Source: SAR86 cluster bacterium
GTDB lineage: Bacteria > Pseudomonadota > Gammaproteobacteria > Magnimaribacterales > Magnimaribacteraceae
Assembly (NCBI GenBank): GCA_029268615.1
Contig: JAQWNM010000001.1
Location: 62,001 to 126,000 of the forward strand
Reading direction: 5' to 3'
Length of the DNA: 64,000 nucleotides
The translations under genes and the position numbers were made by a program. Positions 1 through 64,000 of this stretch are shown here, in pieces. Under the pieces are notes generated by a model. It did no database searches and was not told where the DNA came from. It saw nothing but the letters and a program-made list of their open reading frames with translations. Each line of letters begins with the position of its first letter. The stretch's first letter is position 1.

Positions 1-409
1 AAGTAACTCCACCTATCAATAAAGTTAAATATATTGCAAATAAGGTAGCTGAATTATGTAAATCTCCACTAAGATATTCGCCTGATCCAACTAGTAAGCT
101 AGCAAGACCTCCAAAACCATTAAAAACAGCAACCATTTCTGGCATTGAAGTCATTTTTACTAAGATTGCAGTCGCCGAACCTATAATTGCGCCTAAAATT
201 GCTGCTAAAGTTATAAACTGCCAACTAACTATATCTTTGTTTAATAAAGTTATAACTACAGCTAAAAGCATCCCTAAAGCTGATAGAAGATTTCCTCTTC
301 TAGCGGTTGCAGGTGAACCAAGCATCTTTAATCCAAATATAAATAAGATGGATGCCCCTATATACGCTAAAGAAATAATTCCTGATCCAGAACTTTGCAA
401 AATATCCAT
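1..409 (-). CDS. pntB: NAD(P) transhydrogenase subunit beta, N-terminal part (cut by window edge)
   Basis: This is the beginning of the beta subunit of the proton-translocating NAD(P)+ transhydrogenase, an inner-membrane enzyme that uses the proton gradient to reduce NADP+ with NADH. About 136 codons are visible. They start at the ATG read from 409 and run off the left edge. The translation is strongly hydrophobic with several membrane segments, and includes the segment KMTSMPEMVAVFNGFGG, which is typical of PntB. It lies 4 bases after pntAB, third in a pntAA-pntAB-pntB operon. The NADP-binding C-terminal domain lies outside the window. Confidence 0.93.
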   Translation of the reverse strand, partial: MDILQSSGSGIISLAYIGASILFIFGLKMLGSPATARRGNLLSALGMLLAVVITLLNKDIVSWQFITLAAILGAIIGSATAILVKMTSMPEMVAVFNGFGGLASLLVGSGEYLSGDLHNSATLFAIYLTLLIGGVT

Positions 410-413
410 AGGT

Positions 414-704
414 TTATTTTTTCTTGAACATTGATAGCATCCTATTCGTAACCAGATAACCACCAACCACATTAATTGTTGCAAAAAAGACTGCGGCAGT
501 CCCAAGTATCACAGTAATGGTTATAGGTTGATCAAAACTTACCGAGCCTGAGGAGAGTAAAGCTCCAACTAAAGTAATGCCTGATATAGCATTCGCTCCT
601 GACATAAGAGGTGTGTGCAAAGTAGACGGAACCTTAGAAATAAGCTCTATTCCTAAAAATATTGACAGAACTAAAACAAATAATAGGAGAACTGTAGATT
701 CCAT
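414..704 (-). CDS. pntAB: NAD(P) transhydrogenase subunit alpha, membrane part
   Basis: Small 96-residue membrane subunit matching the C-terminal membrane domain of E. coli PntA. Here it is a separate gene, as in many alphaproteobacteria and Pseudomonas. It has hydrophobic helices near residues 5-20, 30-50 and 60-85, and the family segment TPLMSGANAISGI at about 31-43. It sits 3 bases after pntAA and 4 bases before pntB, so the three are surely co-transcribed. It forms part of the proton channel. Confidence 0.93.
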   Translation of the reverse strand: MESTVLLLFVLVLSIFLGIELISKVPSTLHTPLMSGANAISGITLVGALLSSGSVSFDQPITITVILGTAAVFFATINVVGGYLVTNRMLSMFKKK

Positions 705-707
705 ATG

Positions 708-1832
708 TTATGACTCCAATAAAATTTTATTAATTATATTGCCTTCATGAGTGACTATGCAGCCTGCAAGGATTTCATCTTCTAAATCTAAATTAAAAGA
801 TTTATTCTCAGAATCCCAGAATTCATCAATCATATTATAGATATTTGTGCCATATACCTGAGAAGCATGATATGCAACTTCTCCTGGTAAATTAGCCATC
901 CCCACAATCTTAATACCATTAATATCAACTGTTGATCCTGATACAGATCCTTCAACATTTCCTCCCGAACCTACAGCCATATCTACAATAACACTTCCAG
1001 GATTCATTGCTTTCACCATTTCTTGAGTAATTATCCTTGGTGCTGGACGACCAAATACTTGAGCTGTAGTTATTACAACATCTGATTGACTACATATCTT
1101 TTTCATGCCCTCTTGTTGCAATTGTATTTGTTCCGCAGTTAATTCTTTTGCATAACCTTGATCAGTCTGGCCAGTTTCCCCAATATCTATCTTTACGAAT
1201 TTTGCTCCTAAAGATTTAACCTGCTCTTCCACAACTGGTCTAGTATCAAAAGCATCAACTCTAGCGCCTAATCTCTTCGCTGTAGCAATTGCTTGAAGTC
1301 CTGCAACTCCAACTCCCACTACAAAAACTCTACTAGGAGAAATAGTTCCTGCCGCAGTCATCATCATTGGGAAGACCTTGGCTAAATTTCTTGACGCTTC
1401 TATAACTGCAGAATATCCCCCTAGATTTGCTTGCGAGCTTAGAGCATCCATTTTTTGTGCTCTTGTGATTCTTGGAACTAATTCCATACTAATTGAAGTC
1501 ACTTTTGAAGAAACAAATGCAGTCACTAAATCACTTTCATTAAAAGGATCAAAAAAGCTAATATGAATAGCTCTATCTTTTAATTCAGATATTTGTTCTG
1601 AGGATGGTTTATTTATTCTGCAAACAATATCCGCTTGAGAAAGAAAACTCTTTTCGGGCTTTACTAAATTAGCCCCTGCTTCTTTGTAAAGGTCATCTGA
1701 AAGATTTATATTTCTGCCTAGACCTGACTCTACAAAAACATTTAATCCTGAATCACTAATTCTTTTTATAGTATCAGGTAAAATAGTTGCTCTTAACTCT
1801 TCATCAGACTCAATTGGAAAAAAAATATCCAT
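708..1832 (-). CDS. pntAA: NAD(P) transhydrogenase subunit alpha, NAD-binding part
   Basis: Soluble NAD(H)-binding domain I of the transhydrogenase, 374 residues, the usual length for the split form. The alanine dehydrogenase/PNT signature is visible (RITRAQKMDALSSQAN, residues 121-136). The Rossmann glycine loop GVGVAGLQA is at 173-181, followed by the adenine-ribose acidic segment RVDAFDTR at 191-198. It is first in the pntAA-pntAB-pntB operon and divergent from ubiG. The operon supplies NADPH at the expense of the proton motive force. I see no convincing Shine-Dalgarno before the ATG. Confidence 0.95.
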   Translation of the reverse strand: MDIFFPIESDEELRATILPDTIKRISDSGLNVFVESGLGRNINLSDDLYKEAGANLVKPEKSFLSQADIVCRINKPSSEQISELKDRAIHISFFDPFNESDLVTAFVSSKVTSISMELVPRITRAQKMDALSSQANLGGYSAVIEASRNLAKVFPMMMTAAGTISPSRVFVVGVGVAGLQAIATAKRLGARVDAFDTRPVVEEQVKSLGAKFVKIDIGETGQTDQGYAKELTAEQIQLQQEGMKKICSQSDVVITTAQVFGRPAPRIITQEMVKAMNPGSVIVDMAVGSGGNVEGSVSGSTVDINGIKIVGMANLPGEVAYHASQVYGTNIYNMIDEFWDSENKSFNLDLEDEILAGCIVTHEGNIINKILLES

Positions 1833-1923
1833 AAAGTTTTAATTTTGCGAGAATATTGACTTAAATGAGAAAGAGGTTATTTTATATCATTTACGCACTT
1901 TTAAAATATTTTTTCTGTATATT

Positions 1924-1929
1924 TATAAA
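1924..1929 (+). promoter_or_regulatory. Candidate -10 element placing the ubiG transcript start on its ATG
   Basis: The hexamer TATAAA ends 6 bases before the ubiG ATG at 1936. Initiation at the usual distance would therefore fall on the A of ATG, giving a leaderless mRNA. The bases before the ATG contain no purine-rich ribosome site. A second candidate in the same gap is TTGACT (1856-1861) with TATTTT 16 bases later, which would give a leader of about 45 bases. Confidence 0.4.
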
Positions 1930-1935
1930 AAAATT

Positions 1936-2637
1936 ATGACTAATCTAGACGAAGAAGAAATTAATAAATTCAATTCATTAGCTGACAAGTGGTGGGATAT
2001 AAATGGCGACTTTAAACCTTTACATCAAATCAACCCCCTAAGAGTTGAATACATCTCTACAAAAGTTAATTTGAATGGATTAAAAGTTCTAGATGTAGGT
2101 TGTGGAGGCGGTATTCTATCTGAATCTTTGGCTAGTTTAGGAGCAGATGTGACTGGAATTGATCCTGGAGATTCCGTAATAGAGGTTGCCAAAGTTCATT
2201 CAAATAAAGTAGGAAGCAATATAAGATACTTGAATTGTACCATTGAGGATTTGATTTCTGATGATATTAATAATAAATTTGATGTCATAACCTGTCTTGA
2301 AATGTTAGAACATGTCCCTAATCCTTCTAGCACAATAAAGGCTATATCATTACTTTTAAAAGATAAAGGTCGTATTTTCTTATCGACGATAAATAGAAAC
2401 CCTAAATCTTACCTATTTGCAATTCTCGGAGCAGAATATATCTTAAAACTACTTCCCACTGGAACCCATGATTATCAAAAATTCATCAAACCTTCTGAAT
2501 TAGCTAATTGGCTTAGGTCTAGCCATCTGGCATTAAAAGAGACTAAAGGTCTGTCATATAATCCGCTGACTGATAAGTATTGGTTAGGGAATGATGTAAG
2601 CGTTAACTATATGATGTATGCAGAATCTAGTAAATAA
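1936..2637 (+). CDS. ubiG: Ubiquinone biosynthesis O-methyltransferase
   Basis: SAM-dependent methyltransferase that performs both O-methylations in ubiquinone synthesis at the membrane surface. It has 233 residues, close to the usual 240. Motif I is VLDVGCGGG (51-59), with the acidic ribose-binding segment DVTGIDPG at 71-78 and the post-I motif FDVITCLEMLEHVPNP further on. The N-terminal FNSLADKWWD is characteristic of UbiG. The stop codon overlaps the ATG of the next gene by one base (TAATG), showing translational coupling. The order ubiG, HAD phosphatase, SDR matches Pseudomonas. Confidence 0.96.
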   Translation: MTNLDEEEINKFNSLADKWWDINGDFKPLHQINPLRVEYISTKVNLNGLKVLDVGCGGGILSESLASLGADVTGIDPGDSVIEVAKVHSNKVGSNIRYLNCTIEDLISDDINNKFDVITCLEMLEHVPNPSSTIKAISLLLKDKGRIFLSTINRNPKSYLFAILGAEYILKLLPTGTHDYQKFIKPSELANWLRSSHLALKETKGLSYNPLTDKYWLGNDVSVNYMMYAESSK

Positions 2638-3293
2638 TGATTGAAGATAAATCTCTTATAGCATTTGATTTAGATGGAACTTTATTCGACACAGCTCCAG
2701 ACTTTCTGATTGCAATCAATGCATTAGAAAGAAAATATGGAAAGAAAGAATCAGGTTTTGACGACATAAGGTCTAGAGTTTCTGAAGGGGCCTTGGCCTT
2801 AATACAATTTTCTTTTAACCTGAATCCTGACTCCTCAAATCTCATTAATCTTAAAAATGAATTACTTGAAATATACCTAGATTGTTGTCTACAAAAAACT
2901 AAACTCTTTTCTGGAATATCCGATCTTCTTATAAATTTAGATAAAAAAGATATGACATGGGGCATAGTCACAAATAAGCCCTTACTGTATACAGATAAGA
3001 TAATTAAGGATAAGTTAAAAAATTATAACTATTCTTTTGTAATTTGTCCTGATCATACAAATACGCGAAAACCAGACCCTTCAGGACTATTATTAGCTTG
3101 TAAATTAACAAATTCAGATCCTAAACTTTCAATGTATATTGGAGATCATAAAGTTGATATTGAAGCTGGAAACAATGCAGGAATGAAGACAATAGCTGCC
3201 TCTTATGGATACTGTAATATTAGTTCAGAAAAGGATTGGGGTGCCTCTATGTTTGTAACGAAGCCTCAAGAATTAAAAAAACTTATTTTCTGA
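2637..3293 (+). CDS. HAD phosphatase, phosphoglycolate phosphatase / MupP family
   Basis: HAD-superfamily hydrolase of 218 residues. Motif I is DLDGT with nucleophile Asp11 and acid/base Asp13. A motif II threonine lies in GIVTNKP, and the acidic motif GDHKVD with AGNNAGMKT follows near the C-terminus. It is annotated in many genomes as phosphoglycolate phosphatase (gph). Its place between ubiG and a YciK-like reductase is that of Pseudomonas mupP, the N-acetylmuramate 6-phosphate phosphatase of cell wall recycling. I therefore favour MupP by position, but the sequence alone does not separate the two. Its ATG overlaps the ubiG stop. Confidence 0.85.
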   Translation: MIEDKSLIAFDLDGTLFDTAPDFLIAINALERKYGKKESGFDDIRSRVSEGALALIQFSFNLNPDSSNLINLKNELLEIYLDCCLQKTKLFSGISDLLINLDKKDMTWGIVTNKPLLYTDKIIKDKLKNYNYSFVICPDHTNTRKPDPSGLLLACKLTNSDPKLSMYIGDHKVDIEAGNNAGMKTIAASYGYCNISSEKDWGASMFVTKPQELKKLIF

Positions 3294-3296
3294 CCC

Positions 3297-4055
3297 ATGG
3301 ATATTGATTTAAGAAGTTTTAACCCTAGTAAGAATATTCTTTCTAATAAGGTCATTTTAATTTCTGGTGCTAGTTCGGGAATAGGCAAGGAAGCTGCGAT
3401 TACTTTCTCAGATTATGGTGCATGCGTAATTCTAACTGGGAGAAAGCAAAAGGACTTAGAAGAAGTCTCTTCAATCATTCAAAAAAAAAATAATCTAAGG
3501 CCATCTTTTTATGAGATAGATTTCGAGAGTGCTAATTCAAAAGACTACTGTAAGATTTATAATGAAATAGATTCTAACTATGGAAAACTAGATGGTTTGT
3601 TAAATAATGCAGGCATCTTAGGTGAAAAAAAACTCATGTCTCAATATCCTTATGAAACTTGGAAAAAAGTAATGGATGTGAATGTTAATTCTGTTTTTAG
3701 ACTCACTCAAACTTGTCTTCCGCTTCTTTCTTTAGCTAAAGATGCATCTATTATATTTACTTCATCTAGTGTTGGAAAAAAAGGAAGAGCTTTTTGGGGC
3801 GCTTACTCTGTATCTAAATTTGCTACAGAAGCTATGATGGAAATTTTATCAGATGAAATAGAAAATACACATAATATAAGAGTGAATTCTATTAATCCGG
3901 GTCCTACTAATACAAAACTAAGGTCTAAAGCTTATCCAGCAGAAGACCCCTCTTCAATCTCTTCTCCAGGGGATATTATGAAAGCTTACCTATTTCTATT
4001 CAGTTCACATAGTATAAATATAAATGGAAGATCTATAGACGCTCAAACCACTTAA
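3297..4055 (+). CDS. YciK-like short-chain dehydrogenase/reductase
   Basis: Classical short-chain dehydrogenase of 252 residues. The cofactor loop GASSGIG is at 24-30 and NNAG at 103-106. The catalytic serine cluster is near 156-158, with YSVSK giving Tyr170 and Lys174. The arginine in the TGRK segment after beta-2 suggests NADP(H). It follows the HAD phosphatase after 3 bases. The locus order is that of yciK in Pseudomonas and enterics, whose substrate is unknown. Its last 23 bases overlap the end of rluB on the opposite strand. Confidence 0.88.
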   Translation: MDIDLRSFNPSKNILSNKVILISGASSGIGKEAAITFSDYGACVILTGRKQKDLEEVSSIIQKKNNLRPSFYEIDFESANSKDYCKIYNEIDSNYGKLDGLLNNAGILGEKKLMSQYPYETWKKVMDVNVNSVFRLTQTCLPLLSLAKDASIIFTSSSVGKKGRAFWGAYSVSKFATEAMMEILSDEIENTHNIRVNSINPGPTNTKLRSKAYPAEDPSSISSPGDIMKAYLFLFSSHSININGRSIDAQTT

Positions 4056-4758
4056 TCTCTTTTTTTGTAAGTTCTTTATAATGCCCTGACCTAATATCTG
4101 CAGTCAGAAAATAATTACCATACCTTACTCTTTTTAATCGTGAAACTTCTAGTCCCTGACTTTCCCATATTCTTCTTACTTCTCTATTCCTTCCCTCTGA
4201 GATTACCATTGCAAACCATTGATTTGATTTTCCAGATCTGCCCGCCTGAATATCAGAAAAAGATGCTTCGCCATCTTCTAAAGAAACTCCTTTAAGCATA
4301 CGTTTTATTTTTTCTTCACTAACTCTTCCATGAATCCTAGCAACATATTCCCTTTCTACCTCAAAGGATGGGTGCATCATTTTATTTGCCAACTCTCCAT
4401 TATTAGTAAGAAGAATTAAACCAGAAGTGTTTATGTCTAACCTTCCAACAGATATCCATCTTCCTTGTCTAATTTTTGGAAGAGACTCAAATATTGTAGG
4501 TCTATCATTTGGATCATCTTTAGAAACTACTTCCCCTAATTTCTTGTTGTAAGCAATTATCCTGACTGGCCCCTTTGATTGAATGGTATTTAAAACTTTT
4601 CCATCCATCACTACTTGATCAGATGGACCAACGGGTTGTCCTAAAGATGCTAATTTCTTATTTACTAAAACTCTTCCTTGTTTTATCTTTAATTCTATAG
4701 ATCTTCTTGATCCGTATCCTAAAGTAGACAGAACCTTTTGTATCCTTTCTCTTGTCAT
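4033..4758 (-). CDS. rluB: 23S rRNA pseudouridine synthase RluB type
   Basis: Pseudouridine synthase of the RsuA/RluB/E/F family, expected to modify U2605 of 23S rRNA. An S4 RNA-binding domain occupies about residues 3-60. The catalytic loop GRLDINTSG is at 105-113, with Asp108 as nucleophile. At 241 residues it is shorter than E. coli RluB, because it lacks the basic C-terminal tail. It is last in the nadE-scpA-scpB-rluB run, and scpB next to rluB is a common pairing. RluE/F cannot be strictly excluded, but the context favours RluB. Confidence 0.9.
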   Translation of the reverse strand: MTRERIQKVLSTLGYGSRRSIELKIKQGRVLVNKKLASLGQPVGPSDQVVMDGKVLNTIQSKGPVRIIAYNKKLGEVVSKDDPNDRPTIFESLPKIRQGRWISVGRLDINTSGLILLTNNGELANKMMHPSFEVEREYVARIHGRVSEEKIKRMLKGVSLEDGEASFSDIQAGRSGKSNQWFAMVISEGRNREVRRIWESQGLEVSRLKRVRYGNYFLTADIRSGHYKELTKKEIKWFERL

Positions 4759-4775
4759 TTATACTAGAAAGTGGA

Positions 4776-5354
4776 CTAGTTTTTTAGATCTTCTGTGGGC
4801 TGTTCTATTATGAGATCTTTATTTAGATTTTGGAAATCAGCTAGTGGTGGCAATTGAGGCAGTTCTCCTAGGCCTTGCATACCGAAATAATCTAAAAATT
4901 CCTTAGTTGTTGAATAAAGAGATGGTTTTCCAGGTACATCTCTTTGCCCTACTATTTTGATCCAACCTCTTTCCATTAAAGACCTTAAAAGAAGAGTGCC
5001 TACACTTACCCCTCTTATTTCTTCAATCTCTCCTCTAGTTATAGGTTGTCTATAAGCAATAAGAGCTAAAGTTTCTAAACTTGCTTTTGAATATTTTTGA
5101 GGTTTTTCTGCCCATAATTTTGCAACATATTCTGATAATTCTTGTCTAACTTGAAGACGATAACCTGAAGCTACTTTTTTTAAAATGAAGCCTCTATCTT
5201 CGCAATTTACTTCTATCTCCTTAATTGCCTTCTTAATGTCTTCTTGGGTAGAATTTAAATCTTCATCGAAGAGTTTTTGGAGTTCTCTAATGTCGACAGG
5301 TCGTGAAGCAGATAGAAGTAATGCTTCAATTATTTGAGTTAACTTGAATTCCAT
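4776..5354 (-). CDS. scpB: Segregation and condensation protein B
   Basis: ScpB is the winged-helix dimer that joins ScpA and an SMC protein in the bacterial condensin complex. The family segment KASLETLALIAYRQPITRGE is visible, as is the RGVSVGTLLLRSLMERGWI helix. I choose the ATG at 5354-5352, which overlaps the scpA stop as TGATG, over a TTG one codon upstream. That gives 192 residues. It lies between scpA and rluB on the same strand, and no smc gene is in view. Confidence 0.95.
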   Translation of the reverse strand: MEFKLTQIIEALLLSASRPVDIRELQKLFDEDLNSTQEDIKKAIKEIEVNCEDRGFILKKVASGYRLQVRQELSEYVAKLWAEKPQKYSKASLETLALIAYRQPITRGEIEEIRGVSVGTLLLRSLMERGWIKIVGQRDVPGKPSLYSTTKEFLDYFGMQGLGELPQLPPLADFQNLNKDLIIEQPTEDLKN

Positions 5355-6163
5355 CAATGCACCTCTATAACTTTTAAATGTATCGGGCCAAATTCTTCAG
5401 TTTGTATAATATCAATCAAGGAATCCTTTAAAAGCTCAAGAATAGCCAAAAAAGTAACAACTACACCTATCTTACCTTCTGAAGCTTCAAATAAAGAAAC
5501 AAAATCAATAAACTTGTTACCTTTCATTTTTTCTAAAATTGCTGACATTTTTTCTCTAGTAGATAGTTGGTTAAAATCTATCAAATGGGCTTCAGCATGC
5601 TCAGCTCTCTTTAAAACCTCCGCTAATGAGAAAGATAATTCCTGCATGGAAATATGCGAGAAAGTTCTTTTTGTTTCAAATTCTGGTAATTTTGCCGATG
5701 CCAAGAAAAAATCTCTGTTTAGCCTTGGAAGAGAGTCTATCTTATCTGCGGCCTCCTTATATCTTTGATATTCTTGGAGACGTCTAATTAAATCTGCCCT
5801 TGGATCCTCATCCTCTATTTCTTCTTTATGTTTAGGTAATAGCATCCTTGATTTAAGCTCTGCAAGATATGCAGCCATAACAAGGTAATCACCAGCAAGC
5901 TCTATATGCATGGCTTCCATGACATTGACATAATTTATGTATTGATCCGTTATTATTGCAACATTTATATCTAATATATCTAAGTTTTGCTTCTTAATGA
6001 GATATAAAAGAAAGTCTAAAGGGCCTGAAAAAGAATTTAAAAGGACTTTTAAAGAATTAGGTGGAATATATAAATCTTCAGGAAGGGCAGTAAGTTTTTT
6101 ACCCTGAACTGTAGCAAGTATCATCTCCCTCTGATGAGGGGATTTTTCTATTATTGCTGACAT
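5354..6163 (-). CDS. scpA: Segregation and condensation protein A
   Basis: ScpA kleisin, 269 residues, which bridges the heads of SMC with ScpB in chromosome condensation. The N-terminal FSGPLDFLLYLIKKQNLDILDI segment (about 44-65) is the family hallmark, and the C-terminal winged helix is rich in leucine (VVTFLAILELLKD). It is translationally coupled to scpB. The start codon lies 4 bases after a perfect 9-base-arm palindrome that includes the only GGA available as a ribosome site, so translation may be affected by that element. Confidence 0.95.
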   Translation of the reverse strand: MSAIIEKSPHQREMILATVQGKKLTALPEDLYIPPNSLKVLLNSFSGPLDFLLYLIKKQNLDILDINVAIITDQYINYVNVMEAMHIELAGDYLVMAAYLAELKSRMLLPKHKEEIEDEDPRADLIRRLQEYQRYKEAADKIDSLPRLNRDFFLASAKLPEFETKRTFSHISMQELSFSLAEVLKRAEHAEAHLIDFNQLSTREKMSAILEKMKGNKFIDFVSLFEASEGKIGVVVTFLAILELLKDSLIDIIQTEEFGPIHLKVIEVH

Positions 6164-6167
6164 TTAA

Positions 6168-6187
6168 TCCAATACATTTGTATTGGA
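6168..6187. promoter_or_regulatory. Perfect 20-base palindrome at the scpA start
   Basis: The arms TCCAATACA and TGTATTGGA are perfect reverse complements separated by only TT. The element ends 4 bases before the scpA ATG, between nadE and scpA. No run of T follows on the minus strand, so a terminator is unlikely. It could be a repressor operator, or a hairpin hiding the GGA ribosome site. Confidence 0.5.
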
Positions 6188-6236
6188 TATGTATTATAAC
6201 CAACAATTTGAAAAAAAGTCACTTTAAAAAAGATAG

Positions 6237-7868
6237 TTATGGCGCCCAGTGGTTAGTAATTGGGTATCTTCTGTCCTTTCCAAAGCCTTTATCGCTTATT
6301 TTGACTCCAATAGGACCTTGCCTTCTCTTATATTCATTCATGTCTATAAGTCTTAATATTTTTTTTACCACCTCTTCATCGAACCCTTTATCTCTAATTT
6401 CATTTAATCCAAGGTCCTTTTCAACGTATAGCTCAATAATCTGATCTAAAACGGAATAATCTGGTAAAGAGTCGCTATCCTTTTGATCTGGAGCCAGTTC
6501 AGCTGTCGGAGGTCTTTCTATTATTCTATTAGGTATGACTTTAGATAAAGAATTTCTATATCTTGATAACTGGTAAACTAAAGTTTTGGGTACATCTTTT
6601 AAAACACAAAAACCGCCAGCTGTGTCGCCATATAAAGTTGAATAACCAACAGCTGTTTCGCTTTTATTTCCAGTGGTTAAAACAATACAACCGGTTTTAT
6701 TTGAAATACCCATCAATATAACTCCCCTACATCTTGACTGCAGATTTTCTTCAGATTTATCTGTTTTTTTTGCTTTAAAGGAATCAGTTAAACTATCAAT
6801 AAAAGCTTCATAAATTCTCTCTATAGGTATAACGTTATGAACTATGCCAAGATTCTTGGATAATAATTCTGCATCTTCTATGCTTATATCTGCAGTATAC
6901 TTAAAAGGCATCATGTATGTTTTTACCTTGCTGGAACCTAGTGCATCACATGCAATTGCTGCTGTAAGAGCTGAATCTATTCCCCCTGAAGAGCCTATAA
7001 TTGCACCAGGAAATCTATTTTTTGTAACATAATCTCTTGTCCCCAATACCAATGCATCATATATATCTTGAATATATTGTCTCTCCAGCTGATTATTAGA
7101 ACTAATTACCTCCACACCAGAAGGAGACTTATTAAATTCTATAACATCTGAATTTGTTTCAAAACTCGGAAAAGAAACTTTACACTCCTCATCTTTTGAA
7201 ATAACCATAGATCCCCCATCAAAAACTAATTCGTCTTGTCCGCCTACTTGATTAGCATAGATAATAGGAACCTTAAATTCTTTTGTGTGTTTTTTTAAAA
7301 GATTCATCCTATCCTCAATTTTATTTATATCAAAAGGGGAGGCATTTAAATTAACAATTATTTCTGCTCCTTGTTTGGTAGATTGCCTGATGGCTTTTGA
7401 ATGCCAAATATCTTCACAAATTGTTAGTCCAACCTTATAGCCTTTAACGTCTATTACACAAGGACCCTTGCCTGCAGAAAAATAACGCTTCTCATCAAAA
7501 ACACTATAATTTGGGAGGTCTTGTTTAAAGTATTCCTTTATTAGATTGCCATTGAGAAAAACTCCAGCTGCATTGTATATTTTTTTCTTAATTTTACGCG
7601 GATAGCCTATACAAATAAAAGTTCCCTTAGCTAATTCAGAGATTTCTTTTAGAGCATCCTCAATTTTAAACAAAAAGTCATCTCTATATAAAAGGTCTTC
7701 TGGAGGATACCCGGTAAGAAACATCTCTGTAAAAACTATAAAATCTGGACTTCCATTATTAACTAAAGACTTAATTTGTTTTTTTGCAATATTGGTATTG
7801 CCTTTAATATCTCCTACAATAGGGTTTTCTTGAACTAATCCAATATTAAGTGAATTTATTTTATTCAT
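6237..7868 (-). CDS. nadE: Glutamine-dependent NAD+ synthetase
   Basis: Last step of NAD synthesis: amidation of nicotinic acid adenine dinucleotide with ammonia taken from glutamine. The 543 residues hold two domains. The first is an N-terminal nitrilase-type glutaminase with the triad Glu48, Lys115 and Cys151 (in LTICEDIW). The second is a C-terminal ATP-pyrophosphatase synthetase with the P-loop SSGGIDS at 293-299. It is divergent from the DAHP synthase gene and heads the run leading into scpA. No Shine-Dalgarno precedes the ATG; a TAGAAT hexamer lies 11 bases upstream. Confidence 0.96.
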   Translation of the reverse strand: MNKINSLNIGLVQENPIVGDIKGNTNIAKKQIKSLVNNGSPDFIVFTEMFLTGYPPEDLLYRDDFLFKIEDALKEISELAKGTFICIGYPRKIKKKIYNAAGVFLNGNLIKEYFKQDLPNYSVFDEKRYFSAGKGPCVIDVKGYKVGLTICEDIWHSKAIRQSTKQGAEIIVNLNASPFDINKIEDRMNLLKKHTKEFKVPIIYANQVGGQDELVFDGGSMVISKDEECKVSFPSFETNSDVIEFNKSPSGVEVISSNNQLERQYIQDIYDALVLGTRDYVTKNRFPGAIIGSSGGIDSALTAAIACDALGSSKVKTYMMPFKYTADISIEDAELLSKNLGIVHNVIPIERIYEAFIDSLTDSFKAKKTDKSEENLQSRCRGVILMGISNKTGCIVLTTGNKSETAVGYSTLYGDTAGGFCVLKDVPKTLVYQLSRYRNSLSKVIPNRIIERPPTAELAPDQKDSDSLPDYSVLDQIIELYVEKDLGLNEIRDKGFDEEVVKKILRLIDMNEYKRRQGPIGVKISDKGFGKDRRYPITNHWAP

Positions 7869-7879
7869 AAGAAATCAGT

Positions 7880-7885
7880 ATTCTA
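7880..7885 (-). promoter_or_regulatory. Candidate -10 element of nadE
   Basis: On the minus strand TAGAAT is followed by 11 bases and then the nadE ATG. A transcript starting at the usual distance would carry a leader of only about 5 bases. No ribosome binding site is visible. The site is AT-rich, so a chance match is possible. Confidence 0.3.
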
Positions 7886-7995
7886 ATTTACCTCTATACA
7901 TAACTTAACTATTAAAATTGCAAAAAGAATAATATATTAACAATACAATAAGTTCTAACATAAGCCTTTGGTGTAAAATAAGCCTTGTAGACCAT

Positions 7996-8001
7996 TATAA
8001 A
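7996..8001 (+). promoter_or_regulatory. Candidate -10 element of the DAHP synthase gene
   Basis: TATAAA lies 5 bases before the ATG at 8007, with no Shine-Dalgarno, consistent with an essentially leaderless mRNA. Just upstream, the octamer TAAGCCTT occurs twice in direct orientation (7961-7968 and 7979-7986), where a regulator could bind. No leader peptide or attenuator can fit. Confidence 0.35.
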
Positions 8002-8006
8002 ATAAA

Positions 8007-9065
8007 ATGAGATATCAAACAGATAATACTAGGATTATAGGTAAGCAGGAGATACTAAGTGCGGAAGATCTTATTAAGGCTTTTCCTCTATCTGAAAAAG
8101 TATCTAAATTAGTTTATGAATCTAGAAATGATATCTCAAATATAATTTCAAAAAAAGATGACAGACTTATGGTTGTCGTAGGACCATGCTCTATACATGA
8201 TCCTGAAGCAGCTCTTGAATATGCTAACTTATTAAAAAAGGAAGCTAAAATTTATGAGAATGAATTAAAAATCATAATGAGAGTTTATTTTGAAAAGCCA
8301 AGAACTACTGTTGGCTGGAAAGGTCTTATAAATGATCCTGATATAGATAATACTTACAACATAAATAAAGGACTTAAAATAGCTAGACAGCTACTTTTAA
8401 ATCTTAATGATTTAGGTCTTACTTCAGCTACAGAATTCTTGGATGTAATTACACCTCAATATATAGCTGACATTATATCTTGGGGAGCTATAGGTGCTAG
8501 AACAACTGAAAGTCAGGTTCATAGGGAGTTGGCTTCCGGTATATCTTGTCCTATTGGTTTTAAAAATTCAACAGAAGGTAGCATCCAAGTTTCAATAGAT
8601 GCGATTAAGTCTGCAAAAAACCCTCATATATTTTTATCAGTAACAAAAGAAGGTAAATCAGCTATATTTGAATCTTCAGGAAATGAAGACTGTCATATTA
8701 TTTTGAGAGGTGGAAAGGAGCCGAATTATGATTCCACTAATGTAGCTAAATCTTGCAACCTTTTACATGAAGCAAACTTACCTGAAACACTGATGATAGA
8801 TATGAGTCACGGAAACAGCACCAAGCAACACAAAAAACAACTCGAAGTTTGTAAGAATATTGGAGATCAGATTTCTAATAATGAAAAAAGAATCACAGGA
8901 GTTATGATTGAAAGTAACCTAGTAGAGGGCAATCAACCTGACAAAGACAAATCAAAATTTAGATATGGTCAGAGTATTACAGATGCCTGTATAGACTGGA
9001 AAGATACGACCTCATGTTTAGAAGATTTAGCTAGATCTATATCCAAAAGAAGAAATTTATCTTGA
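8007..9065 (+). CDS. 3-deoxy-7-phosphoheptulonate (DAHP) synthase, class I
   Basis: First enzyme of the shikimate pathway, condensing phosphoenolpyruvate with erythrose 4-phosphate. It has 352 residues, the standard length of AroF/AroG/AroH. The metal-binding cysteine is Cys61 in GPCSIHDPE (59-67). EKPRTTVGWKGLINDP lies at about 96-111, and the segment ARTTESQVHRELASG follows. The feedback type (Tyr, Phe or Trp) cannot be read with confidence, so I give no symbol. aroK and aroB lie at the other end of the window. Confidence 0.95.
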   Translation: MRYQTDNTRIIGKQEILSAEDLIKAFPLSEKVSKLVYESRNDISNIISKKDDRLMVVVGPCSIHDPEAALEYANLLKKEAKIYENELKIIMRVYFEKPRTTVGWKGLINDPDIDNTYNINKGLKIARQLLLNLNDLGLTSATEFLDVITPQYIADIISWGAIGARTTESQVHRELASGISCPIGFKNSTEGSIQVSIDAIKSAKNPHIFLSVTKEGKSAIFESSGNEDCHIILRGGKEPNYDSTNVAKSCNLLHEANLPETLMIDMSHGNSTKQHKKQLEVCKNIGDQISNNEKRITGVMIESNLVEGNQPDKDKSKFRYGQSITDACIDWKDTTSCLEDLARSISKRRNLS

Positions 9066-9122
9066 TATAGCTGAAAAGTATTTAACTTAGAAATTTTAAG
9101 ATATAAACTGTTGTTAGCAGAC

Positions 9123-10205
9123 ATGACTAAACAGTTCATTACAATTTCAAAAGAAATAGCAGAATCAATTGGCTTAAGAGAGGCTACACTTTTTGGGTTA
9201 TTAAACTCTAATTTTACCAATCATCAGCAAGATTTTAATTTACAAGACATCCTAAAAGAAACTCCTTTTTGGAAAAAAGAAGAACTTTTGCAAGTTTTAA
9301 AGAGCCTTAAAAATAAGGGTCTTATTGGTTCAACAGACAACTATTCTTCAATTGAGCTAACAAAACCTTACAAAGAAAAAAAATCTAAATCTCCTTCAAG
9401 TTTTACAAGGAAAAATCCATCTACTATGCCAGAGAACTGGGAACCGGAAACTCAGATAATAGAGCAAGCTGCAGACTATGGCATTCCAGCTGGATTTGTT
9501 TTAAAACAATTAGAAGATTTTAAATTCCTTTGGATAGAAAAAAAAGAATTACAACAATCTTGGGGATTAAAATTCTTGAGACATGTTATTAAAGCTTGGA
9601 GAAAAAATGAAATAAAACAAAATCAAGAAAAAAAGAGAATCTATATGCATAAAGATTGGGTTCCTGATCAAGAAGCCATAGACATTCTTAACAAAGCAGA
9701 TATTGAAGATCAATTCATTGAAAAGTATCTACATGAATTTATTCTCTATTGGATAGAAAAAGGGGATCTCTCAGATACCTGGAATAGTAAATTTATTGCT
9801 TACATTAGGAGACAATGGGCCAGATTTAATGAAGGAAAATCAGAACATACACCTCAAGAAATCCCAGCAGATTGGAAGCCAAATCAAGAGTTCTATGATG
9901 TATTAAAGCTAGCTAAGATAGATCAAAACTTTGCAAATGATTTAATACCTGAATTTATCCTCTATTGGAGAGAAGAAGGAATAAAAATTAATACTTGGAA
10001 TAATAAATTCTTTCAACATGTTAAATATCATCAAAAAAAAATAACTCCATTAAAAGAAAAACAAAAGGATATAGAAAAAAGGATAGAGTCAAGCTGGCAA
10101 ATAAACCAAGAAGTTAATAAAAAAGAGAATACATTTACAACTTCAAAGAATAAGGAAGAGATTAAATCTAGACTCCAAGATTTAAGACTAAAATACAAAA
10201 TTTAA
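9123..10205 (+). CDS. Replication-type protein with three tandem DnaT-like domains
   Basis: I do not recognise a named gene. The 360 residues begin with a winged-helix-like region (about 1-80). Three copies of a DnaT C-terminal-like single-strand DNA-binding unit then follow at about 103-162, 176-235 and 247-306, spaced about 72 residues apart. Each unit has the pattern W-x-P-(D/N/E)-x-E, a middle helix ending in EF-x-x-(L/Y)W, then TW-x-x-KF-x-x-x-(V/I). A charged lysine-rich tail ends the protein. E. coli DnaT carries one such domain and helps PriA/PriB reload DnaB. I take the ATG at 9123 over a TTG at 9111. The role is inferred to be primosome or replication restart, but it is unproven. 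Confidence 0.75.
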   Translation: MTKQFITISKEIAESIGLREATLFGLLNSNFTNHQQDFNLQDILKETPFWKKEELLQVLKSLKNKGLIGSTDNYSSIELTKPYKEKKSKSPSSFTRKNPSTMPENWEPETQIIEQAADYGIPAGFVLKQLEDFKFLWIEKKELQQSWGLKFLRHVIKAWRKNEIKQNQEKKRIYMHKDWVPDQEAIDILNKADIEDQFIEKYLHEFILYWIEKGDLSDTWNSKFIAYIRRQWARFNEGKSEHTPQEIPADWKPNQEFYDVLKLAKIDQNFANDLIPEFILYWREEGIKINTWNNKFFQHVKYHQKKITPLKEKQKDIEKRIESSWQINQEVNKKENTFTTSKNKEEIKSRLQDLRLKYKI

Positions 10206-10223
10206 TTTATTTATAAGTATTTT

Positions 10224-10247
10224 GGTGTTATACTAGACTATAACACC
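10224..10247. promoter_or_regulatory. Palindromic operator over an extended -10 promoter of the RND operon
   Basis: The arms GGTGTTATA and TATAACACC are perfect reverse complements around a 6-base centre. The left arm contains TG-T-TATACT (10226-10234), a good extended -10 element. A transcript would start near 10241, inside the right arm, 19 bases before the adaptor ATG. A dimeric repressor such as a TetR-family protein bound here would block the promoter. No regulator gene is adjacent. Confidence 0.55.
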
Positions 10248-10259
10248 TAATATTATTAT

Positions 10260-11168
10260 ATGAAATTACGAAGAACATATAGAACTTCAGCTTTGGCATT
10301 TTTATTCACTATTGTATGGATGGCTTCAGGCTTTTTTAAAGATGATAATCTTGCTAAAAAACCTACCAATAATCTAGAGACAATGTCGGCAGTCACTGTA
10401 CTGTCCAGTGAAGCTGTGATGAAATCAAAAATAATCAAGGCTAGCGGATATACGGAAGCAGATAAGTTAGTAAAAGTTAGGGCAGAAATTAATGGGAGAG
10501 TGATCTCAACTCCTGTAAAACAGGGAGATTATGTAAAAAAAGGAGACTTACTTTGCCAATTATATATTGCTGGTAGAGAAGCTTATCCTAAAATTCAAGC
10601 ACCTTTTGATGGCCTTTTAGAAGAAGTAAGTGCTGAAAGTGGTGATTATTTAAATATTGGCAGTACTTGCGCAACTTTAATTGATCCTAACCCCATGATT
10701 TTAGTTGGTGAAGTTTCAGAAAAAGAAATAGATTTAGTTAAAGTAGGAATTCCAGCTAAAGCAAAATTAGTTTCTGGTTCAGAAATAAAAGGAGTTGTCT
10801 CGTTTGTTGGGACTTCTGCAAATAAAAATACTAGAAGATTTAAAATTGAAATTACAGTTAATAATGATGATGGAGCTATAAGAGATGGGCTGTCTGCAGA
10901 ATTATTTATCCAAGGAGCTAAGATTGAAGCTCACAAAATATCTCCATCTATCTTATTACTAGGCACATCGGGAGAACTTGGAATTAGGACTGTTAATAAT
11001 TTTAATGAAGTTCAATTCCAAAAAGTAACGATATTGGAAGATTCTATGGATGGGATTTGGGTTTCTGGTCTACCCCCTAAAACTAGAATTATTACTGTCG
11101 GACAAGAATATGTCTTTCAAGGTCAAACTGTAAAAACTCAAGAAGCAACTATACCTCCTAAAGCGTGA
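10260..11168 (+). CDS. RND efflux periplasmic adaptor, short form
   Basis: Membrane fusion protein of an RND pump, 302 residues. An N-terminal membrane anchor or signal covers about 8-25. The first half of the lipoyl domain (VRAEINGRVISTPVKQGDYVKKGDLL in two pieces around 76-101) is followed by IQAPFDGLLEEVSAESGDYL, the second half. Beta-barrel and membrane-proximal regions follow. Only about 10 residues separate the lipoyl halves, where ordinary adaptors have a coiled-coil hairpin of some 60-80 residues. The 3' end overlaps the transporter start by 4 bases. No outer-membrane channel gene is nearby. The substrate is unknown. Confidence 0.87.
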   Translation: MKLRRTYRTSALAFLFTIVWMASGFFKDDNLAKKPTNNLETMSAVTVLSSEAVMKSKIIKASGYTEADKLVKVRAEINGRVISTPVKQGDYVKKGDLLCQLYIAGREAYPKIQAPFDGLLEEVSAESGDYLNIGSTCATLIDPNPMILVGEVSEKEIDLVKVGIPAKAKLVSGSEIKGVVSFVGTSANKNTRRFKIEITVNNDDGAIRDGLSAELFIQGAKIEAHKISPSILLLGTSGELGIRTVNNFNEVQFQKVTILEDSMDGIWVSGLPPKTRIITVGQEYVFQGQTVKTQEATIPPKA

Positions 11169-14100
11169 ATAAATTCATAAGATCAGCGATAGCTAGATCA
11201 AGAACTTCTCTAAGTATCCTTGTACTCTTAGGTTTGGCAGGGATTTATGCTATGAATGCCCTACCAAAAGCAACAGAACCTAACGTCACCTTTCCAGGAG
11301 CAATGGTAAGTGTTTTTTATGAGGGTGTGTCGCCTCAAGACTCTGAAAGACTTCTTGTGAAACCTCTAGAAACAGCTTTAAGAACAATAGAAGGTGTAGA
11401 TGAAGTTATGGCGACAGCTGCTATGGGTTATGCAAATGTCGTAGTTCTATTTGATGAAGAAATCGATATGGACCAGGCTATCTATGATACTAGAGTTAAA
11501 GTAGATGAAGTTAGAACAGAACTCCCAAATGATGCAAAAGAACCCAAAATTAGAGAATTCACAACCCAAGATAATCCCGTAATCACTATAAGCCTTGTCA
11601 GTGACACTGTATCTGAAAGAACATTAATTTCACTGGCTAAAGATCTTCAAGATGAAATAGAAACTCTAACTGATGTTTTATCGGCAGACCTTCGAGGAGT
11701 TCCAGAAGATCTTTTAGAGGCAATAGTTGAGAAATCAAAGCTAGAATCATATGGAATATCTATCGGTGAACTTTATCAAGCTATCTCAAATAATAATCGA
11801 ATAATACCTGCGGGCTCTCAAGATACTGGAAAGGGAAGCTTCGCTGTAAATGTACCAAGTGTATTTGCTGACCTGGATGATATTCAAAGCTTACCTATCA
11901 AGGTATCAGGTAATTCAGTAGTAACTCTTTCAGATGTAGCTGAAATCAGGAGAACTTATAAGGATAAAACAAGTGATACAAGAATAAATGGACGCAGAGC
12001 TCTTTCTGTTGAAGTTGTAAAAAGAACGGGTACAAATGTAATAGATACAGTAGCAGCAGTAAAAGAAATCGTTGAGAAAGCAGAATTAAACTTTCCAAAC
12101 GGAGTAGAGATAATTTACTCAAGAGATGACTCTGGTTTTGCGCTAGATATGATATCTGAATTGCAAGGTAACGTATTAACTGCAGTTGTATTGGTTATGA
12201 TTGTAGTCTTAGCTGCTTTAGGATTTAGAACATCTTTACTAGTCGGGTTAGCAATTCCCTTTTCTTATTTATTTTGCTTAACAATATTATTTTTTGCGGG
12301 TCAGGAATTTAATTTTATGGTCATGTTTGGCATGCTCATATCTATGGGTATGACCATTGATGGCTCTATAGTCGTTACTGAGTATGCAGATAGAAAATTA
12401 GCTGAGGGCATGGATAGAATTGATGCTTATACTTCTGCCGGAGCAAGAATGTTTTGGCCAGTTCTATCTTCTACTGTCACAACTTTAGTCGTCTTCTTGC
12501 CACTTATGTTGATGCCGGGAATGGGAAAGTTTATTCGAATGATGCCAGTAACAGTTTTTTGTGTCCTAGTTGGATCTTTAATCTATGCGATTATATTTGT
12601 TCCTATTTTAGGTGCCCTTTTTGGAGGACTAGCTAAAGAATCCAAGTCAGAAACAGAAAATATTAGGAAATTAGAAACCGATGATCCTTTATCTTTACCA
12701 GCTTTTACTGGAGGATATGCAAGAAAAGTATATCCATACCTAAAGATTCCTGGTCAAACTATATTTATTATAGTTTTCGCGATAGTACTCATCATAAAAC
12801 TTTGGGCAGACCATGGAAAAGGGGTTATATATTTTCCAGAAGTTGCTCCTCAGTGGGTTCAAATTAATGTCTCGGCAAGAGGTAATCTTTCAACGAACGA
12901 AAAAAAGGAGCTAGCTATACTAGCTGAAAAAGAAATACTACCCATTGAAGATATAGAATTAGTGTATCTAAGAACAGGTTCCAGCCGAAGCGCCTTTGGG
13001 GGGGGAAATCCAGATAGAATTTCTTCTATGTTTATAGATTTCTATGATGAAGATAAAAGAGAATCAAATAAAGATGGCTATGAGATTTTAGAAACTATCA
13101 ATCAAAAGACTAAAGATTTTCCTGGTTTTTTAGTTCAGTCAGAAGCAGAAAAAGCTGGTCCTCCAATAGGGAAATCTTTAGATATAGATGTCATGGGAGA
13201 AGATCCTTTTGTTTTAGCTCAGGCAACTAAAAAACTAAAAACCTATATCGAAAATGAAGTTTCTGGATTAATGGGATTGGAAGATTCTGTTCAACAAAGA
13301 GGAATTGAGTGGAGATTGAAGATAGACAAAACCAGAGCAGCTCAATTTGGAGCTAGTCTAACAGACGTAGGAGCTGCGGTTCAAATGGTAACAAACGGAA
13401 TAAAGGTTGGAGAATATAGACCTTTAGATGTGGATGATGAAGTTGACATTAGAGTTAGATTTCCTAAAGAACAAAGAAATCTTGATGCATTAGACGAATT
13501 AAGTGTCAAAACAAATAAAGGAATAATTTCAGTTAGTAGCTTTGTAGAATCCAGGCCTCAGCCTGCAACCGGATATATAAGCAGAAAGGATGGCAAAAGA
13601 GTTTTCTCCATATCAGCCGATAAAAAAGAAGGGGTTGTTATATCAGATAAAATAAAACAAATTAAAGATTGGATATCAAATAATGATCTTGGGCCAGGCG
13701 TATCTGTTGAGTTTGGAGGTTTTGATAAATACAATAAAGAAGCCTCTGATTATCTAGTTTCTGCTTTTATTTTAAGCCTATTTATAATGCTAATTTTATT
13801 AGTGACACAATTTAATAGTTTTTATCAAGGATTTGTTATCTTATCTGCAATACTATTATCTTTTGGCGGTGTTTTTCTGGCCTTATTAATTTTAGGCCGC
13901 TCCTTTAGTACACTTCAAACAGGCATTAGTTGCGTAGCTTTAGCGGGTATTGTGGTCAATAATAATATTGTATTAATTGATACTTTTAACTTACTTAAAA
14001 AGAATAATCCTGCAGCTTCTACTCTTTCTTTAGCTTTAAGGAGTGCGGTCTTAAGGCTAAGGCCTGTCTTCCTAACTTCATTTACAACTATAGCTGGACT

Positions 14101-14350
14101 TCTTCCTATAGCATTAGGTTACAGCATAGATCTAATAGGAAGAGAAATTAAAGCTGGCATGTATGTCACAAGCTATTGGGAACAAATGGCTGGTGCTCTG
14201 GTAATAGGTCTTTCTGTTGCCACCATACTTACTTTAGTGGTTACTCCATGTGCTCTAATTTTAAGTGATTCAATGAAAGAAACTCCTAAGAAAATTAGGT
14301 CTCTTTTACATAAAATTATTCTTGAAAGAAAATCTCAAATTTCTAACTAA
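11165..14350 (+). CDS. RND family efflux transporter
   Basis: Inner-membrane resistance-nodulation-division pump of 1061 residues, the normal size, with twelve predicted membrane helices and two large periplasmic loops. The start is GTG overlapping the adaptor stop (GTGA). In helix 4 the segment GMTIDGSIVV places Asp399 followed by Gly400, where AcrB has two aspartates (407, 408). In helix 10 GIVVNNNIVLID places Asn932 where AcrB has Lys940. So only one of the three classical proton-relay residues is kept. Such variants exist among uncharacterised RND subfamilies. The substrate cannot be deduced. Confidence 0.92.
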   Translation: MNKFIRSAIARSRTSLSILVLLGLAGIYAMNALPKATEPNVTFPGAMVSVFYEGVSPQDSERLLVKPLETALRTIEGVDEVMATAAMGYANVVVLFDEEIDMDQAIYDTRVKVDEVRTELPNDAKEPKIREFTTQDNPVITISLVSDTVSERTLISLAKDLQDEIETLTDVLSADLRGVPEDLLEAIVEKSKLESYGISIGELYQAISNNNRIIPAGSQDTGKGSFAVNVPSVFADLDDIQSLPIKVSGNSVVTLSDVAEIRRTYKDKTSDTRINGRRALSVEVVKRTGTNVIDTVAAVKEIVEKAELNFPNGVEIIYSRDDSGFALDMISELQGNVLTAVVLVMIVVLAALGFRTSLLVGLAIPFSYLFCLTILFFAGQEFNFMVMFGMLISMGMTIDGSIVVTEYADRKLAEGMDRIDAYTSAGARMFWPVLSSTVTTLVVFLPLMLMPGMGKFIRMMPVTVFCVLVGSLIYAIIFVPILGALFGGLAKESKSETENIRKLETDDPLSLPAFTGGYARKVYPYLKIPGQTIFIIVFAIVLIIKLWADHGKGVIYFPEVAPQWVQINVSARGNLSTNEKKELAILAEKEILPIEDIELVYLRTGSSRSAFGGGNPDRISSMFIDFYDEDKRESNKDGYEILETINQKTKDFPGFLVQSEAEKAGPPIGKSLDIDVMGEDPFVLAQATKKLKTYIENEVSGLMGLEDSVQQRGIEWRLKIDKTRAAQFGASLTDVGAAVQMVTNGIKVGEYRPLDVDDEVDIRVRFPKEQRNLDALDELSVKTNKGIISVSSFVESRPQPATGYISRKDGKRVFSISADKKEGVVISDKIKQIKDWISNNDLGPGVSVEFGGFDKYNKEASDYLVSAFILSLFIMLILLVTQFNSFYQGFVILSAILLSFGGVFLALLILGRSFSTLQTGISCVALAGIVVNNNIVLIDTFNLLKKNNPAASTLSLALRSAVLRLRPVFLTSFTTIAGLLPIALGYSIDLIGREIKAGMYVTSYWEQMAGALVIGLSVATILTLVVTPCALILSDSMKETPKKIRSLLHKIILERKSQISN

Positions 14351-14368
14351 ATAAAAACTTGTTTTTAT
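14351..14368. terminator. Weak AT-only hairpin after the RND operon
   Basis: ATAAAAA and TTTTTAT flank CTTG immediately after the transporter stop. A second small inverted repeat, CTCTAA and TTAGAG, follows at 14373-14386. The stems have little or no GC, so termination here is doubtful and the dehydrogenase gene may be reached by read-through. Confidence 0.2.
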
Positions 14369-14413
14369 GAATCTCTAACCTTAGAGTAGATAAGAATTAT
14401 TTAATGGAAAAAA

Positions 14414-16498
14414 ATGAAGTTTTTTAAAATATTACTTATATTTTTTGGATTTGCACTAATAAGCTGTAGCAAAGAATTTAATATTTCAGAAGAAAGAATT
14501 ATTAATGCAGATGCAGAGCCAGAAAATTGGATGTCCCATGCCAGAACTTATGATGAAAAGAGGTTCAGTCCCTTAAATCAGATAAGTCCTGATACTATCT
14601 CGGACTTAGGTCTGGCTTGGAAATTTACAACTGATACAAACAGAGGCCATGAAGCCTCTCCTATAGTAGTAGATGGAGTTATGTTCACAACTTCTGCTTG
14701 GAGCGTTGTTTATGCCTTGAATGCTGCCACAGGAGAATTACTCTGGAAATACGATCCTTTAGTGGATAAAGAATGGGGATATAATGCTTGCTGTGACGTT
14801 GTTAACAGAGGAGTTGCCGTCTGGGAAGGTAAAGTTCTTTTAGGAGCTTTAGATGGAAGACTAATTGCATTAAATGCCACGGACGGATCGTTACTATGGG
14901 AAACTCTAACAATAGATAAAGAAAAGCCCTATACCATAACTGGCGCCCCTCGAGTCCTAAAAGACATGGTGTTAATAGGAAATGGGGGTGCCGAGCTGGG
15001 CGTGAGAGGTTATGTTACTGCCTATAACATTAAAAATGGGAAAAAAATATGGCGATTTTATACTGTTCCAGGTGATCCTTCTTTAGATTTTGAAAATCCC
15101 ATTCTAGAAAAAGCTTCCAAAACATGGAAAGGAGGCGAATGGTGGAAAATTGGTGGAGGAGGAACAGTTTGGGACTCAATGGCTTTTGATCCAGAATTAG
15201 ATCTTCTATATATTGGTGTTGGAAATGGTTCTCCTTGGAATAGGTATATTCGAAGTCCTGGCGGAGGTGATAACTTATTTCTTTCTTCTATAGTCGCCTT
15301 AAAGCCAGATACTGGAGAATATATTTGGCATTACCAAACAACGCCAGGAGATACATGGGATTACACAGCTACCCAACATATGATTCTTGCAGATATTGAA
15401 ATTGATCAAAAGGTTAGAAAAGTAATAATGCAAGCTCCAAAAAATGGTTTTTTCTATGTAGTTGATAGAAAAAATGGTGAATTCATCTCAGCAAAAAATT
15501 ATGTTCCAGTTAATTGGGCACTGAAAATAGATGAAGAAACTGGAAGGCCTATAGAGAATAATAAGACAAACTATAAAGGGACAGTCAAAGAAGTTAAACC
15601 TGGACCTCTAGGAGGTCACAACTGGCACCCAATGTCATATAGTCCGGAAACAGGACTAGCCTATATACCTGCCCAGGAACTCTCTTTTCTTTATGGTGAT
15701 ACGGAAGATTTTGTTTATGATAAAAACACTTGGAATACAGGAATTGATATTGCAGCTACTATTCCACCTAAAGACCCAAATGAACTGCAAGAACTACTTA
15801 CCTCTTTAAAAGGCCATCTTAGTGCTTGGAATCCAGTTACACAGAAAGAAGTATGGCGAGCGCAATATGAGTGGCCTTGGAATGGCGGAGTCCTTTCAAC
15901 AGCAGGAAATCTTGTTTTTCAAGGAACCAGCGATGGCAGACTTATTGCTTATACTGCAGATAAAGGAACTAAAGTATGGGAAATTGAAACCTATAATGGG
16001 ATTGGTGCCCCTCCAATTACATATAGCATTGATGGAGTACAATATATATCAGTCATTATAGGTTATGGTGGTGCTTTTCCTCTTACTTCCGGTGTCCCGT
16101 CACCAAATATGGGTGCTAAATCAAATGGACAAGTATTAACCTTCAAATTAAATGGGAAAGAAACTATATTAAAACCTAAAACCTATAAATCAATGATTAA
16201 GCCGCCTCCTTCACTAGCTGACTTTGCAACAATTTCTAAAGGAGAATATGAATTTCATCAACACTGCCAATTCTGTCATGGAGCGGGAGCGGGAGGTGGT
16301 GGTGTTATCCCAGATCTACAAATGATGACCGAAGAAACACATAAAACTTTCTTAGGAATAGTACTGGGTGGGGCTCATAAAAATAAAGGAATGATTTCTT
16401 TTAAAGACATGTTAACTGAGGATCAAGCTTTAGCTATTCACGAATACTTAATTTCTCAAGCAAATGCTACTTACTTGATGCAAAAAGGGCAGGACTAA
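14414..16498 (+). CDS. Lipid-anchored PQQ-dependent quinohemoprotein alcohol dehydrogenase
   Basis: Periplasmic eight-bladed propeller dehydrogenase with a C-terminal cytochrome c domain, 694 residues. The signal peptide ends in a lipobox (LISC, Cys18), implying a lipoprotein. The adjacent-cysteine disulfide pair is Cys126-Cys127 in ACCDVVNRG. The active-site segment WDYT places threonine two residues after the catalytic Asp, where lanthanide enzymes have Asp, so calcium is more likely. The heme motif CQFCH is at 618-622 and a candidate Met ligand is at 660. Family members oxidise alcohols and pass electrons to a cytochrome or azurin. No PQQ synthesis genes are in the window, and the substrate is unknown. 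Confidence 0.9.
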   Translation: MKFFKILLIFFGFALISCSKEFNISEERIINADAEPENWMSHARTYDEKRFSPLNQISPDTISDLGLAWKFTTDTNRGHEASPIVVDGVMFTTSAWSVVYALNAATGELLWKYDPLVDKEWGYNACCDVVNRGVAVWEGKVLLGALDGRLIALNATDGSLLWETLTIDKEKPYTITGAPRVLKDMVLIGNGGAELGVRGYVTAYNIKNGKKIWRFYTVPGDPSLDFENPILEKASKTWKGGEWWKIGGGGTVWDSMAFDPELDLLYIGVGNGSPWNRYIRSPGGGDNLFLSSIVALKPDTGEYIWHYQTTPGDTWDYTATQHMILADIEIDQKVRKVIMQAPKNGFFYVVDRKNGEFISAKNYVPVNWALKIDEETGRPIENNKTNYKGTVKEVKPGPLGGHNWHPMSYSPETGLAYIPAQELSFLYGDTEDFVYDKNTWNTGIDIAATIPPKDPNELQELLTSLKGHLSAWNPVTQKEVWRAQYEWPWNGGVLSTAGNLVFQGTSDGRLIAYTADKGTKVWEIETYNGIGAPPITYSIDGVQYISVIIGYGGAFPLTSGVPSPNMGAKSNGQVLTFKLNGKETILKPKTYKSMIKPPPSLADFATISKGEYEFHQHCQFCHGAGAGGGGVIPDLQMMTEETHKTFLGIVLGGAHKNKGMISFKDMLTEDQALAIHEYLISQANATYLMQKGQD

Positions 16499-16538
16499 TC
16501 ATAATAAAACTAATATGGAAAACTGATAAAAAATAAAA

Positions 16539-16772
16539 ATGACAGAAAAAAAGAATAATAACTTTGAAACTGCTTTAGATGAACTTGAAGATATTGTAGA
16601 TCAACTAGAATCGGGAGATTTAAGTCTAGAAGAGTCTTTGAAGTCCTTTGAAAAAGGAATTAAATTAACCAGACAATGCCAAAAACAATTATCTGAAGCG
16701 GAACTTAAAGTGCAAAAGCTTATTGAAGAGAATGGAGAAATTAAAACCATACCAATAAATGGAAAAACATGA
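16539..16772 (+). CDS. xseB: Exodeoxyribonuclease VII small subunit
   Basis: The 77 residues form the helical small subunit of exonuclease VII, which degrades single-stranded DNA with XseA. The family pattern [20 protein letters not shown] with [15 protein letters not shown] is clear. It is first in the conserved xseB-ispA-dxs operon and overlaps ispA by 14 bases. The large subunit gene is not in the window. Confidence 0.95.
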
Positions 16773-17649
16773 CTTTCAGAGCACTATAAAAAAATATCAA
16801 AATAGAATAGATAACAATCTATCAAAACTCCTCAATAAGGATACTCAATCTACATTAGCTGAGGCAATGAGATATTCTGTCATAAATGGAGGTAAAAGGT
16901 TAAGGCCTATTTTGGTATACTTAGCAGCCGAATTAACATCGTTGAAAGTTAATGAACAGAGCAAAGACGATCTTGCTTCGGCAGTCGAGCTTATGCACTG
17001 CTATTCCCTAATCCATGATGATCTTCCTGCGATGGATAATGACGATCTAAGAAGAGGAATGCCAACTTCACATATAGCTTTTGATGAAGCAACTGCAATT
17101 TTAGCAGGTGATGCTCTTCAACCGTTAGCCTATGAGATTATTCTTAATAGTCCGTTTATTGAAAATGAAAATAAAATATATATATTAAAAAAGCTAAGCA
17201 AAGCATGCGGTTTTAGAGGTATGGTTGAGGGTCAAATGTTAGATATCTTGTCTAATTCTAGACATCCTACAATTAAAGATCTGGACCTAATGCATAATCT
17301 TAAAACAGGAGAATTAATTAAAACTTCTTTAGTAATTGGAGGAAAATTAGCTAAATATAATGAAGAAGAGCTTAAAAACATAGAAAAATTTGGAGCAAAA
17401 ATTGGTTTAGCTTTTCAAATAACGGATGACATTATAGATATAGAATCTCCCTCTGAGATAAGTGGTAAAAATCAAGGTTCAGATATTCTAGGAGATAAAA
17501 TTACTTACCCTTCTTTAATAGGTGTAAAAAAAGCAAAAAAAAGAGCAAAAAAACTTGTGCAAGAAGCTATTGAATATTTATCTATCTTTACAGAAGATAC
17601 TTCTCATCTAAAAGAATTGGGTTACTTTATAATTGAAAGAGAAGCATGA
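16759..17649 (+). CDS. ispA: Farnesyl diphosphate synthase (polyprenyl synthetase)
   Basis: Builds farnesyl diphosphate from isopentenyl and dimethylallyl diphosphate. It has 296 residues. The first aspartate-rich motif is [10 protein letters not shown] (Asp87, Asp88, Asp93) and the second is ITDDIIDI (Asp223, Asp224, Asp227). GGKRLRP at 44-50 binds the diphosphate. It starts inside the end of xseB, and its stop overlaps the dxs ATG (ATGA), so it is tightly coupled to the next isoprenoid gene. Its products feed ubiquinone and undecaprenyl synthesis. Confidence 0.95.
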
Positions 17650-19538
17650 AAATATTTGAGAAAATTCCCCAAGAAATACCTAAAAGTAGATTATTGCAAG
17701 ATATAAATCTACCAGAGGACTTAAGACATCTTGAAAAAAAAGATCTTCCAGAATTAGCCGATGAATTAAGAGAATTTCTTTTATATACAACTGGCAAAAG
17801 TGGAGGACATTTTGGAGCAGGTCTAGGAGTTATAGAACTGACAATTGGACTTCATTATGTATTTGAAACACCTAAAGATAAATTAGTATGGGACGTTGGT
17901 CATCAAACTTACCCTCATAAGATACTCACCGGAAGAAAAGATTCAATGGAATCTATAAGAAAAATGAATGGACTTGCTCCATTTCCTAATCGTTCAGAGA
18001 GTGAATTTGATAGCTTTGGAGTTGGCCATTCTAGTACTTCAATTAGTTCTGCTCTAGGCATGATCACTGCGTCAAACCTCAAGAAGGATGAAAAGAAAGT
18101 TGTGGCAATAATAGGTGATGGTTCTATGACAGCAGGAATGGCATATGAGGCTTTATGTCATGCAGGAGCTTTGAATAAAGATATTTTAGTTATTTTGAAT
18201 GATAACCAAATGTCTATTTCTGAAAGTGTGGGAGGACTTTCAAAATACCTTTCTAGGATCTGGGCAAGCAAATTTTACAACCAGCTCAGAGAGGGTGGAA
18301 AAACAGTTTTAAGATTTATTCCTTCAGCAAAAAGATTTATAAAAAAAGCTGAATTACATACTAAGGGTATGGTGTCTCCTGGAACACTCTTTGAAGAGCT
18401 TGGCTTTGAATACATAGGACCAATTGATGGACATAACATAAGTGAACTTGTAAAAATACTTGGAGATATTAGAAAGTTAAAAGGTCCTATTTTTCTCCAT
18501 ACTGTAACAACCAAAGGTAAAGGGTTTAAAGCTGCGGAAGAAGACCCTATCGGATACCATGCAATAGAAAAAATTAAACCTTTATCTGAGAATATAAATT
18601 CAAACAAGCCAAGGAACCCAAAATATTCAGAAGTCTTTGGTGAGTGGCTTTGTAAAACAGCTGAAAAAGAACCTAAATTAATTGCAATTACTCCAGCGAT
18701 GAGGGAAGGATCTGGAATGGTTGATTTTGAAAAAAGATTTAGTGATAGGTTTTTTGATACAGCAATAGCTGAGCAGCACTGCGTTACGCTAGCAGCCGGG
18801 ATGGCTTGTGAGAACATGAAACCAGTTGTTGGAATCTACAGTACTTTTCTACAAAGAGCCTATGACCAGCTAATACATGATGTAGCTATCCAGAATCTTG
18901 ATGTTACCTTCGCCATAGATAGAGCTGGCCTTGTGGGTGCTGATGGTCCAACACATGTAGGTGCTTTCGATCTTACTTATCTGAGGTGCATTCCTAATAT
19001 AATTATTATGACGCCCTCTAATGAAGAAGAAACCTGGAGAATGCTAAATACAGGTTTTCATTTTCAGGGTCCTGCAGCAATACGATACCCCAGAGGATCT
19101 GGACCAGGATCAACTATAAATAGGGACTCTAGCATCCTAGAAATAGGCAAAGCAAATGTCATTAGGCGTTCAAAAAACTCTACTTTTTCAATTTTCTCCT
19201 TTGGTTCTTGTATTACTCAAGCTCAATCAATAGGAGAAACTTTTGATGCAACGGTAGTGGATATGAGATTTGTAAAACCATTAGATGAAGAATTAATAAT
19301 CAATGTAAGTAAAAAAAGTAAATTAATTTTAACAATAGAAGAAAATGTAATAGCTGGTGGTGCAGGTTCTGCTGTGGCAGAACTCCTCAACTTAAAGAAT
19401 ATTAATACTCCAATAATGCATGCAGGCTTACCAGATGAATTTATTGACCATGGTGATGTAGATCAACAAAAAATTAAATACGGATTAAACACAGAAACAA
19501 TAACAAAAAACCTAAAGGAAAGATTAGAATTAATTTAA
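17646..19538 (+). CDS. dxs: 1-deoxy-D-xylulose-5-phosphate synthase
   Basis: Thiamine diphosphate enzyme joining pyruvate and glyceraldehyde 3-phosphate, the entry step of the MEP isoprenoid pathway. It has 630 residues, the usual length. DVGHQTYPHK is at 83-92 and the thiamine motif runs from GDGS (157-160) to LNDNQMSIS (184-192). The transketolase-type glutamate is Glu376 in AIAEQH. It ends the xseB-ispA-dxs operon and converges on ribA with a 4-base overlap. Confidence 0.97.
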   Translation: MKIFEKIPQEIPKSRLLQDINLPEDLRHLEKKDLPELADELREFLLYTTGKSGGHFGAGLGVIELTIGLHYVFETPKDKLVWDVGHQTYPHKILTGRKDSMESIRKMNGLAPFPNRSESEFDSFGVGHSSTSISSALGMITASNLKKDEKKVVAIIGDGSMTAGMAYEALCHAGALNKDILVILNDNQMSISESVGGLSKYLSRIWASKFYNQLREGGKTVLRFIPSAKRFIKKAELHTKGMVSPGTLFEELGFEYIGPIDGHNISELVKILGDIRKLKGPIFLHTVTTKGKGFKAAEEDPIGYHAIEKIKPLSENINSNKPRNPKYSEVFGEWLCKTAEKEPKLIAITPAMREGSGMVDFEKRFSDRFFDTAIAEQHCVTLAAGMACENMKPVVGIYSTFLQRAYDQLIHDVAIQNLDVTFAIDRAGLVGADGPTHVGAFDLTYLRCIPNIIIMTPSNEEETWRMLNTGFHFQGPAAIRYPRGSGPGSTINRDSSILEIGKANVIRRSKNSTFSIFSFGSCITQAQSIGETFDATVVDMRFVKPLDEELIINVSKKSKLILTIEENVIAGGAGSAVAELLNLKNINTPIMHAGLPDEFIDHGDVDQQKIKYGLNTETITKNLKERLELI

Positions 19539-20131
19539 TCTTCTTTACTACCAAGATGACCCATCTTGTCTTTCTTATCCTTTAAATAATCTTTATTATG
19601 CACTGTTGGTTCTGAATAAGCAGATATTCTTTGCTCTACTTCTATTCCATTGCTGGCTAACCCATTAATTTTATCTGGATTATTAGTCATTAAATCCACC
19701 TTTGTTATATCTAAAGATTTCAGAATTTCAGCACAAACAGAATAATCTCTTTCATCAGCAGCAAAACCTAATTCTACATTTGCCTCTATGGTATTTAATC
19801 CTTCATCTTGGAGTTGATAAGCTTTTATTTTATTTGCTAAGCCTATGCCTCGACCTTCTTGGGCCATATATATTACTAACCCCTTACCCATATCAACTAT
19901 CTTCTTTAAAGAAGATTTAAGTTGATCGCCACAATCACATCTTAGGCTGAATAAGGCATCACCTGTTAAGCATTGAGAATGTATTCTTAATAAACATTTT
20001 TTGTCATCATTCAAATTACCTAAACATATAGCTAAATGTTCTTCTTTTGATTCTTCTTCTACAAAAGCATGTAAGGTGAATTCAGCCCACTCAGTTGGTA
20101 ATTTAGCTTGTGCAACTTTATTTACTTTCAA
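19535..20131 (-). CDS. ribA: GTP cyclohydrolase II
   Basis: First enzyme of riboflavin synthesis, opening GTP to the diaminopyrimidine. It has 198 residues. The zinc ligands Cys54, Cys65 and Cys67 are seen in the segments HSQCLTGDALFSLRCDCGDQ (51-70). The substrate-binding GRGIGLANKIKAYQLQDEG follows. It stands alone, away from the other riboflavin genes at 28853-31524, and supplies the activity that the RibBA protein there has probably lost. Confidence 0.96.
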   Translation of the reverse strand: MKVNKVAQAKLPTEWAEFTLHAFVEEESKEEHLAICLGNLNDDKKCLLRIHSQCLTGDALFSLRCDCGDQLKSSLKKIVDMGKGLVIYMAQEGRGIGLANKIKAYQLQDEGLNTIEANVELGFAADERDYSVCAEILKSLDITKVDLMTNNPDKINGLASNGIEVEQRISAYSEPTVHNKDYLKDKKDKMGHLGSKED

Positions 20132-20184
20132 TTTACTTCCAATAATTATGAAGAAAGAATTGTACTTCTTTTATTAAATTTACT

Positions 20185-20676
20185 CTAAGAGATTAACAAA
20201 AAAATTAATAAAGATGCTGGAATGGTTATAAGTCCTGCCAATACATCATCTAACATAACTCCCTTCGAACCTTCTTTTTGATCAAAAAAGATTATGGGCC
20301 AAGGTTTGAATATATCCAGAAATCTGAATATAAGAAATGACAAGAATAGGTATAAAAAATCATTTTTAATAAAGAATAATGGAATACAAGCAATCCATAT
20401 TCCTACAAATTCATCCCAAACAAAATAACTAGGATCCTTCTCTTTGCCAACCACTTTATCATGGGCAAAGATTCCTAAAACGTAAGATCCAAATACAAAA
20501 ATTAAAAAAAAGATAAAATCTATAGGTTCTAAGATAAAAGGGTTAATTAAGAAATAATAAATGCAGACTGCTAAAAAACTGCCTGTAGTTCCTGGAGCAA
20601 CAGGGGATAATCCAGAACCAAACCCTAAAGCGATCCAAGTCAGCGGATTATAGTAATCAAAAGATTTATACTTCAT
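20185..20676 (-). CDS. pgpA: Phosphatidylglycerophosphatase A
   Basis: Integral membrane phosphatase making phosphatidylglycerol, about 163 residues. The N-terminal segment GFGSGLSPVAPGTTGS and the DEFVGIW motif are diagnostic of PgpA. Several membrane helices are visible, and the segment VMLDDVLAGL is near the C-terminus. I use the ATG at 20676, which overlaps the thiL stop as TGATG. thiL-pgpA is a conserved pair, but here it is detached from nusB. Confidence 0.95.
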   Translation of the reverse strand: MKYKSFDYYNPLTWIALGFGSGLSPVAPGTTGSFLAVCIYYFLINPFILEPIDFIFFLIFVFGSYVLGIFAHDKVVGKEKDPSYFVWDEFVGIWIACIPLFFIKNDFLYLFLSFLIFRFLDIFKPWPIIFFDQKEGSKGVMLDDVLAGLITIPASLLIFLLIS

Positions 20677-21623
20677 CAAAAATGGCTGTAGCCTTTCGTG
20701 AATTTTATGATTTCATGCTTATTATTTTCTACTATAAAATCTAATTCTTTAGTCACACTTCCTATCTCTGTAATCTTTTTATCTAGTATATAATCTCTTA
20801 ATCTATCTTTTTTATCTAAAGGAATAGTAAAGCAAATTTCATAATCATCACCTTCTGAAATGAATCTTTTTTTATCATTAGGTGAAATATTTAAAGAAAA
20901 GGGAATTAAATCTATATTAATCTTTGCTCCAACCTGACTTGCGTTACAAATATGTTGTAAGTCCTGAACCAAACCATCAGATATATCAACTGCAGATGAG
21001 GCTGTATCTAACAATAGATGCAGTAAATCAAATCTCGGCTCTGGTCTTATATATCTGGTAGCAACCTTTCTGGACGGTATAGATTTTCTCAGTTCTTTTA
21101 AACCTAATTTACTATTTCCAATATTTCCTGATACAAAAATTAAATCACTTTTTTTTGCACCTGAACGTCTTATCATTTTTCCATTTTGAACAATTCCTCC
21201 CACTTGGACAGTTATTACTAAAGGACCTTTAGTGGTATCTCCACCTATTAATGGAATCTTAAATTGTTGAGCGATTTCTTCTAAACCAAGAGAAAAATTT
21301 CTTAGCCAAATAGAGTCATTCTTCTGCATAGTCAAGGAAACCATAAACCAGTTAGGTTCAGCTCCACATGCAGCTAAATCACTTAAGGCCACAGCAACAG
21401 ATCTATAAGCAATTTCTTGAGGAGATAGTTCTTTTATGAAGTGAACTCCTTCAATTGAAGTGTCTGTTGATAGAATAACTTCATATCCTTTAGGTGGTTT
21501 ATATGCTGCTGCATCATCGCCAATACCTATAGATATATTTTTCTCCAGTAAAAATTCTGAACCAATATTAGAGAAATACTCCTTTATTAATTGATGCTCA
21601 TTTAGGCTTTTGCCTTTAAGCAA
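20676..21623 (-). CDS. thiL: Thiamine-monophosphate kinase
   Basis: ATP-dependent kinase making thiamine diphosphate, 315 residues. The N-terminal metal and ATP motif IGIGDDAAAY is followed by STDTSIEGVHF and later by SGNIGNSKLG and VDISDGLVQDL. The reading frame opens with TTG at 21623. The ATG overlapping the thiolase stop is out of frame and closes after four codons, so the start is uncertain by some residues. It lies between thiolase and pgpA on one strand, probably one transcript. Confidence 0.93.
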   Translation of the reverse strand: MLKGKSLNEHQLIKEYFSNIGSEFLLEKNISIGIGDDAAAYKPPKGYEVILSTDTSIEGVHFIKELSPQEIAYRSVAVALSDLAACGAEPNWFMVSLTMQKNDSIWLRNFSLGLEEIAQQFKIPLIGGDTTKGPLVITVQVGGIVQNGKMIRRSGAKKSDLIFVSGNIGNSKLGLKELRKSIPSRKVATRYIRPEPRFDLLHLLLDTASSAVDISDGLVQDLQHICNASQVGAKINIDLIPFSLNISPNDKKRFISEGDDYEICFTIPLDKKDRLRDYILDKKITEIGSVTKELDFIVENNKHEIIKFTKGYSHF

Positions 21624-21629
21624 GATTCA

Positions 21630-22823
21630 TTACTCAGGATAAGCTTCAAACAGCCCGGAAGCGCCCATGCCACCCCCTACACACATAGTTACTATTCCGT
21701 ATTTTTTTCCTGTTCTTCTTAATTCTCTAGTTAAGTGACCAACTTGACGAGAACCAGTCATGCCAAAAGGATGTCCTATAGCAATAGAGCCTCCATTTAC
21801 ATTGAGCTTATCTGAAGGAATTCCTAATTTGTCTCTTATATGAACAACTTGAGATGCAAAAGCTTCATTTAATTCCCAAAGATCTATATCTTCTATTGAT
21901 AAATTAGCTGATTCTAATAATTTAGGTATAGAAAAAACAGGTCCTATTCCCATTTCTTCGGGCTGACATCCAACTGTTGTAAAACCTCTAAAATAAGCTA
22001 AAGGTTTAATACCCAACTCTTTAGCTTTATCTTCACTCATTATCATTGTGACAGAAGCTCCATCAGATAATTGAGATGAGTTTCCAGCAGTAACTGAACC
22101 TCCTTCTGGATCAAAAACAGGGTTTAGACTAGCTAGGCCTTCTAAAGTTGTTTCTGGTCTATTACAAGCATCCTTATCTACTAAAGTATCTACTTCTTTT
22201 TCTGCTCCAGTTTCTTTATTCTTAAGTAACATCTTTGTTTTCATTGGAATAATTTCATCATCAAAGAGGCCTTCATCTTGAGCTCTTGCAGTCCTTTCTT
22301 GACTAGAAAGTGCATACTCATCTTGAGCTTCCCTTGAAACCTCATATCTTTTTGCTACTAACTCAGCTGTAGTTCCCATGGCATGGTATATACCAGGAGT
22401 TTCCTCTACAATTTTATCATTTACATACATATGCATATTAGTATTACCTTGAATTGTACTAATAGATTCAACACCACCTGCTATCATGCAATCTGCAAAT
22501 CCACTCTGTATCTGAGTAGCTGCCATAGCAATTGTTTGCAAGCCTGAAGAGCAATACCTATTTACAGTCACTCCTCCTGTTTCTATTGGCAGATTAGAAA
22601 GAACTGCTACATTTCTAGCTACATTATGACCTTGAGGCCCTTCAGGATTTCCACAGCCTAAAATTATATCCTCCACGAAACTAGGATCTATTTCAGGATT
22701 CCTTTCCATTAAAACATTAACAATATGAGCTGTCATATCATCAGCTCTAGTTACATTGAAACCACCTCTAAAAGACTTTGCTAAGCCTGTCCTTACACTG
22801 TCTACAATTACTGCATTTGCCAT
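21630..22823 (-). CDS. Thiolase (acetyl-CoA C-acyltransferase)
   Basis: Thiolase-family enzyme of 397 residues cleaving or forming beta-ketoacyl-CoA. The acyl-carrying nucleophile is Cys91 in NRYCSSGLQ. The active-site histidine is His351 in GHPFGMTG, and the second cysteine is Cys381 in CVGGGMGASG. A clear Shine-Dalgarno (AGGAG, about 7 bases before ATG) supports the start. No fadB-like partner is adjacent, so whether it serves beta-oxidation or synthesis cannot be told. It heads the thiolase-thiL-pgpA run. Confidence 0.93.
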   Translation of the reverse strand: MANAVIVDSVRTGLAKSFRGGFNVTRADDMTAHIVNVLMERNPEIDPSFVEDIILGCGNPEGPQGHNVARNVAVLSNLPIETGGVTVNRYCSSGLQTIAMAATQIQSGFADCMIAGGVESISTIQGNTNMHMYVNDKIVEETPGIYHAMGTTAELVAKRYEVSREAQDEYALSSQERTARAQDEGLFDDEIIPMKTKMLLKNKETGAEKEVDTLVDKDACNRPETTLEGLASLNPVFDPEGGSVTAGNSSQLSDGASVTMIMSEDKAKELGIKPLAYFRGFTTVGCQPEEMGIGPVFSIPKLLESANLSIEDIDLWELNEAFASQVVHIRDKLGIPSDKLNVNGGSIAIGHPFGMTGSRQVGHLTRELRRTGKKYGIVTMCVGGGMGASGLFEAYPE

Positions 22824-22864
22824 TTCTTGACTCCTTATTTTGACCTTATTTTATTGGAAAAGTG

Positions 22865-22893
22865 ATGTTAGGACACGATTGATTTTTAATCAA
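22865..22893 (-). promoter_or_regulatory. Candidate promoter of the thiolase operon with overlapping palindrome
   Basis: On the minus strand TTGATT (22893-22888) is followed, after 17 bases, by TAACAT (22870-22865), which would give a leader of about 35 bases before a gene with a good ribosome site. The -35 hexamer forms one arm of the palindrome TTGATT-TTT-AATCAA (22879-22893), so a repressor could act here. The same hairpin could weakly end the upstream gene's transcript. Confidence 0.35.
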
Positions 22894-22899
22894 GTAAAA

Positions 22900-23193
22900 C
22901 TATTTTTTAAGCGAATCTTTAAACCAATCTGGAAAGATGTCTATTTCATATTTTTTAGCCAATCTTGCTATTATAGGTATAGTTATAGGTGAAAAAGGAA
23001 GAATCACTAAAAAACCAAACCCTAATTCTCTCAAGACGTTTCTTAGAAGATAGTTTGTCTTTTTTAAATCTTCTTCTGATGATTCACCTCGAATATATTT
23101 ATAATAACCTGAAATTACTTCCCTTGTTTGATCACTTTCATGTAAAAGTGCTTTTTGAACAACGCCGAGAAACTTAATTACTAACTTCTTCAT
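22900..23193 (-). CDS. Small conserved-looking protein, LETM1-like C-terminal segment
   Basis: A 97-residue protein that I cannot name. The N-terminal half is charged and helical, and the C-terminal half holds a hydrophobic stretch, FGFLVILPFSPITIPIIARL, followed by KKYEIDIFPDWF. That Pro-rich hydrophobic turn followed by a lysine-rich helix and FPxxF resembles the LETM1-type ribosome-binding region seen in small bacterial proteins; this is a weak resemblance only. I use the ATG at 23193, not the TTG at 23199. It lies alone between the TonB receptor terminator and the thiolase operon, with TATAAT just upstream. Confidence 0.65.
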   Translation of the reverse strand: MKKLVIKFLGVVQKALLHESDQTREVISGYYKYIRGESSEEDLKKTNYLLRNVLRELGFGFLVILPFSPITIPIIARLAKKYEIDIFPDWFKDSLKK

Positions 23194-23203
23194 TACCAAA
23201 TAT

Positions 23204-23209
23204 ATTATA
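23204..23209 (-). promoter_or_regulatory. Perfect TATAAT just before the small LETM1-like gene
   Basis: Read on the minus strand, TATAAT lies 10 bases before the ATG at 23193 and directly after the T-run of the TonB receptor terminator. A start at normal distance gives a leader of about 4 bases. No good -35 is visible, because that region is the terminator hairpin. Confidence 0.4.
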
Positions 23210-23212
23210 TAA

Positions 23213-23243
23213 AAAAAAACCCACCTTAGAGGCGGGTTTTTTT
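23213..23243 (-). terminator. Rho-independent terminator of the TonB receptor gene
   Basis: CCC-A-CCT and AGG-C-GGG form a stem with one A/C mismatch and a 3-base loop, flanked by runs of A and T so that both strands end in a T-tract. On the minus strand it begins 14 bases after the receptor stop and is followed by nine T. It could also act on the plus strand, but no plus-strand gene precedes it. Confidence 0.85.
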
Positions 23244-23257
23244 AATAAACCTCTATA

Positions 23258-26158
23258 TCAAAAGTTTCTAGTAAAAGTAACTCCATATATTCTAGGTTCA
23301 GTTAGATAGTAATTGGTGTACAGACCTGATGTATCAGATGTCGTGTAATGACCAGTTACAATTTCTTTATCCTTAAGATTTCTAACCCAAGCTCTTGCTC
23401 TCCATTTACCCTCTGGGTCATCTAGAGACAAAGAGAAGTTTACTTGAGCCCATGCAGGTATTTCATCACCTATGTCATTAAATTCTCTTGCATAACTCTT
23501 GCTTTGTTCATAGTAATCTACCCTAGCTGTTACATCAAAAGCATCCATGTTCCAAGTATGCTGAACACCTACTTTTATTGTTTGACCAGGAGAGTTAGGT
23601 AATTCATTACCTTTGATGTTTACTAAGAATCCATCACTCGTAGGCACTCCAAATGCAGTAAGAGCATTTCTAGAATAAAACGCCGGCAATCCATCAGGAT
23701 AAGCCGAAGCAGGAGTCTCAATAACGGCACCTACGGCTCTCGCTATTGGAAGTGCTGCTAAAGCACCTGGTGCATACGCTACATAATTAATTCCAGTGCT
23801 TGAACCTGGATCTATATTCTTCATTACTCTCCAGTCAGGAGTATTTTGAAGTCTATTTTTAGGATCTAGTAGTAAATTATCTGCTGCTTCTGTATTTAAC
23901 CAAGACATTGCTACATCAATAACGGTATTTGGCATACCATCTGGAATGTAAAGCATTTCTAACTCAGCTCCTTCAATCTCAGCATCCACATTTACATTTA
24001 CAGAAGAATTATTGATAATCTTATAAATCTGTAATCCCTTGTAGTCATATTGGAAGATAGAACCATTTAATGTCATTCTTCCATCTAATCTTGTAGATTT
24101 AAAACCTAGTTCAACCGCATCCACTTCTTCACTATCAAAAATTCGAGGTGTGTCTGCGGGAAAAGCGTCACTTATAGAAGGATTAAATCCTCCAGGCTTG
24201 TGTCCTTTTGAAGCTGTTACGTAAACCATTAAATCATCAGTTGCTTGATAATCTAAACCAACTCGACCAGTAGTCGCGGAAAATTCTGCATGAGATGGAC
24301 TTCCTGTCAAAGTTCTTGTTTCATTATAACCAGGAGTTGGAGGCACATCTAAAGGACTGGCAGCTCCATAATAACCTAGTAAAGCTAATTGAGCAGGTGT
24401 CGGAGGAGCTCCGAACAACATTGAAGTTAAAGAAGATCTGACACAAGTACCTGGTGCAATAAATGCACAGTCAGCCAAAGCCACTCTTCCTTTAGTATCT
24501 TTCTCATCTTCATTCCTTCTGGCACCAACTGTCAATCTAAGTTTGTCAGTTATGTCAAAATAAGCCTCTCCAAAAAAAGATGTTGTTTCGGATTCAGATA
24601 ATGTATCTGAATGATAATATCCTGGGAAAAGTGGAGGAACACCTGTTGGGTGTATTCCACCGCCAGCAATAGTTGGAAGTCCATACAAAGTAATGAAGTC
24701 TAATGAATTAGCCATTACATAATAACCGCCTAGACTTTCATTATCTCCGTAGTTTGCTCCAAGAGTAAAATTAAAGTTCCCATCAAAATCAGATGCGATT
24801 TTTATCTCTGCATAGTTAGTATCACTATAATCTGTATAAGCTCGATCGTAAGAGAAAACACGATTATAAGCGCCATATACATTGCCGCCAATAACACCAG
24901 CTGTTAAAGCATTTTCTGTAGCAATATTTCCATCGGCAGTTGAAACCGGAACAAAACAATTAACTGCTGCACAAGGCGTTGGTAAACCAGTCAGAGCATT
25001 GACTGTCTGTATATTTGGCCCTACATCCATATTATAATCTTGTTGGGAATCAAAACTACCTTCAGCCGTAGCTAAATTTACAGTAATCCTATAATTTTCA
25101 AGATCATGATTAATGCTTAAGAAAGTTGATTCACCTTCTTGATCAAAAGTAGGCTCAAAATCAGTATGAATGTCTCGAAGACTTGTCATTTTAGGTCTTG
25201 GATACTGAAACTGACCCAATGCCTCTAAAGCAGCTGTGTTCGCTCCCAAAATAGCTCCACCACCAAATGCTAGGTACAACGTACCGGTTGTAGAACTTGG
25301 GTTTACCCCATCTCTACCAAATTTATTTGGTTGACAGCCATAAGTGGGTAGAGGATTTTGTAAACACACTTGGTTGGTAATTCTAGCTCTGTCACTATCT
25401 TCCTCTCCATCTGAATGCATAAAGTCAATAGTGGTATCCTCTCCTTCCCATCTTAAGCTAAGTCTAATGGCGTTTTGATTCCTACCATCAATGTCTCCAT
25501 CGGACTCTACAAAAAGATTTCGTGTGTAACCGTCTCTGCTTAAATCACTTCCTGCTACACGCAATGCCATACTATCTCCTAATGGAACATTCAAAGCAAA
25601 CTCAGTTCTCTGATGATTATAATTTCCTGTTTCAAGAGTAGCATATCCGCCTAACTCTCCCATTTCAGGTTTTCTGGTTATGAAATTAACCACACCACCC
25701 GTTGCATTTTTACCAAAAAGAGTTCCCTGAGGTCCACGAAGAACCTCAACTCTTTCCATATCAAAGAATTCTCCCGTGTTCAAATTTCCAGCAATTGGAA
25801 TATCGTTAGTGTGCACTGAAACACCTGCTTCACCAGACCCTGCTGTTACTAATCTTCCAATACCACGTATTGAAAAAGAGGAAGAACCAAAATTTGTTGG
25901 TGTAAAGCTTACGTTTGGAACATTAAGTTGTAAATCAGTTGCACCAATAATTTGTTTGGCTTCTAGGCCTTCTTCATTAAAAGCTGAAATAGCAATTGGC
26001 ACATCTTGAAGACTTTCTTCAGTCCTTCTCGCTGTTACTATTACTTCTTCAATTCCTGACTTTGCTTCGCTATCTTCTTCAGCAGCTATGATTGATGCTG
26101 AACCTATTATACCTGCTAAAAAGGTAACTAGGAGCGTAAATCTTTTAAATAATTCCAT
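23258..26158 (-). CDS. TonB-dependent outer membrane receptor
   Basis: Outer-membrane beta-barrel importer energised by TonB, 966 residues from the ATG at 26158. That start has a strong ribosome site (GGGGAG, 6 bases upstream) and opens a signal peptide (1-26). The longer frame from 26200 lacks both. A TonB box-like IEEVIVTARR is at 36-45. The plug follows, with VPNVSF, SIRGIG and the RVEVLRGPQGTLFGKNATGG segment. The barrel ends in a C-terminal phenylalanine (VTFTRNF), the outer-membrane assembly signal. No substrate-processing genes are adjacent, so the ligand (sugar, metal chelate or other) is unknown. Confidence 0.95.
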   Translation of the reverse strand: MELFKRFTLLVTFLAGIIGSASIIAAEEDSEAKSGIEEVIVTARRTEESLQDVPIAISAFNEEGLEAKQIIGATDLQLNVPNVSFTPTNFGSSSFSIRGIGRLVTAGSGEAGVSVHTNDIPIAGNLNTGEFFDMERVEVLRGPQGTLFGKNATGGVVNFITRKPEMGELGGYATLETGNYNHQRTEFALNVPLGDSMALRVAGSDLSRDGYTRNLFVESDGDIDGRNQNAIRLSLRWEGEDTTIDFMHSDGEEDSDRARITNQVCLQNPLPTYGCQPNKFGRDGVNPSSTTGTLYLAFGGGAILGANTAALEALGQFQYPRPKMTSLRDIHTDFEPTFDQEGESTFLSINHDLENYRITVNLATAEGSFDSQQDYNMDVGPNIQTVNALTGLPTPCAAVNCFVPVSTADGNIATENALTAGVIGGNVYGAYNRVFSYDRAYTDYSDTNYAEIKIASDFDGNFNFTLGANYGDNESLGGYYVMANSLDFITLYGLPTIAGGGIHPTGVPPLFPGYYHSDTLSESETTSFFGEAYFDITDKLRLTVGARRNEDEKDTKGRVALADCAFIAPGTCVRSSLTSMLFGAPPTPAQLALLGYYGAASPLDVPPTPGYNETRTLTGSPSHAEFSATTGRVGLDYQATDDLMVYVTASKGHKPGGFNPSISDAFPADTPRIFDSEEVDAVELGFKSTRLDGRMTLNGSIFQYDYKGLQIYKIINNSSVNVNVDAEIEGAELEMLYIPDGMPNTVIDVAMSWLNTEAADNLLLDPKNRLQNTPDWRVMKNIDPGSSTGINYVAYAPGALAALPIARAVGAVIETPASAYPDGLPAFYSRNALTAFGVPTSDGFLVNIKGNELPNSPGQTIKVGVQHTWNMDAFDVTARVDYYEQSKSYAREFNDIGDEIPAWAQVNFSLSLDDPEGKWRARAWVRNLKDKEIVTGHYTTSDTSGLYTNYYLTEPRIYGVTFTRNF

Positions 26159-26233
26159 AAAATCTCCCCAAAAATCTAATATCAAAGATGTCCTTTTCAT
26201 TAATAAAAGTTAATAAAAAAAGTAAAAAACTGC

Positions 26234-26273
26234 CCATGAAAATCCTTTTTCATGGAATAACACTCTTTTTATA
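26234..26273 (-). promoter_or_regulatory. Extended -10 promoter and leader hairpin of the TonB receptor gene
   Basis: On the minus strand TG-G-TATAAA (hexamer 26273-26268) is a good extended -10, about 110 bases upstream of the receptor ATG. Right after the expected start point, the arms CCATGAAAA and TTTTCATGG (26234-26255) form a perfect 9-base stem with a 4-base loop. The leader of about 100 bases leaves room for post-transcriptional control. Confidence 0.4.
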
Positions 26274-26383
26274 CCATATAAATGCCTAAAAACTAGTACT
26301 TTTTTACTATTAAAGTAGTTTTAAATACATTACATATTGCCATGAATGAACTAAAATTGAAGGAATTCATTTAATATTTATTG

Positions 26384-27037
26384 ATGAAAAAAAAAGAAAG
26401 GACTTTTTTTATAGAAAAAAAGCTTGATAAATTATATCCTAAACCTGAGGTACCTCTTGATCATAAGGATGGATATACCCTCCTAGTAGCAGTCCTTTTG
26501 TCTGCTCAATGTACGGACAAAAGAGTCAACTTAGTAACCCCATTTTTATTTTCTTTAGCAGATAATCCTTACGATATGATGATTCAGGAAACTGAAAAGA
26601 TCAGAGAAATAATCAAACCTTGCGGTCTATCACCTAAGAAATCCAGAGCTATAAGCAAGCTTTCTGAAATTCTTGTAAAAAAATACAATGGAGAAGTTCC
26701 AGAATCATTTATAGATCTTGAATCTCTTCCTGGAGTTGGTCATAAAACTGCTAGTGTAGTAATGAGTCAATGGTTTAATCATCCTGCATTTCCAGTTGAT
26801 ACTCATATCCATAGATTGGCTCAAAGATGGCGATTGACTAACGGAAAAAATGTCCAGCAAACAGAAAAAGATTTGAAAAGACTTTTCAATAAGAACAAAT
26901 GGAATATTTTACATATCCAAATGATTCTTTTTGGCAGAGAACACTGTTCTGCTAGAGGATGTAATGGAACTATTTGTATAATTTGTAGCACCTGTAACAG
27001 TAATTTAAAAACTAAAATTAAAACAAAAAAACCATAA
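26384..27037 (+). CDS. nth: Endonuclease III
   Basis: DNA glycosylase/AP lyase removing oxidised pyrimidines, 217 residues from the ATG at 26384. The helix-hairpin-helix LPGVGHKTASVV carries the catalytic Lys121, and FPVDTHIHR carries Asp139, both in normal positions. The C-terminal iron-sulfur region has cysteines at 188, 193, 198, 201 and 204. The usual C-x6-C-x2-C-x5-C spacing is not present; the nearest reading is C-x9-C-x2-C-x2-C. It is a single gene between the TonB receptor (divergent) and glyA. Confidence 0.94.
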   Translation: MKKKERTFFIEKKLDKLYPKPEVPLDHKDGYTLLVAVLLSAQCTDKRVNLVTPFLFSLADNPYDMMIQETEKIREIIKPCGLSPKKSRAISKLSEILVKKYNGEVPESFIDLESLPGVGHKTASVVMSQWFNHPAFPVDTHIHRLAQRWRLTNGKNVQQTEKDLKRLFNKNKWNILHIQMILFGREHCSARGCNGTICIICSTCNSNLKTKIKTKKP

Positions 27038-27068
27038 AGATTAATCTGTTTTCTTAGACTTGCTCTTG

Positions 27069-27074
27069 TATAAT
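27069..27074 (+). promoter_or_regulatory. -10 element of glyA
   Basis: A perfect TATAAT sits in the 87-base gap between nth and glyA and would start transcription near 27081, about 44 bases before the glyA ATG. No good -35 hexamer lies at 17 bases. I see no PurR-like palindrome and no glycine riboswitch could fit. Confidence 0.45.
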
Positions 27075-27124
27075 CTCAAACAGAATAGTTCGCCCAATTA
27101 ATATTGAAATCTAGAAAATACTAA

Positions 27125-28384
27125 ATGATGTCAAAAAATAATATCTCAATTATTGAAGAGTTTGATTCTGAATTATGGAACGCAATGACCTTAGAAGAAA
27201 GGCGACAGGAAGAACATATCGAATTAATAGCATCTGAAAATTATGCTTCAAAAAAGATTCTAGCTGCACAAGGTTCTGTTTTAACAAATAAATATGCCGA
27301 GGGTTATCCTGGAAAGAGATATTACGGAGGGTGTGAAAATGTAGACATTGCAGAAAGTCTTGCTATTGAGAGAGCTAAAGAGCTATTTAAAGCGAGTTTT
27401 GCAAATGTCCAACCTCATTCAGGAGCGAGTGCTAATGCAGCTGCTTTTTTAGCATTATGTGAACCTGGAGATACAATATTAGGAATGAGCTTAGATCATG
27501 GTGGTCATTTAACTCATGGAGCAAAAGCTAATTTCTCAGGAAAAAACTTTAATGCTGTTCAGTATGGTCTTCATCCTGAAACAGGAATCCTTGATTATGA
27601 TCAAGTGAGCAATCTAGCTAACGAACATAATCCCAAACTAATAATAGCAGGATTCTCAGCTTATTCAGGAATAGTAGATTGGAGTAAATTTAGAGAAATA
27701 GCTGACTCAATTGGGGCATACCTATTAGTTGATATGGCTCATGTTTCTGGTCTAGTTGCTGCAGGGTTGTATCCCAGCCCTATTCCATATGCAGATGTGG
27801 TGACTACAACTACTCATAAAACTCTTAGAGGTCCAAGAAGCGGTTTAATCTTAGCCAAAGAAAATGAAACTCTTCATAAAAAACTTAATTCTGCCGTATT
27901 TCCTGGTTCTCAAGGAGGTCCTCTAATGCATGTAATTGCAGCAAAAGCAATTTGCTTCAAAGAGGCTCTTGAACCAGAATTTAAAATTTACCAAAACCAA
28001 GTAATGTTAAATGCAAAGAAAATGTGTGAAACATTTATTAGCAATGATATTGATATTGTCTCTGGCGGAACTGAAAATCATATGTTCTTAGTTGACCTAA
28101 TAAAAAATAAAGTTACAGGCAAGGATGCTGATGCGGCATTAGGAAGAGCTTTCATTACTGTAAATAAGAATGCCGTTCCAAATGATCCTCAATCTCCATT
28201 TGTAACCAGCGGCTTAAGACTTGGCACTCCTGCTTGTACAACTAGGGGCTTCAAAGAAGAAGAAGTAGTTTTAGTTGCAAATTGGATTTGCGACATATTA
28301 CATGATATTGGGAGTTCACAAAAGATTGATGAAGTGAAAAGAAATGTTCTTGAACTATGTAAATCTTTCCCCGTCTATGTATAA
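27125..28384 (+). CDS. glyA: Serine hydroxymethyltransferase
   Basis: PLP enzyme interconverting serine and glycine and charging tetrahydrofolate with one-carbon units. It has 419 residues, the standard length. [10 protein letters not shown] near the N-terminus, [13 protein letters not shown] and the PLP-lysine motif [15 protein letters not shown] are all intact. It is followed after 12 bases by nrdR, the usual gammaproteobacterial arrangement, so glyA probably leads the long nrdR-riboflavin-nusB transcript. Confidence 0.97.
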
Positions 28385-28396
28385 AATATTCCGATC

Positions 28397-28852
28397 ATGA
28401 ATTGCCCTTATTGCACTGTCACAGATACCAGGGTTGTAGACTCAAGATTGATAGCTGATGGTCTGCAGATTAGAAGACGAAGAGAATGTGGAAAGTGTGG
28501 TGAAAGATTTACTACTTTTGAGAGTGCAGAACTCTTGATGCCGAGAGTTATTAAACAAAAAAATAATACCAGAGAACCTTTTGATGAAAATAAACTTCGT
28601 GAAGGCCTATATCGTTCCTTAGAAAAAAGACCTGTCAGCGAAGAGCAGATAGAATCATTAATTGAAGATATAAAAAAGGACATCAGAGGATCAGGTGAAA
28701 GAGAAGTGGCTTCTAGATTTATCGGTGAAATGGTAATGAAAAACTTAAGAAAAATAGATGAAGTTGCCTTCATACGATTTGCATCTGTTTATAGAAGATT
28801 TGAAGACATAACTGAATTTAGCGAAGAAGTTGAAAGACTTGCAAAAGACTAA
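28397..28852 (+). CDS. nrdR: Transcriptional repressor NrdR
   Basis: Repressor of ribonucleotide reductase operons that senses (d)ATP. It has 151 residues. The N-terminal zinc finger uses Cys3, Cys6, Cys31 and Cys34 (MNCPYC, CGKCG). An ATP-cone domain follows ([20 protein letters not shown] onward). It abuts ribD with no spacer. Its targets (NrdR boxes) would lie at nrd genes outside this window. Confidence 0.97.
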
Positions 28853-29947
28853 ATGATGGATAAATCTGGATGCATGGAACGTGCACTCTATATGGCAGAA
28901 AAAGGAAGGTATTTAGCTAGCCCAAATCCAATGGTTGGTTGTGTCATTACTAAAAATAATAAAATAATTGGAGAAGGGTGGCATCAAAGATATGGTGAAA
29001 ATCATGCAGAAATTAACGCAATAGATGATGTTAGAATAAAATTTGGTGATGAATATCTGAACCTTCTTAAGAACAGCACATTTTATACAACATTGGAACC
29101 ATGCAGCAAAAAAGGAAAAACCGGTTCCTGTGCAGAAACTTTAGTGAAACTGGAAGTGGCAAAGATCATTATTGGGTCGAGAGACCCTAGTCAAGAAGGT
29201 ATAGAATTTCTCAATGATAATGGCATAACAACAGAAGATATAACATTAGAGCTGCAAAATGCAGCTTACAAACTTAATAGAGGTTTTTTCTCAAGGGTTA
29301 CAAAAGGAAGACCTTTTATAAAATGTAAAATTGGAATGTCTGTGGATGGAGGAATCTGTTTAGAGACTGGAGAGAGTAAATGGATAACTTCAGAAGATTC
29401 AAGGCAAGATGTCCATAAACTAAGAGCTGAATCTGATGTAATATTTACTGGAAGTGGAACTGTAAAGGTAGATGATCCATTATTGACAGTTAGGGGAGTA
29501 AGCGAGGAATTTAACCCACCTCTTAGGTGCATAGCAGATAGAGGAAAAACATTACAAGGACGGGAGAAATTATTAAATGATGGCTTAGAAACCTTAATAT
29601 TTACAAATGGCCTTACTAAAAATATAACTTCTAAAGCTGAATATAAAGAAGCTCCTTTAAAAGAAGGTTTTTTAGATTTACAAGAAATTATGAACTCATT
29701 AGGCGAGATTAACAAAAATATGGTTTTAGTTGAAGCTGGGCCTAAAATTATAAATAGTCTAGTTCAAGAAAAACTTATAGATGAATTTATCTTTTACTCA
29801 GCGCCTAAGGTTTTGGGTAATAAAAAAATTAGTTTCTTAGATAATATCCTTAATAACTCAAAACTAGGTAAAATTAACTTGTTGATAGATGACATTAAAT
29901 CAATAGGTCAAGATTTAAAGATTACTGCAACACCGATTTACAACTAA
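28853..29947 (+). CDS. ribD: Bifunctional riboflavin deaminase/reductase
   Basis: Second and third steps of riboflavin synthesis: deamination of the pyrimidine, then NADPH reduction of its ribosyl chain. It has 364 residues. The deaminase zinc site shows HAE at 51-53 and cysteines 84 and 93 (LEPCSKKGKTGSC). The reductase half starts near 150 with KCKIGMSVDGG. Two ATGs are in tandem at 28853 and 28856, directly after the nrdR stop. Confidence 0.95.
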   Translation: MMDKSGCMERALYMAEKGRYLASPNPMVGCVITKNNKIIGEGWHQRYGENHAEINAIDDVRIKFGDEYLNLLKNSTFYTTLEPCSKKGKTGSCAETLVKLEVAKIIIGSRDPSQEGIEFLNDNGITTEDITLELQNAAYKLNRGFFSRVTKGRPFIKCKIGMSVDGGICLETGESKWITSEDSRQDVHKLRAESDVIFTGSGTVKVDDPLLTVRGVSEEFNPPLRCIADRGKTLQGREKLLNDGLETLIFTNGLTKNITSKAEYKEAPLKEGFLDLQEIMNSLGEINKNMVLVEAGPKIINSLVQEKLIDEFIFYSAPKVLGNKKISFLDNILNNSKLGKINLLIDDIKSIGQDLKITATPIYN

Positions 29948-29956
29948 GAAGACAAT

Positions 29957-31057
29957 ATGAAACTAAATTCTACAGAAGAACTTATCAAGGACTTTGCTTC
30001 TGGAAAAATGGTTATCTTGATGGATGATGAAGACAGAGAAAATGAAGGAGATATTGTCGTAGCTGCAGAAAAAATTTCACCTGAAATAGTTAATTTCATG
30101 GCAACTCATGCTAGAGGTCTTATCTGCCTAGCTCTAACAGAAGAAAGATGTAAACTTCTAGAACTAGATTCGATGGTTTTAGAAAATGAAAGTCAACATG
30201 GTACTGCATTTACAACATCTATTGAAGCAGCACAAGGAGTGACTACAGGTATATCTGCAGCAGATAGAGCTACAACAATTAGAGCTGCAGTAAATCCAAA
30301 TGCCACGGCTCAAGATATAGTTCAACCAGGTCATATATTTCCCATAAAAGCTTCTCCTGGTGGAGTTCTATCTAGAGCCGGTCATACTGAGGCTGGGCCA
30401 GATTTAGCTAAACTAGCTGGTCTTGATCCTGCAGCTGTAATAGTAGAAATTATGAATGAAGATGGAAGTATGGCCAGAAGAGCGGATTTAGAGAAATTTG
30501 CTATTAAACATAACTTAAAATTGGGAACTATTGCCGATTTAATTCACTATAGGAATACACATGAAAAAAGTGTGATCCAATCTGAAACTACTGAAGTTGA
30601 GACTGACTTTGGAAGATTTCGTCTTTTTATATATAAAGATATTATTTTTGATAAAACCCATCTCGCTCTAACTCTAGGAGAGATTAAACCTGAAGATGAA
30701 GTTCTTGTACGAATTCAACAAACTAATACTTTGCATGACATTATGAATATTAATGGATTTGGAAATAGGTGGTCTTTCACTAAAGCAATGGAAAAAATTC
30801 AAAGAGAAGGCAAAGGGGCTCTTATTTTACTTAGCAATCAGGAGTCTCAATCTGAAATAATCAACAACACATTATTTCTTAAAGGTAAAAAGAGAAATAA
30901 TTCTATGGAAGCTCCAGACTCAAGAAATATAGGTTTAGGAGCTCAAATATTAAGAGATATAGGCATACAAAAAATTAAGCTTTTAGGGGCAAAAGTAAAA
31001 TATCCATTAACGGGTTTTGATCTTGAAATAACACAATTTATTAACTTCAAAAAATGA
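29957..31057 (+). CDS. ribBA: RibBA: DHBP synthase fused to a degenerate GTP cyclohydrolase II domain
   Basis: The N-terminal domain (about 1-205) is a complete 3,4-dihydroxy-2-butanone 4-phosphate synthase, with DDEDRENEGD, HARGLICLAL and the GHTEAGPDLAKLAGL segment. The C-terminal domain (about 210-366) resembles GTP cyclohydrolase II but has none of the zinc cysteines: the aligned region reads RIQQTNTLHDIMNI. It is therefore probably inactive for GTP. The stand-alone RibA at 19535-20131 retains those cysteines. It lies between ribD and ribH in the operon and overlaps ribH by 4 bases. Confidence 0.94.
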   Translation: MKLNSTEELIKDFASGKMVILMDDEDRENEGDIVVAAEKISPEIVNFMATHARGLICLALTEERCKLLELDSMVLENESQHGTAFTTSIEAAQGVTTGISAADRATTIRAAVNPNATAQDIVQPGHIFPIKASPGGVLSRAGHTEAGPDLAKLAGLDPAAVIVEIMNEDGSMARRADLEKFAIKHNLKLGTIADLIHYRNTHEKSVIQSETTEVETDFGRFRLFIYKDIIFDKTHLALTLGEIKPEDEVLVRIQQTNTLHDIMNINGFGNRWSFTKAMEKIQREGKGALILLSNQESQSEIINNTLFLKGKKRNNSMEAPDSRNIGLGAQILRDIGIQKIKLLGAKVKYPLTGFDLEITQFINFKK

Positions 31058-31524
31058 TCACAGGTAAAGAAATATTTATACCTTCTCAGCATTCTAAAAA
31101 GGGGAAATATGCTATCGTTTCTACCTCCTGGAATTCTGAAATAGTGGAAGAAATGCTAGAAAGAGCAATAAAATTTTTAGTTGATAATGGTGTAAAACCT
31201 AAAAATATTTCTCAAGTTAAAGTTCCGGGAGTCTTTGAACTACCGGTAATGGCTAACAAACTAGCTTCTAAGAAGATAGATGCAGTTATAACTTTGGGAT
31301 GCGTTATCAAAGGTGATACTCCTCATTTTGATTTTATAAGTTCAAGCTGTGCTCATGGACTTATGCAGGTTTCTTTAAATAAAGAATTACCAGTTATTTT
31401 TGGCGTACTAACTACCAACAACATTAAACAAGCAAAAGACAGAGCTCATTGGAAAAAAGGTAATAAAGGAGCTGAAGCTGCAGAAACAGCTATGGAAATG
31501 GTTGAAAAATTCAAAAGTTCTTAA
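31054..31524 (+). CDS. ribH: 6,7-dimethyl-8-ribityllumazine synthase
   Basis: Penultimate step of riboflavin synthesis, condensing the RibD and RibB products. It has 156 residues, typical of the icosahedral or pentameric enzyme. The segments STSWNSEIVEEML, VPGVFELPVMANKLA and LGCVIKGDTPHFDF (with the catalytic histidine region) are all present. It overlaps ribBA by 4 bases and precedes nusB by 2. Riboflavin synthase (ribE/ribC) is not in this window. Confidence 0.96.
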   Translation: MITGKEIFIPSQHSKKGKYAIVSTSWNSEIVEEMLERAIKFLVDNGVKPKNISQVKVPGVFELPVMANKLASKKIDAVITLGCVIKGDTPHFDFISSSCAHGLMQVSLNKELPVIFGVLTTNNIKQAKDRAHWKKGNKGAEAAETAMEMVEKFKSS

Positions 31525-31526
31525 GC

Positions 31527-31928
31527 ATGAAAGAATCACCAATGCGTTCAAGGGATAAAGCGTTGCAAAGCCTTTATGAAATGGAAATAAATATAGATAA
31601 ACATTTAATCAAGACTTTAAAATCAAGAGAAGATATAGGAAGTTTTTGTCATGACTTAATTATTGGGGTCATTGATAATATTAAAGAGTTAGATACTAAA
31701 CTTGCTCCTCATCTAGATAGATCTATCGCATCATTAGATTTTATAGAAAAAAATGTACTACGAATTGCTACCTATGAGTTAGTCTTTAATAAGAATTTGG
31801 ATCACCCCATAGTAATCAATGAAGCAATAAGGCTTTCAAAGAAATATGGAGCAAAAGATAGTTATAAATATATTAATGCCATTTTGGATAAAATGACTAA
31901 GGTTGATAATTTAAAGAGTCATAACTAA
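31527..31928 (+). CDS. nusB: Transcription antitermination factor NusB
   Basis: Small all-helical RNA-binding protein that with NusE (S10) binds boxA of rRNA operons. It has 133 residues. The N-terminal RSRDKALQSLYEMEI and the C-terminal LDHPIVINEAIRLSKKYGAKDSYKYINAILD are typical. It ends the nrdR-ribD-ribBA-ribH-nusB operon. Its final 32 bases overlap the 3' end of the DUF3604 gene on the other strand. thiL-pgpA, which commonly follows nusB, is elsewhere in this window. Confidence 0.95.
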   Translation: MKESPMRSRDKALQSLYEMEINIDKHLIKTLKSREDIGSFCHDLIIGVIDNIKELDTKLAPHLDRSIASLDFIEKNVLRIATYELVFNKNLDHPIVINEAIRLSKKYGAKDSYKYINAILDKMTKVDNLKSHN

Positions 31929-34155
31929 CAAAAATTGGAGAAGACCAGGCTCGTTCTTCAACTTCACCTAAACAATCTCCTTTTTTTAAACCCCTATAAT
32001 CTCCGTAACAAATATCCACCTTAATGCAATTTCCTTCTTGGTCCTTTTGACAATTTAATCCCTGAGCATTTATTGCCTGAGAAGGTTCTTGTATAGCTCT
32101 AGCATAATAAATAACTTCTCTAGTTCCATCTTCAAACTGAAGATCTTGAAACTCAACTGAACAACCCTCACCAAGATCTTCACAAGGAATTATCTTCCAT
32201 GGATCCTGAATTAGACTTTCTAAAGGCTCATCTTTATAGATTTGAGGACGTATTCTTACAATCTCTATTCTAGAGATCAATTTTCTTTCATCAGATGGGT
32301 TATAACACTCCCCCTTGCAAAGTTCTTGTATTCTTTCAGAAACACCTGGATTAATTAACTCATTTTCCTGGCACCCAGAATTTTGCTTAAAAGCTCCAAT
32401 TGCTTTAACCCTAAAAGAAGGATTGAACTTTGTTTTTAATTCACTACCCATAGGTGAGATTTGTCCTTTTGGAGAAATTTGATCAAACCAAAGTAATATT
32501 CTGTCCCCCGACGTAGCATACACCTCTCTTTTATGAAGAGCTTCCCAAATAAAATCTCTATTTTTTCGTTCTGAATGTACTGCTACTAAACCGCCACTTA
32601 TAAAAAAAGATGATCCTCTATCTACTTCTCTAGGATAAGAGCCTGAAGCTAAAATAGAGTTCGCATCAACTTTGACGGATTTTGGAGTTAAGAAAGAAGT
32701 ATTTGATTCAAGGACTGAAGATTTAGATTCAACAAAAATTTTTGTCTCTTTACTTTCAAAACCCCTTGAATCTGTATTCCCTAGTCTTGATATTTCTTTA
32801 TAGCCACTTCCTGCTTTTGCCTGATGATTATCGCTAGATCCAATAAAACCAAATCTAAATCTAAAAGGTACATCTCCTGAAAAATCTGTTAAAGCAAGAG
32901 CATTTTGGACTGAAAGACCTGGTCTATAATTAAAAGCCGGCAAAAAACAATCTTTGCATTGCCCAGAGTCTAACCATTCTTCAGGTAGCTGACTTGGGAT
33001 AGAAAGATGGCCCAAAGGGTTTGATGAGACATAATTTTTGATCGCTTCTATCCTTCTCAATTCGCATTCTTCTTCACTTCCTGCAGAAAAAAGGCATCTT
33101 TTCTTTATTATTTCTCCTGCCTGAAAGCAACTTGGTAAATAACCTGATACAGGTGAAGGGCAACTTAAAGAATAATCTTCTTCAACAACTAAGGACCTCC
33201 AAGATCTATATTCTTCTGAATTTCCATGACCGGAATATACTTCTATAAGCCTTTGTAAATTATTATTATTCTGTTCAGTAGAAAGTTGATGCTCCCAAGA
33301 TGCCAGAGGAGGAGCTGTATTTCCCCATGCCGTACCATGAGGAATAACCAATATATCGCTATCCCATTCTTCCAATTTCCTAAAAAGATCACCAGGATTT
33401 AAAGCAATCTCTAAACAGTCTGAAGGTAATTGTTTGACATTTTTTTCTTTGTTGCAATTTCTTCTTGCCTCCAATTCTAATTGTTTATATCTAAGATCAA
33501 AAATTAGATCTCTATTCTGGAAATCTTCTAGTAATAAGCTAGCTTGTAAGATAAATCTAGAAGAAGAAATAGCAGAATTTTCAGCTAAATTAGCTGCAAT
33601 AGGCCTTAATGGTATTTCTTGTAAATCAATAGATTTAAGGATTATATTTTTATGACCAAAATGTTTCTTAGGATCTGTGCTTCTTTGAGTCCATTCCCAA
33701 CCAAGAAAAGCTACAACATCAGACTCTTTTTCTAAGTTTTCATCACTGGAAATTGCATTACATTGCTGGATAGCCCCAATAGTCTTTTTCCATTCTCTAG
33801 GAGTTAACCAAGCAGCATGGTCATTTATTGACCAAAAATCTATATTCGAACAAAATCTTGCATAATCGCATGCATCCCCTATAGGATGAATGCCCTCGCC
33901 CTGAAGTAAAGGAAAGTTCAATAAATACGCATCTAAAGAATAGCTAGAATGCACGTGAAGATCACCAAAAAATATTTGTTTTCTTTCTAAGCCATCATTC
34001 AAAATCTCAGATGATGGGATTTTTAGATTTGTTATTTCTCCTGAGTTTAAGGGAAGACCAAACCAATTAAAATATAAGGCAATTATGAAAAATAAAGGAA
34101 TACTAAGAAAGAACCCTAGAAGAGCTAGGAACGAACTTAGAATTTTTTGATACAA
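31897..34155 (-). CDS. Membrane-anchored DUF3604 protein with PHP-like metal site
   Basis: A 752-residue protein of the uncharacterised DUF3604 family. An N-terminal anchor (about 5-30) places the rest in the periplasm. GDLHVHSSYSLDAY puts two metal-type histidines at 67 and 69. FWSINDHAAW, VIPHGTAWGN and FIGSSDNHQ add histidines and aspartates as in PHP-type phosphoesterases. The many cysteines fit an exported protein. The only in-frame start is TTG at 34155. It follows the small exported gene after 6 bases and appears to be the tail of the miaA-hflX...purA run. Its activity is unknown; a metal-dependent hydrolase is inferred. Confidence 0.85.
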   Translation of the reverse strand: MYQKILSSFLALLGFFLSIPLFFIIALYFNWFGLPLNSGEITNLKIPSSEILNDGLERKQIFFGDLHVHSSYSLDAYLLNFPLLQGEGIHPIGDACDYARFCSNIDFWSINDHAAWLTPREWKKTIGAIQQCNAISSDENLEKESDVVAFLGWEWTQRSTDPKKHFGHKNIILKSIDLQEIPLRPIAANLAENSAISSSRFILQASLLLEDFQNRDLIFDLRYKQLELEARRNCNKEKNVKQLPSDCLEIALNPGDLFRKLEEWDSDILVIPHGTAWGNTAPPLASWEHQLSTEQNNNNLQRLIEVYSGHGNSEEYRSWRSLVVEEDYSLSCPSPVSGYLPSCFQAGEIIKKRCLFSAGSEEECELRRIEAIKNYVSSNPLGHLSIPSQLPEEWLDSGQCKDCFLPAFNYRPGLSVQNALALTDFSGDVPFRFRFGFIGSSDNHQAKAGSGYKEISRLGNTDSRGFESKETKIFVESKSSVLESNTSFLTPKSVKVDANSILASGSYPREVDRGSSFFISGGLVAVHSERKNRDFIWEALHKREVYATSGDRILLWFDQISPKGQISPMGSELKTKFNPSFRVKAIGAFKQNSGCQENELINPGVSERIQELCKGECYNPSDERKLISRIEIVRIRPQIYKDEPLESLIQDPWKIIPCEDLGEGCSVEFQDLQFEDGTREVIYYARAIQEPSQAINAQGLNCQKDQEGNCIKVDICYGDYRGLKKGDCLGEVEERAWSSPIFVSYDSLNYQP

Positions 34156-34161
34156 AGAATC

Positions 34162-34563
34162 TTAGGTTTCTTTGATTAATTTCTTATCTACAATTAGATC
34201 GGCATAATACCTTAAAGATTCAGCGACAACATAATAAGAACTTCTTTTTGGGTTTTTCTTTAATAACTTTACTTTAAATATTTTTCCTTCCCTAAGAGAC
34301 TCACTAAGCTCAAATTTATCGCTTCTCTTTAATTTGTAGATATCTCTTGCATCTACACTTAAATCTCTAAGATCAAATACACTGCTTGATCCAAAACGTT
34401 TAACTCTTTCTGATTGAATTGCGTCGATTTTATAATGATAAAGTACTAGAATTGAATTTGAAGAAGGCGACAGGATATCCCCAGTCTTAAACAAAACTTT
34501 TTGATCTTCAGCTAGGAAAGTAGCACTAATTATTAATAAATAAATAGATAGTAATATTCTCAT
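34162..34563 (-). CDS. Small exported protein of unknown function
   Basis: A 133-residue protein with a signal peptide (about 1-18, cleavage likely after TFLA). I do not recognise it. The mature part is basic and mixed in structure, with no cysteine, no membrane helix and no known motif. It lies 14 bases after purA and 6 bases before the DUF3604 gene on the same strand. It is probably co-transcribed with the latter, and its most likely partner is that periplasmic protein. Confidence 0.7.
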   Translation of the reverse strand: MRILLSIYLLIISATFLAEDQKVLFKTGDILSPSSNSILVLYHYKIDAIQSERVKRFGSSSVFDLRDLSVDARDIYKLKRSDKFELSESLREGKIFKVKLLKKNPKRSSYYVVAESLRYYADLIVDKKLIKET

Positions 34564-34577
34564 AATTAAATTTTTTA

Positions 34578-35861
34578 TTAAATTAAGGATTCTCTAACAA
34601 TTGTATCTTCTCTTTTGGGCCCAGTCGATATCATAACTACAGGAGCCCCGCATATTTCTTCTATTGCCGATATATAATCTCTAGCGTTTTTATTGAGATC
34701 TTCGAATTTATTTAATCCAGAAGTTGGTTCTTCCCAACCTTCAAAATCAGAATATATTGGCTCCACATCTTCAAGAGCCATCAACTCTAAAACATCTTCT
34801 AAAGGTAAATTACTTTTATAATCTGTGCATACCTTTATTTTATCTAATCCATCCAGAACATCTATCTTTGTTAAGCATATTCCATTAATGCCATTTAGAT
34901 ATACTACATGTTTTAATAAAACAGCATCTAGCCAACCACATCTCCTTTTTCTGCCTGTTGTAGCACCAACTTCACCACCTTTCTTAGCTAAAAAATCTCC
35001 GATAGAATCTGTAAGCTCTGTAGGAAAAGGACCTTCACCTACCCTAGTTGTGTAAGCTTTTGCAATTCCAAGTGAGTAATCAATACTAGAAGGATTAATA
35101 CCTACTCCTGAAGAAATACCTCCAATTAGATTACTTGAGGTAACAAAAGGATAAGTACCAAGACTTACATCCAATAATGCTCCTTGAGCTCCCTCAAACA
35201 AAACAGACTTTTTATCTTCGATAAGTTTTTTTATCTCAGTAACCACATTGCCAATTAGGGGTTTTAATTTTTCTCCCTGAATTAGATTCTTTTCATATAA
35301 TAAATTAAAATCTATTTTTTTTTCATTATATAATTTTGTAAAAAGAAAATTATAATAATCCAATGCCTCTTTTAGCTTATCTCTTAAGGTTGCTTCATTG
35401 TATAGATCTCCAGCTCTTATAGCTCTTCTACCTACCCTGTCTTCGTAAGCAGTTCCAATACCCCTTCCAGTTGTACCTATAGTGGTTGAAGATTTAGATT
35501 TTTCTTTCAACTGATCTAGTTTTATATGGTAAGGCTGAATAAGAGAGCATGCTGGACTTACAACTAATTTACTTTCCACATTATCTATAATTTCAGAAGC
35601 ATCCTTAAGTTCTTCAAAAAGAGCATCTAAACTAACAACAACTCCTCTACCTAAAAAGCATTTAATATTTTCATGACAAATAGCTGAAGGTAATAAGTGA
35701 AAAACTATAGTTTTGTCTTTTACGATTAATGTATGCCCTGCATTATGACCACCCTGATACCTTACGGCAGCCGATATATCTTTTGATATTTGATCAACTA
35801 CTTTACCTTTACCCTCATCACCCCACTGCAGGCCTAATAGAGAAATAACTTTAGCTTTCAT
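34578..35861 (-). CDS. purA: Adenylosuccinate synthetase
   Basis: First committed step from IMP to AMP, joining aspartate to IMP with GTP. It has 427 residues, the usual length. The P-loop-like WGDEGKGK is at 13-20. The QGGHNAGHT segment with the catalytic histidine, the GTTGRGIGTAYEDR loop and TTGRKRRCGWLD are all present. It overlaps hisZ by 11 bases, and the order hflX-hflK-hflC-hisZ-purA is the one seen in Pseudomonas. Confidence 0.97.
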   Translation of the reverse strand: MKAKVISLLGLQWGDEGKGKVVDQISKDISAAVRYQGGHNAGHTLIVKDKTIVFHLLPSAICHENIKCFLGRGVVVSLDALFEELKDASEIIDNVESKLVVSPACSLIQPYHIKLDQLKEKSKSSTTIGTTGRGIGTAYEDRVGRRAIRAGDLYNEATLRDKLKEALDYYNFLFTKLYNEKKIDFNLLYEKNLIQGEKLKPLIGNVVTEIKKLIEDKKSVLFEGAQGALLDVSLGTYPFVTSSNLIGGISSGVGINPSSIDYSLGIAKAYTTRVGEGPFPTELTDSIGDFLAKKGGEVGATTGRKRRCGWLDAVLLKHVVYLNGINGICLTKIDVLDGLDKIKVCTDYKSNLPLEDVLELMALEDVEPIYSDFEGWEEPTSGLNKFEDLNKNARDYISAIEEICGAPVVMISTGPKREDTIVRESLI

Positions 35862-36846
35862 TTAAATCATATTTTGTAAATTTAGAAACGGCAACAATAT
35901 CAAGATCGAAACCTACTGCAGGCCTTGGATCACTCATTTCACTTATCCCGTCATACCTTCCCCCTTTAGATAAAGGATAACCTGCATCATCAATAAATGC
36001 TGAAAAGGTTAAACCTGTATGATATTTAAATCCTTGTATTTCACCTAAATCAATATGGATTTGAACATCGTCAAGATCCAATCTAGAAACAATGTTCTCC
36101 ATATCATCTAAATAAGCTAACGCCTTGTCGCCAAGCTTAACTAAATCCAACTTGGCCTTTGCAAGAATTTCCTTTCCTCCAAAGAGTTCTGTGATAACCA
36201 ACAACATCTTCATATCATCTTTGTCTAGTTTATTTTCAACTATCTCCTTAATGTCTTTAGTAGATTTAGTAGATAAGGCTTTTCTTATACTGTCTTCTTC
36301 ACCGGGCAAAAGTTTTTTATAATGGTCAATAATTATATTGATTAAGCCTCCATGGCCAAGACTTAATGTAATATCATTGATTCCAATAGTTTTAAGGCTT
36401 GATAACATCAACTCTATGCTTTCAAGGTCTGCATCTATCGTGGCATCCCCAAATATCTCAGCACCTGCTTGAACCGTTAATCTAGAACTAGAATGAACTA
36501 GAGATTTACTCTTTATCACATCTCCGACGTAACATAATTTTGGATTAAATTCAGAGTCTAATCTATAAGCATCAATTCTAGATGCTTGAGAAGAAATATC
36601 AGGTCTTAAAGAAATATTCTTTCCAGATAAAGAATCTCTAAAAGTAAAAGATACTTCTGAAAGTTCATCATGAGCTTCTCCTCCTAAAGTATCTGAAAAC
36701 TCAATGATTGGTGGCATTATTAATTCATAGCTATTTTGAGTGAACAGATCCACGAGTCTTCTTCTAAGTTTTTCTATTTGCAAAGCTCTAGGTGGCAGAA
36801 TCTCATCTACACCCTCAGGAAGGAGCCACTTTATCTTTGATGTCAT
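35851..36846 (-). CDS. hisZ: ATP phosphoribosyltransferase regulatory subunit
   Basis: HisRS-like paralogue without tRNA-charging activity that regulates the short HisG enzyme of histidine synthesis. It has 331 residues, short for a histidyl-tRNA synthetase and without an anticodon-binding domain. LPEGVDEILPPRALQIEKLR opens the class II-like fold, with SLRPDISSQASRIDA as motif 2-like. It lies between hflC and purA as in Pseudomonas, which supports HisZ over HisS. It implies a short-form HisG elsewhere. Confidence 0.92.
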   Translation of the reverse strand: MTSKIKWLLPEGVDEILPPRALQIEKLRRRLVDLFTQNSYELIMPPIIEFSDTLGGEAHDELSEVSFTFRDSLSGKNISLRPDISSQASRIDAYRLDSEFNPKLCYVGDVIKSKSLVHSSSRLTVQAGAEIFGDATIDADLESIELMLSSLKTIGINDITLSLGHGGLINIIIDHYKKLLPGEEDSIRKALSTKSTKDIKEIVENKLDKDDMKMLLVITELFGGKEILAKAKLDLVKLGDKALAYLDDMENIVSRLDLDDVQIHIDLGEIQGFKYHTGLTFSAFIDDAGYPLSKGGRYDGISEMSDPRPAVGFDLDIVAVSKFTKYDLNES

Positions 36847-36875
36847 ATCAACAAAGAAATTAATTTACAACTCAG

Positions 36876-37748
36876 CTAGTCTTGTGAAGACTTATCAAGA
36901 TATTTAAAGAAATCACTATCCGGATTTATTAAAAGTACGTCCCCTTTATTCTCGAAAGTTGCCTGATAAGCTTTTAAGCTTCTGGTGAAATCATAAAATT
37001 CTGGGTCTTTAGAATATGCAGAAGCATAAGTAGATGTTGCTATAGCATCGCCATCTCCTCTAACTTCTTCAGCAATCTTATAAGCATCGGCTAAAATAAT
37101 AGTTCTCTCTTTATCTGCTTTTGCTCTAATCTCTACAGCTATTTCAGTTCCTTTAGCTCTTAATTCTCTAGCTAACCTCTCTCTTTCTGTTCTCATTCTG
37201 TTATAAACAGATTCACTAACCTCTTGAGGGAGATCTATTTTTTTAACCCTTAAATCAATTACTTCTATACCAAGCTCAGACTGAGCAACGGTATTAAGAT
37301 TAGCAGAAAGAGCAATCATTAATTGATCTCTTTCTCCAGATACAACCTCTTTAACAGTTCTTACTCCAAATTCATTCCTTAAGCCCGTATCTACCCTTTG
37401 AGCTAGTAACCTATTTAATCTATCTTCATCACCACCTGAGGTAGTATAAAATTTAGCAACATCCTTAACTCTCCATTTTACAAATGAATCTACCATCAAT
37501 GCCTTCTTTTCTGATGTTAGATATCTCTGAGGTGGAGCATCTAAAGTTAAAATCCTAGCATCAAACTTTCTAACTGAATTTAGAATTGGCCACTTGAAAT
37601 GCAAACCAGGTGAAACATCAAATTGAACAATCTCACCAAAACGAAGTTTCACAGCTCTCTCTGTTTCATTGACAACATAAAGTGCTTGGGTTGCTATAGC
37701 CACACTTATAATTACGAAACCAGTCAAAAATATATTAAATTTTTTCAT
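36876..37748 (-). CDS. hflC: Protease modulator HflC
   Basis: SPFH/stomatin-family membrane protein that with HflK forms the periplasmic cage around FtsH. It has 290 residues. A single N-terminal membrane segment covers about 6-24, followed by the band-7 domain (ETERAVKLRFGEIV and onward) and a long coiled-coil with RAKADKERTIILADAY. Its ATG overlaps the hflK stop as TAATG. Confidence 0.95.
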   Translation of the reverse strand: MKKFNIFLTGFVIISVAIATQALYVVNETERAVKLRFGEIVQFDVSPGLHFKWPILNSVRKFDARILTLDAPPQRYLTSEKKALMVDSFVKWRVKDVAKFYTTSGGDEDRLNRLLAQRVDTGLRNEFGVRTVKEVVSGERDQLMIALSANLNTVAQSELGIEVIDLRVKKIDLPQEVSESVYNRMRTERERLARELRAKGTEIAVEIRAKADKERTIILADAYKIAEEVRGDGDAIATSTYASAYSKDPEFYDFTRSLKAYQATFENKGDVLLINPDSDFFKYLDKSSQD

Positions 37749-38875
37749 TAGCGCTTGTCCTGTCTATTTCTTCTTCTAATTTCATCTATCACTTGATCTG
37801 TTAGTTCACGAAGATTTGGTGCCTGTTGAGAATTTGAACCTGATTGCAAACTAGAATTTACCTGAGACTCTGATGAAGATTGAATGATCTTGTCTAGAGG
37901 CAAGTATAAAATATTATTCCCTCCATCCACGTCCACCATCACTTTAGTGCTATTTGCCATAACATTTTGAACGGCGTCTAAATACAACCTGTTTCTGGTT
38001 ACTTTAGGTGCTTTTTGATATTCTGTTAAAAGTTTATCAAACCTATTAGCATCTCCTTTAGCTTCTGCTATAACTTGGTCTCTGTATGCTTGAGCTCCTT
38101 GGATTTGTTTTTGGGCTTCACCTCTTGCTTCAGGAACAATTCCATTTGCATAAGTTTCAGCCTGGTTCCGAACTTTTACTTCATCTTCTCTTGCCTTAAT
38201 AACATCATCAAAAGAAGCTTGTACTTGATCAGGAGGAGCTGAATCTTCAATATTAACTATGACTACCTGAAGACCTGTGGAATATAAATCCAGGTAATCT
38301 TGCAATCTTATTTTTACTTCTTGAGCTATTTGATCTCGACCTACAGTCAAAACATCGTCCATGATTGATCCCCCAACTACATGCCTCAATGCACTTTCAG
38401 TTGCCTGAGCTAAGCTAGCATCAGCATCTCTGATATCTAAGACATACCTTTTTGGATCTGCGATTTGATACTGCACAGAAACTGTGACATCAACTATATT
38501 CTCATCTTCAGTAAGCATTAAAGCATCATGTCTATGGGGCCTTACTCTAACAACATCGACAATAGCTCTTGAATCTAATAAAGGAGGATTCCAATGAAGT
38601 CCAGGTCCTTTTATTTCAAGAAATTTTCCTAGCCTTAAGACAACGGACCTTTCTGCTTGCTCTACTTGATAAATACCTGCCACAATCCAAAGTGCTAAAA
38701 TAATCCCAAAGAAGTATAAGACCCTACCTTTTTTAGGTTTTCCTTCTGAGCCCCCTGATCCACCGCCAAAGATACCTCCAAATCTAGCTTTGAGCTGCTT
38801 TATAGCTTCATCAATATCTGGAGGACCATCATTCTTTCCCCAAGGATCTTTATTATCATTACCATTCCAAGACAT
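37748..38875 (-). CDS. hflK: Protease modulator HflK
   Basis: Partner of HflC in the FtsH-regulating complex, 375 residues. The N-terminal cytoplasmic tail is glycine-rich (residues 1-48, with DPWGKNDGPPD). A membrane helix lies near 51-69. The SPFH domain follows (AERSVVLRLGKFLEIKGPGLH) and the C-terminal tail is rich in serine and glutamine. It lies 9 bases after hflX. Confidence 0.95.
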   Translation of the reverse strand: MSWNGNDNKDPWGKNDGPPDIDEAIKQLKARFGGIFGGGSGGSEGKPKKGRVLYFFGIILALWIVAGIYQVEQAERSVVLRLGKFLEIKGPGLHWNPPLLDSRAIVDVVRVRPHRHDALMLTEDENIVDVTVSVQYQIADPKRYVLDIRDADASLAQATESALRHVVGGSIMDDVLTVGRDQIAQEVKIRLQDYLDLYSTGLQVVIVNIEDSAPPDQVQASFDDVIKAREDEVKVRNQAETYANGIVPEARGEAQKQIQGAQAYRDQVIAEAKGDANRFDKLLTEYQKAPKVTRNRLYLDAVQNVMANSTKVMVDVDGGNNILYLPLDKIIQSSSESQVNSSLQSGSNSQQAPNLRELTDQVIDEIRRRNRQDKR

Positions 38876-38884
38876 ATTTATTTC

Positions 38885-40201
38885 CTATATTGTTTTAGTT
38901 GCTGTTAACAATGTTTGTTCATTCTCAAAAAAATCAATACCTGTAAATGAAATTAACTCAGCTAACTCTTTTGAGCCTAGTTCAACCTTTAATTGTATCA
39001 GACCTGAAGCATCAAATCTTTCTTGAATTACCCTTCCTTTACAAAATAAATCAGATCTTACTTTTACATGAGAAGATTCCAAGTAAAGCCATCCGATTTG
39101 CTTAGGGCCATAGACGCAGTGATTTATAGCTTCTTCAAGAGAAATTATGCCTTTATTTTTGTGGGCCGATAACCAAACTTTCTTTTGTTCGGGTTTCGAT
39201 ATAAAAGATAACTCCTTTACATCTATTAAATCGCTTTTGTTAAAAGCTATTATTATGTCTATATCTTTTAACCCCAGATCTTCGAGCAACTTATTCACTT
39301 CTGTGATCTTATATTGATAATCTTTATCTGATATGTCGACAACATGCAAAAGAAGATCTGCAGCTTTCAATTCATCTAATGTTGCCTTAAATGATTCAAT
39401 TAACTGAGTGGGTAAATCAGAAATAAATCCTACAGTATCAGAAAATAAGAGTCCTTCTAATTTCTTATTTCCAGCTTTTCTAGTGACAGAATCCAAAGTA
39501 GCAAATAACTTATCAGCTGCAAACTGGTTATCTCCTGTCAATAAGTTAAACAATGTTGTTTTTCCTGCATTCGTATAACCTAAAATTCCTACCAACTTAG
39601 TATTGCCTTTAGATCTAGAATATCTACTTATTTCCTTTTGACTATGAACTTTAGATATTCTTTTTTTTAAGCTTTTGACTCTTTGACTAATCAGTCTTCT
39701 ATCAGTTTCTAATTGAGTCTCTCCTGGGCCTCTTAAGCCAATGCCTCCTTTTTGCCTTTCTAAGTGACTCCATCCTCTAACTAGCCTAGTCGAAAGATGA
39801 TTAAGTTGCGCCAATTCAACTTGGAGTTTACCTGTATGGCTTTGTGCTCTAGATGCAAAAATGTCTAATATAAGCGAGGTCCTATCTAATACCCTTGCGC
39901 AAAGAAACTTTTCTAAATTTCTTTCTTGAGAAGGTGATAAATCATGATTAAAAATTACTAATCTAGCTTTGTGCTCATCAACTAAAGATTTAATCTCCTC
40001 TAATTTACCTGATTTAACAAAGAAATTAGGAGTAGGTTTATCCTGTTTACCTACTATGGATGCAGAAATATGTGCACCCGAAGAAACTACTAAATCAATA
40101 AATTCTTGGAATTTATTGACAGATAAATTTCTTTTATTAAAGCCCAATTCTATTTGAACAATGATGGCTTTCTCGACTATTGAATCAGGATAAAAATTCA
40201 T
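38885..40201 (-). CDS. hflX: GTPase HflX
   Basis: Ribosome-binding GTPase that rescues or splits stalled ribosomes under stress. It has 438 residues. The HflX signature GGIGLRGPGETQLE is at 152-165. The P-loop GYTNAGKT is at 208-215, with the later G-motifs DTVGF and NKSD also present. The C-terminal domain follows. It lies 11 bases after miaA. In most gammaproteobacteria hfq sits between miaA and hflX, and here it is absent. Confidence 0.95.
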   Translation of the reverse strand: MNFYPDSIVEKAIIVQIELGFNKRNLSVNKFQEFIDLVVSSGAHISASIVGKQDKPTPNFFVKSGKLEEIKSLVDEHKARLVIFNHDLSPSQERNLEKFLCARVLDRTSLILDIFASRAQSHTGKLQVELAQLNHLSTRLVRGWSHLERQKGGIGLRGPGETQLETDRRLISQRVKSLKKRISKVHSQKEISRYSRSKGNTKLVGILGYTNAGKTTLFNLLTGDNQFAADKLFATLDSVTRKAGNKKLEGLLFSDTVGFISDLPTQLIESFKATLDELKAADLLLHVVDISDKDYQYKITEVNKLLEDLGLKDIDIIIAFNKSDLIDVKELSFISKPEQKKVWLSAHKNKGIISLEEAINHCVYGPKQIGWLYLESSHVKVRSDLFCKGRVIQERFDASGLIQLKVELGSKELAELISFTGIDFFENEQTLLTATKTI

Positions 40202-40212
40202 GTTAATTATTT

Positions 40213-41151
40213 CTATAATAAATTCTTAGTGTCTAATTCTTTGATAATCAATTGTAATGCATTTGAAGTTTTTTGTGGCAGCCATATTAGTTGTTTCCAG
40301 CTACGTAACCAAGTCATTTGTCTTTTAGCTAACTTCCGAGATGCATTAATTGAGTTGTATATCATTTCATCTTCTGAGATTTCTTTTTCTAAATATTCCC
40401 AAATTTGTCTGTACCCAACCGAACGCATGGACGGTAAGTCTCTATGAACTCCTTCAGAATTTTTTAGTTTCTTTACTTCTTTTATAAAACCTTTCTCTAT
40501 CATATCTAAAAATCTTTCCTTAATGATTTGCCTTAAAATCTCTCTACTTTCTGGAAAAATAGCAAATTGAATTAGTTGATCCTTATTTGGTGAAGAAGGC
40601 TTAGAAGATCTTATAAGTTTGGATAATGGCTGACCGGTTAATTCATAGACTTCTAGGGCTCTTTGTATTCTTTGTGAATCGTTTTTATCAATCTTCAAGG
40701 CTGATTCTTTATCAATCATTAGAAGGGAAGTATGCATTTCCGGCCAACCTATTTTCTCAGCTCTTTCTTTGAGCTTCTCTCTAAGGAAAACGTCAGCACT
40801 TGGAAGATTTGCAAGACCTTTAATAAAAGAATTGAAATAAAGCATTGTTCCACCAACTAACAAAGGAATTTTTTGTTGAAAGTTTATTTCTTGAATCTCT
40901 TCAGAAACATCAATGTTAAATTGAGCAGTTGAGTATGGTTGCGTTGGTTCTTTTATATCAATTAACCGATGAGGATACTTCTTTAAATCTTCTTTCGAAG
41001 GCTTTCCACTTCCTATATCGAGTTTTTTATATACTTGTACAGAGTCCACACTAATAATTGACGAATTTAATATTTTACTCAACTCTATAGCTAAATTAGT
41101 TTTTCCTACTCCAGTAGGTCCCATGATTGAAATTAAATAATCCTTTTGCAC
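40213..41151 (-). CDS. miaA: tRNA dimethylallyltransferase
   Basis: Adds the dimethylallyl group to A37 of tRNAs reading U-starting codons. It has 312 residues. The P-loop MGPTGVGKT is at 10-18. SVDSVQVYKKLDIGSGKPS binds the acceptor region, and VGGTMLYFN and MRSVGYRQIWEYL follow. It leads the minus-strand run into hflX. The mutL gene that usually precedes it is replaced upstream by amtB, separated by a terminator. Confidence 0.95.
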   Translation of the reverse strand: MQKDYLISIMGPTGVGKTNLAIELSKILNSSIISVDSVQVYKKLDIGSGKPSKEDLKKYPHRLIDIKEPTQPYSTAQFNIDVSEEIQEINFQQKIPLLVGGTMLYFNSFIKGLANLPSADVFLREKLKERAEKIGWPEMHTSLLMIDKESALKIDKNDSQRIQRALEVYELTGQPLSKLIRSSKPSSPNKDQLIQFAIFPESREILRQIIKERFLDMIEKGFIKEVKKLKNSEGVHRDLPSMRSVGYRQIWEYLEKEISEDEMIYNSINASRKLAKRQMTWLRSWKQLIWLPQKTSNALQLIIKELDTKNLL

Positions 41152-41183
41152 ACTTTCATTCTAGTTGATTATTATACAAACAT

Positions 41184-41211
41184 AAAAAAACCGGCCTTTA
41201 AAAGCCGGTTT
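41184..41211 (-). terminator. Rho-independent terminator of glnK-amtB
   Basis: AAACCGGC and GCCGGTTT form an 8-base stem with an 8-base loop, 16 bases after the amtB stop on the minus strand. A run of seven T follows on that strand. It separates amtB from miaA. Confidence 0.9.
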
Positions 41212-41226
41212 CTTAATTAATTTATA

Positions 41227-42507
41227 TTACACTAGATCGTAACTTCTCTCTTCATGTTCTGTAACGTCTAAACCTTCATATTCTTCTTCTTCAGTAACTC
41301 GCAAAGGCATTAATGAGCCTATGACTTTTAGAATTATCCATGAAGCTACAGCTGTCCAAATACCTATAACAGCTATTCCTTTTAACTGTACTAGAAGTTG
41401 TTGCATTGGTACCCATGTTTCTCCTGCACTTGAACCCAAGAAGCCTCCTTGAACTCCAACGAAACTAACCATAATTATACCAATAATTCCTCCTATTCCA
41501 TGAACAGGAAATACGTCTAATGAATCATCTATGCCAAACACACCTTTAACAGCTTGAGTGGCATAGAAACATATTGATCCTGCCATAAAACCAATTAATA
41601 AAGCACCTTCTGGTCCAACACTACCAGCTGCAGGGGTAATAGTTGCTAATCCAGCAACCATACCTGTAGCTATGCCTACGATTGTTGGTTTACCACCTTT
41701 GATCCATTCTATTGCCATCCAAGTTAGGGCTCCCATTGCTGCACTGATATGAGTTACTAACATTGCCATACCAGCTAAACCATCAGCTGCCCAAGAACTT
41801 CCGGCATTAAAGCCAAACCACCCAACCCATAACAAAGCTGCTCCTGTTACTACCATTGTTCTATTATGAGGTGGCATAGCCGTTGCAGGAAAACCTTTTC
41901 TTGGGCCTAAAACTAGAGCTATTACCAAAGCGCCCACACCGCATGTTAGGTGAACCACTAAACCTCCGGCAAAATCTTTTACGTCAGCTAAATAACCTCC
42001 TCCCCATATCATATGGCAAGCAGGAATATATACCGCTGTAAACCATAATAAGGAAAACAAACACATAGCTCCAAATTTCATTCTTTCTGCAAAAGCACCT
42101 ACAACTAATGCCGGTGTAATAATTGCAAAAGTCATTTGGAAAATAACAAATAAAGAATGGGGCATTGTTGTGCCAGGTGCCAAGGTATCTCGCCCAAGTC
42201 CATTAAGAAAAAAGGCACTTGTACCTCCAATAAATGCATTACCTTCGGTGAAGGCAAGACTGTAACCATATACAACCCATGCTATCGACACTATGCAAGC
42301 TATTGCAAAACACTGCATTAAAACTGAAATGGCATTTTTACTCCTTACCAACCCTGCATAGAAAAGTGAAAGTCCAGGCAAGGTCATTAATAAAACTAAA
42401 GCGGTGGAAGTAAGGATCCATGCAGTATCGCCACTATCTAGGCCATCAGCTGAAGTAGTAAAAGATAACAAACTTAAAAATAGTATGGAAAATAATTTAT
42501 TTAGCAT
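41227..42507 (-). CDS. amtB: Ammonium transporter
   Basis: Amt/Rh-family trimeric inner-membrane ammonium channel, 426 residues. A cleavable-looking signal (1-20) precedes eleven helices. The recruitment and pore residues are visible: Trp168 in HMIWGGGY, Asp178 in DFAGGLVVH with pore His186, and a second pore histidine in FPVHGIGGIIG. The acidic C-terminal tail is the GlnK interaction site. It is preceded by glnK after 29 bases and has AAGGAG about 10 bases before its ATG. It would import ammonium under nitrogen limitation. Confidence 0.97.
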   Translation of the reverse strand: MLNKLFSILFLSLLSFTTSADGLDSGDTAWILTSTALVLLMTLPGLSLFYAGLVRSKNAISVLMQCFAIACIVSIAWVVYGYSLAFTEGNAFIGGTSAFFLNGLGRDTLAPGTTMPHSLFVIFQMTFAIITPALVVGAFAERMKFGAMCLFSLLWFTAVYIPACHMIWGGGYLADVKDFAGGLVVHLTCGVGALVIALVLGPRKGFPATAMPPHNRTMVVTGAALLWVGWFGFNAGSSWAADGLAGMAMLVTHISAAMGALTWMAIEWIKGGKPTIVGIATGMVAGLATITPAAGSVGPEGALLIGFMAGSICFYATQAVKGVFGIDDSLDVFPVHGIGGIIGIIMVSFVGVQGGFLGSSAGETWVPMQQLLVQLKGIAVIGIWTAVASWIILKVIGSLMPLRVTEEEEYEGLDVTEHEERSYDLV

Positions 42508-42536
42508 CGGAAATATCTCCTTAAATAATTAATTAA

Positions 42537-42884
<348 letters not shown>

Positions 42885-42952
42885 TTATATAAAAACTTTA
42901 ACTAAATCATATCTCAGACAAATAAAGATTTATAGCCACTATATAATTAATA

Positions 42953-42968
42953 AGCAATTTCTATGCCA
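42953..42968 (-). promoter_or_regulatory. Sigma-54 type -24/-12 promoter of glnK-amtB
   Basis: On the minus strand TGGCAT, five bases, then TTGCTT matches the sigma-54 consensus (TGGCAC-N5-TTGCA) including the invariant GG and GC pairs. Transcription would start near 42942, about 66 bases before the glnK ATG. This fits nitrogen control through RpoN and NtrC. Confidence 0.75.
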
Positions 42969-43007
42969 ATTTATTTAGGGATTTTCATTGCAAAAAAGTT
43001 TTAAAAA

Positions 43008-43045
43008 GGTGCAAGTAATAAAAAAGCGCACTAATTATTTGCACC
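43008..43045. promoter_or_regulatory. Long inverted repeat upstream of the glnK promoter (enhancer-like)
   Basis: GGTGCAAGTAAT and ATTATTTGCACC pair at 11 of 12 positions around a 14-base centre that holds another GCGCAC. It lies about 65-105 bases upstream of the predicted glnK start, where NtrC enhancers sit, and its GGTGCA/TGCACC half-sites resemble NtrC half-sites but with unusual spacing. It could instead end the waaA transcript 41 bases upstream. Confidence 0.45.
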
Positions 43046-43085
43046 TACTCATTTCTTGATGAGAGTAGTAAAGTGAAATTGGTAT

Positions 43086-44372
43086 TTATTTAGATTGAAC
43101 TAGATATTTATCTAATAATCTCAGTATAGAATTAACTGCACCTTTGTTGTCTAGGAAAACTCTCTTAGCTGCTACTTCCATTGATTCTTTAAGTTCGCTA
43201 TCCTTTGTAACAGATATAAAAAAATCTTTAATGTTCTTTTGGTTTTCTACTAATTCTAGTGCTTTTACTTTTTTTAATTGGTTGGAAATATCCTCAAAAT
43301 TTCTAAGACTTTTTCCTGAACAGATTGCAAGACCAATTGATGCTGGTTCTAAAAGATTCTGACCCCCGTGATCTATTAGGGAGCCACCTATGAATGCGAC
43401 ATCTGAAACAGAATATAGTAGGCTCAATTCCCCCATTGTATCTCCCAGAAGCACATTAACCTCTTGTGAAATATCGTCATCTAAAGACCTTCTTGCAATG
43501 ATAAAATTTCTTTTCTTAATTTTTTTAAAGACTCTATCAAACCGCTCAGGATGACGAGGAACCAATATCAACAATGAATCTTGATCAAATCTTAAGATCT
43601 CGGTAAATGCATCTAAAATTATCTCTTCTTCTCCCTCATGAGTACTAGCAGCTATAAATGTTGGCCTATTTTTGCCTTCTATAGACCAATCTTGACGTAT
43701 TGATTCTGAAATAATATTTATTTCTTTCGGAGGATCATAATCAAATTTTAAATTACCACACACCTCTATACTTAAATGTTCTGGACAAAGATACTTAAAC
43801 CTTGAAGCATCTGTTTCATATTGAGTAAATATAGCTGTGACCTTTATTAATGTTTCGGATAAAAGTTTTTTTACATATAGATATTTATTTAAGGACTCTA
43901 TTGAAAGCCTCGCATTAACTAAAAATGTAAATATATTTTTTTTATGGCATGAATTAACAATATTAGGCCAGAGTTCAGTTTCTAATAAAATTAGAGCTTT
44001 TGGCTCCCAAAAGCATAAAAACCTATCTATGAAATACGGGAGATCAAAAGGTAAATACTGATGGTAGACTCTGTCTCCTATCTTAGATAATAAAATTTTT
44101 GATCCAGTTAAGGTCGAAGTGGTAACAAGAACATCTTTATCTGGATAATTTGCAAGGAGAGATCTAAGTAAGGGCATTGCAGCATTTACTTCTCCAACTG
44201 AAACTGCATGCACCCATAGAACTTCTCGAATAGGTTTATTTAAAATTGAAATTCCTAGTCTTTCATGCCATCTATTCCAATGATCTTTATCTTTTAATCC
44301 CCTTATTATCAATCTAAGAAAGAAAAAAGGTAAAAGAAGATAAGAAAGGAAGGTGTATAAGATCAAGACCAT
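43086..44372 (-). CDS. waaA: Kdo transferase
   Basis: Transfers Kdo to lipid IV-A, the first inner-core step of lipopolysaccharide. It has 428 residues. An N-terminal membrane anchor (about 3-22) precedes WVHAVSVGEVNAAMPLL, which contains the catalytic glutamate, and TSTLTGSKIL. In the C-terminal donor domain AASTHEGEE and GGSLIDHGGQNLLEPASIG are typical. It stands divergent from hldD, with no Shine-Dalgarno. A TAACAT hexamer ends 6 bases before the ATG. Confidence 0.95.
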   Translation of the reverse strand: MVLILYTFLSYLLLPFFFLRLIIRGLKDKDHWNRWHERLGISILNKPIREVLWVHAVSVGEVNAAMPLLRSLLANYPDKDVLVTTSTLTGSKILLSKIGDRVYHQYLPFDLPYFIDRFLCFWEPKALILLETELWPNIVNSCHKKNIFTFLVNARLSIESLNKYLYVKKLLSETLIKVTAIFTQYETDASRFKYLCPEHLSIEVCGNLKFDYDPPKEINIISESIRQDWSIEGKNRPTFIAASTHEGEEEIILDAFTEILRFDQDSLLILVPRHPERFDRVFKKIKKRNFIIARRSLDDDISQEVNVLLGDTMGELSLLYSVSDVAFIGGSLIDHGGQNLLEPASIGLAICSGKSLRNFEDISNQLKKVKALELVENQKNIKDFFISVTKDSELKESMEVAAKRVFLDNKGAVNSILRLLDKYLVQSK

Positions 44373-44378
44373 ATTGAT

Positions 44379-44384
44379 ATGTTA
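44379..44384 (-). promoter_or_regulatory. Candidate -10 element of waaA
   Basis: TAACAT on the minus strand ends exactly 6 bases before the waaA ATG, so a start at the normal distance would give a leaderless transcript. The match to TATAAT is 4 of 6 and no -35 is clear. Confidence 0.25.
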
Positions 44385-44418
44385 ACATGGCCCCACCTAT
44401 AAAAACTGTAGCTAAAAT

Positions 44419-44424
44419 TATAAA
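44419..44424 (+). promoter_or_regulatory. Candidate -10 element of hldD
   Basis: TATAAA lies 9 bases before the hldD ATG at 44434. The implied leader is about 3 bases. Only a very weak purine stretch is available for ribosome binding. It shares the 61-base divergent region with waaA. Confidence 0.3.
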
Positions 44425-44433
44425 AAGCAAAGA

Positions 44434-45387
44434 ATGATAATAGTGACTGGAAGCAATGGCTTTATCGGATCAAACTTAATCAAAACCTTAAACTCATTAG
44501 GCTTCAAAAATATACTTGCTGTCGATGACTCAACATTAGAAAATCAGATAAATATATCTGATTGTGATGTAGAGGACTTAATAAGTATCAAAGAGTTTTC
44601 TGAAAAATTAAATAAAGGTACTTTGCAAAAAAAAGTAGACTACATTTTTCACCAAGGGGCTTGCTCTGATACAACCGAATGGGACTGTGATTTTTTACTT
44701 AAAAATAACTTTTACTTTTCGAAAGATATTTTAGAATTTTGTTTACAAAATACAATTCCTCTAGTTTATGCTTCATCTGCTTCTGTATATGGCAATGAAG
44801 GTAACTTTAAAGAAGAAAGGGAGAATGAAAGACCTATTAATCTTTATGCCTATTCTAAATATATATTTGATCAATTAGTTAGATCAAACTTAAATAAATT
44901 ATCATCTCAAGTTGTTGGTCTAAGATATTTTAATGTTTATGGTCCAAGGGAATCTCATAAAAAAAAAATGGCTAGTGTAGCTTTTCACTTGCATCAGCAA
45001 TTAAGTAAAGGTGAGGATATAGAATTATTTGGAGAATATGACGGATTTAAAGCAGGAAAACAAAGTAGAGACTTTATTTATGTTGATGACGTAATTGATG
45101 TAAATATCTGGTTCATGAGAAACCAAAATGCTTCAGGGATTTTCAATGTAGGTACTGGAAAAAGCCAAACTTTTGATGAAGTTGCAGATGCAGTAATAAA
45201 ATGGAACAAAAAAGGTAAAATTAGTTATATTCCATTTCCTGAAAACTTAAAAGGTTCCTACCAAAGCTATACTCAAGCTGATATATCTAAATTAAGAGAG
45301 TGCGGATATGAAAAACCATTTAGAGATGTCCAATCAGGTGTAAAAAGCTATTTAGATAACTTTTCTATTTGGCCAAAAAATGAATAA
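44434..45387 (+). CDS. hldD: ADP-L-glycero-D-manno-heptose 6-epimerase
   Basis: Last step of ADP-heptose synthesis for the lipopolysaccharide core. It has 317 residues. The Rossmann loop GSNGFIG is at 6-12, and ACSDTTEWD, ASSASVYGN and YAYSKYIFDQ (Tyr-x3-Lys) follow. GLRYFNVYGPRE and the later SRDFIYVDDV are also typical. Its end overlaps the next acyltransferase gene by 8 bases, so both envelope genes are co-translated. Confidence 0.95.
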   Translation: MIIVTGSNGFIGSNLIKTLNSLGFKNILAVDDSTLENQINISDCDVEDLISIKEFSEKLNKGTLQKKVDYIFHQGACSDTTEWDCDFLLKNNFYFSKDILEFCLQNTIPLVYASSASVYGNEGNFKEERENERPINLYAYSKYIFDQLVRSNLNKLSSQVVGLRYFNVYGPRESHKKKMASVAFHLHQQLSKGEDIELFGEYDGFKAGKQSRDFIYVDDVIDVNIWFMRNQNASGIFNVGTGKSQTFDEVADAVIKWNKKGKISYIPFPENLKGSYQSYTQADISKLRECGYEKPFRDVQSGVKSYLDNFSIWPKNE

Positions 45388-46312
45388 CCCTTCTATTCCT
45401 AAGAATACTGATACTTTTTTAAAAAGTAGTCATTTTAGATTTAAGTATCTTTCAACCTGGCTTGGAATCTTATGCCTTTTCTTGATAAGCAAGATGCCTA
45501 TGCGGTTTACTTTTAAATTAGGAAAAATACTTGGATTACTCTTATATAAAGTTGCAAAAAGAAGAAGGAAGATAGCTGAACAGAATATTAAGCTTTGCTT
45601 TCCTGAAAAGAAATCTAAAGAAATAAATTTCCTAGTTAAGGAGAATTTTATTAATTTTGGTATAGGAATTTTTGAAATGGCCCTAGGTTGGTGGGCAAGT
45701 GACAAAAGAATAAAGAATATTAAAACTTCATTTGTAAATAAAAAGGAAATAGAGGATTTAGAAAAAAATAAAGAAGGTGTCCTTGTGCTTATTAAGCATT
45801 CTACCCATCTAGAATTAGATCTTCGACTTCTATCTCGAGATCTATCCTTAGGTGGAATGTATAGACCACAAAACAATCTTGTAATAAATCACTTTATGAT
45901 AAAAGCAAGAAACTCTATATTTACAGGTGTAGTAAACAGGTCTGAAACAAAGAAAGCTATACGATGGATAAAAGAAGGCCTAAAGTTTTTGTATGCAGCA
46001 GATCAAGATTATGGAGAACAAGTATCTGAATTCATAAGTTTTTTTGGCCACAAAGCAGCGACAGTAAAACTTCCAGCTTATTTTGCTACACAAAATATAA
46101 GGACAGTATTTCTAAACGTAGATAGAAAAGACTTGAGTTACCAAATAGAATTAATAGAGCTCAATACAGGTCTAAAATCTGACGATTTTTTAAAATCTAT
46201 GAATAATGAATATGAAAAAGTTATCAATAATTTTCCAGAACAGTATCTTTGGGTACATAGAAGATTTAAATCATCAAAAGAATTAGGTAAAGAATTTTAT
46301 CCTAGTAAATAA
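45380..46312 (+). CDS. Lipid A biosynthesis acyltransferase, LpxL/LpxM family
   Basis: Membrane-bound late acyltransferase adding a secondary acyl chain to Kdo-lipid A. It has 310 residues. A hydrophobic segment near 25-57 is followed by the catalytic H-x4-E motif HSTHLE (His140, Glu145). GMYRPQNN and the AADQDYG segment follow. LpxL and LpxM cannot be told apart here. It overlaps hldD by 8 bases and converges on hldE. Confidence 0.9.
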   Translation: MNNPSIPKNTDTFLKSSHFRFKYLSTWLGILCLFLISKMPMRFTFKLGKILGLLLYKVAKRRRKIAEQNIKLCFPEKKSKEINFLVKENFINFGIGIFEMALGWWASDKRIKNIKTSFVNKKEIEDLEKNKEGVLVLIKHSTHLELDLRLLSRDLSLGGMYRPQNNLVINHFMIKARNSIFTGVVNRSETKKAIRWIKEGLKFLYAADQDYGEQVSEFISFFGHKAATVKLPAYFATQNIRTVFLNVDRKDLSYQIELIELNTGLKSDDFLKSMNNEYEKVINNFPEQYLWVHRRFKSSKELGKEFYPSK

Positions 46313-46314
46313 GC

Positions 46315-47739
46315 CTAAGAGCTAACTTTCCCAATCTTTTCTACAATAGAAGATGTTGAAACTCCTTTTATCAAAGGAATGGTTTTCACTTCTCCGCCAT
46401 AAGATTTTACAAAATCACTACCAGCTATTTCTTTTATCTTATAATCATTTCCTTTGACCAATACATTGGGTTTTAATTTTTTTATAACCTTATCAGGAGA
46501 ATCTTCTGAAAAAGAGATTATCCAATCTACACATTCCAAAGAAGCTAATACTTCCATTCTATCTGCTAATTTATTGATTGGTCGCCTTTTTCCTTTTAAG
46601 TTTCTCACAGATGAATCTGAATTTACTGCAACTATTAATTTTTCTCCTAGATCCTTAGCCTTTTGTAAATAAGCAACATGACCTAAATGTAAAATATCAA
46701 AACACCCATTTGTAAAAACTATTTTTTCTTGATTACTCCTTGCTGATAGAATACATGAAATAGCCTCTTTATGAGTTAAGAGTTTGGAAGGCCTACTTTG
46801 AGATAATTTTTTTAATATCTCATCTAAACTCACAACTGATGTTCCGAACTTTCCAACAACAATTCCTGCTGCTATGTTTGCTAATTTTACTGATTCTACT
46901 ATATCCATTCCCGATGAAAGTGCTAAAGCAAAAGCTCCCAACACAGTATCTCCAGCTCCTGAGACATCAAATACTTCTTTTGCTTCTGCTAAAAAATCAT
47001 TTCTTAGAATTTTTTTCTTTTCAAGCCGGAGTAGAGTCATACCCTCTGGTCCACGAGTAATTAGCAAAGCTTCTAAGCCAAGATTTTTTATTAATTCATG
47101 ACCTTTCTTAGTCAAATCAGATTCATTCTTAGGAATACCTAAAACACGACAAAATTCATTATAATTTGGAGTTAAAATTGAAGCGCCCTTATATTTCTTG
47201 AAATCTTCTCCTTTAGGATCAACCAAAACTTTACTTCCCTTTTTGTTTGCAATTTTAATAAACTTTTGAACCTCTCGAAGAGAACCTTTGTTGTAGTCTG
47301 ATAGGATCACCAGAGGATATTTTTTTGCTTCTCTTATAAAGATTTTTTTTAATTCTAAAGAATCATCTTTTGAGAAAAAATCTTCTTTATCAAGTCTTAA
47401 GATTTGCTGTTTGGATACAACTATCCTTTGCTTTGTAACTGAAGGTTTTTTAGATACAACTAATACATTACTAACTGAAGATTCTTTTAATAATTTTTTT
47501 ATCTGAGAACCTTCATTATCTTTACCAATAATCCCTAATAGTTTTGGTTTTCCTCCTAAAGAAGAAATATTAGTAGCTACATTTGCTGCCCCTCCCAACC
47601 TGAACTCTTCATTCTTTGGTCTAATAACAGGCACAGGAGCTTCTGGAGATATTCGATCTACACTTCCATTAATATAATGATCGAGCATTAAATCACCTAC
47701 AACTAGGACTTTAGCTTTCTTTAGAGCTTTTAATTCCAT
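46315..47739 (-). CDS. hldE: Bifunctional heptose 7-phosphate kinase / heptose 1-phosphate adenylyltransferase
   Basis: Two steps of ADP-heptose synthesis in one protein of 474 residues. The N-terminal PfkB-type kinase (about 1-315) has GGAANVATNISSLGG and the anion-hole motif DVSGAGDTVLGAF. The C-terminal cytidylyltransferase-like domain (about 340-474) starts FTNGCFDILHLGHVAYL with the nucleotide-binding HxGH. A clear AAGGAG precedes the ATG. It works with HldD encoded close by on the other strand. Confidence 0.96.
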   Translation of the reverse strand: MELKALKKAKVLVVGDLMLDHYINGSVDRISPEAPVPVIRPKNEEFRLGGAANVATNISSLGGKPKLLGIIGKDNEGSQIKKLLKESSVSNVLVVSKKPSVTKQRIVVSKQQILRLDKEDFFSKDDSLELKKIFIREAKKYPLVILSDYNKGSLREVQKFIKIANKKGSKVLVDPKGEDFKKYKGASILTPNYNEFCRVLGIPKNESDLTKKGHELIKNLGLEALLITRGPEGMTLLRLEKKKILRNDFLAEAKEVFDVSGAGDTVLGAFALALSSGMDIVESVKLANIAAGIVVGKFGTSVVSLDEILKKLSQSRPSKLLTHKEAISCILSARSNQEKIVFTNGCFDILHLGHVAYLQKAKDLGEKLIVAVNSDSSVRNLKGKRRPINKLADRMEVLASLECVDWIISFSEDSPDKVIKKLKPNVLVKGNDYKIKEIAGSDFVKSYGGEVKTIPLIKGVSTSSIVEKIGKVSS

Positions 47740-47761
47740 AGCACTCCTTCATATAACTCTT

Positions 47762-48643
47762 TCATTTACTCATAAATTGATTAATACGGTCAATCAGAGT
47801 TTCAGTTTTTTCCATTGGAAGAAAATGAGTTGCATCAGAAAAATGTTCCAAATCCCAATTACTTCCTAAATTTTTTAATGCCTTCCTAGATGAATTTGAA
47901 CATGTAGAATTTATTCCACCTGTCGCAACATAACAAGGACAAGAAATATTTCTCAAGAACTTCCAATTATCCATTGCAGAAGTACTGAATGTCTTACTTT
48001 CCCAGGAAGGATGACAAGACAGTAGCGTTTTTCCTTCCTCATCTTGAATAGAACCTCCAACTACATAATTTTCTATCCATGAAAGTTGCCAAGTCTTAAA
48101 TGCCCCTCTTCCTTCGTAAGAATCTAATATTTCTTGTCGACTAGAAAAGACATGCCTTCTGTTAGAGGCAGCATTTATCATATCGGTTGATCTAGATAAA
48201 CCTAATTTAGACATAACCCTAAATTTCAAGCTATTAAATGGGCTAAATAGCACTGGTTCTAGCATAACAAGCATTTTCACCCTTTCAGGCAGGGCTACAG
48301 CTAATCTTGATGCAACTATAGCCCCCATAGAGTGACCTGCTACTATAAAATCGCCATCTAATGAATTCATCCACTCCAAAGAATCCTCAACATAAATAGA
48401 CCAAGAACTGAGAATCTTATGATCATCTTCAGCCTTGGTCATGCCATGACCTCTCAAGTCTATCGCTCTTACATTCAAATCTTGCAGTGAGTTATTAAAC
48501 AATGATTCCAATAGGGATTTATAAGTAAGGCCGTTGAATCCAGTTGCATGGAAAAATAAAAAATTCAGCTTAGAATTATTCTTAACTAATTCTAAAACTG
48601 AAAAATTTTCTTCTTTTGAATTAATAAAACTATTTCTTTCCAT
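47762..48643 (-). CDS. Alpha/beta hydrolase
   Basis: Alpha/beta-hydrolase-fold enzyme of 293 residues with unknown substrate. FHATGFNGLTY forms the oxyanion region, AIDLRGHG is typical, the nucleophile elbow GHSMG gives Ser105, and His273 in DATHFLP is the likely catalytic histidine. No signal peptide is seen, so it is cytoplasmic. It is upstream of hldE on the same strand with a 22-base gap and divergent from a small methyltransferase. It could be an esterase or haloperoxidase-like enzyme. Confidence 0.85.
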   Translation of the reverse strand: MERNSFINSKEENFSVLELVKNNSKLNFLFFHATGFNGLTYKSLLESLFNNSLQDLNVRAIDLRGHGMTKAEDDHKILSSWSIYVEDSLEWMNSLDGDFIVAGHSMGAIVASRLAVALPERVKMLVMLEPVLFSPFNSLKFRVMSKLGLSRSTDMINAASNRRHVFSSRQEILDSYEGRGAFKTWQLSWIENYVVGGSIQDEEGKTLLSCHPSWESKTFSTSAMDNWKFLRNISCPCYVATGGINSTCSNSSRKALKNLGSNWDLEHFSDATHFLPMEKTETLIDRINQFMSK

Positions 48644-48692
48644 AGACTTTAGACTAAAATTAAAAATAAATGATACCGGACTAATAAAAAAT

Positions 48693-49304
48693 ATGAACCT
48701 CTCTTTAGACCCAAAACTTATTAAAGGTTTCCTCGACCATAAAGAAGGTGAGGCATTGTATCACCTTGCTAAAGAATGCTCATCTATTGGTCCTCTTCTT
48801 GAGATTGGAAGTTATTGTGGTAAATCTGCTCTATATATTGGTCAGGCTGCAAAAGAATGTCGGCAAATACTTTACTCTGTTGATCATCACCAAGGTTCTG
48901 AAGAACAGCAGCCTGGAGAAGCATACCATGATCCTGATCTTTTGAATGAAGAAGGAAATGGCATCAATACTCTACCTTTTTTTTTAGAAACTATTAGATT
49001 AGCCGGCTTACAAAAACACGTAATTCCAATAGTTTCTTCATCAGAAAAGGCTGCTAAGAATTTACAAAAAGAGTTATCTTTTATTTTTATAGATGGTGGT
49101 CATAGTAGAGATGCAGCCTTTAATGACTATAAAAATTGGATGAAAAAGCTTGTTAAAGGAGGAATATTAGCAATACATGATATTTTCCCAGATCCTAAAG
49201 ACGGCGGCAGACCACCCTATGAAATATATTGCTTAGCAAAAAATAGTGGTCTATTTGAAGAATTGCCGATGGTAAAAAGTCTTGGAATCTTAAAAAAAAA
49301 ATAA
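48693..49304 (+). CDS. Class I SAM-dependent methyltransferase
   Basis: A 203-residue Methyltransf_24-like enzyme. Motif I is LLEIGSYCGKSA (36-47), an acidic SVDHH follows, and IDGGHSRDAAFNDY marks the later strand. I place the start at ATG 48693, because the longer frame from 48534 runs antisense into the hydrolase gene and has no family similarity. The spacing and fold resemble O-methyltransferases of secondary metabolism or envelope glycans. The substrate is unknown. Confidence 0.8.
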   Translation: MNLSLDPKLIKGFLDHKEGEALYHLAKECSSIGPLLEIGSYCGKSALYIGQAAKECRQILYSVDHHQGSEEQQPGEAYHDPDLLNEEGNGINTLPFFLETIRLAGLQKHVIPIVSSSEKAAKNLQKELSFIFIDGGHSRDAAFNDYKNWMKKLVKGGILAIHDIFPDPKDGGRPPYEIYCLAKNSGLFEELPMVKSLGILKKK

Positions 49305-49317
49305 ATTGAGAATCATT

Positions 49318-50331
49318 TTAAGATCCCCATTCTTTGAGGAACAAAGCACTTCCAGGACTAAAGTTATATAGAGCATCTGCTGCTAATAAAACAGCTGAAG
49401 CTGTCCATGTAGGTTTTTCTATTGGCCAAAATGTTTTATCTGCATATACATATCCCGTCCAGTACAAATTATCCACTTTATCCTTCCATTGATGGAGATG
49501 ATTAAAAAGATTCTCAGCTCTTTTACCATCTTTTAGGACTAAAAGTGCTAAAACTAATTCTGAACTTTCAGCCACAGTAACCCAAGGTTCGTCACTTACG
49601 CATCTGCAACCTAAACTAGGTACAACAAATTTATCCCATTTTTTATTAATTCTACTTAAGGCTTCCGAACCAGAAATAACTCCACATAAAACAGGATAGT
49701 ACCAATCCATACTAAATCTTTCCTTACTTAGACAATTCCTATCAAACCTTTCAGGATTCTGGATTAGAGATCTTTTTAATGAGATTTTAGATTTAGAAAT
49801 ATCATCATAATCTTTCCCTAATGTTTTATAAATTGCTTCAGCGCATTCCAAGCTTTTATAAATAGAACTGCAACCAGTTATCAACGAATCATCTAAGATC
49901 TTGTCGTCTTCTTTTGCCCAGTAAAAATCTCCAAGTTCTGTTTGCAGATCAAGAATAAAATTCTTAGCCATATCCATAGTTTCAAACATTTCATTTAAAA
50001 ATAACTTATCTTCAGTTATTAAATAGTTATGCCATAAACCAGTAAAAATATAAGCAATAAAATTTGACTCTTTTTTTGTAACAGAACTTTTACCGTCAAT
50101 ATATTCAGAAAACCAAGATCCATCTGTCTCTTGATTATCTCTCATCCAATAAAAAGCTTGTTTTGATTCTTTAATTTTACCTCCAATAGCTAGGCCCATA
50201 GCAGATTCTACATGATCCCAAGGATCTAATTTAGCATCTTTCTCCCAAGAAATAGCTCCATCTTCTAGTTGAACATCTAAGAGATAATTAATTGATTCTT
50301 GATAAAAATCTAAATCTTTTGGAGTGCTCAT
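49318..50331 (-). CDS. Alpha/alpha-toroid protein (prenyltransferase/squalene cyclase-like repeats)
   Basis: A 337-residue protein with repeats of the terpenoid-cyclase/prenyltransferase toroid. A QW-type motif is visible in NQETDGSW, with a related QLEDGAISW near the N-terminus. The segment FWPIEKPTWTASAVLLAADAL is characteristic of a family often labelled prenyltransferase in marine gammaproteobacteria. The DxDD acid of squalene-hopene cyclase is absent, so cyclase activity is unlikely. It overlaps the upstream methyltransferase by 4 bases and is last of a glycosyltransferase-methyltransferase-toroid trio. The function is unknown. Confidence 0.75.
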   Translation of the reverse strand: MSTPKDLDFYQESINYLLDVQLEDGAISWEKDAKLDPWDHVESAMGLAIGGKIKESKQAFYWMRDNQETDGSWFSEYIDGKSSVTKKESNFIAYIFTGLWHNYLITEDKLFLNEMFETMDMAKNFILDLQTELGDFYWAKEDDKILDDSLITGCSSIYKSLECAEAIYKTLGKDYDDISKSKISLKRSLIQNPERFDRNCLSKERFSMDWYYPVLCGVISGSEALSRINKKWDKFVVPSLGCRCVSDEPWVTVAESSELVLALLVLKDGKRAENLFNHLHQWKDKVDNLYWTGYVYADKTFWPIEKPTWTASAVLLAADALYNFSPGSALFLKEWGS

Positions 50332-51035
50332 ATATCTTTTTTAAAATACATAACTAAGCTTTTACCAATTAAAGGCTGAAATATTACTTCTAACAGTTTT
50401 GTTATAAAAGGTTTCTTCATTAAATCCCAGACCAAAAATTTATGGTAAAGCTTAATTAAACTTGAATCTTCTTTAGTTTCCCAAAATAGGCACTGAAGCC
50501 ACCAATATGGTGAATGCAAAGCATGAGCCCAATGAAATGATAAATAATTTACTTTGTGTTCCTCTACCAAATTTCTTAATTGACTTTGTTTAAAAATACG
50601 TATGTGTCCTCCTGGCATTTCTTGGTAACCTCTGCTGAGTTTCCAGCAAATCCATTCAGGCAAAAATCTTGGGACACTTATTCCTAAGACCCCCTTGGGT
50701 TTTAAAACTCTAACTAATTCAGATATTGCTTTTGGCACTGACTCAATGTGCTCAAGTACTTCTGAACAAATAACAGCATCGAAAGTATTATCTAAAAAAG
50801 GTAAGCTATGAATATCTGTACTCCCAAAGTGGCATTTTGAAGAAATTAAGTCAGTATTAAAATCCTTTAGCTTCTCTTTTGCTTTTTTTAAATCTTCAAG
50901 AGATAAATCAAACCCAAAAGAATCAACCTCGTCAAAGACATTGAAACTAATTGTATGCCTTCCCTCGCCACACCCCATATCAAGAACCTTGCACTTAGAA
51001 CTTAAATTTAATTTTGAAGATTTAATTGTTAACAT
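50328..51035 (-). CDS. Class I SAM-dependent methyltransferase in the core-sugar cluster
   Basis: Methyltransf_11-type protein of 235 residues. Motif I is VLDMGCGEG (17-25), with FGFDLS as the ribose-binding acid and FDAVICSEVLEHI as the post-I motif. GVLGISVPRF follows. It starts one base after the end of the glycosyltransferase gene and overlaps the toroid gene by 4 bases, so the three are co-translated. The target could be a sugar, lipid or quinone-like compound; context favours an envelope glycolipid. Confidence 0.85.
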   Translation of the reverse strand: MLTIKSSKLNLSSKCKVLDMGCGEGRHTISFNVFDEVDSFGFDLSLEDLKKAKEKLKDFNTDLISSKCHFGSTDIHSLPFLDNTFDAVICSEVLEHIESVPKAISELVRVLKPKGVLGISVPRFLPEWICWKLSRGYQEMPGGHIRIFKQSQLRNLVEEHKVNYLSFHWAHALHSPYWWLQCLFWETKEDSSLIKLYHKFLVWDLMKKPFITKLLEVIFQPLIGKSLVMYFKKDI

Positions 51036-52292
51036 TCAAATTACTTTATTCTGAAATTTATTCATTGTGTCTTGATATGCTTGGACTGTTAATTTTGCAG
51101 AATTTATCCAAGAGAAGTCTTCTTTCATTCTTGAAAGACCCTTTTCTGCATAGGACCTTTTTTTTGACTCATCTTTCAATAAGAGGATTACGGCCTCAGA
51201 AATCTTTCTTGAAGAGCCAGAAGGAATGATTTTAGCAGCATCGCCAACAACCTCAGAAAGACCACCAGAAGTTGTAGATATAACAGGTAAAGCACAAGCC
51301 ATAGCTTCTGCAGCACCAAAACCAAAACCCTCATATAAAGAAGGAATAACAGCAATTTCTGATGAACAATATAAATTGGCTACTTCTTTTTCTGATAATC
51401 CATGATTGAAATTGACAACTTTTTGTAATTTAAGTTCTTTTATAAGATTGTCAACCTGCCCCCCTTCTTGAGCTCTACCTATGACTTCTAAACTAATTTC
51501 AGGCGCAAAGGATCTGATTTCAGGAAGAGACCTTATAAGAAATTCTAAGCCTTTCAAAGGCACATCTGCGCTTGCTGCTGTTACAAGTCTATTAGGAACT
51601 TTTTGGACTAAATTATTTGGTTTAAAAACATTCATATCCACCCCATTCAGAACTACTGAAATATTACTTGGGCTGACACCAAAATCTTCAGCTACATCTA
51701 ATGAAGATTGTTTTGAAACACAAAGAATGTTGTCCAACCTCTTTGCAACTCTCATTTGCATGCCTAAAAAGCTATGCCATCTTTTTATTAACAGTTTCTG
51801 CTTGTAAAACTTAGCATTGTCTAATTCTAACTTGTAATCTCTCGATATAGGATGATGAATAGTTGATAAAAGAGGAAACTCTAATTGAATAGTTAAAAGT
51901 GAAGAAGCTAGAGATTGATTGTCATGCAAAATATCATATTCTCCCTTCTTATTCTTCAAAAAATTCTTTAACCTTCTGCCAAAGGTATAAGGTTCAGGAA
52001 AGCCTCCTGTCATCACGCTCAACCACTCAACTAAGTCAATATATGAAGTTAAAAAATTTAACTTAAATTCTTTTAACCTGTTTTGAGAAGCAAAAAGATC
52101 TAAACTAGGTATCTTTACTAAAGATATTTCTTTTCGAATCTCAGGATATGGTGGACCAGAAATAACCTCAACTTCATGACCTAATTCATATAATGCATTA
52201 CTTAAATGTCTTATGTATATGCCTTGACCTCCTGAAAAGGGATTACTTCTATAACTTATTAAACCAATCTTTAATTTATCTTTTTGTTTCAC
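51036..52292 (-). CDS. Family 4 glycosyltransferase
   Basis: GT-B fold retaining glycosyltransferase of 418 residues. The N-terminal acceptor domain starts ISYRSNPFSGGQGIYIRHL, and the donor domain carries the E-x7-E motif in PSLYEGFGFGAAEAMACALP. It follows waaP closely, so it probably decorates the lipopolysaccharide core or a related glycolipid. It leads the trio with the methyltransferase and toroid genes. The sugar and acceptor are not readable from the sequence. Confidence 0.88.
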   Translation of the reverse strand: MKQKDKLKIGLISYRSNPFSGGQGIYIRHLSNALYELGHEVEVISGPPYPEIRKEISLVKIPSLDLFASQNRLKEFKLNFLTSYIDLVEWLSVMTGGFPEPYTFGRRLKNFLKNKKGEYDILHDNQSLASSLLTIQLEFPLLSTIHHPISRDYKLELDNAKFYKQKLLIKRWHSFLGMQMRVAKRLDNILCVSKQSSLDVAEDFGVSPSNISVVLNGVDMNVFKPNNLVQKVPNRLVTAASADVPLKGLEFLIRSLPEIRSFAPEISLEVIGRAQEGGQVDNLIKELKLQKVVNFNHGLSEKEVANLYCSSEIAVIPSLYEGFGFGAAEAMACALPVISTTSGGLSEVVGDAAKIIPSGSSRKISEAVILLLKDESKKRSYAEKGLSRMKEDFSWINSAKLTVQAYQDTMNKFQNKVI

Positions 52293-52297
52293 CTATC

Positions 52298-53167
52298 TTA
52301 AATATCCTTATTTAAATTTTTTAATGCCCTTGCAAGCTTTTTATAATTTTTAAAATTAAGTAAAGCTCTATTAATTCTTTTATCAGTCCTAGGCTTCATA
52401 AACATCTTGAAAGCTCTTAAAGATGATAGCCTAATGAACCTTCTATGATACAAGAAGAGTTCTTTGAGAGAACAATTAAAATAAATCATAAAAAATCTAT
52501 AAAAATCTTTTTCTGAGAAGCCTAAATTAATAGCTGAATGCAATAAACCACCTATATCTTTTACCCTCCAACGATTTGGAATGGAATTTCTAATCTGAGC
52601 TCTGTGAAGATCTATCAAATAAATGATATTATGAGTACCATCATTTTCTACATGAAAATGGCACAAATATAAATCTCTATGATTCATACCATTTAAATGA
52701 AGTTTTCTTGAAAGAGAAGCTACATTCTTGACTAGAAGATCTTTTAAGCCCTTTGAAGGAGGGCTTAACTTCCAAGAAAGAGTTATTTCTTCTAAGGAGG
52801 AAGTATTTATTAAAGACTTAGTAATTATAAATGATTCTAGTTTTGATGGGTTATTGCCTTTTCTTCCAAAGGCTAGAGGTTCAGGACAATTGATGCCTAT
52901 CTCTTTAAGTTTAATAAGTGCCATCCATTCATCGTATGCCCCATAAGCGGGTTTCTTTAGTTGGAGTAAATTCTTTAATATTTCACTCCATCCAATTCCT
53001 AAGTGCATTTTTATGAAATATAACTCACCATCTAAAAAAAATTCTTTAGTTACTCTATTATCTAAATCCCTAAAAATAGTCCCATCAATATTTTTAGCAC
53101 ATTCAAATGGATCTTTTCCAGCAAAAAAATCTTTAATTTTATTATTTAAGAAAATGACTTCATTCAT
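52298..53167 (-). CDS. waaP: Lipopolysaccharide core heptose(I) kinase
   Basis: Eukaryotic-kinase-like enzyme that phosphorylates inner-core heptose, important for outer-membrane stability. It has 289 residues. The likely ATP lysine is Lys53 in YFIKMHLGIGWSEILKNLL. The catalytic loop is NHRDLYLCHF with Asp165, and the metal-binding segment IDLHRAQIR has Asp186. These match Pseudomonas WaaP closely. It overlaps waaG by 8 bases, preserving the waaG-waaP order. Confidence 0.93.
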   Translation of the reverse strand: MNEVIFLNNKIKDFFAGKDPFECAKNIDGTIFRDLDNRVTKEFFLDGELYFIKMHLGIGWSEILKNLLQLKKPAYGAYDEWMALIKLKEIGINCPEPLAFGRKGNNPSKLESFIITKSLINTSSLEEITLSWKLSPPSKGLKDLLVKNVASLSRKLHLNGMNHRDLYLCHFHVENDGTHNIIYLIDLHRAQIRNSIPNRWRVKDIGGLLHSAINLGFSEKDFYRFFMIYFNCSLKELFLYHRRFIRLSSLRAFKMFMKPRTDKRINRALLNFKNYKKLARALKNLNKDI

Positions 53168-54266
53168 TTAAATACTTCTCAACAATATTACATATAAAAG
53201 TGTAACGAGAATAAAAAAATTCATTTGATAAGGTTTTTAACTTCTCTCTATAAAAGTTTAATTTTTCTAACTGAACCATTTGCTGTAAATTTTTATTTAA
53301 ACCTATTTGAGTAAATGGCTTATCTATTACCATACCTGCCTCTTTTTCAGATACCAAATCTGAATATCCTACTTCTTGTGCCACTAAAACAGGTAAAAGT
53401 GATGCCATAGCTTCTACAATGACATTGCCCGCTGCTTCTTCTCTAGCTGGGTGCACTAGTAAATCAGAATTCATCATCAATCTTTGGATATCATGCCTAG
53501 GGCCCATAAATTTGACTCTATTATTTATGCCCAATTTAGTTGTAAGGCTCTTAAAAGTTTTACTATCATCATCTCCTGCAATTAATAAATAAAAGTCTCC
53601 ATTTTCTATATCCAAAGATGCAAAGGCCATTATTAATCTGTCCAAACCTTTTCTTGAAAAGTCAGAACCTACAAAAAGCAATAATTTAGAAGATTTTTTT
53701 ATTCCTAATTCCTCCCTCAAATCAAGAGAACTTTTTTTGTCAATCCAGTCATCTGGTAAACCTGGAGGCACTATATTTAATCTTGATTCTTCTGTTTTAT
53801 ACTCCTCATAAAAGATGTTCTTTTGTTTTTTATTTAATAAAAATATTTTTGTTTTCTTATTTTGTGCAAAAACTTCTTTTTCAAAAAAACTAAACTGCTT
53901 GAACCTAGGGGTCAACTTATAAAGGAAATTCTTTTGCTTATTTGAATTTAGATAACATGTATCTCCTGCAAAATATAGGTCCAAATTAGGAATCTTATTA
54001 AAACCAAATACTAAATCTGGACCTAAAGATGCAAGATCTCTCTGTAACTGATGATAAAAATTTTGATTCTTTTTATGATTACTTAACCCATAAGTTTCTA
54101 TTTTATGGATTTTGACTCCATTAGGCATATCTCCAGACCATTCTCTACAAAATATGGTTATGTCTAGGTTTCTTTTAGACAGTTCTAATACGGTATTAAT
54201 AAAGTCCTTTTGCAGGCCTCCGTAAGGAAAATACCGAAAAATTACTAATGCTACTTTCTTTGTCAA
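53160..54266 (-). CDS. waaG: Lipopolysaccharide core glucosyltransferase WaaG type
   Basis: GT4-family enzyme adding the first outer-core hexose to heptose. It has 368 residues. FPYGGLQKDF at the N-terminus, VFGFNKIPNLDLYFAGD, the SDFSRKGLDRLI region and the E-x7-E motif in REEAAGNVIVEAMA are all WaaG-like. It lies 9 bases after waaF. In Pseudomonas waaC sits between waaF and waaG; here it is missing. Confidence 0.92.
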   Translation of the reverse strand: MTKKVALVIFRYFPYGGLQKDFINTVLELSKRNLDITIFCREWSGDMPNGVKIHKIETYGLSNHKKNQNFYHQLQRDLASLGPDLVFGFNKIPNLDLYFAGDTCYLNSNKQKNFLYKLTPRFKQFSFFEKEVFAQNKKTKIFLLNKKQKNIFYEEYKTEESRLNIVPPGLPDDWIDKKSSLDLREELGIKKSSKLLLFVGSDFSRKGLDRLIMAFASLDIENGDFYLLIAGDDDSKTFKSLTTKLGINNRVKFMGPRHDIQRLMMNSDLLVHPAREEAAGNVIVEAMASLLPVLVAQEVGYSDLVSEKEAGMVIDKPFTQIGLNKNLQQMVQLEKLNFYREKLKTLSNEFFYSRYTFICNIVEKYLNE

Positions 54267-54275
54267 ATGCCAACT

Positions 54276-55292
54276 CTATATTTTTTTTATTAAATTATCT
54301 ATTTCATCTATTACTTCTATAGAAGAAATTTCTAATAAACTTTCATGATAACCATGCTCTCCCTTCCCTTCTCTAACTTTACTATAGCCCTTAGATTTTC
54401 TAAGAATTTTAGCTCTTACATTTAAAGGAGGAGTAAATTCTGGGTCTGTAGGACCAAAAAGAGCAACTTGGTAAGAGCCTACAGCTGCAGCTACATGCAT
54501 TAAACCAGAATCATTAGATATCACTGTTCCTTGCGAAATAATATCAACTACGTCTAATAAGGAAGTTTTTCCACTAAGATCAAAAAAAGAAGACTCTTTT
54601 TCTAATTTCATATTTCCAGCCACTTCAGCACAAACTAACATATCTTTTTTTGATCCAATCAATAAAACTTGCTTCCCAAGATCTAAATAGTGGTCGCCTA
54701 CTTCAGCATACTTCTTTGTGGGCCATCTTTTTGCAGGTCCAAATTCAGCTCCTGGACAAAGGATTATGGGATTATTCTTAAAATCTAGATCATATTCCTT
54801 ACTTATTCTATCTATATTTGAAACATCAACCTCTAAGGAAGGAAAATTATAATCATCACCAACTGGTTGAAAATTATTTGCTAAAGCGCAGAACCTTTGA
54901 ATCATTAAAGGGTGATCTTTCATAACCAACTTCTTAGTATCGTTAAGAAGAAAATGTCTTAACTCTCCTAACCATCCAGTCCTTTTAGGTATATTTGCTG
55001 CCAAAGGCACTATTGTTGATTTTAAAGAATTAGGAAGTATTAGAACCCAATCATAAGTATCCTTTAAATTTCTGCCTAAATTCCATCTCCTCTTTATTAA
55101 TAAGTCTCCATGTAAAAAAGGTAATAAAATTGAATTTGAAACTTCTTTCATCCTGTCTAGTAAAGAAAGAGTCCACTCTGGTGCCAAAACATCTATAGAA
55201 GATTCTGGATAAGTTTCCTTTAATTTCTTAAATAATCCTTGAGCTATAATTGTGTCTCCAACCCAAGAAGGACCAATAATTAGAATTCTCAT
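54276..55292 (-). CDS. waaF: ADP-heptose:LPS heptosyltransferase II
   Basis: GT9-family heptosyltransferase of 338 residues that builds the inner core on the cytoplasmic face. The N-terminal IIGPSWVGDTIIAQGLFK, VLPNSLKS-like ILPNSLKSTIVPL, RTGWLGELRHFLLND and the donor-site CPGAEFGPAKRWP are WaaF signatures. SNDSGLMHVAAA is the conserved ADP-binding segment. It follows ilvE after 24 bases. It is the only heptosyltransferase in the window. Confidence 0.93.
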   Translation of the reverse strand: MRILIIGPSWVGDTIIAQGLFKKLKETYPESSIDVLAPEWTLSLLDRMKEVSNSILLPFLHGDLLIKRRWNLGRNLKDTYDWVLILPNSLKSTIVPLAANIPKRTGWLGELRHFLLNDTKKLVMKDHPLMIQRFCALANNFQPVGDDYNFPSLEVDVSNIDRISKEYDLDFKNNPIILCPGAEFGPAKRWPTKKYAEVGDHYLDLGKQVLLIGSKKDMLVCAEVAGNMKLEKESSFFDLSGKTSLLDVVDIISQGTVISNDSGLMHVAAAVGSYQVALFGPTDPEFTPPLNVRAKILRKSKGYSKVREGKGEHGYHESLLEISSIEVIDEIDNLIKKI

Positions 55293-55316
55293 TTCGTAAA
55301 AGTAACTAAGACCTTA

Positions 55317-56234
55317 TTAAATGTAAGTATGCCAATCTTGAAACTCTGATCTTAGCCCCCTTACTTGCTCATAATAGGTTTTTTGTAAAATTTCAGTTAC
55401 TTCTCCTCTTTTACCTGAGCCTACATGATTAGAATCAATTGCTCTAATAGGAACAACTTCAGCAGCAGTACCAGTGAAAAAAGCTTCATCTATATCTTTT
55501 ATTTCATGAGGCATTATTTTCCTAACTACTGTATTTATCCCTTTTTGTTTAGCTAGATCAATGATGGATTTTCTTGTAATGCCATCTAAGCAAGCATCCA
55601 AGTCAGGAGTATGAAGTTCTTTATTTTTTACTACAAAGAAATTTTCTCCTGAACCTTCAGCTATATATCCCTCTAAATCTAGCATTAAAGCCTCATCGTA
55701 ACCTTCATTAAGAACTTCGTTTAAGGCAACAATGGAATTTACATAATTTCCATTCACTTTAGCGGAAGAGACAGGATTTCTAACCTGCCTTTTATAATCA
55801 GAAATTTTAACATTTATTCCTTTTTCTGCAGCTTCTGGAGACATGTAAGAAGGCCATTCCCACGCCGCTATAATTGTATGAACTTTGAGGTTGTCTGCCC
55901 TAAGCCCCATACCTTCTGATCCATAGAAGCACATGGGTCTAATATAAGCTTCTTTAAGATTATTCCTCTTAATAACCTCAACTTGAGCTAGATTAAGTTC
56001 CTCTTTAGAAAATTGCATTGGTAAATTTACTGTTTTGGCTGAAGAAAATAATCTCTCCGTGTGATCCTTTAACCTAAAGATGGAAGTACCTTGTGGACTA
56101 GAGTAAGCTCTTACTCCTTCAAAAACTCCCACACCATAATGCAAAGTATGAGTTAATACATGCACTTTAGCTTCAGACCAGTCTACCCATTCTCCGTCTA
56201 ACCATATTTGACCATTGACATTAGATAAATCCAC
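55317..56234 (-). CDS. ilvE: Branched-chain amino acid aminotransferase
   Basis: Class IV PLP aminotransferase, final step for leucine, isoleucine and valine. It has 305 residues. The start is GTG with AAGGAA upstream, and no ATG is better placed. HYGVGVFEGVRAY, the PLP-lysine segment SSAKVNGNYVNSI and EGYIAEGSGENFF are typical. It leads the ilvE-waaF-waaG-waaP run, the arrangement known in Pseudomonas, and is divergent from algC. Confidence 0.95.
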   Translation of the reverse strand: MDLSNVNGQIWLDGEWVDWSEAKVHVLTHTLHYGVGVFEGVRAYSSPQGTSIFRLKDHTERLFSSAKTVNLPMQFSKEELNLAQVEVIKRNNLKEAYIRPMCFYGSEGMGLRADNLKVHTIIAAWEWPSYMSPEAAEKGINVKISDYKRQVRNPVSSAKVNGNYVNSIVALNEVLNEGYDEALMLDLEGYIAEGSGENFFVVKNKELHTPDLDACLDGITRKSIIDLAKQKGINTVVRKIMPHEIKDIDEAFFTGTAAEVVPIRAIDSNHVGSGKRGEVTEILQKTYYEQVRGLRSEFQDWHTYI

Positions 56235-56310
56235 TTTTTATTCCTTAAAAAAAAATTATTAAAATAAGATCAGCAAGATTATCATAGCCTTGCAGTAACA
56301 TACTAAAAAA

Positions 56311-56345
56311 TAACATCTTAAAATAGAATATAAAATATGATGTTA
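56311..56345. promoter_or_regulatory. Spaced inverted repeat between ilvE and algC
   Basis: TAACATC (56311-56317) and GATGTTA (56339-56345) are perfect reverse complements 21 bases apart, about two helical turns. Between them lies TATAAA (56329-56334), a possible -10 for algC. The spacing would suit a dimeric regulator of the divergent pair, but AT-rich chance repeats are possible. Confidence 0.25.
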
Positions 56346-56361
56346 GAAAAAGGGAAAAAAA

Positions 56362-57738
56362 TTGAAACTTAATGAGAATATATTTAGAGCTTACGATATA
56401 AGAGGAATTGCCTTTGAAGATCTTAGTGAAGAAGTTGTTATTCATATAGGAATTGAACTAGCTAAACTAACTATAATTCATGGAAAATCATCAGTCATAG
56501 TTGGAAGAGATGGAAGAAATTCCAGTCCTCAAATGTGTAATTTTTTAAAAAAAGGTATACTTAAAACTGGTTGCAACGTTATAGATATAGGTATTGTTCC
56601 AACTCCTGCTTTATATTTCGCAACACATACATTAGAAACTGATTGTGGAATTATGATCACAGGAAGTCACAATCCATCAAACTTTAATGGATTTAAAATT
56701 GTCATGAATAATGTTGCAATTTCAGGTGAGCAAATACAGAACCTTAAAAATTCTATACTACAATTTGATAATTCTAGATCTGAGAACTTTCTAAAAGGAG
56801 AAGAAAAAAATATAGGGATACTGCAGAAATACTCAAGATGTATCGTTGAAAATATTAACCTGAAAAGGTCTTTAAAGATTGTAATAGATTGTGGAAATGG
56901 AGCAGCGAGTGTTATTGCTCAAAAAATATTTACAGATCTTGGATGTGAAGTTATTTCACTTTTTTGTGAATTAGATGGTGATTTCCCTAACCACCATCCA
57001 GATCCCTCAAGGGAAGAAAATATGCAGGATCTGATATCAGAAGTTAAGAGAAATAAAGCAGATATTGGACTAGCCTTTGATGGAGATGGAGATAGACTGG
57101 GTGTCGTCTCACCTACTGGAGAAATTATTTATGCTGATAGGCAAATGATGCTTTTTGCTAAAGATATTTTAGAAAAGAAAAATAAAAGGAAAATAGTTTA
57201 CGATGTAAAATGCTCTAAACTCCTTCCTGAAATCATTAAAGAATATGATGGTATTCCAGTTATATCGAAAACAGGTCATTCTTTTATCAAAGAAAAAATA
57301 AGAGAAGTTAGTGCTGCTTTAGGTGGAGAAATGAGTGGTCATATATTTTTTAATGATAGATGGCCTGGTTTTGATGATGGAATTTATGCTGGAGCAAGAT
57401 TATTAGAAATCATTTCAAATTCAGAGGAAGATCAATTCAAATCCATACCTAAAATATTCTCTACACCTGAAATCAATATTGAAGTAGAAGAAGAGGATAA
57501 ATTTAAGATAATTGAAGACTTTAAAACAATGGCAAGCTTTCCTGATGCAAATATAATTTACATTGATGGTGTAAGAGCTGAATTTAAAAATGGATGGGGT
57601 CTTTTAAGGGCGTCTAATACTTCAGCAATACTTGTTCTTAGATTTGAAGCCGAAACAGAAAAAGAACTAGAAAGAATTATTGATTTATTTAGAAAAGAAA
57701 TAGGTAAGATAGACAAAAAGTTAATGAAATTTGGTTAA
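56362..57738 (+). CDS. algC: Phosphomannomutase/phosphoglucomutase AlgC type
   Basis: Interconverts hexose 6- and 1-phosphates for nucleotide-sugar and envelope synthesis. It has 458 residues. The start is TTG at 56362 with AGGGAA about 7 bases upstream. NIFRAYDIRG follows immediately, as in AlgC, and the nearby ATGs are out of frame. The phosphoserine is Ser102 in TGSHNP, and the metal loop DGDGDR is at 240-245. GGEMSGHIFF is the sugar-binding loop. It is coupled to argB by TAATG. Confidence 0.94.
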   Translation: MKLNENIFRAYDIRGIAFEDLSEEVVIHIGIELAKLTIIHGKSSVIVGRDGRNSSPQMCNFLKKGILKTGCNVIDIGIVPTPALYFATHTLETDCGIMITGSHNPSNFNGFKIVMNNVAISGEQIQNLKNSILQFDNSRSENFLKGEEKNIGILQKYSRCIVENINLKRSLKIVIDCGNGAASVIAQKIFTDLGCEVISLFCELDGDFPNHHPDPSREENMQDLISEVKRNKADIGLAFDGDGDRLGVVSPTGEIIYADRQMMLFAKDILEKKNKRKIVYDVKCSKLLPEIIKEYDGIPVISKTGHSFIKEKIREVSAALGGEMSGHIFFNDRWPGFDDGIYAGARLLEIISNSEEDQFKSIPKIFSTPEINIEVEEEDKFKIIEDFKTMASFPDANIIYIDGVRAEFKNGWGLLRASNTSAILVLRFEAETEKELERIIDLFRKEIGKIDKKLMKFG

Positions 57739-58613
57739 TGAGCATCACTAGAAAAGAAGCAGAAAATATAGCTTTAGTATTAAGCGAAGGGTTGCCTTAT
57801 ATACAGAGATTCCAAGGCAAAATAATAGTCATAAAATATGGCGGTGCTGCAATGTCAAGAGATGACCTAAAATTTGGCTTTGCCAAAGATATAGCCCTAA
57901 TGAAACTAGTTGGAATGCTTCCAGTAATTATTCATGGCGGAGGTCCTCAAATAAAAGATGAGCTCACAAAAAAAGGAATCAAGTCAAACTTTATTATGGG
58001 TCAAAGAGTTACAGATAAAGAGACTCTAAAAATAGTAATAAAAGTTTTGGGAAATACCATCAATAAAGAAATAGTAAACCTTATTCAAAATTTTGGAGGA
58101 AAATCTAGGGGTTTAATGGGTAATAAGAAGGCGTTAGTTAAAGCTACAAAATTAAATATTCTTAATAAAGACGAAAAAGTTAATTTGGGCTTTGTGGGCA
58201 AAGTAAAAAGTATTGATGTAAAGCAAATTAAGGCTTTATTAAGTAAAAATATAATCCCAGTAATCGCCCCTTTAGGAATAGATAATAAACAAACTTTGAA
58301 CATTAATGCTGATCTAGTTGCATCTAAGATAGCAGCTAGCTTAAATGCTGAAAAACTAATTCTTCTTACAGATGTCAATGGAATATCAGACCACAAGAAT
58401 GAATTAATTCCTCAATTAAATACCAAAAAAGCAAAATTAATATTAAATAAAGATTTTATAAAAGGAGGCATGAAGCCTAAACTAAATTCTGCTGTAGAAG
58501 CTTTAGAGTCCGGAGTTAAAGCTGCTCATATTATTGATGGTAGAGTGCCTCACGCTGTACTCTTAGAAGTTTTAACAGCTGAAGGTGTTGGCACCCTTTT
58601 AGAAGAAAAATGA
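57738..58613 (+). CDS. argB: N-acetylglutamate kinase
   Basis: Second step of arginine synthesis. It has 291 residues. The amino-acid-kinase motifs VIKYGGAAM (31-39, with Lys33) and IIHGGGPQI are clear. FVGKVKSID, INADLVASKIA and KGGMKPKL complete the family pattern. It overlaps algC by one base and slmA by four, the conserved algC-argB-slmA order of Pseudomonas and relatives. Confidence 0.96.
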   Translation: MSITRKEAENIALVLSEGLPYIQRFQGKIIVIKYGGAAMSRDDLKFGFAKDIALMKLVGMLPVIIHGGGPQIKDELTKKGIKSNFIMGQRVTDKETLKIVIKVLGNTINKEIVNLIQNFGGKSRGLMGNKKALVKATKLNILNKDEKVNLGFVGKVKSIDVKQIKALLSKNIIPVIAPLGIDNKQTLNINADLVASKIAASLNAEKLILLTDVNGISDHKNELIPQLNTKKAKLILNKDFIKGGMKPKLNSAVEALESGVKAAHIIDGRVPHAVLLEVLTAEGVGTLLEEK

Positions 58614-59191
58614 CAGAACTAAAACCAAGACAGTTAGAAATTATGCAGAAATTAATTGTCATGTTAGAAAAAAAAGGTCCTGTGAAAGTAACTACTGCTT
58701 TACTAGCAAAAGAATGTGAAATTACAGAAGGAGCAATTTATAGACATTTTCCTAGCAAAAGAAAAATTTATGAAGGCTTGGTAGATTTTTGTGAGCGAAA
58801 TATTTTTGCATTAATTTCAAAAATAAATAATGAGTCTATTAGCCCACTCGAAAAGATACAAAAAATACTCAAAATGTTAATAATTTTTTGTGAAAAGAAT
58901 CCAGGCTTGAGCAAACTACTAACAAGGGAAGCGTTCTCTGAAAATGAGGCAATCCTTGATGAAAGAATAGTACAAATATTTTCTAAGATTGAGTTACATA
59001 TAAAACAGAATTTCCAAAAATATGAACAGGAAACAAAAAAGAAACTCGCTCTATCTTCTTCTTCCTCTGCAAACCTCTTATTATGCCTAGTAGAGGGATC
59101 TATCCAACAATTTGTTAGGTCGGGTTTCACTGAGGATGCTTCAGAAAAATTTGGGCCTCAAATAGAACTCTTAATAAAGTCTATCTCTTAA
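58610..59191 (+). CDS. slmA: Nucleoid occlusion factor SlmA (TetR fold)
   Basis: TetR-like DNA-binding protein that blocks FtsZ assembly over the nucleoid when bound to its chromosomal sites. It has 193 residues. The helix-turn-helix covers about 22-62, ending in AIYRHFPSKRKIYEGL, the SlmA hallmark. Its position directly after argB supports SlmA over a drug-type TetR regulator. I did not notice a site matching GTGAGTACTCAC in the window. Confidence 0.92.
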   Translation: MTELKPRQLEIMQKLIVMLEKKGPVKVTTALLAKECEITEGAIYRHFPSKRKIYEGLVDFCERNIFALISKINNESISPLEKIQKILKMLIIFCEKNPGLSKLLTREAFSENEAILDERIVQIFSKIELHIKQNFQKYEQETKKKLALSSSSSANLLLCLVEGSIQQFVRSGFTEDASEKFGPQIELLIKSIS

Positions 59192-59195
59192 GAGA

Positions 59196-61553
59196 TTAGT
59201 TAGGTGTAGTTTCTTGAAGAAAGTATTCAAAGTAACTGCTTTTAGATATCTCAGATGCCCTTATTCCTGACTTCTTATCTACTTTTATTGATACTAAACC
59301 ATTAGGAGGCAAAGAATTATTTAAAGGTATCTCTTGTATAATGGGTGTCATAAAATCTAACCAAATAGGTAAAGCGGTTGTACTTCCAAATTCTCTATTC
59401 CCAAGACTCTTTGGTGTATCAAACCCCACCCAGACTGTCGTTACTATGTGATCATTGAAACCAGTAAACCAAGTGCTTTCAGCATCATTAGTAGTGCCTG
59501 TTTTAGCAGAAAAATCAGATCTGTTTAAAGATCTTATTTTTTTTCCTGTTCCTCTGTAAGCTGCTTCTTGAAGAATATCCTTTAAAATAAAAGTAATTCG
59601 TGGATCAATATCGGGTTCTTCTTTCTCTATTATTTTTTCCCTCTCATAAATTATTCTTCCTCTACTATCTACCACTTTACTAATAAAATAAGGTTCTATT
59701 TTTTTTCCTCCATTAGCTAACACTGAGTAAGCAGCAGCATTATCTAATGGACTCATTGAGGCAGTACCTAAGGCCAAAGACAAGTCTGAAGGCATCCTAT
59801 CTTTTTTGAAACCAAATTTTGTAACATAATTCTTAACTTTTTCTACTCCTATTTCTCTTAGTAATCTTATAGAAACTAAGTTCCTACTTTGCACTAAGCC
59901 TTCTCGTAAGCGAGTTGGACCATAAAAGTTTCCACTTGCATTTCTTGGTCTCCATTTTTCTTCTAATTCTTCATCTTCAAAAACCACTGGAGCATCATTA
60001 ATGATAGAACTTGGCATAAAGTTGTAATTAAGAGCTGCTGCATAGAGAAAAGGTTTAAAATTTGATCCTAGCAGAGGAGCAGACTGAGTAGCTCTGTCAT
60101 ACTTGCTTAAATTAAAATCATAACCTCCCACTAAAGCCTTTACAGCTCCATCCTTGGGATCCAAAGCTACTAAAGCTCCCTGTACCTCAGGTATCTGTGA
60201 AAGTGAAAGCACCCCAGTTATTTCTGAAACTGAGATCCATAAAATATCCCCTTCATTTACTATGTCATTATATGACTTAGGTTTTAAACCTCGTCGATCA
60301 GGTGAAATATAAGGTCGAGCCCATGATAAATTATCACTCCAAGGGATTTTATAGATTTCACCATTCTCAGCCATTAAAGTAAGATGCTTTCCTACATTAA
60401 TAGCTACAGCTGGAAATTTATATTTAGTTGCCTTTTTATCTTCTAAAGAGTATTTCAGTCTATTTATAAAATTATCTTCATAATTATTTTTTAGAATGTA
60501 TTGATCAGATATCTTATTTAAGTAATCAATCCTTTCTTTTAGCTCTAAAATAAAAAATCCCTCTGGGAAATCTATCTTCACATTTTCAGGCTCCCTAAAC
60601 CCATGCCTATAATCATAAGTTTCAAGACCTTGTTTAAGAGCTTTATTTGCACTCTTTTGTAAAGAAGAACTAATAGTTGTATAGACCTCATAACCCTCCC
60701 GGTAAACTGCCAATCCATACTCACTTACCATATATCTTCTTAAATTCTCTGCTACATATGGCGCGGATACTTCCGATACAAGGCCATGATATGTAGCTGA
60801 GATTGGAGCCCTAAAAGCAAGATTAAATTGGTCTTCTAAAATAAACTCTAATTCCAACATGCGTTTTAACACATAGTTTCTCCTGCTTAAAGCTCTTGCA
60901 GGATTGCTTATTGGATTTACTCTGGATGGAGCCTTGGGCAAAGATGCTATCATTGCGAATTGAGCTAAGTTAAGATCCGAGACTGACTTCCCATAATAAA
61001 CTTCACTAGCTGCTGCTATTCCATAAGCTCTATTTCCAAGAAAAATTCTATTTACATAAAATTCAAATATCTCTTCTTTGCTATATTCATTTTCTAGCTT
61101 ATAGGCCATAAATATATCTTTAATTTTCCTATAAAAATTTACATCTCTTCCAGTGAGATAATTACCAGCTACTTGCATTGTTATAGTACTTCCTCCGCCA
61201 ACTATCTTTCCAGATGAGAGTAATTGGTAAAAAGCCCTTGCAAGTCCTTTAAAATCAACCCCTCCATGATCAAAAAAATTAGAATCTTCAGCTGCTATAA
61301 ATGACTTAACAAGAAGAGGATGGATATCTGTAAAAATAAGTGCTGACCTTCTTTTTTCGCCAAATTCACCTATTAGCTTTTTATCTTCGGTATATATCTT
61401 TAAAGGAACTTGCAGTTGAATTCTTTTTATTTCAGTTTCATCAGGTAGCTTTGGGTCTACATACAAAATTAGGCCGCTAAGACCAAATAAAAATAATATA
61501 AGAGAATACTTTGTTAAAAGCCAAAATTTTAGAATTAAAGTCTTAATCTTCAT
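59196..61553 (-). CDS. mrcA: Penicillin-binding protein 1A, bifunctional
   Basis: Class A PBP that polymerises and crosslinks peptidoglycan, anchored in the inner membrane. It has 785 residues. The membrane anchor is at about 12-31. The glycosyltransferase domain has Glu89 in AAEDSNFFDHGG. The transpeptidase has SNFK with the nucleophile Ser497 and Lys500, then SRN and KTGTTND. It stands divergent from aroK. In Pseudomonas the pilMNOPQ genes separate these two; here only 58 bases do. Confidence 0.95.
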   Translation of the reverse strand: MKIKTLILKFWLLTKYSLILFLFGLSGLILYVDPKLPDETEIKRIQLQVPLKIYTEDKKLIGEFGEKRRSALIFTDIHPLLVKSFIAAEDSNFFDHGGVDFKGLARAFYQLLSSGKIVGGGSTITMQVAGNYLTGRDVNFYRKIKDIFMAYKLENEYSKEEIFEFYVNRIFLGNRAYGIAAASEVYYGKSVSDLNLAQFAMIASLPKAPSRVNPISNPARALSRRNYVLKRMLELEFILEDQFNLAFRAPISATYHGLVSEVSAPYVAENLRRYMVSEYGLAVYREGYEVYTTISSSLQKSANKALKQGLETYDYRHGFREPENVKIDFPEGFFILELKERIDYLNKISDQYILKNNYEDNFINRLKYSLEDKKATKYKFPAVAINVGKHLTLMAENGEIYKIPWSDNLSWARPYISPDRRGLKPKSYNDIVNEGDILWISVSEITGVLSLSQIPEVQGALVALDPKDGAVKALVGGYDFNLSKYDRATQSAPLLGSNFKPFLYAAALNYNFMPSSIINDAPVVFEDEELEEKWRPRNASGNFYGPTRLREGLVQSRNLVSIRLLREIGVEKVKNYVTKFGFKKDRMPSDLSLALGTASMSPLDNAAAYSVLANGGKKIEPYFISKVVDSRGRIIYEREKIIEKEEPDIDPRITFILKDILQEAAYRGTGKKIRSLNRSDFSAKTGTTNDAESTWFTGFNDHIVTTVWVGFDTPKSLGNREFGSTTALPIWLDFMTPIIQEIPLNNSLPPNGLVSIKVDKKSGIRASEISKSSYFEYFLQETTPN

Positions 61554-61562
61554 ATATAGATT

Positions 61563-61568
61563 ATTCTA
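61563..61568 (-). promoter_or_regulatory. Candidate -10 element of mrcA
   Basis: TAGAAT on the minus strand lies 9 bases before the mrcA ATG, implying a leader of about 3 bases. No Shine-Dalgarno is visible in the intervening bases. Confidence 0.3.
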
Positions 61569-61599
61569 ATAAAATTTAAATACTATTACCCATGAAAGA

Positions 61600-61605
61600 T
61601 ATAAT
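61600..61605 (+). promoter_or_regulatory. Perfect TATAAT placing the aroK start on its ATG
   Basis: TATAAT ends exactly 6 bases before the aroK ATG at 61612, so transcription at the normal distance begins on the A of the start codon. There is no ribosome binding site. This is the clearest candidate for a leaderless mRNA in the window. Confidence 0.5.
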
Positions 61606-61611
61606 AACTCT

Positions 61612-62112
61612 ATGAGAATATTTATCGTAGGTCCAATGGCATCAGGAAAATCTTCAGTTGGACCTGAGTTAGCTAAACTCTTCAAATTACCTTTCTTTGA
61701 TTCAGACAAGGTAATTGAATCTAAAACTGGTGTTAATATAAACTGGATTTTTGAGAAAGAGAATGAAGAAGGTTTTAGAAAAAGAGAAACAACAGTCTTA
61801 AAAGAAATAAGTAAAAGAAATAATTTTGTTTTATCTACTGGCGGAGGTTCCATTTTAAAAAAAGAAAATAGAGAGATTATAAAAACTGGCGATCATGTGA
61901 TCTATTTACAAACGTCAGTCAATACTCAGATAAAGAGAACTAAATTTGATAAAAGGCGTCCTCTTATTGATGTAAAAGATAAAAAAATAACTCTTAACAA
62001 TCTTGCTGAAATCCGCAATCCTCTTTATGAAGAAGTAGCCACTTTAACAATTCAAGAAAAACGAACAAATTTTCAAAACCTAATAAAAAGGATAGCTGCA
62101 AATATTGAATAA
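61612..62112 (+). CDS. aroK: Shikimate kinase
   Basis: Phosphorylates shikimate, fifth step of the chorismate pathway. It has 166 residues. The P-loop GPMASGKSS is at 7-15. The shikimate-binding residues are Asp32, Arg58 and the GGG at 77-79, and the lid arginines lie in KRRPLI. It is followed after 9 bases by aroB, the universal aroK-aroB pair. The upstream pil genes usual in this locus are missing. Confidence 0.95.
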   Translation: MRIFIVGPMASGKSSVGPELAKLFKLPFFDSDKVIESKTGVNINWIFEKENEEGFRKRETTVLKEISKRNNFVLSTGGGSILKKENREIIKTGDHVIYLQTSVNTQIKRTKFDKRRPLIDVKDKKITLNNLAEIRNPLYEEVATLTIQEKRTNFQNLIKRIAANIE

Positions 62113-62121
62113 TTTATAAAT

Positions 62122-63213
62122 ATGACTAAAAAGAAAATTAAACTAAATTTAAATGATAATTCATATGAAATTTTCGTTGGTGATGGTATAGCTACAAATA
62201 GCTCTTTAATCAAAAAATTTATTTCGGATAGAGAAGTATTAATTGTATGGGATTCCAAGATTCCTCAGAATAAAATTTCACAAATCTCTAAATCAATTAA
62301 TAAATGCTCGCCTTTCAAACTTAATTCTTTAAAGTTAAGCCTTAGTGAAAAACTTAAGAATTTTACCTCTGTTTCAAAAATCCATAACTTACTTATCAAA
62401 AAGAATTATAGTAGAAATGCATTAGTCATTTGCGTAGGTGGGGGGATTCTTTCTGATGTTTCTGGTTTTGCAGCGGCAACCTATTTAAGAGGTATAGATT
62501 TTATTTTAATGCCTTCTACCCTGTTATCTCAAGTGGATGCATCTATAGGAGGAAAAACTGGGATAAATCACCAAAGAGGAAAGAACTTAATTGGATCTTT
62601 CCACCAACCTAAATTAGTTTTAGCTGATATAACTCTTTTAAAATCTCTTAATACCATTCAAATGTCGGAAGGATTTGCTGAAATAATTAAACATTGCTTA
62701 ATTAAAGATAAAAAACTATTTAATTGGCTAGAAAATAAGATTTCAAAAAAAAGAAAATTAAATGATACTGATTTAACTTACTTAATATATAGATCAATAA
62801 AAATCAAGAGTGCTATTGTTGAAAAAGATGAAAAGGAACAAAACTTAAGAGCTCTTCTTAACTTTGGACATACTTTTGGTCATGCTTTTGAAACTTTGGG
62901 CAAATATAAAAAATATAGTCATGGAGAAGCGGTTTCTTTAGGTATGATTGCAGCATTAAACTTATCTAAGGAATACTATCCTATTCCAGACCTTGAAATT
63001 AACAAAGTAAGGAAACTCCTCTTGCAATTAGGCCTGATAACAAAACCTAAAGAAAAACTTAATTTATCTAAATTCTATTCTGCGATGCAGACTGATAAAA
63101 AAAGACATAATGAATCTTTGAGATTTATCCTACTTGAAAGTCTTGGCATAGCTAGAGTTAAAGAAGATATTCCTAAAGAGTTAATAATTAAGGTCTTAAA
63201 ACAATCATTCTAA
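62122..63213 (+). CDS. aroB: 3-dehydroquinate synthase
   Basis: Second step of the shikimate pathway, cyclising DAHP with NAD+ and zinc. It has 363 residues. CVGGGILSDVSGFAAATYLRG, DASIGGKTGINHQRGKN and the metal histidines in NFGHTFGHAFE and HGEAVSLGM are all present. It lies directly after aroK and before gltB. The substrate is produced by the DAHP synthase encoded at 8007-9065. Confidence 0.96.
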   Translation: MTKKKIKLNLNDNSYEIFVGDGIATNSSLIKKFISDREVLIVWDSKIPQNKISQISKSINKCSPFKLNSLKLSLSEKLKNFTSVSKIHNLLIKKNYSRNALVICVGGGILSDVSGFAAATYLRGIDFILMPSTLLSQVDASIGGKTGINHQRGKNLIGSFHQPKLVLADITLLKSLNTIQMSEGFAEIIKHCLIKDKKLFNWLENKISKKRKLNDTDLTYLIYRSIKIKSAIVEKDEKEQNLRALLNFGHTFGHAFETLGKYKKYSHGEAVSLGMIAALNLSKEYYPIPDLEINKVRKLLLQLGLITKPKEKLNLSKFYSAMQTDKKRHNESLRFILLESLGIARVKEDIPKELIIKVLKQSF

Positions 63214-63342
63214 CCTTTGCTCTAATACTCAGGATTAGCTAGAATAACAATCCTTCTGTTAATAGAGAAGGCTCAAATTTAGGAAACGCCCAGCCTACTA
63301 AATATTAACTATTTAAGTTAGTGTCATTTGGCCTGGAAATAT

Positions 63343-64000
63343 ATGGAAGAGCTAGCAAATCAAAAAAATATAAATTTAACTAAGTCTAAAAGCTTTGGCT
63401 TGCCAGATAAATTTGGTCTATATGACCCCTCTTTAGAAAAAGATTCATGTGGAGTTGGTCTTGTAGCTAATATAAAAGGTATTCCTTCCAGAGAAATCAT
63501 GGATGATGCTTACCATGTTAATTCTCAAATGGATCACAGAGGAGGATGCGGTTTCGAAGAAAATACAGGAGATGGAGCAGGAATCTTAGTAGCACTTCCT
63601 GATTCTTTCTTCCAATCAAAAGTAAAAGACTTAAAGTTTTCTTTACCTCCAAAAGGTTCTTATGCAGTTGGAAACATATTCTTACCTCAGAATACCGAAG
63701 AGAGCAAAATATGCAGAGAATTAATAGAAAATATTATAAAAGAAGAAGGTCAAAATTGTCTTGGTTGGAGAAAAGTTCCAATAGATCCTGAAGGATCTAA
63801 TATTGGACCTGCTGCCTTAGATGCCAAGCCAGAAATTTACCAACTATTTGTATCATCTAATATCAAGAATGATCAAGAAAAGTTTGAGAGGTCTCTTTAT
63901 CTTATAAGAAAAAGATTCACTTTTAAATTAAGACTCAACTCTAGTCTTAAAGAAGCAAAATTATTTTATGCTTGCAGCCTATCCTCAAAAGTTATTGTTT
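63343..64000 (+). CDS. gltB: Glutamate synthase large subunit, N-terminal part (cut by window edge)
   Basis: Start of the NADPH-dependent glutamate synthase large chain, which moves the glutamine amide to 2-oxoglutarate. About 219 codons are visible from the ATG at 63343. The segment KDSCGVGLVANIKG places the glutaminase nucleophile at Cys36, so a 35-residue propeptide is expected to be removed. QMDHRGGCGFEENTGDGAGI follows as in all GltB proteins. In Pseudomonas damX lies between aroB and gltB; here there is only a 129-base gap with a short CCTTCT/AGAAGG hairpin (63252-63271). Confidence 0.94.
   Translation, partial: MEELANQKNINLTKSKSFGLPDKFGLYDPSLEKDSCGVGLVANIKGIPSREIMDDAYHVNSQMDHRGGCGFEENTGDGAGILVALPDSFFQSKVKDLKFSLPPKGSYAVGNIFLPQNTEESKICRELIENIIKEEGQNCLGWRKVPIDPEGSNIGPAALDAKPEIYQLFVSSNIKNDQEKFERSLYLIRKRFTFKLRLNSSLKEAKLFYACSLSSKVIV

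Follow-up and report, generated by a model that had tools for sequence, protein, structure and literature searches.

A DnaT-repeat protein of SAR86 bacteria, a candidate helicase matchmaker, ends in a loader-like helical tail in families that lack the loader gene

The locus and its conservation

Bacteria of the SAR86 group are abundant in the sea. In the window, a 64,000-nucleotide stretch of a SAR86 genome, a gene with tandem DnaT units follows an aroG-type gene and precedes genes of an RND operon (Table 1). Of the order's 151 genomes, 133 have it, as do 39 of the 40 most complete ones, and its position between aroG and the RND operon was fixed across the order; it is a stable chromosomal gene. 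Upstream, rluB-, scpB-, scpA-, NAD synthetase- and aroG-like genes lie next to it (4033-9065), in an order that was largely conserved across SAR86 families. A literature search for SAR86 together with DnaT found no paper. In one genome (G012, family f4, a single contig, 93% complete), neither a DnaT-repeat gene nor DciA was detectable. Either the region is missing from this assembly or the helicase is loaded in yet another way.

Table 1. Features of the DnaT-repeat locus (positions within the window)
Feature	Position	Strand	Remarks
aroG-type DAHP synthase	8007..9065	+	Upstream neighbour, conserved in SAR86 and one other family
DnaT-repeat (DopC-type) gene	9123..10205	+	ATG start, 360 aa; start aligned with relatives
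N-terminal winged-helix domain, residues 8-84	9144..9374	+	AlphaFold2 model, winged-helix structure matches
DnaT unit 1, residues 105-171	9435..9635	+	FxxYW altered to FxxLW; profile, alignment, model
DnaT unit 2, residues 178-239	9654..9839	+	FILYW intact; profile, alignment, model
DnaT unit 3, residues 250-307	9870..10043	+	FILYW intact; superposes on 4ou6/6aeq
KRIESSW motif, residues 319-325, conserved	10077..10097	+	Position equivalent to LxDRSWA end of Cellvibrionales/phage relatives
C-terminal helical tail, residues 341-360	10143..10202	+	Resembles C-terminal helix of lambda-P-like loader
HlyD/RND adaptor	10260..11168	+	Next downstream; sister families have lambda-P-like gene in between

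That the gene serves the replication of a resident phage or mobile element, without a host role, is a very remote prospect. Related tandem-DnaT and O/P-type genes do occur on phage contigs, and PHROG replication-initiation families match, but a present-day phage gene is contradicted by the conserved chromosomal position and the occurrence across the order. In addition, tblastn searches against phage and plasmid collections gave no match.

Among 229 sampled genomes of the class, any DnaT domain was found in seven, and a tandem arrangement in five of these. In a scan of named genomes, full-length homologues were found in SAR86 and in Cellvibrionales, in genera that include Porticoccus, Pseudomaricurvus, Gilvimarinus, Teredinibacter and Cellvibrio; the names of the homologues identified the window's order as SAR86. 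Where the gene was complete, the window's family (f1) had three DnaT units, families f2 and f4 had two, and f3 had two or three. The three-fold repeat is no speciality of this lineage: three units were present at all 57 Cellvibrionales-type loci, and two-unit relatives occurred on phage contigs.

Domain architecture and DNA-binding residues

The sole significant Pfam match of the window protein was DnaT (PF17948; 189 bits, E 9.6e-57), in three stretches. Each unit exceeded the gathering cut-off of 25 bits by itself (57.3, 76.9 and 76.6 bits for units 1, 2 and 3). The units start at residues 105, 178 and 250, spaced by 73 and 72, and 14-23 of 59 residues were identical between pairs. The AlphaFold2 model, for which 37 relatives served as input, had a mean pLDDT of 84.8 and a pTM of 0.46, so that the relative placement of its domains is unreliable. 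In this model a winged helix (8-84) is followed by three-helix bundles at about 110-171, 183-239 and 255-325. A disordered linker then leads to a C-terminal helix (341-357) that stands apart. Residues 8-84 matched many winged-helix chains (best Z 9.3, 2.2 Å over 67 residues). Modelled unit 3 superposed on crystal structures of DnaT84-153, both 4ou6 (DnaT-ssDNA; Z 8.9, 2.4 Å over 64 residues) and 6aeq (Z 8.9); a Z near 9 is not decisive alone for a small helical bundle, and it agrees with the DnaT sequence match. The top Foldseek matches of the model were winged-helix and unrelated hits, the DnaT match coming from a second-look aligner, and phmmer against PDB sequences returned nothing at E 1. 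The description from sequence of three DnaT-type domains, repeated every 72 residues behind a winged-helix-like N-terminus, was thus borne out. It had overlooked the conserved KRIESSW motif and the separate C-terminal helix.

The protein shares with E. coli DnaT the three-helix-bundle ssDNA-binding domain, with the FxxYW base-stacking residues present in units 2 and 3 and FxxLW in unit 1. An identity with DnaT of the E. coli type failed: the equivalog for E. coli-type primosomal DnaT (NF002770) scored 22.9 bits, below its cut-off of 201. E. coli DnaT has one unit, a different N-terminal domain and DnaC as a partner, whereas the SAR86 proteins have two or three units and a winged helix, in genomes where no DnaC, PriB or PriC was found.

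E. coli DnaT holds the bases with Phe124, Tyr127 and Trp128, at two nucleotides per unit (PMC4132743). Almost all relatives have kept the corresponding FxxYW (or FxxFW) in both unit 2 and unit 3. In unit 1, this motif was intact in Cellvibrionales and altered at the Tyr/Trp pair in 27 of 28 f1 proteins; the window protein retains the Trp, and most other f1 members have FxxL[NHS], with the Trp lost. Families f2 and f4 have dropped this unit altogether. Since unit 1 has lost its base-stacking aromatics in nearly all f1 proteins, two units (2 and 3) rather than three probably bind DNA in the canonical way. Judged from these alignments, having three units is an inherited state, and unit 1 would be decaying or repurposed. 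The earlier idea that three fused copies replace oligomerization is doubtful in view of both the altered unit 1 in f1 and its loss in the two sister families.

Known loaders and primosome partners

The prevailing view is that bacteria require DnaC/I, DciA or DopE to load their helicase. Brezellec et al. (2017) reportedly proposed DopC/DopE as a helicase matchmaker in organisms that have neither DciA nor DnaC/I. We take the Cellvibrionales protein with a winged helix and three DnaT units to be the published DopC, and the lambda-P-like product of the next gene to be DopE. Cellvibrionales have been reported to be without both dciA and dna[CI] (PMC5109545), and DopE has been named as an accepted helicase loader family (PMC13326638).

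Profile searches detected DciA in none of 41 SAR86 genomes. Within the class sample it was present in 182 of 229 genomes and missing from all five tandem-DnaT genomes; at the background of 47/229, the chance of five out of five is ~3e-4, or ~8e-3 with SAR86 counted as one lineage. PriC was likewise detected in none of the 41 genomes. Among the SAR86 genomes searched, no PriB match exceeded the cut-off and the DnaC family yielded no convincing candidate of 240 aa. These absences hold within profile sensitivity, for the known loader families that were searched. One sub-cut-off PriB match that was read proved to be SSB (ending EEDIPF). Among the IstB/DnaC matches, those of 430-500 aa lay where closed genomes start and looked like DnaA by position and size; the rest, some 800 aa long or else short hits to a P-loop, looked like other AAA+ proteins. 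An alternative helicase-loading system in this lineage, at which the sequence-only reading had hinted, is supported by these searches.

It is unlikely that the protein acts in PriA-dependent restart only, as a DnaT analogue in a slimmed primosome, with DnaA by itself, or some unknown loader, placing DnaB at oriC. PriA exceeded its cut-off in nine of ten genomes tested, and E. coli DnaT domains act in PriA-PriB-DnaT restart, forming filaments on lagging-strand ssDNA (PMC13377028). However, the usual partners PriB and PriC were not found, and the tenth genome, without PriA over the cut-off (G003, loci L032/L088; a single contig, 97% complete), keeps both the DnaT-repeat and the lambda-P-like gene. 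Moreover, a restart-only role does not predict that DciA is absent from tandem-DnaT genomes.

The lambda-P-like neighbour and its loss

At all 57 Cellvibrionales-type loci, the DnaT-repeat gene overlapped a downstream lambda-P-like gene. Such a gene was present in 86 of 151 SAR86 genomes and adjoined the DnaT-repeat gene at every locus read; it follows this gene in SAR86 families f2 and f3 and in two other families of the class. Several of the neighbour proteins matched Pfam Phage_lambda_P over the cut-off, and one matched the PHROG 'P-like helicase loader' (8e-24). For a model of one neighbour protein (pLDDT 83.6), the top Foldseek match was lambda P in its DnaB complex (9oa1, E 6e-5), with a VIA Z of 9.3 over 178 residues (54-233 on 40-229), C-terminal helix included.

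Searches across the 151 genomes found no lambda-P-like gene in f1 or in f4. In the window's genome (G000), the Phage_lambda_P profile had no match and no P helical domain was found. With no DopE match in this genome or its family, the window protein would be at most a DopE-less variant of DopC. The likeness to the Cellvibrionales DopC/DopE system lies in a full-length homologue with a winged helix and three DnaT units (~33-38% identity over its length to the window protein, architecture alike), in a lambda-P-like next gene, and in the absence of DciA and DnaC/I. The window's family differs in having no lambda-P-like gene, an extra loader-like tail and a degraded unit 1.

A tree of seven neighbouring genes grouped f1 with f3 (90) and f2 with f4 (92), with moderate support, an outgroup that shares only aroG, and f4 as a long branch. 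Since the two families without the loader fall in different groups, it was probably lost twice, and its tail would have been kept each time. In genus g15 of f2 (L136-L138), the loader is cut to 142-147 residues, with its first part and C-terminal tail kept; this short form is a plausible intermediate.

The C-terminal tail

DnaT-repeat proteins encoded beside a loader end in a short Trp motif, LxDRSWA in Cellvibrionales and SWAxEIxL or DxEWA in SAR86. In f1, this motif persists as RIESSW and is followed by a variable linker and then a conserved tail (majority identity 0.70 for the tail vs 0.30 for the linker), exemplified by LKKLKEKHQI and, in the window, LQDLRLKYKI. The proteins of f4 are tailed too. 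Loader C-termini end alike (LRKKHKV, LREKYKI), and the window tail is predicted to be helical (pLDDT 77-88).

In a PSSM built on the nine C-terminal residues of f2 loaders, all 13 f1 and all eight f4 tails scored above each of 171 background C-termini, whereas none of 19 DnaT-repeat tails from the loader-keeping families f2 and f3 did so. A single f7 tail, from a DnaT-repeat protein beside a loader gene, was also slightly above background. A second profile, covering the last 24 residues of loaders and trained without f1/f4 sequences, was used to rank 2,658 C-termini. Ranks 1-42 were taken up by loaders left out of the training, by tails of f1/f4 and by lambda P (38), with the window protein at 16; the first unrelated protein came at rank 43, and the f1/f4 tails were within the top 51. 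E-values of individual tails were modest (0.019 for the window), the strong part being the ranking of the whole set.

What is new here is that the loader gene persists in two SAR86 families and has been lost from two, the window's included, and that in both of the latter the DnaT-repeat protein has gained a loader-like C-terminal helical tail. The C-terminal segment of lambda P packs on the linker helix of DnaB, its sequence assignment in the 2018 cryo-EM map being tentative (PMC6391071), and the DnaB site gripped by this segment is common to other loaders (PMC9912922). Judged by the profile rankings, the DnaT-repeat protein seems to have retained the loader's helicase-gripping tail, fused to its own C-terminus; over ~20 residues this homology is statistical, and convergence is possible.

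A distinctly unlikely alternative retains the DopC role and has a separate, unrecognized loader in place of DopE, the tail binding a target other than DnaB or resembling loaders by convergence. The shortness of the tail and the restriction of our searches to known loader families leave room for it. Against it, both loader-less families have the same tail, the two SAR86 families with a loader do not, and the shortened loader of g15 has kept its tail.

Phage relatives and origin

An old phage origin of the DnaT-repeat/loader pair is likely, because two-unit DnaT proteins with an LTDRSWA end are encoded on phage contigs, as are O/P-type pairs with one DnaT unit. In one such pair (L237:1080-2445), an O-type initiator with one DnaT unit overlaps a lambda-P-like gene, and this pair is a likely model of the ancestral one. 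Short two-unit phage proteins (L231-L236) end in LxDRSWA, and the next gene often looks by eye like the Mu GemA type; these proteins are possible hijackers of host helicase loading.

Like lambda O/P, the system has an organizer and a loader as a gene pair, and the tail is similar to the C-terminal helix of P. It differs in that the window gene belongs to the host chromosome, the body of the loader has been lost, and lambda O is unmatched by the DnaT-unit profile. For this last reason, descent from lambda O specifically is not indicated by this comparison. A short Trp motif, NTDW (L227:1040-1086), is found at the end of lambda O as well; it resembles the DRSWA ending by eye and may be a contact site for P.

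Proposed function

A DopC-type role of the DnaT-repeat protein is, in our judgement, quite probable. We also favour, with somewhat less confidence, the fuller explanation that it is a DopC-type helicase matchmaker whose loader gene was lost in f1, with the C-terminal DnaB-gripping helix kept on the DnaT-repeat protein itself. In the ancestral state, it would have worked with a lambda-P-like loader (DopE) from the overlapping next gene. Units 2 and 3 would hold ssDNA where an origin has been opened or a fork has stalled, and the winged helix would bind another protein or duplex DNA. The tail would grip DnaB and bring it to ssDNA marked by the same polypeptide. To judge by its domains and tail, the protein most likely holds ssDNA and recruits DnaB directly. 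We infer binding of ssDNA and of DnaB, and a role in chromosome replication, in initiation, restart or both.

Lambda P also pries DnaB open with a large helical domain. The tail alone may only recruit DnaB and not open its ring, the remainder falling to DnaA or to ssDNA itself. Tentatively, and with rather less assurance than for a DopC-type role, we suggest that in two SAR86 families, probably independently, two-gene helicase loading has collapsed into one protein that ends in a DnaB-gripping helix. If true, this would be a one-protein loader without an AAA+ ATPase, P or DciA domain, in a family where none of DnaC/I, DciA and DopE is detectable. If the tail does this work, it would show how little of a loader is needed. 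The full loader, the truncated loader and the tail alone would then form a natural series, and the minimal requirement for DnaB recruitment would become directly testable.
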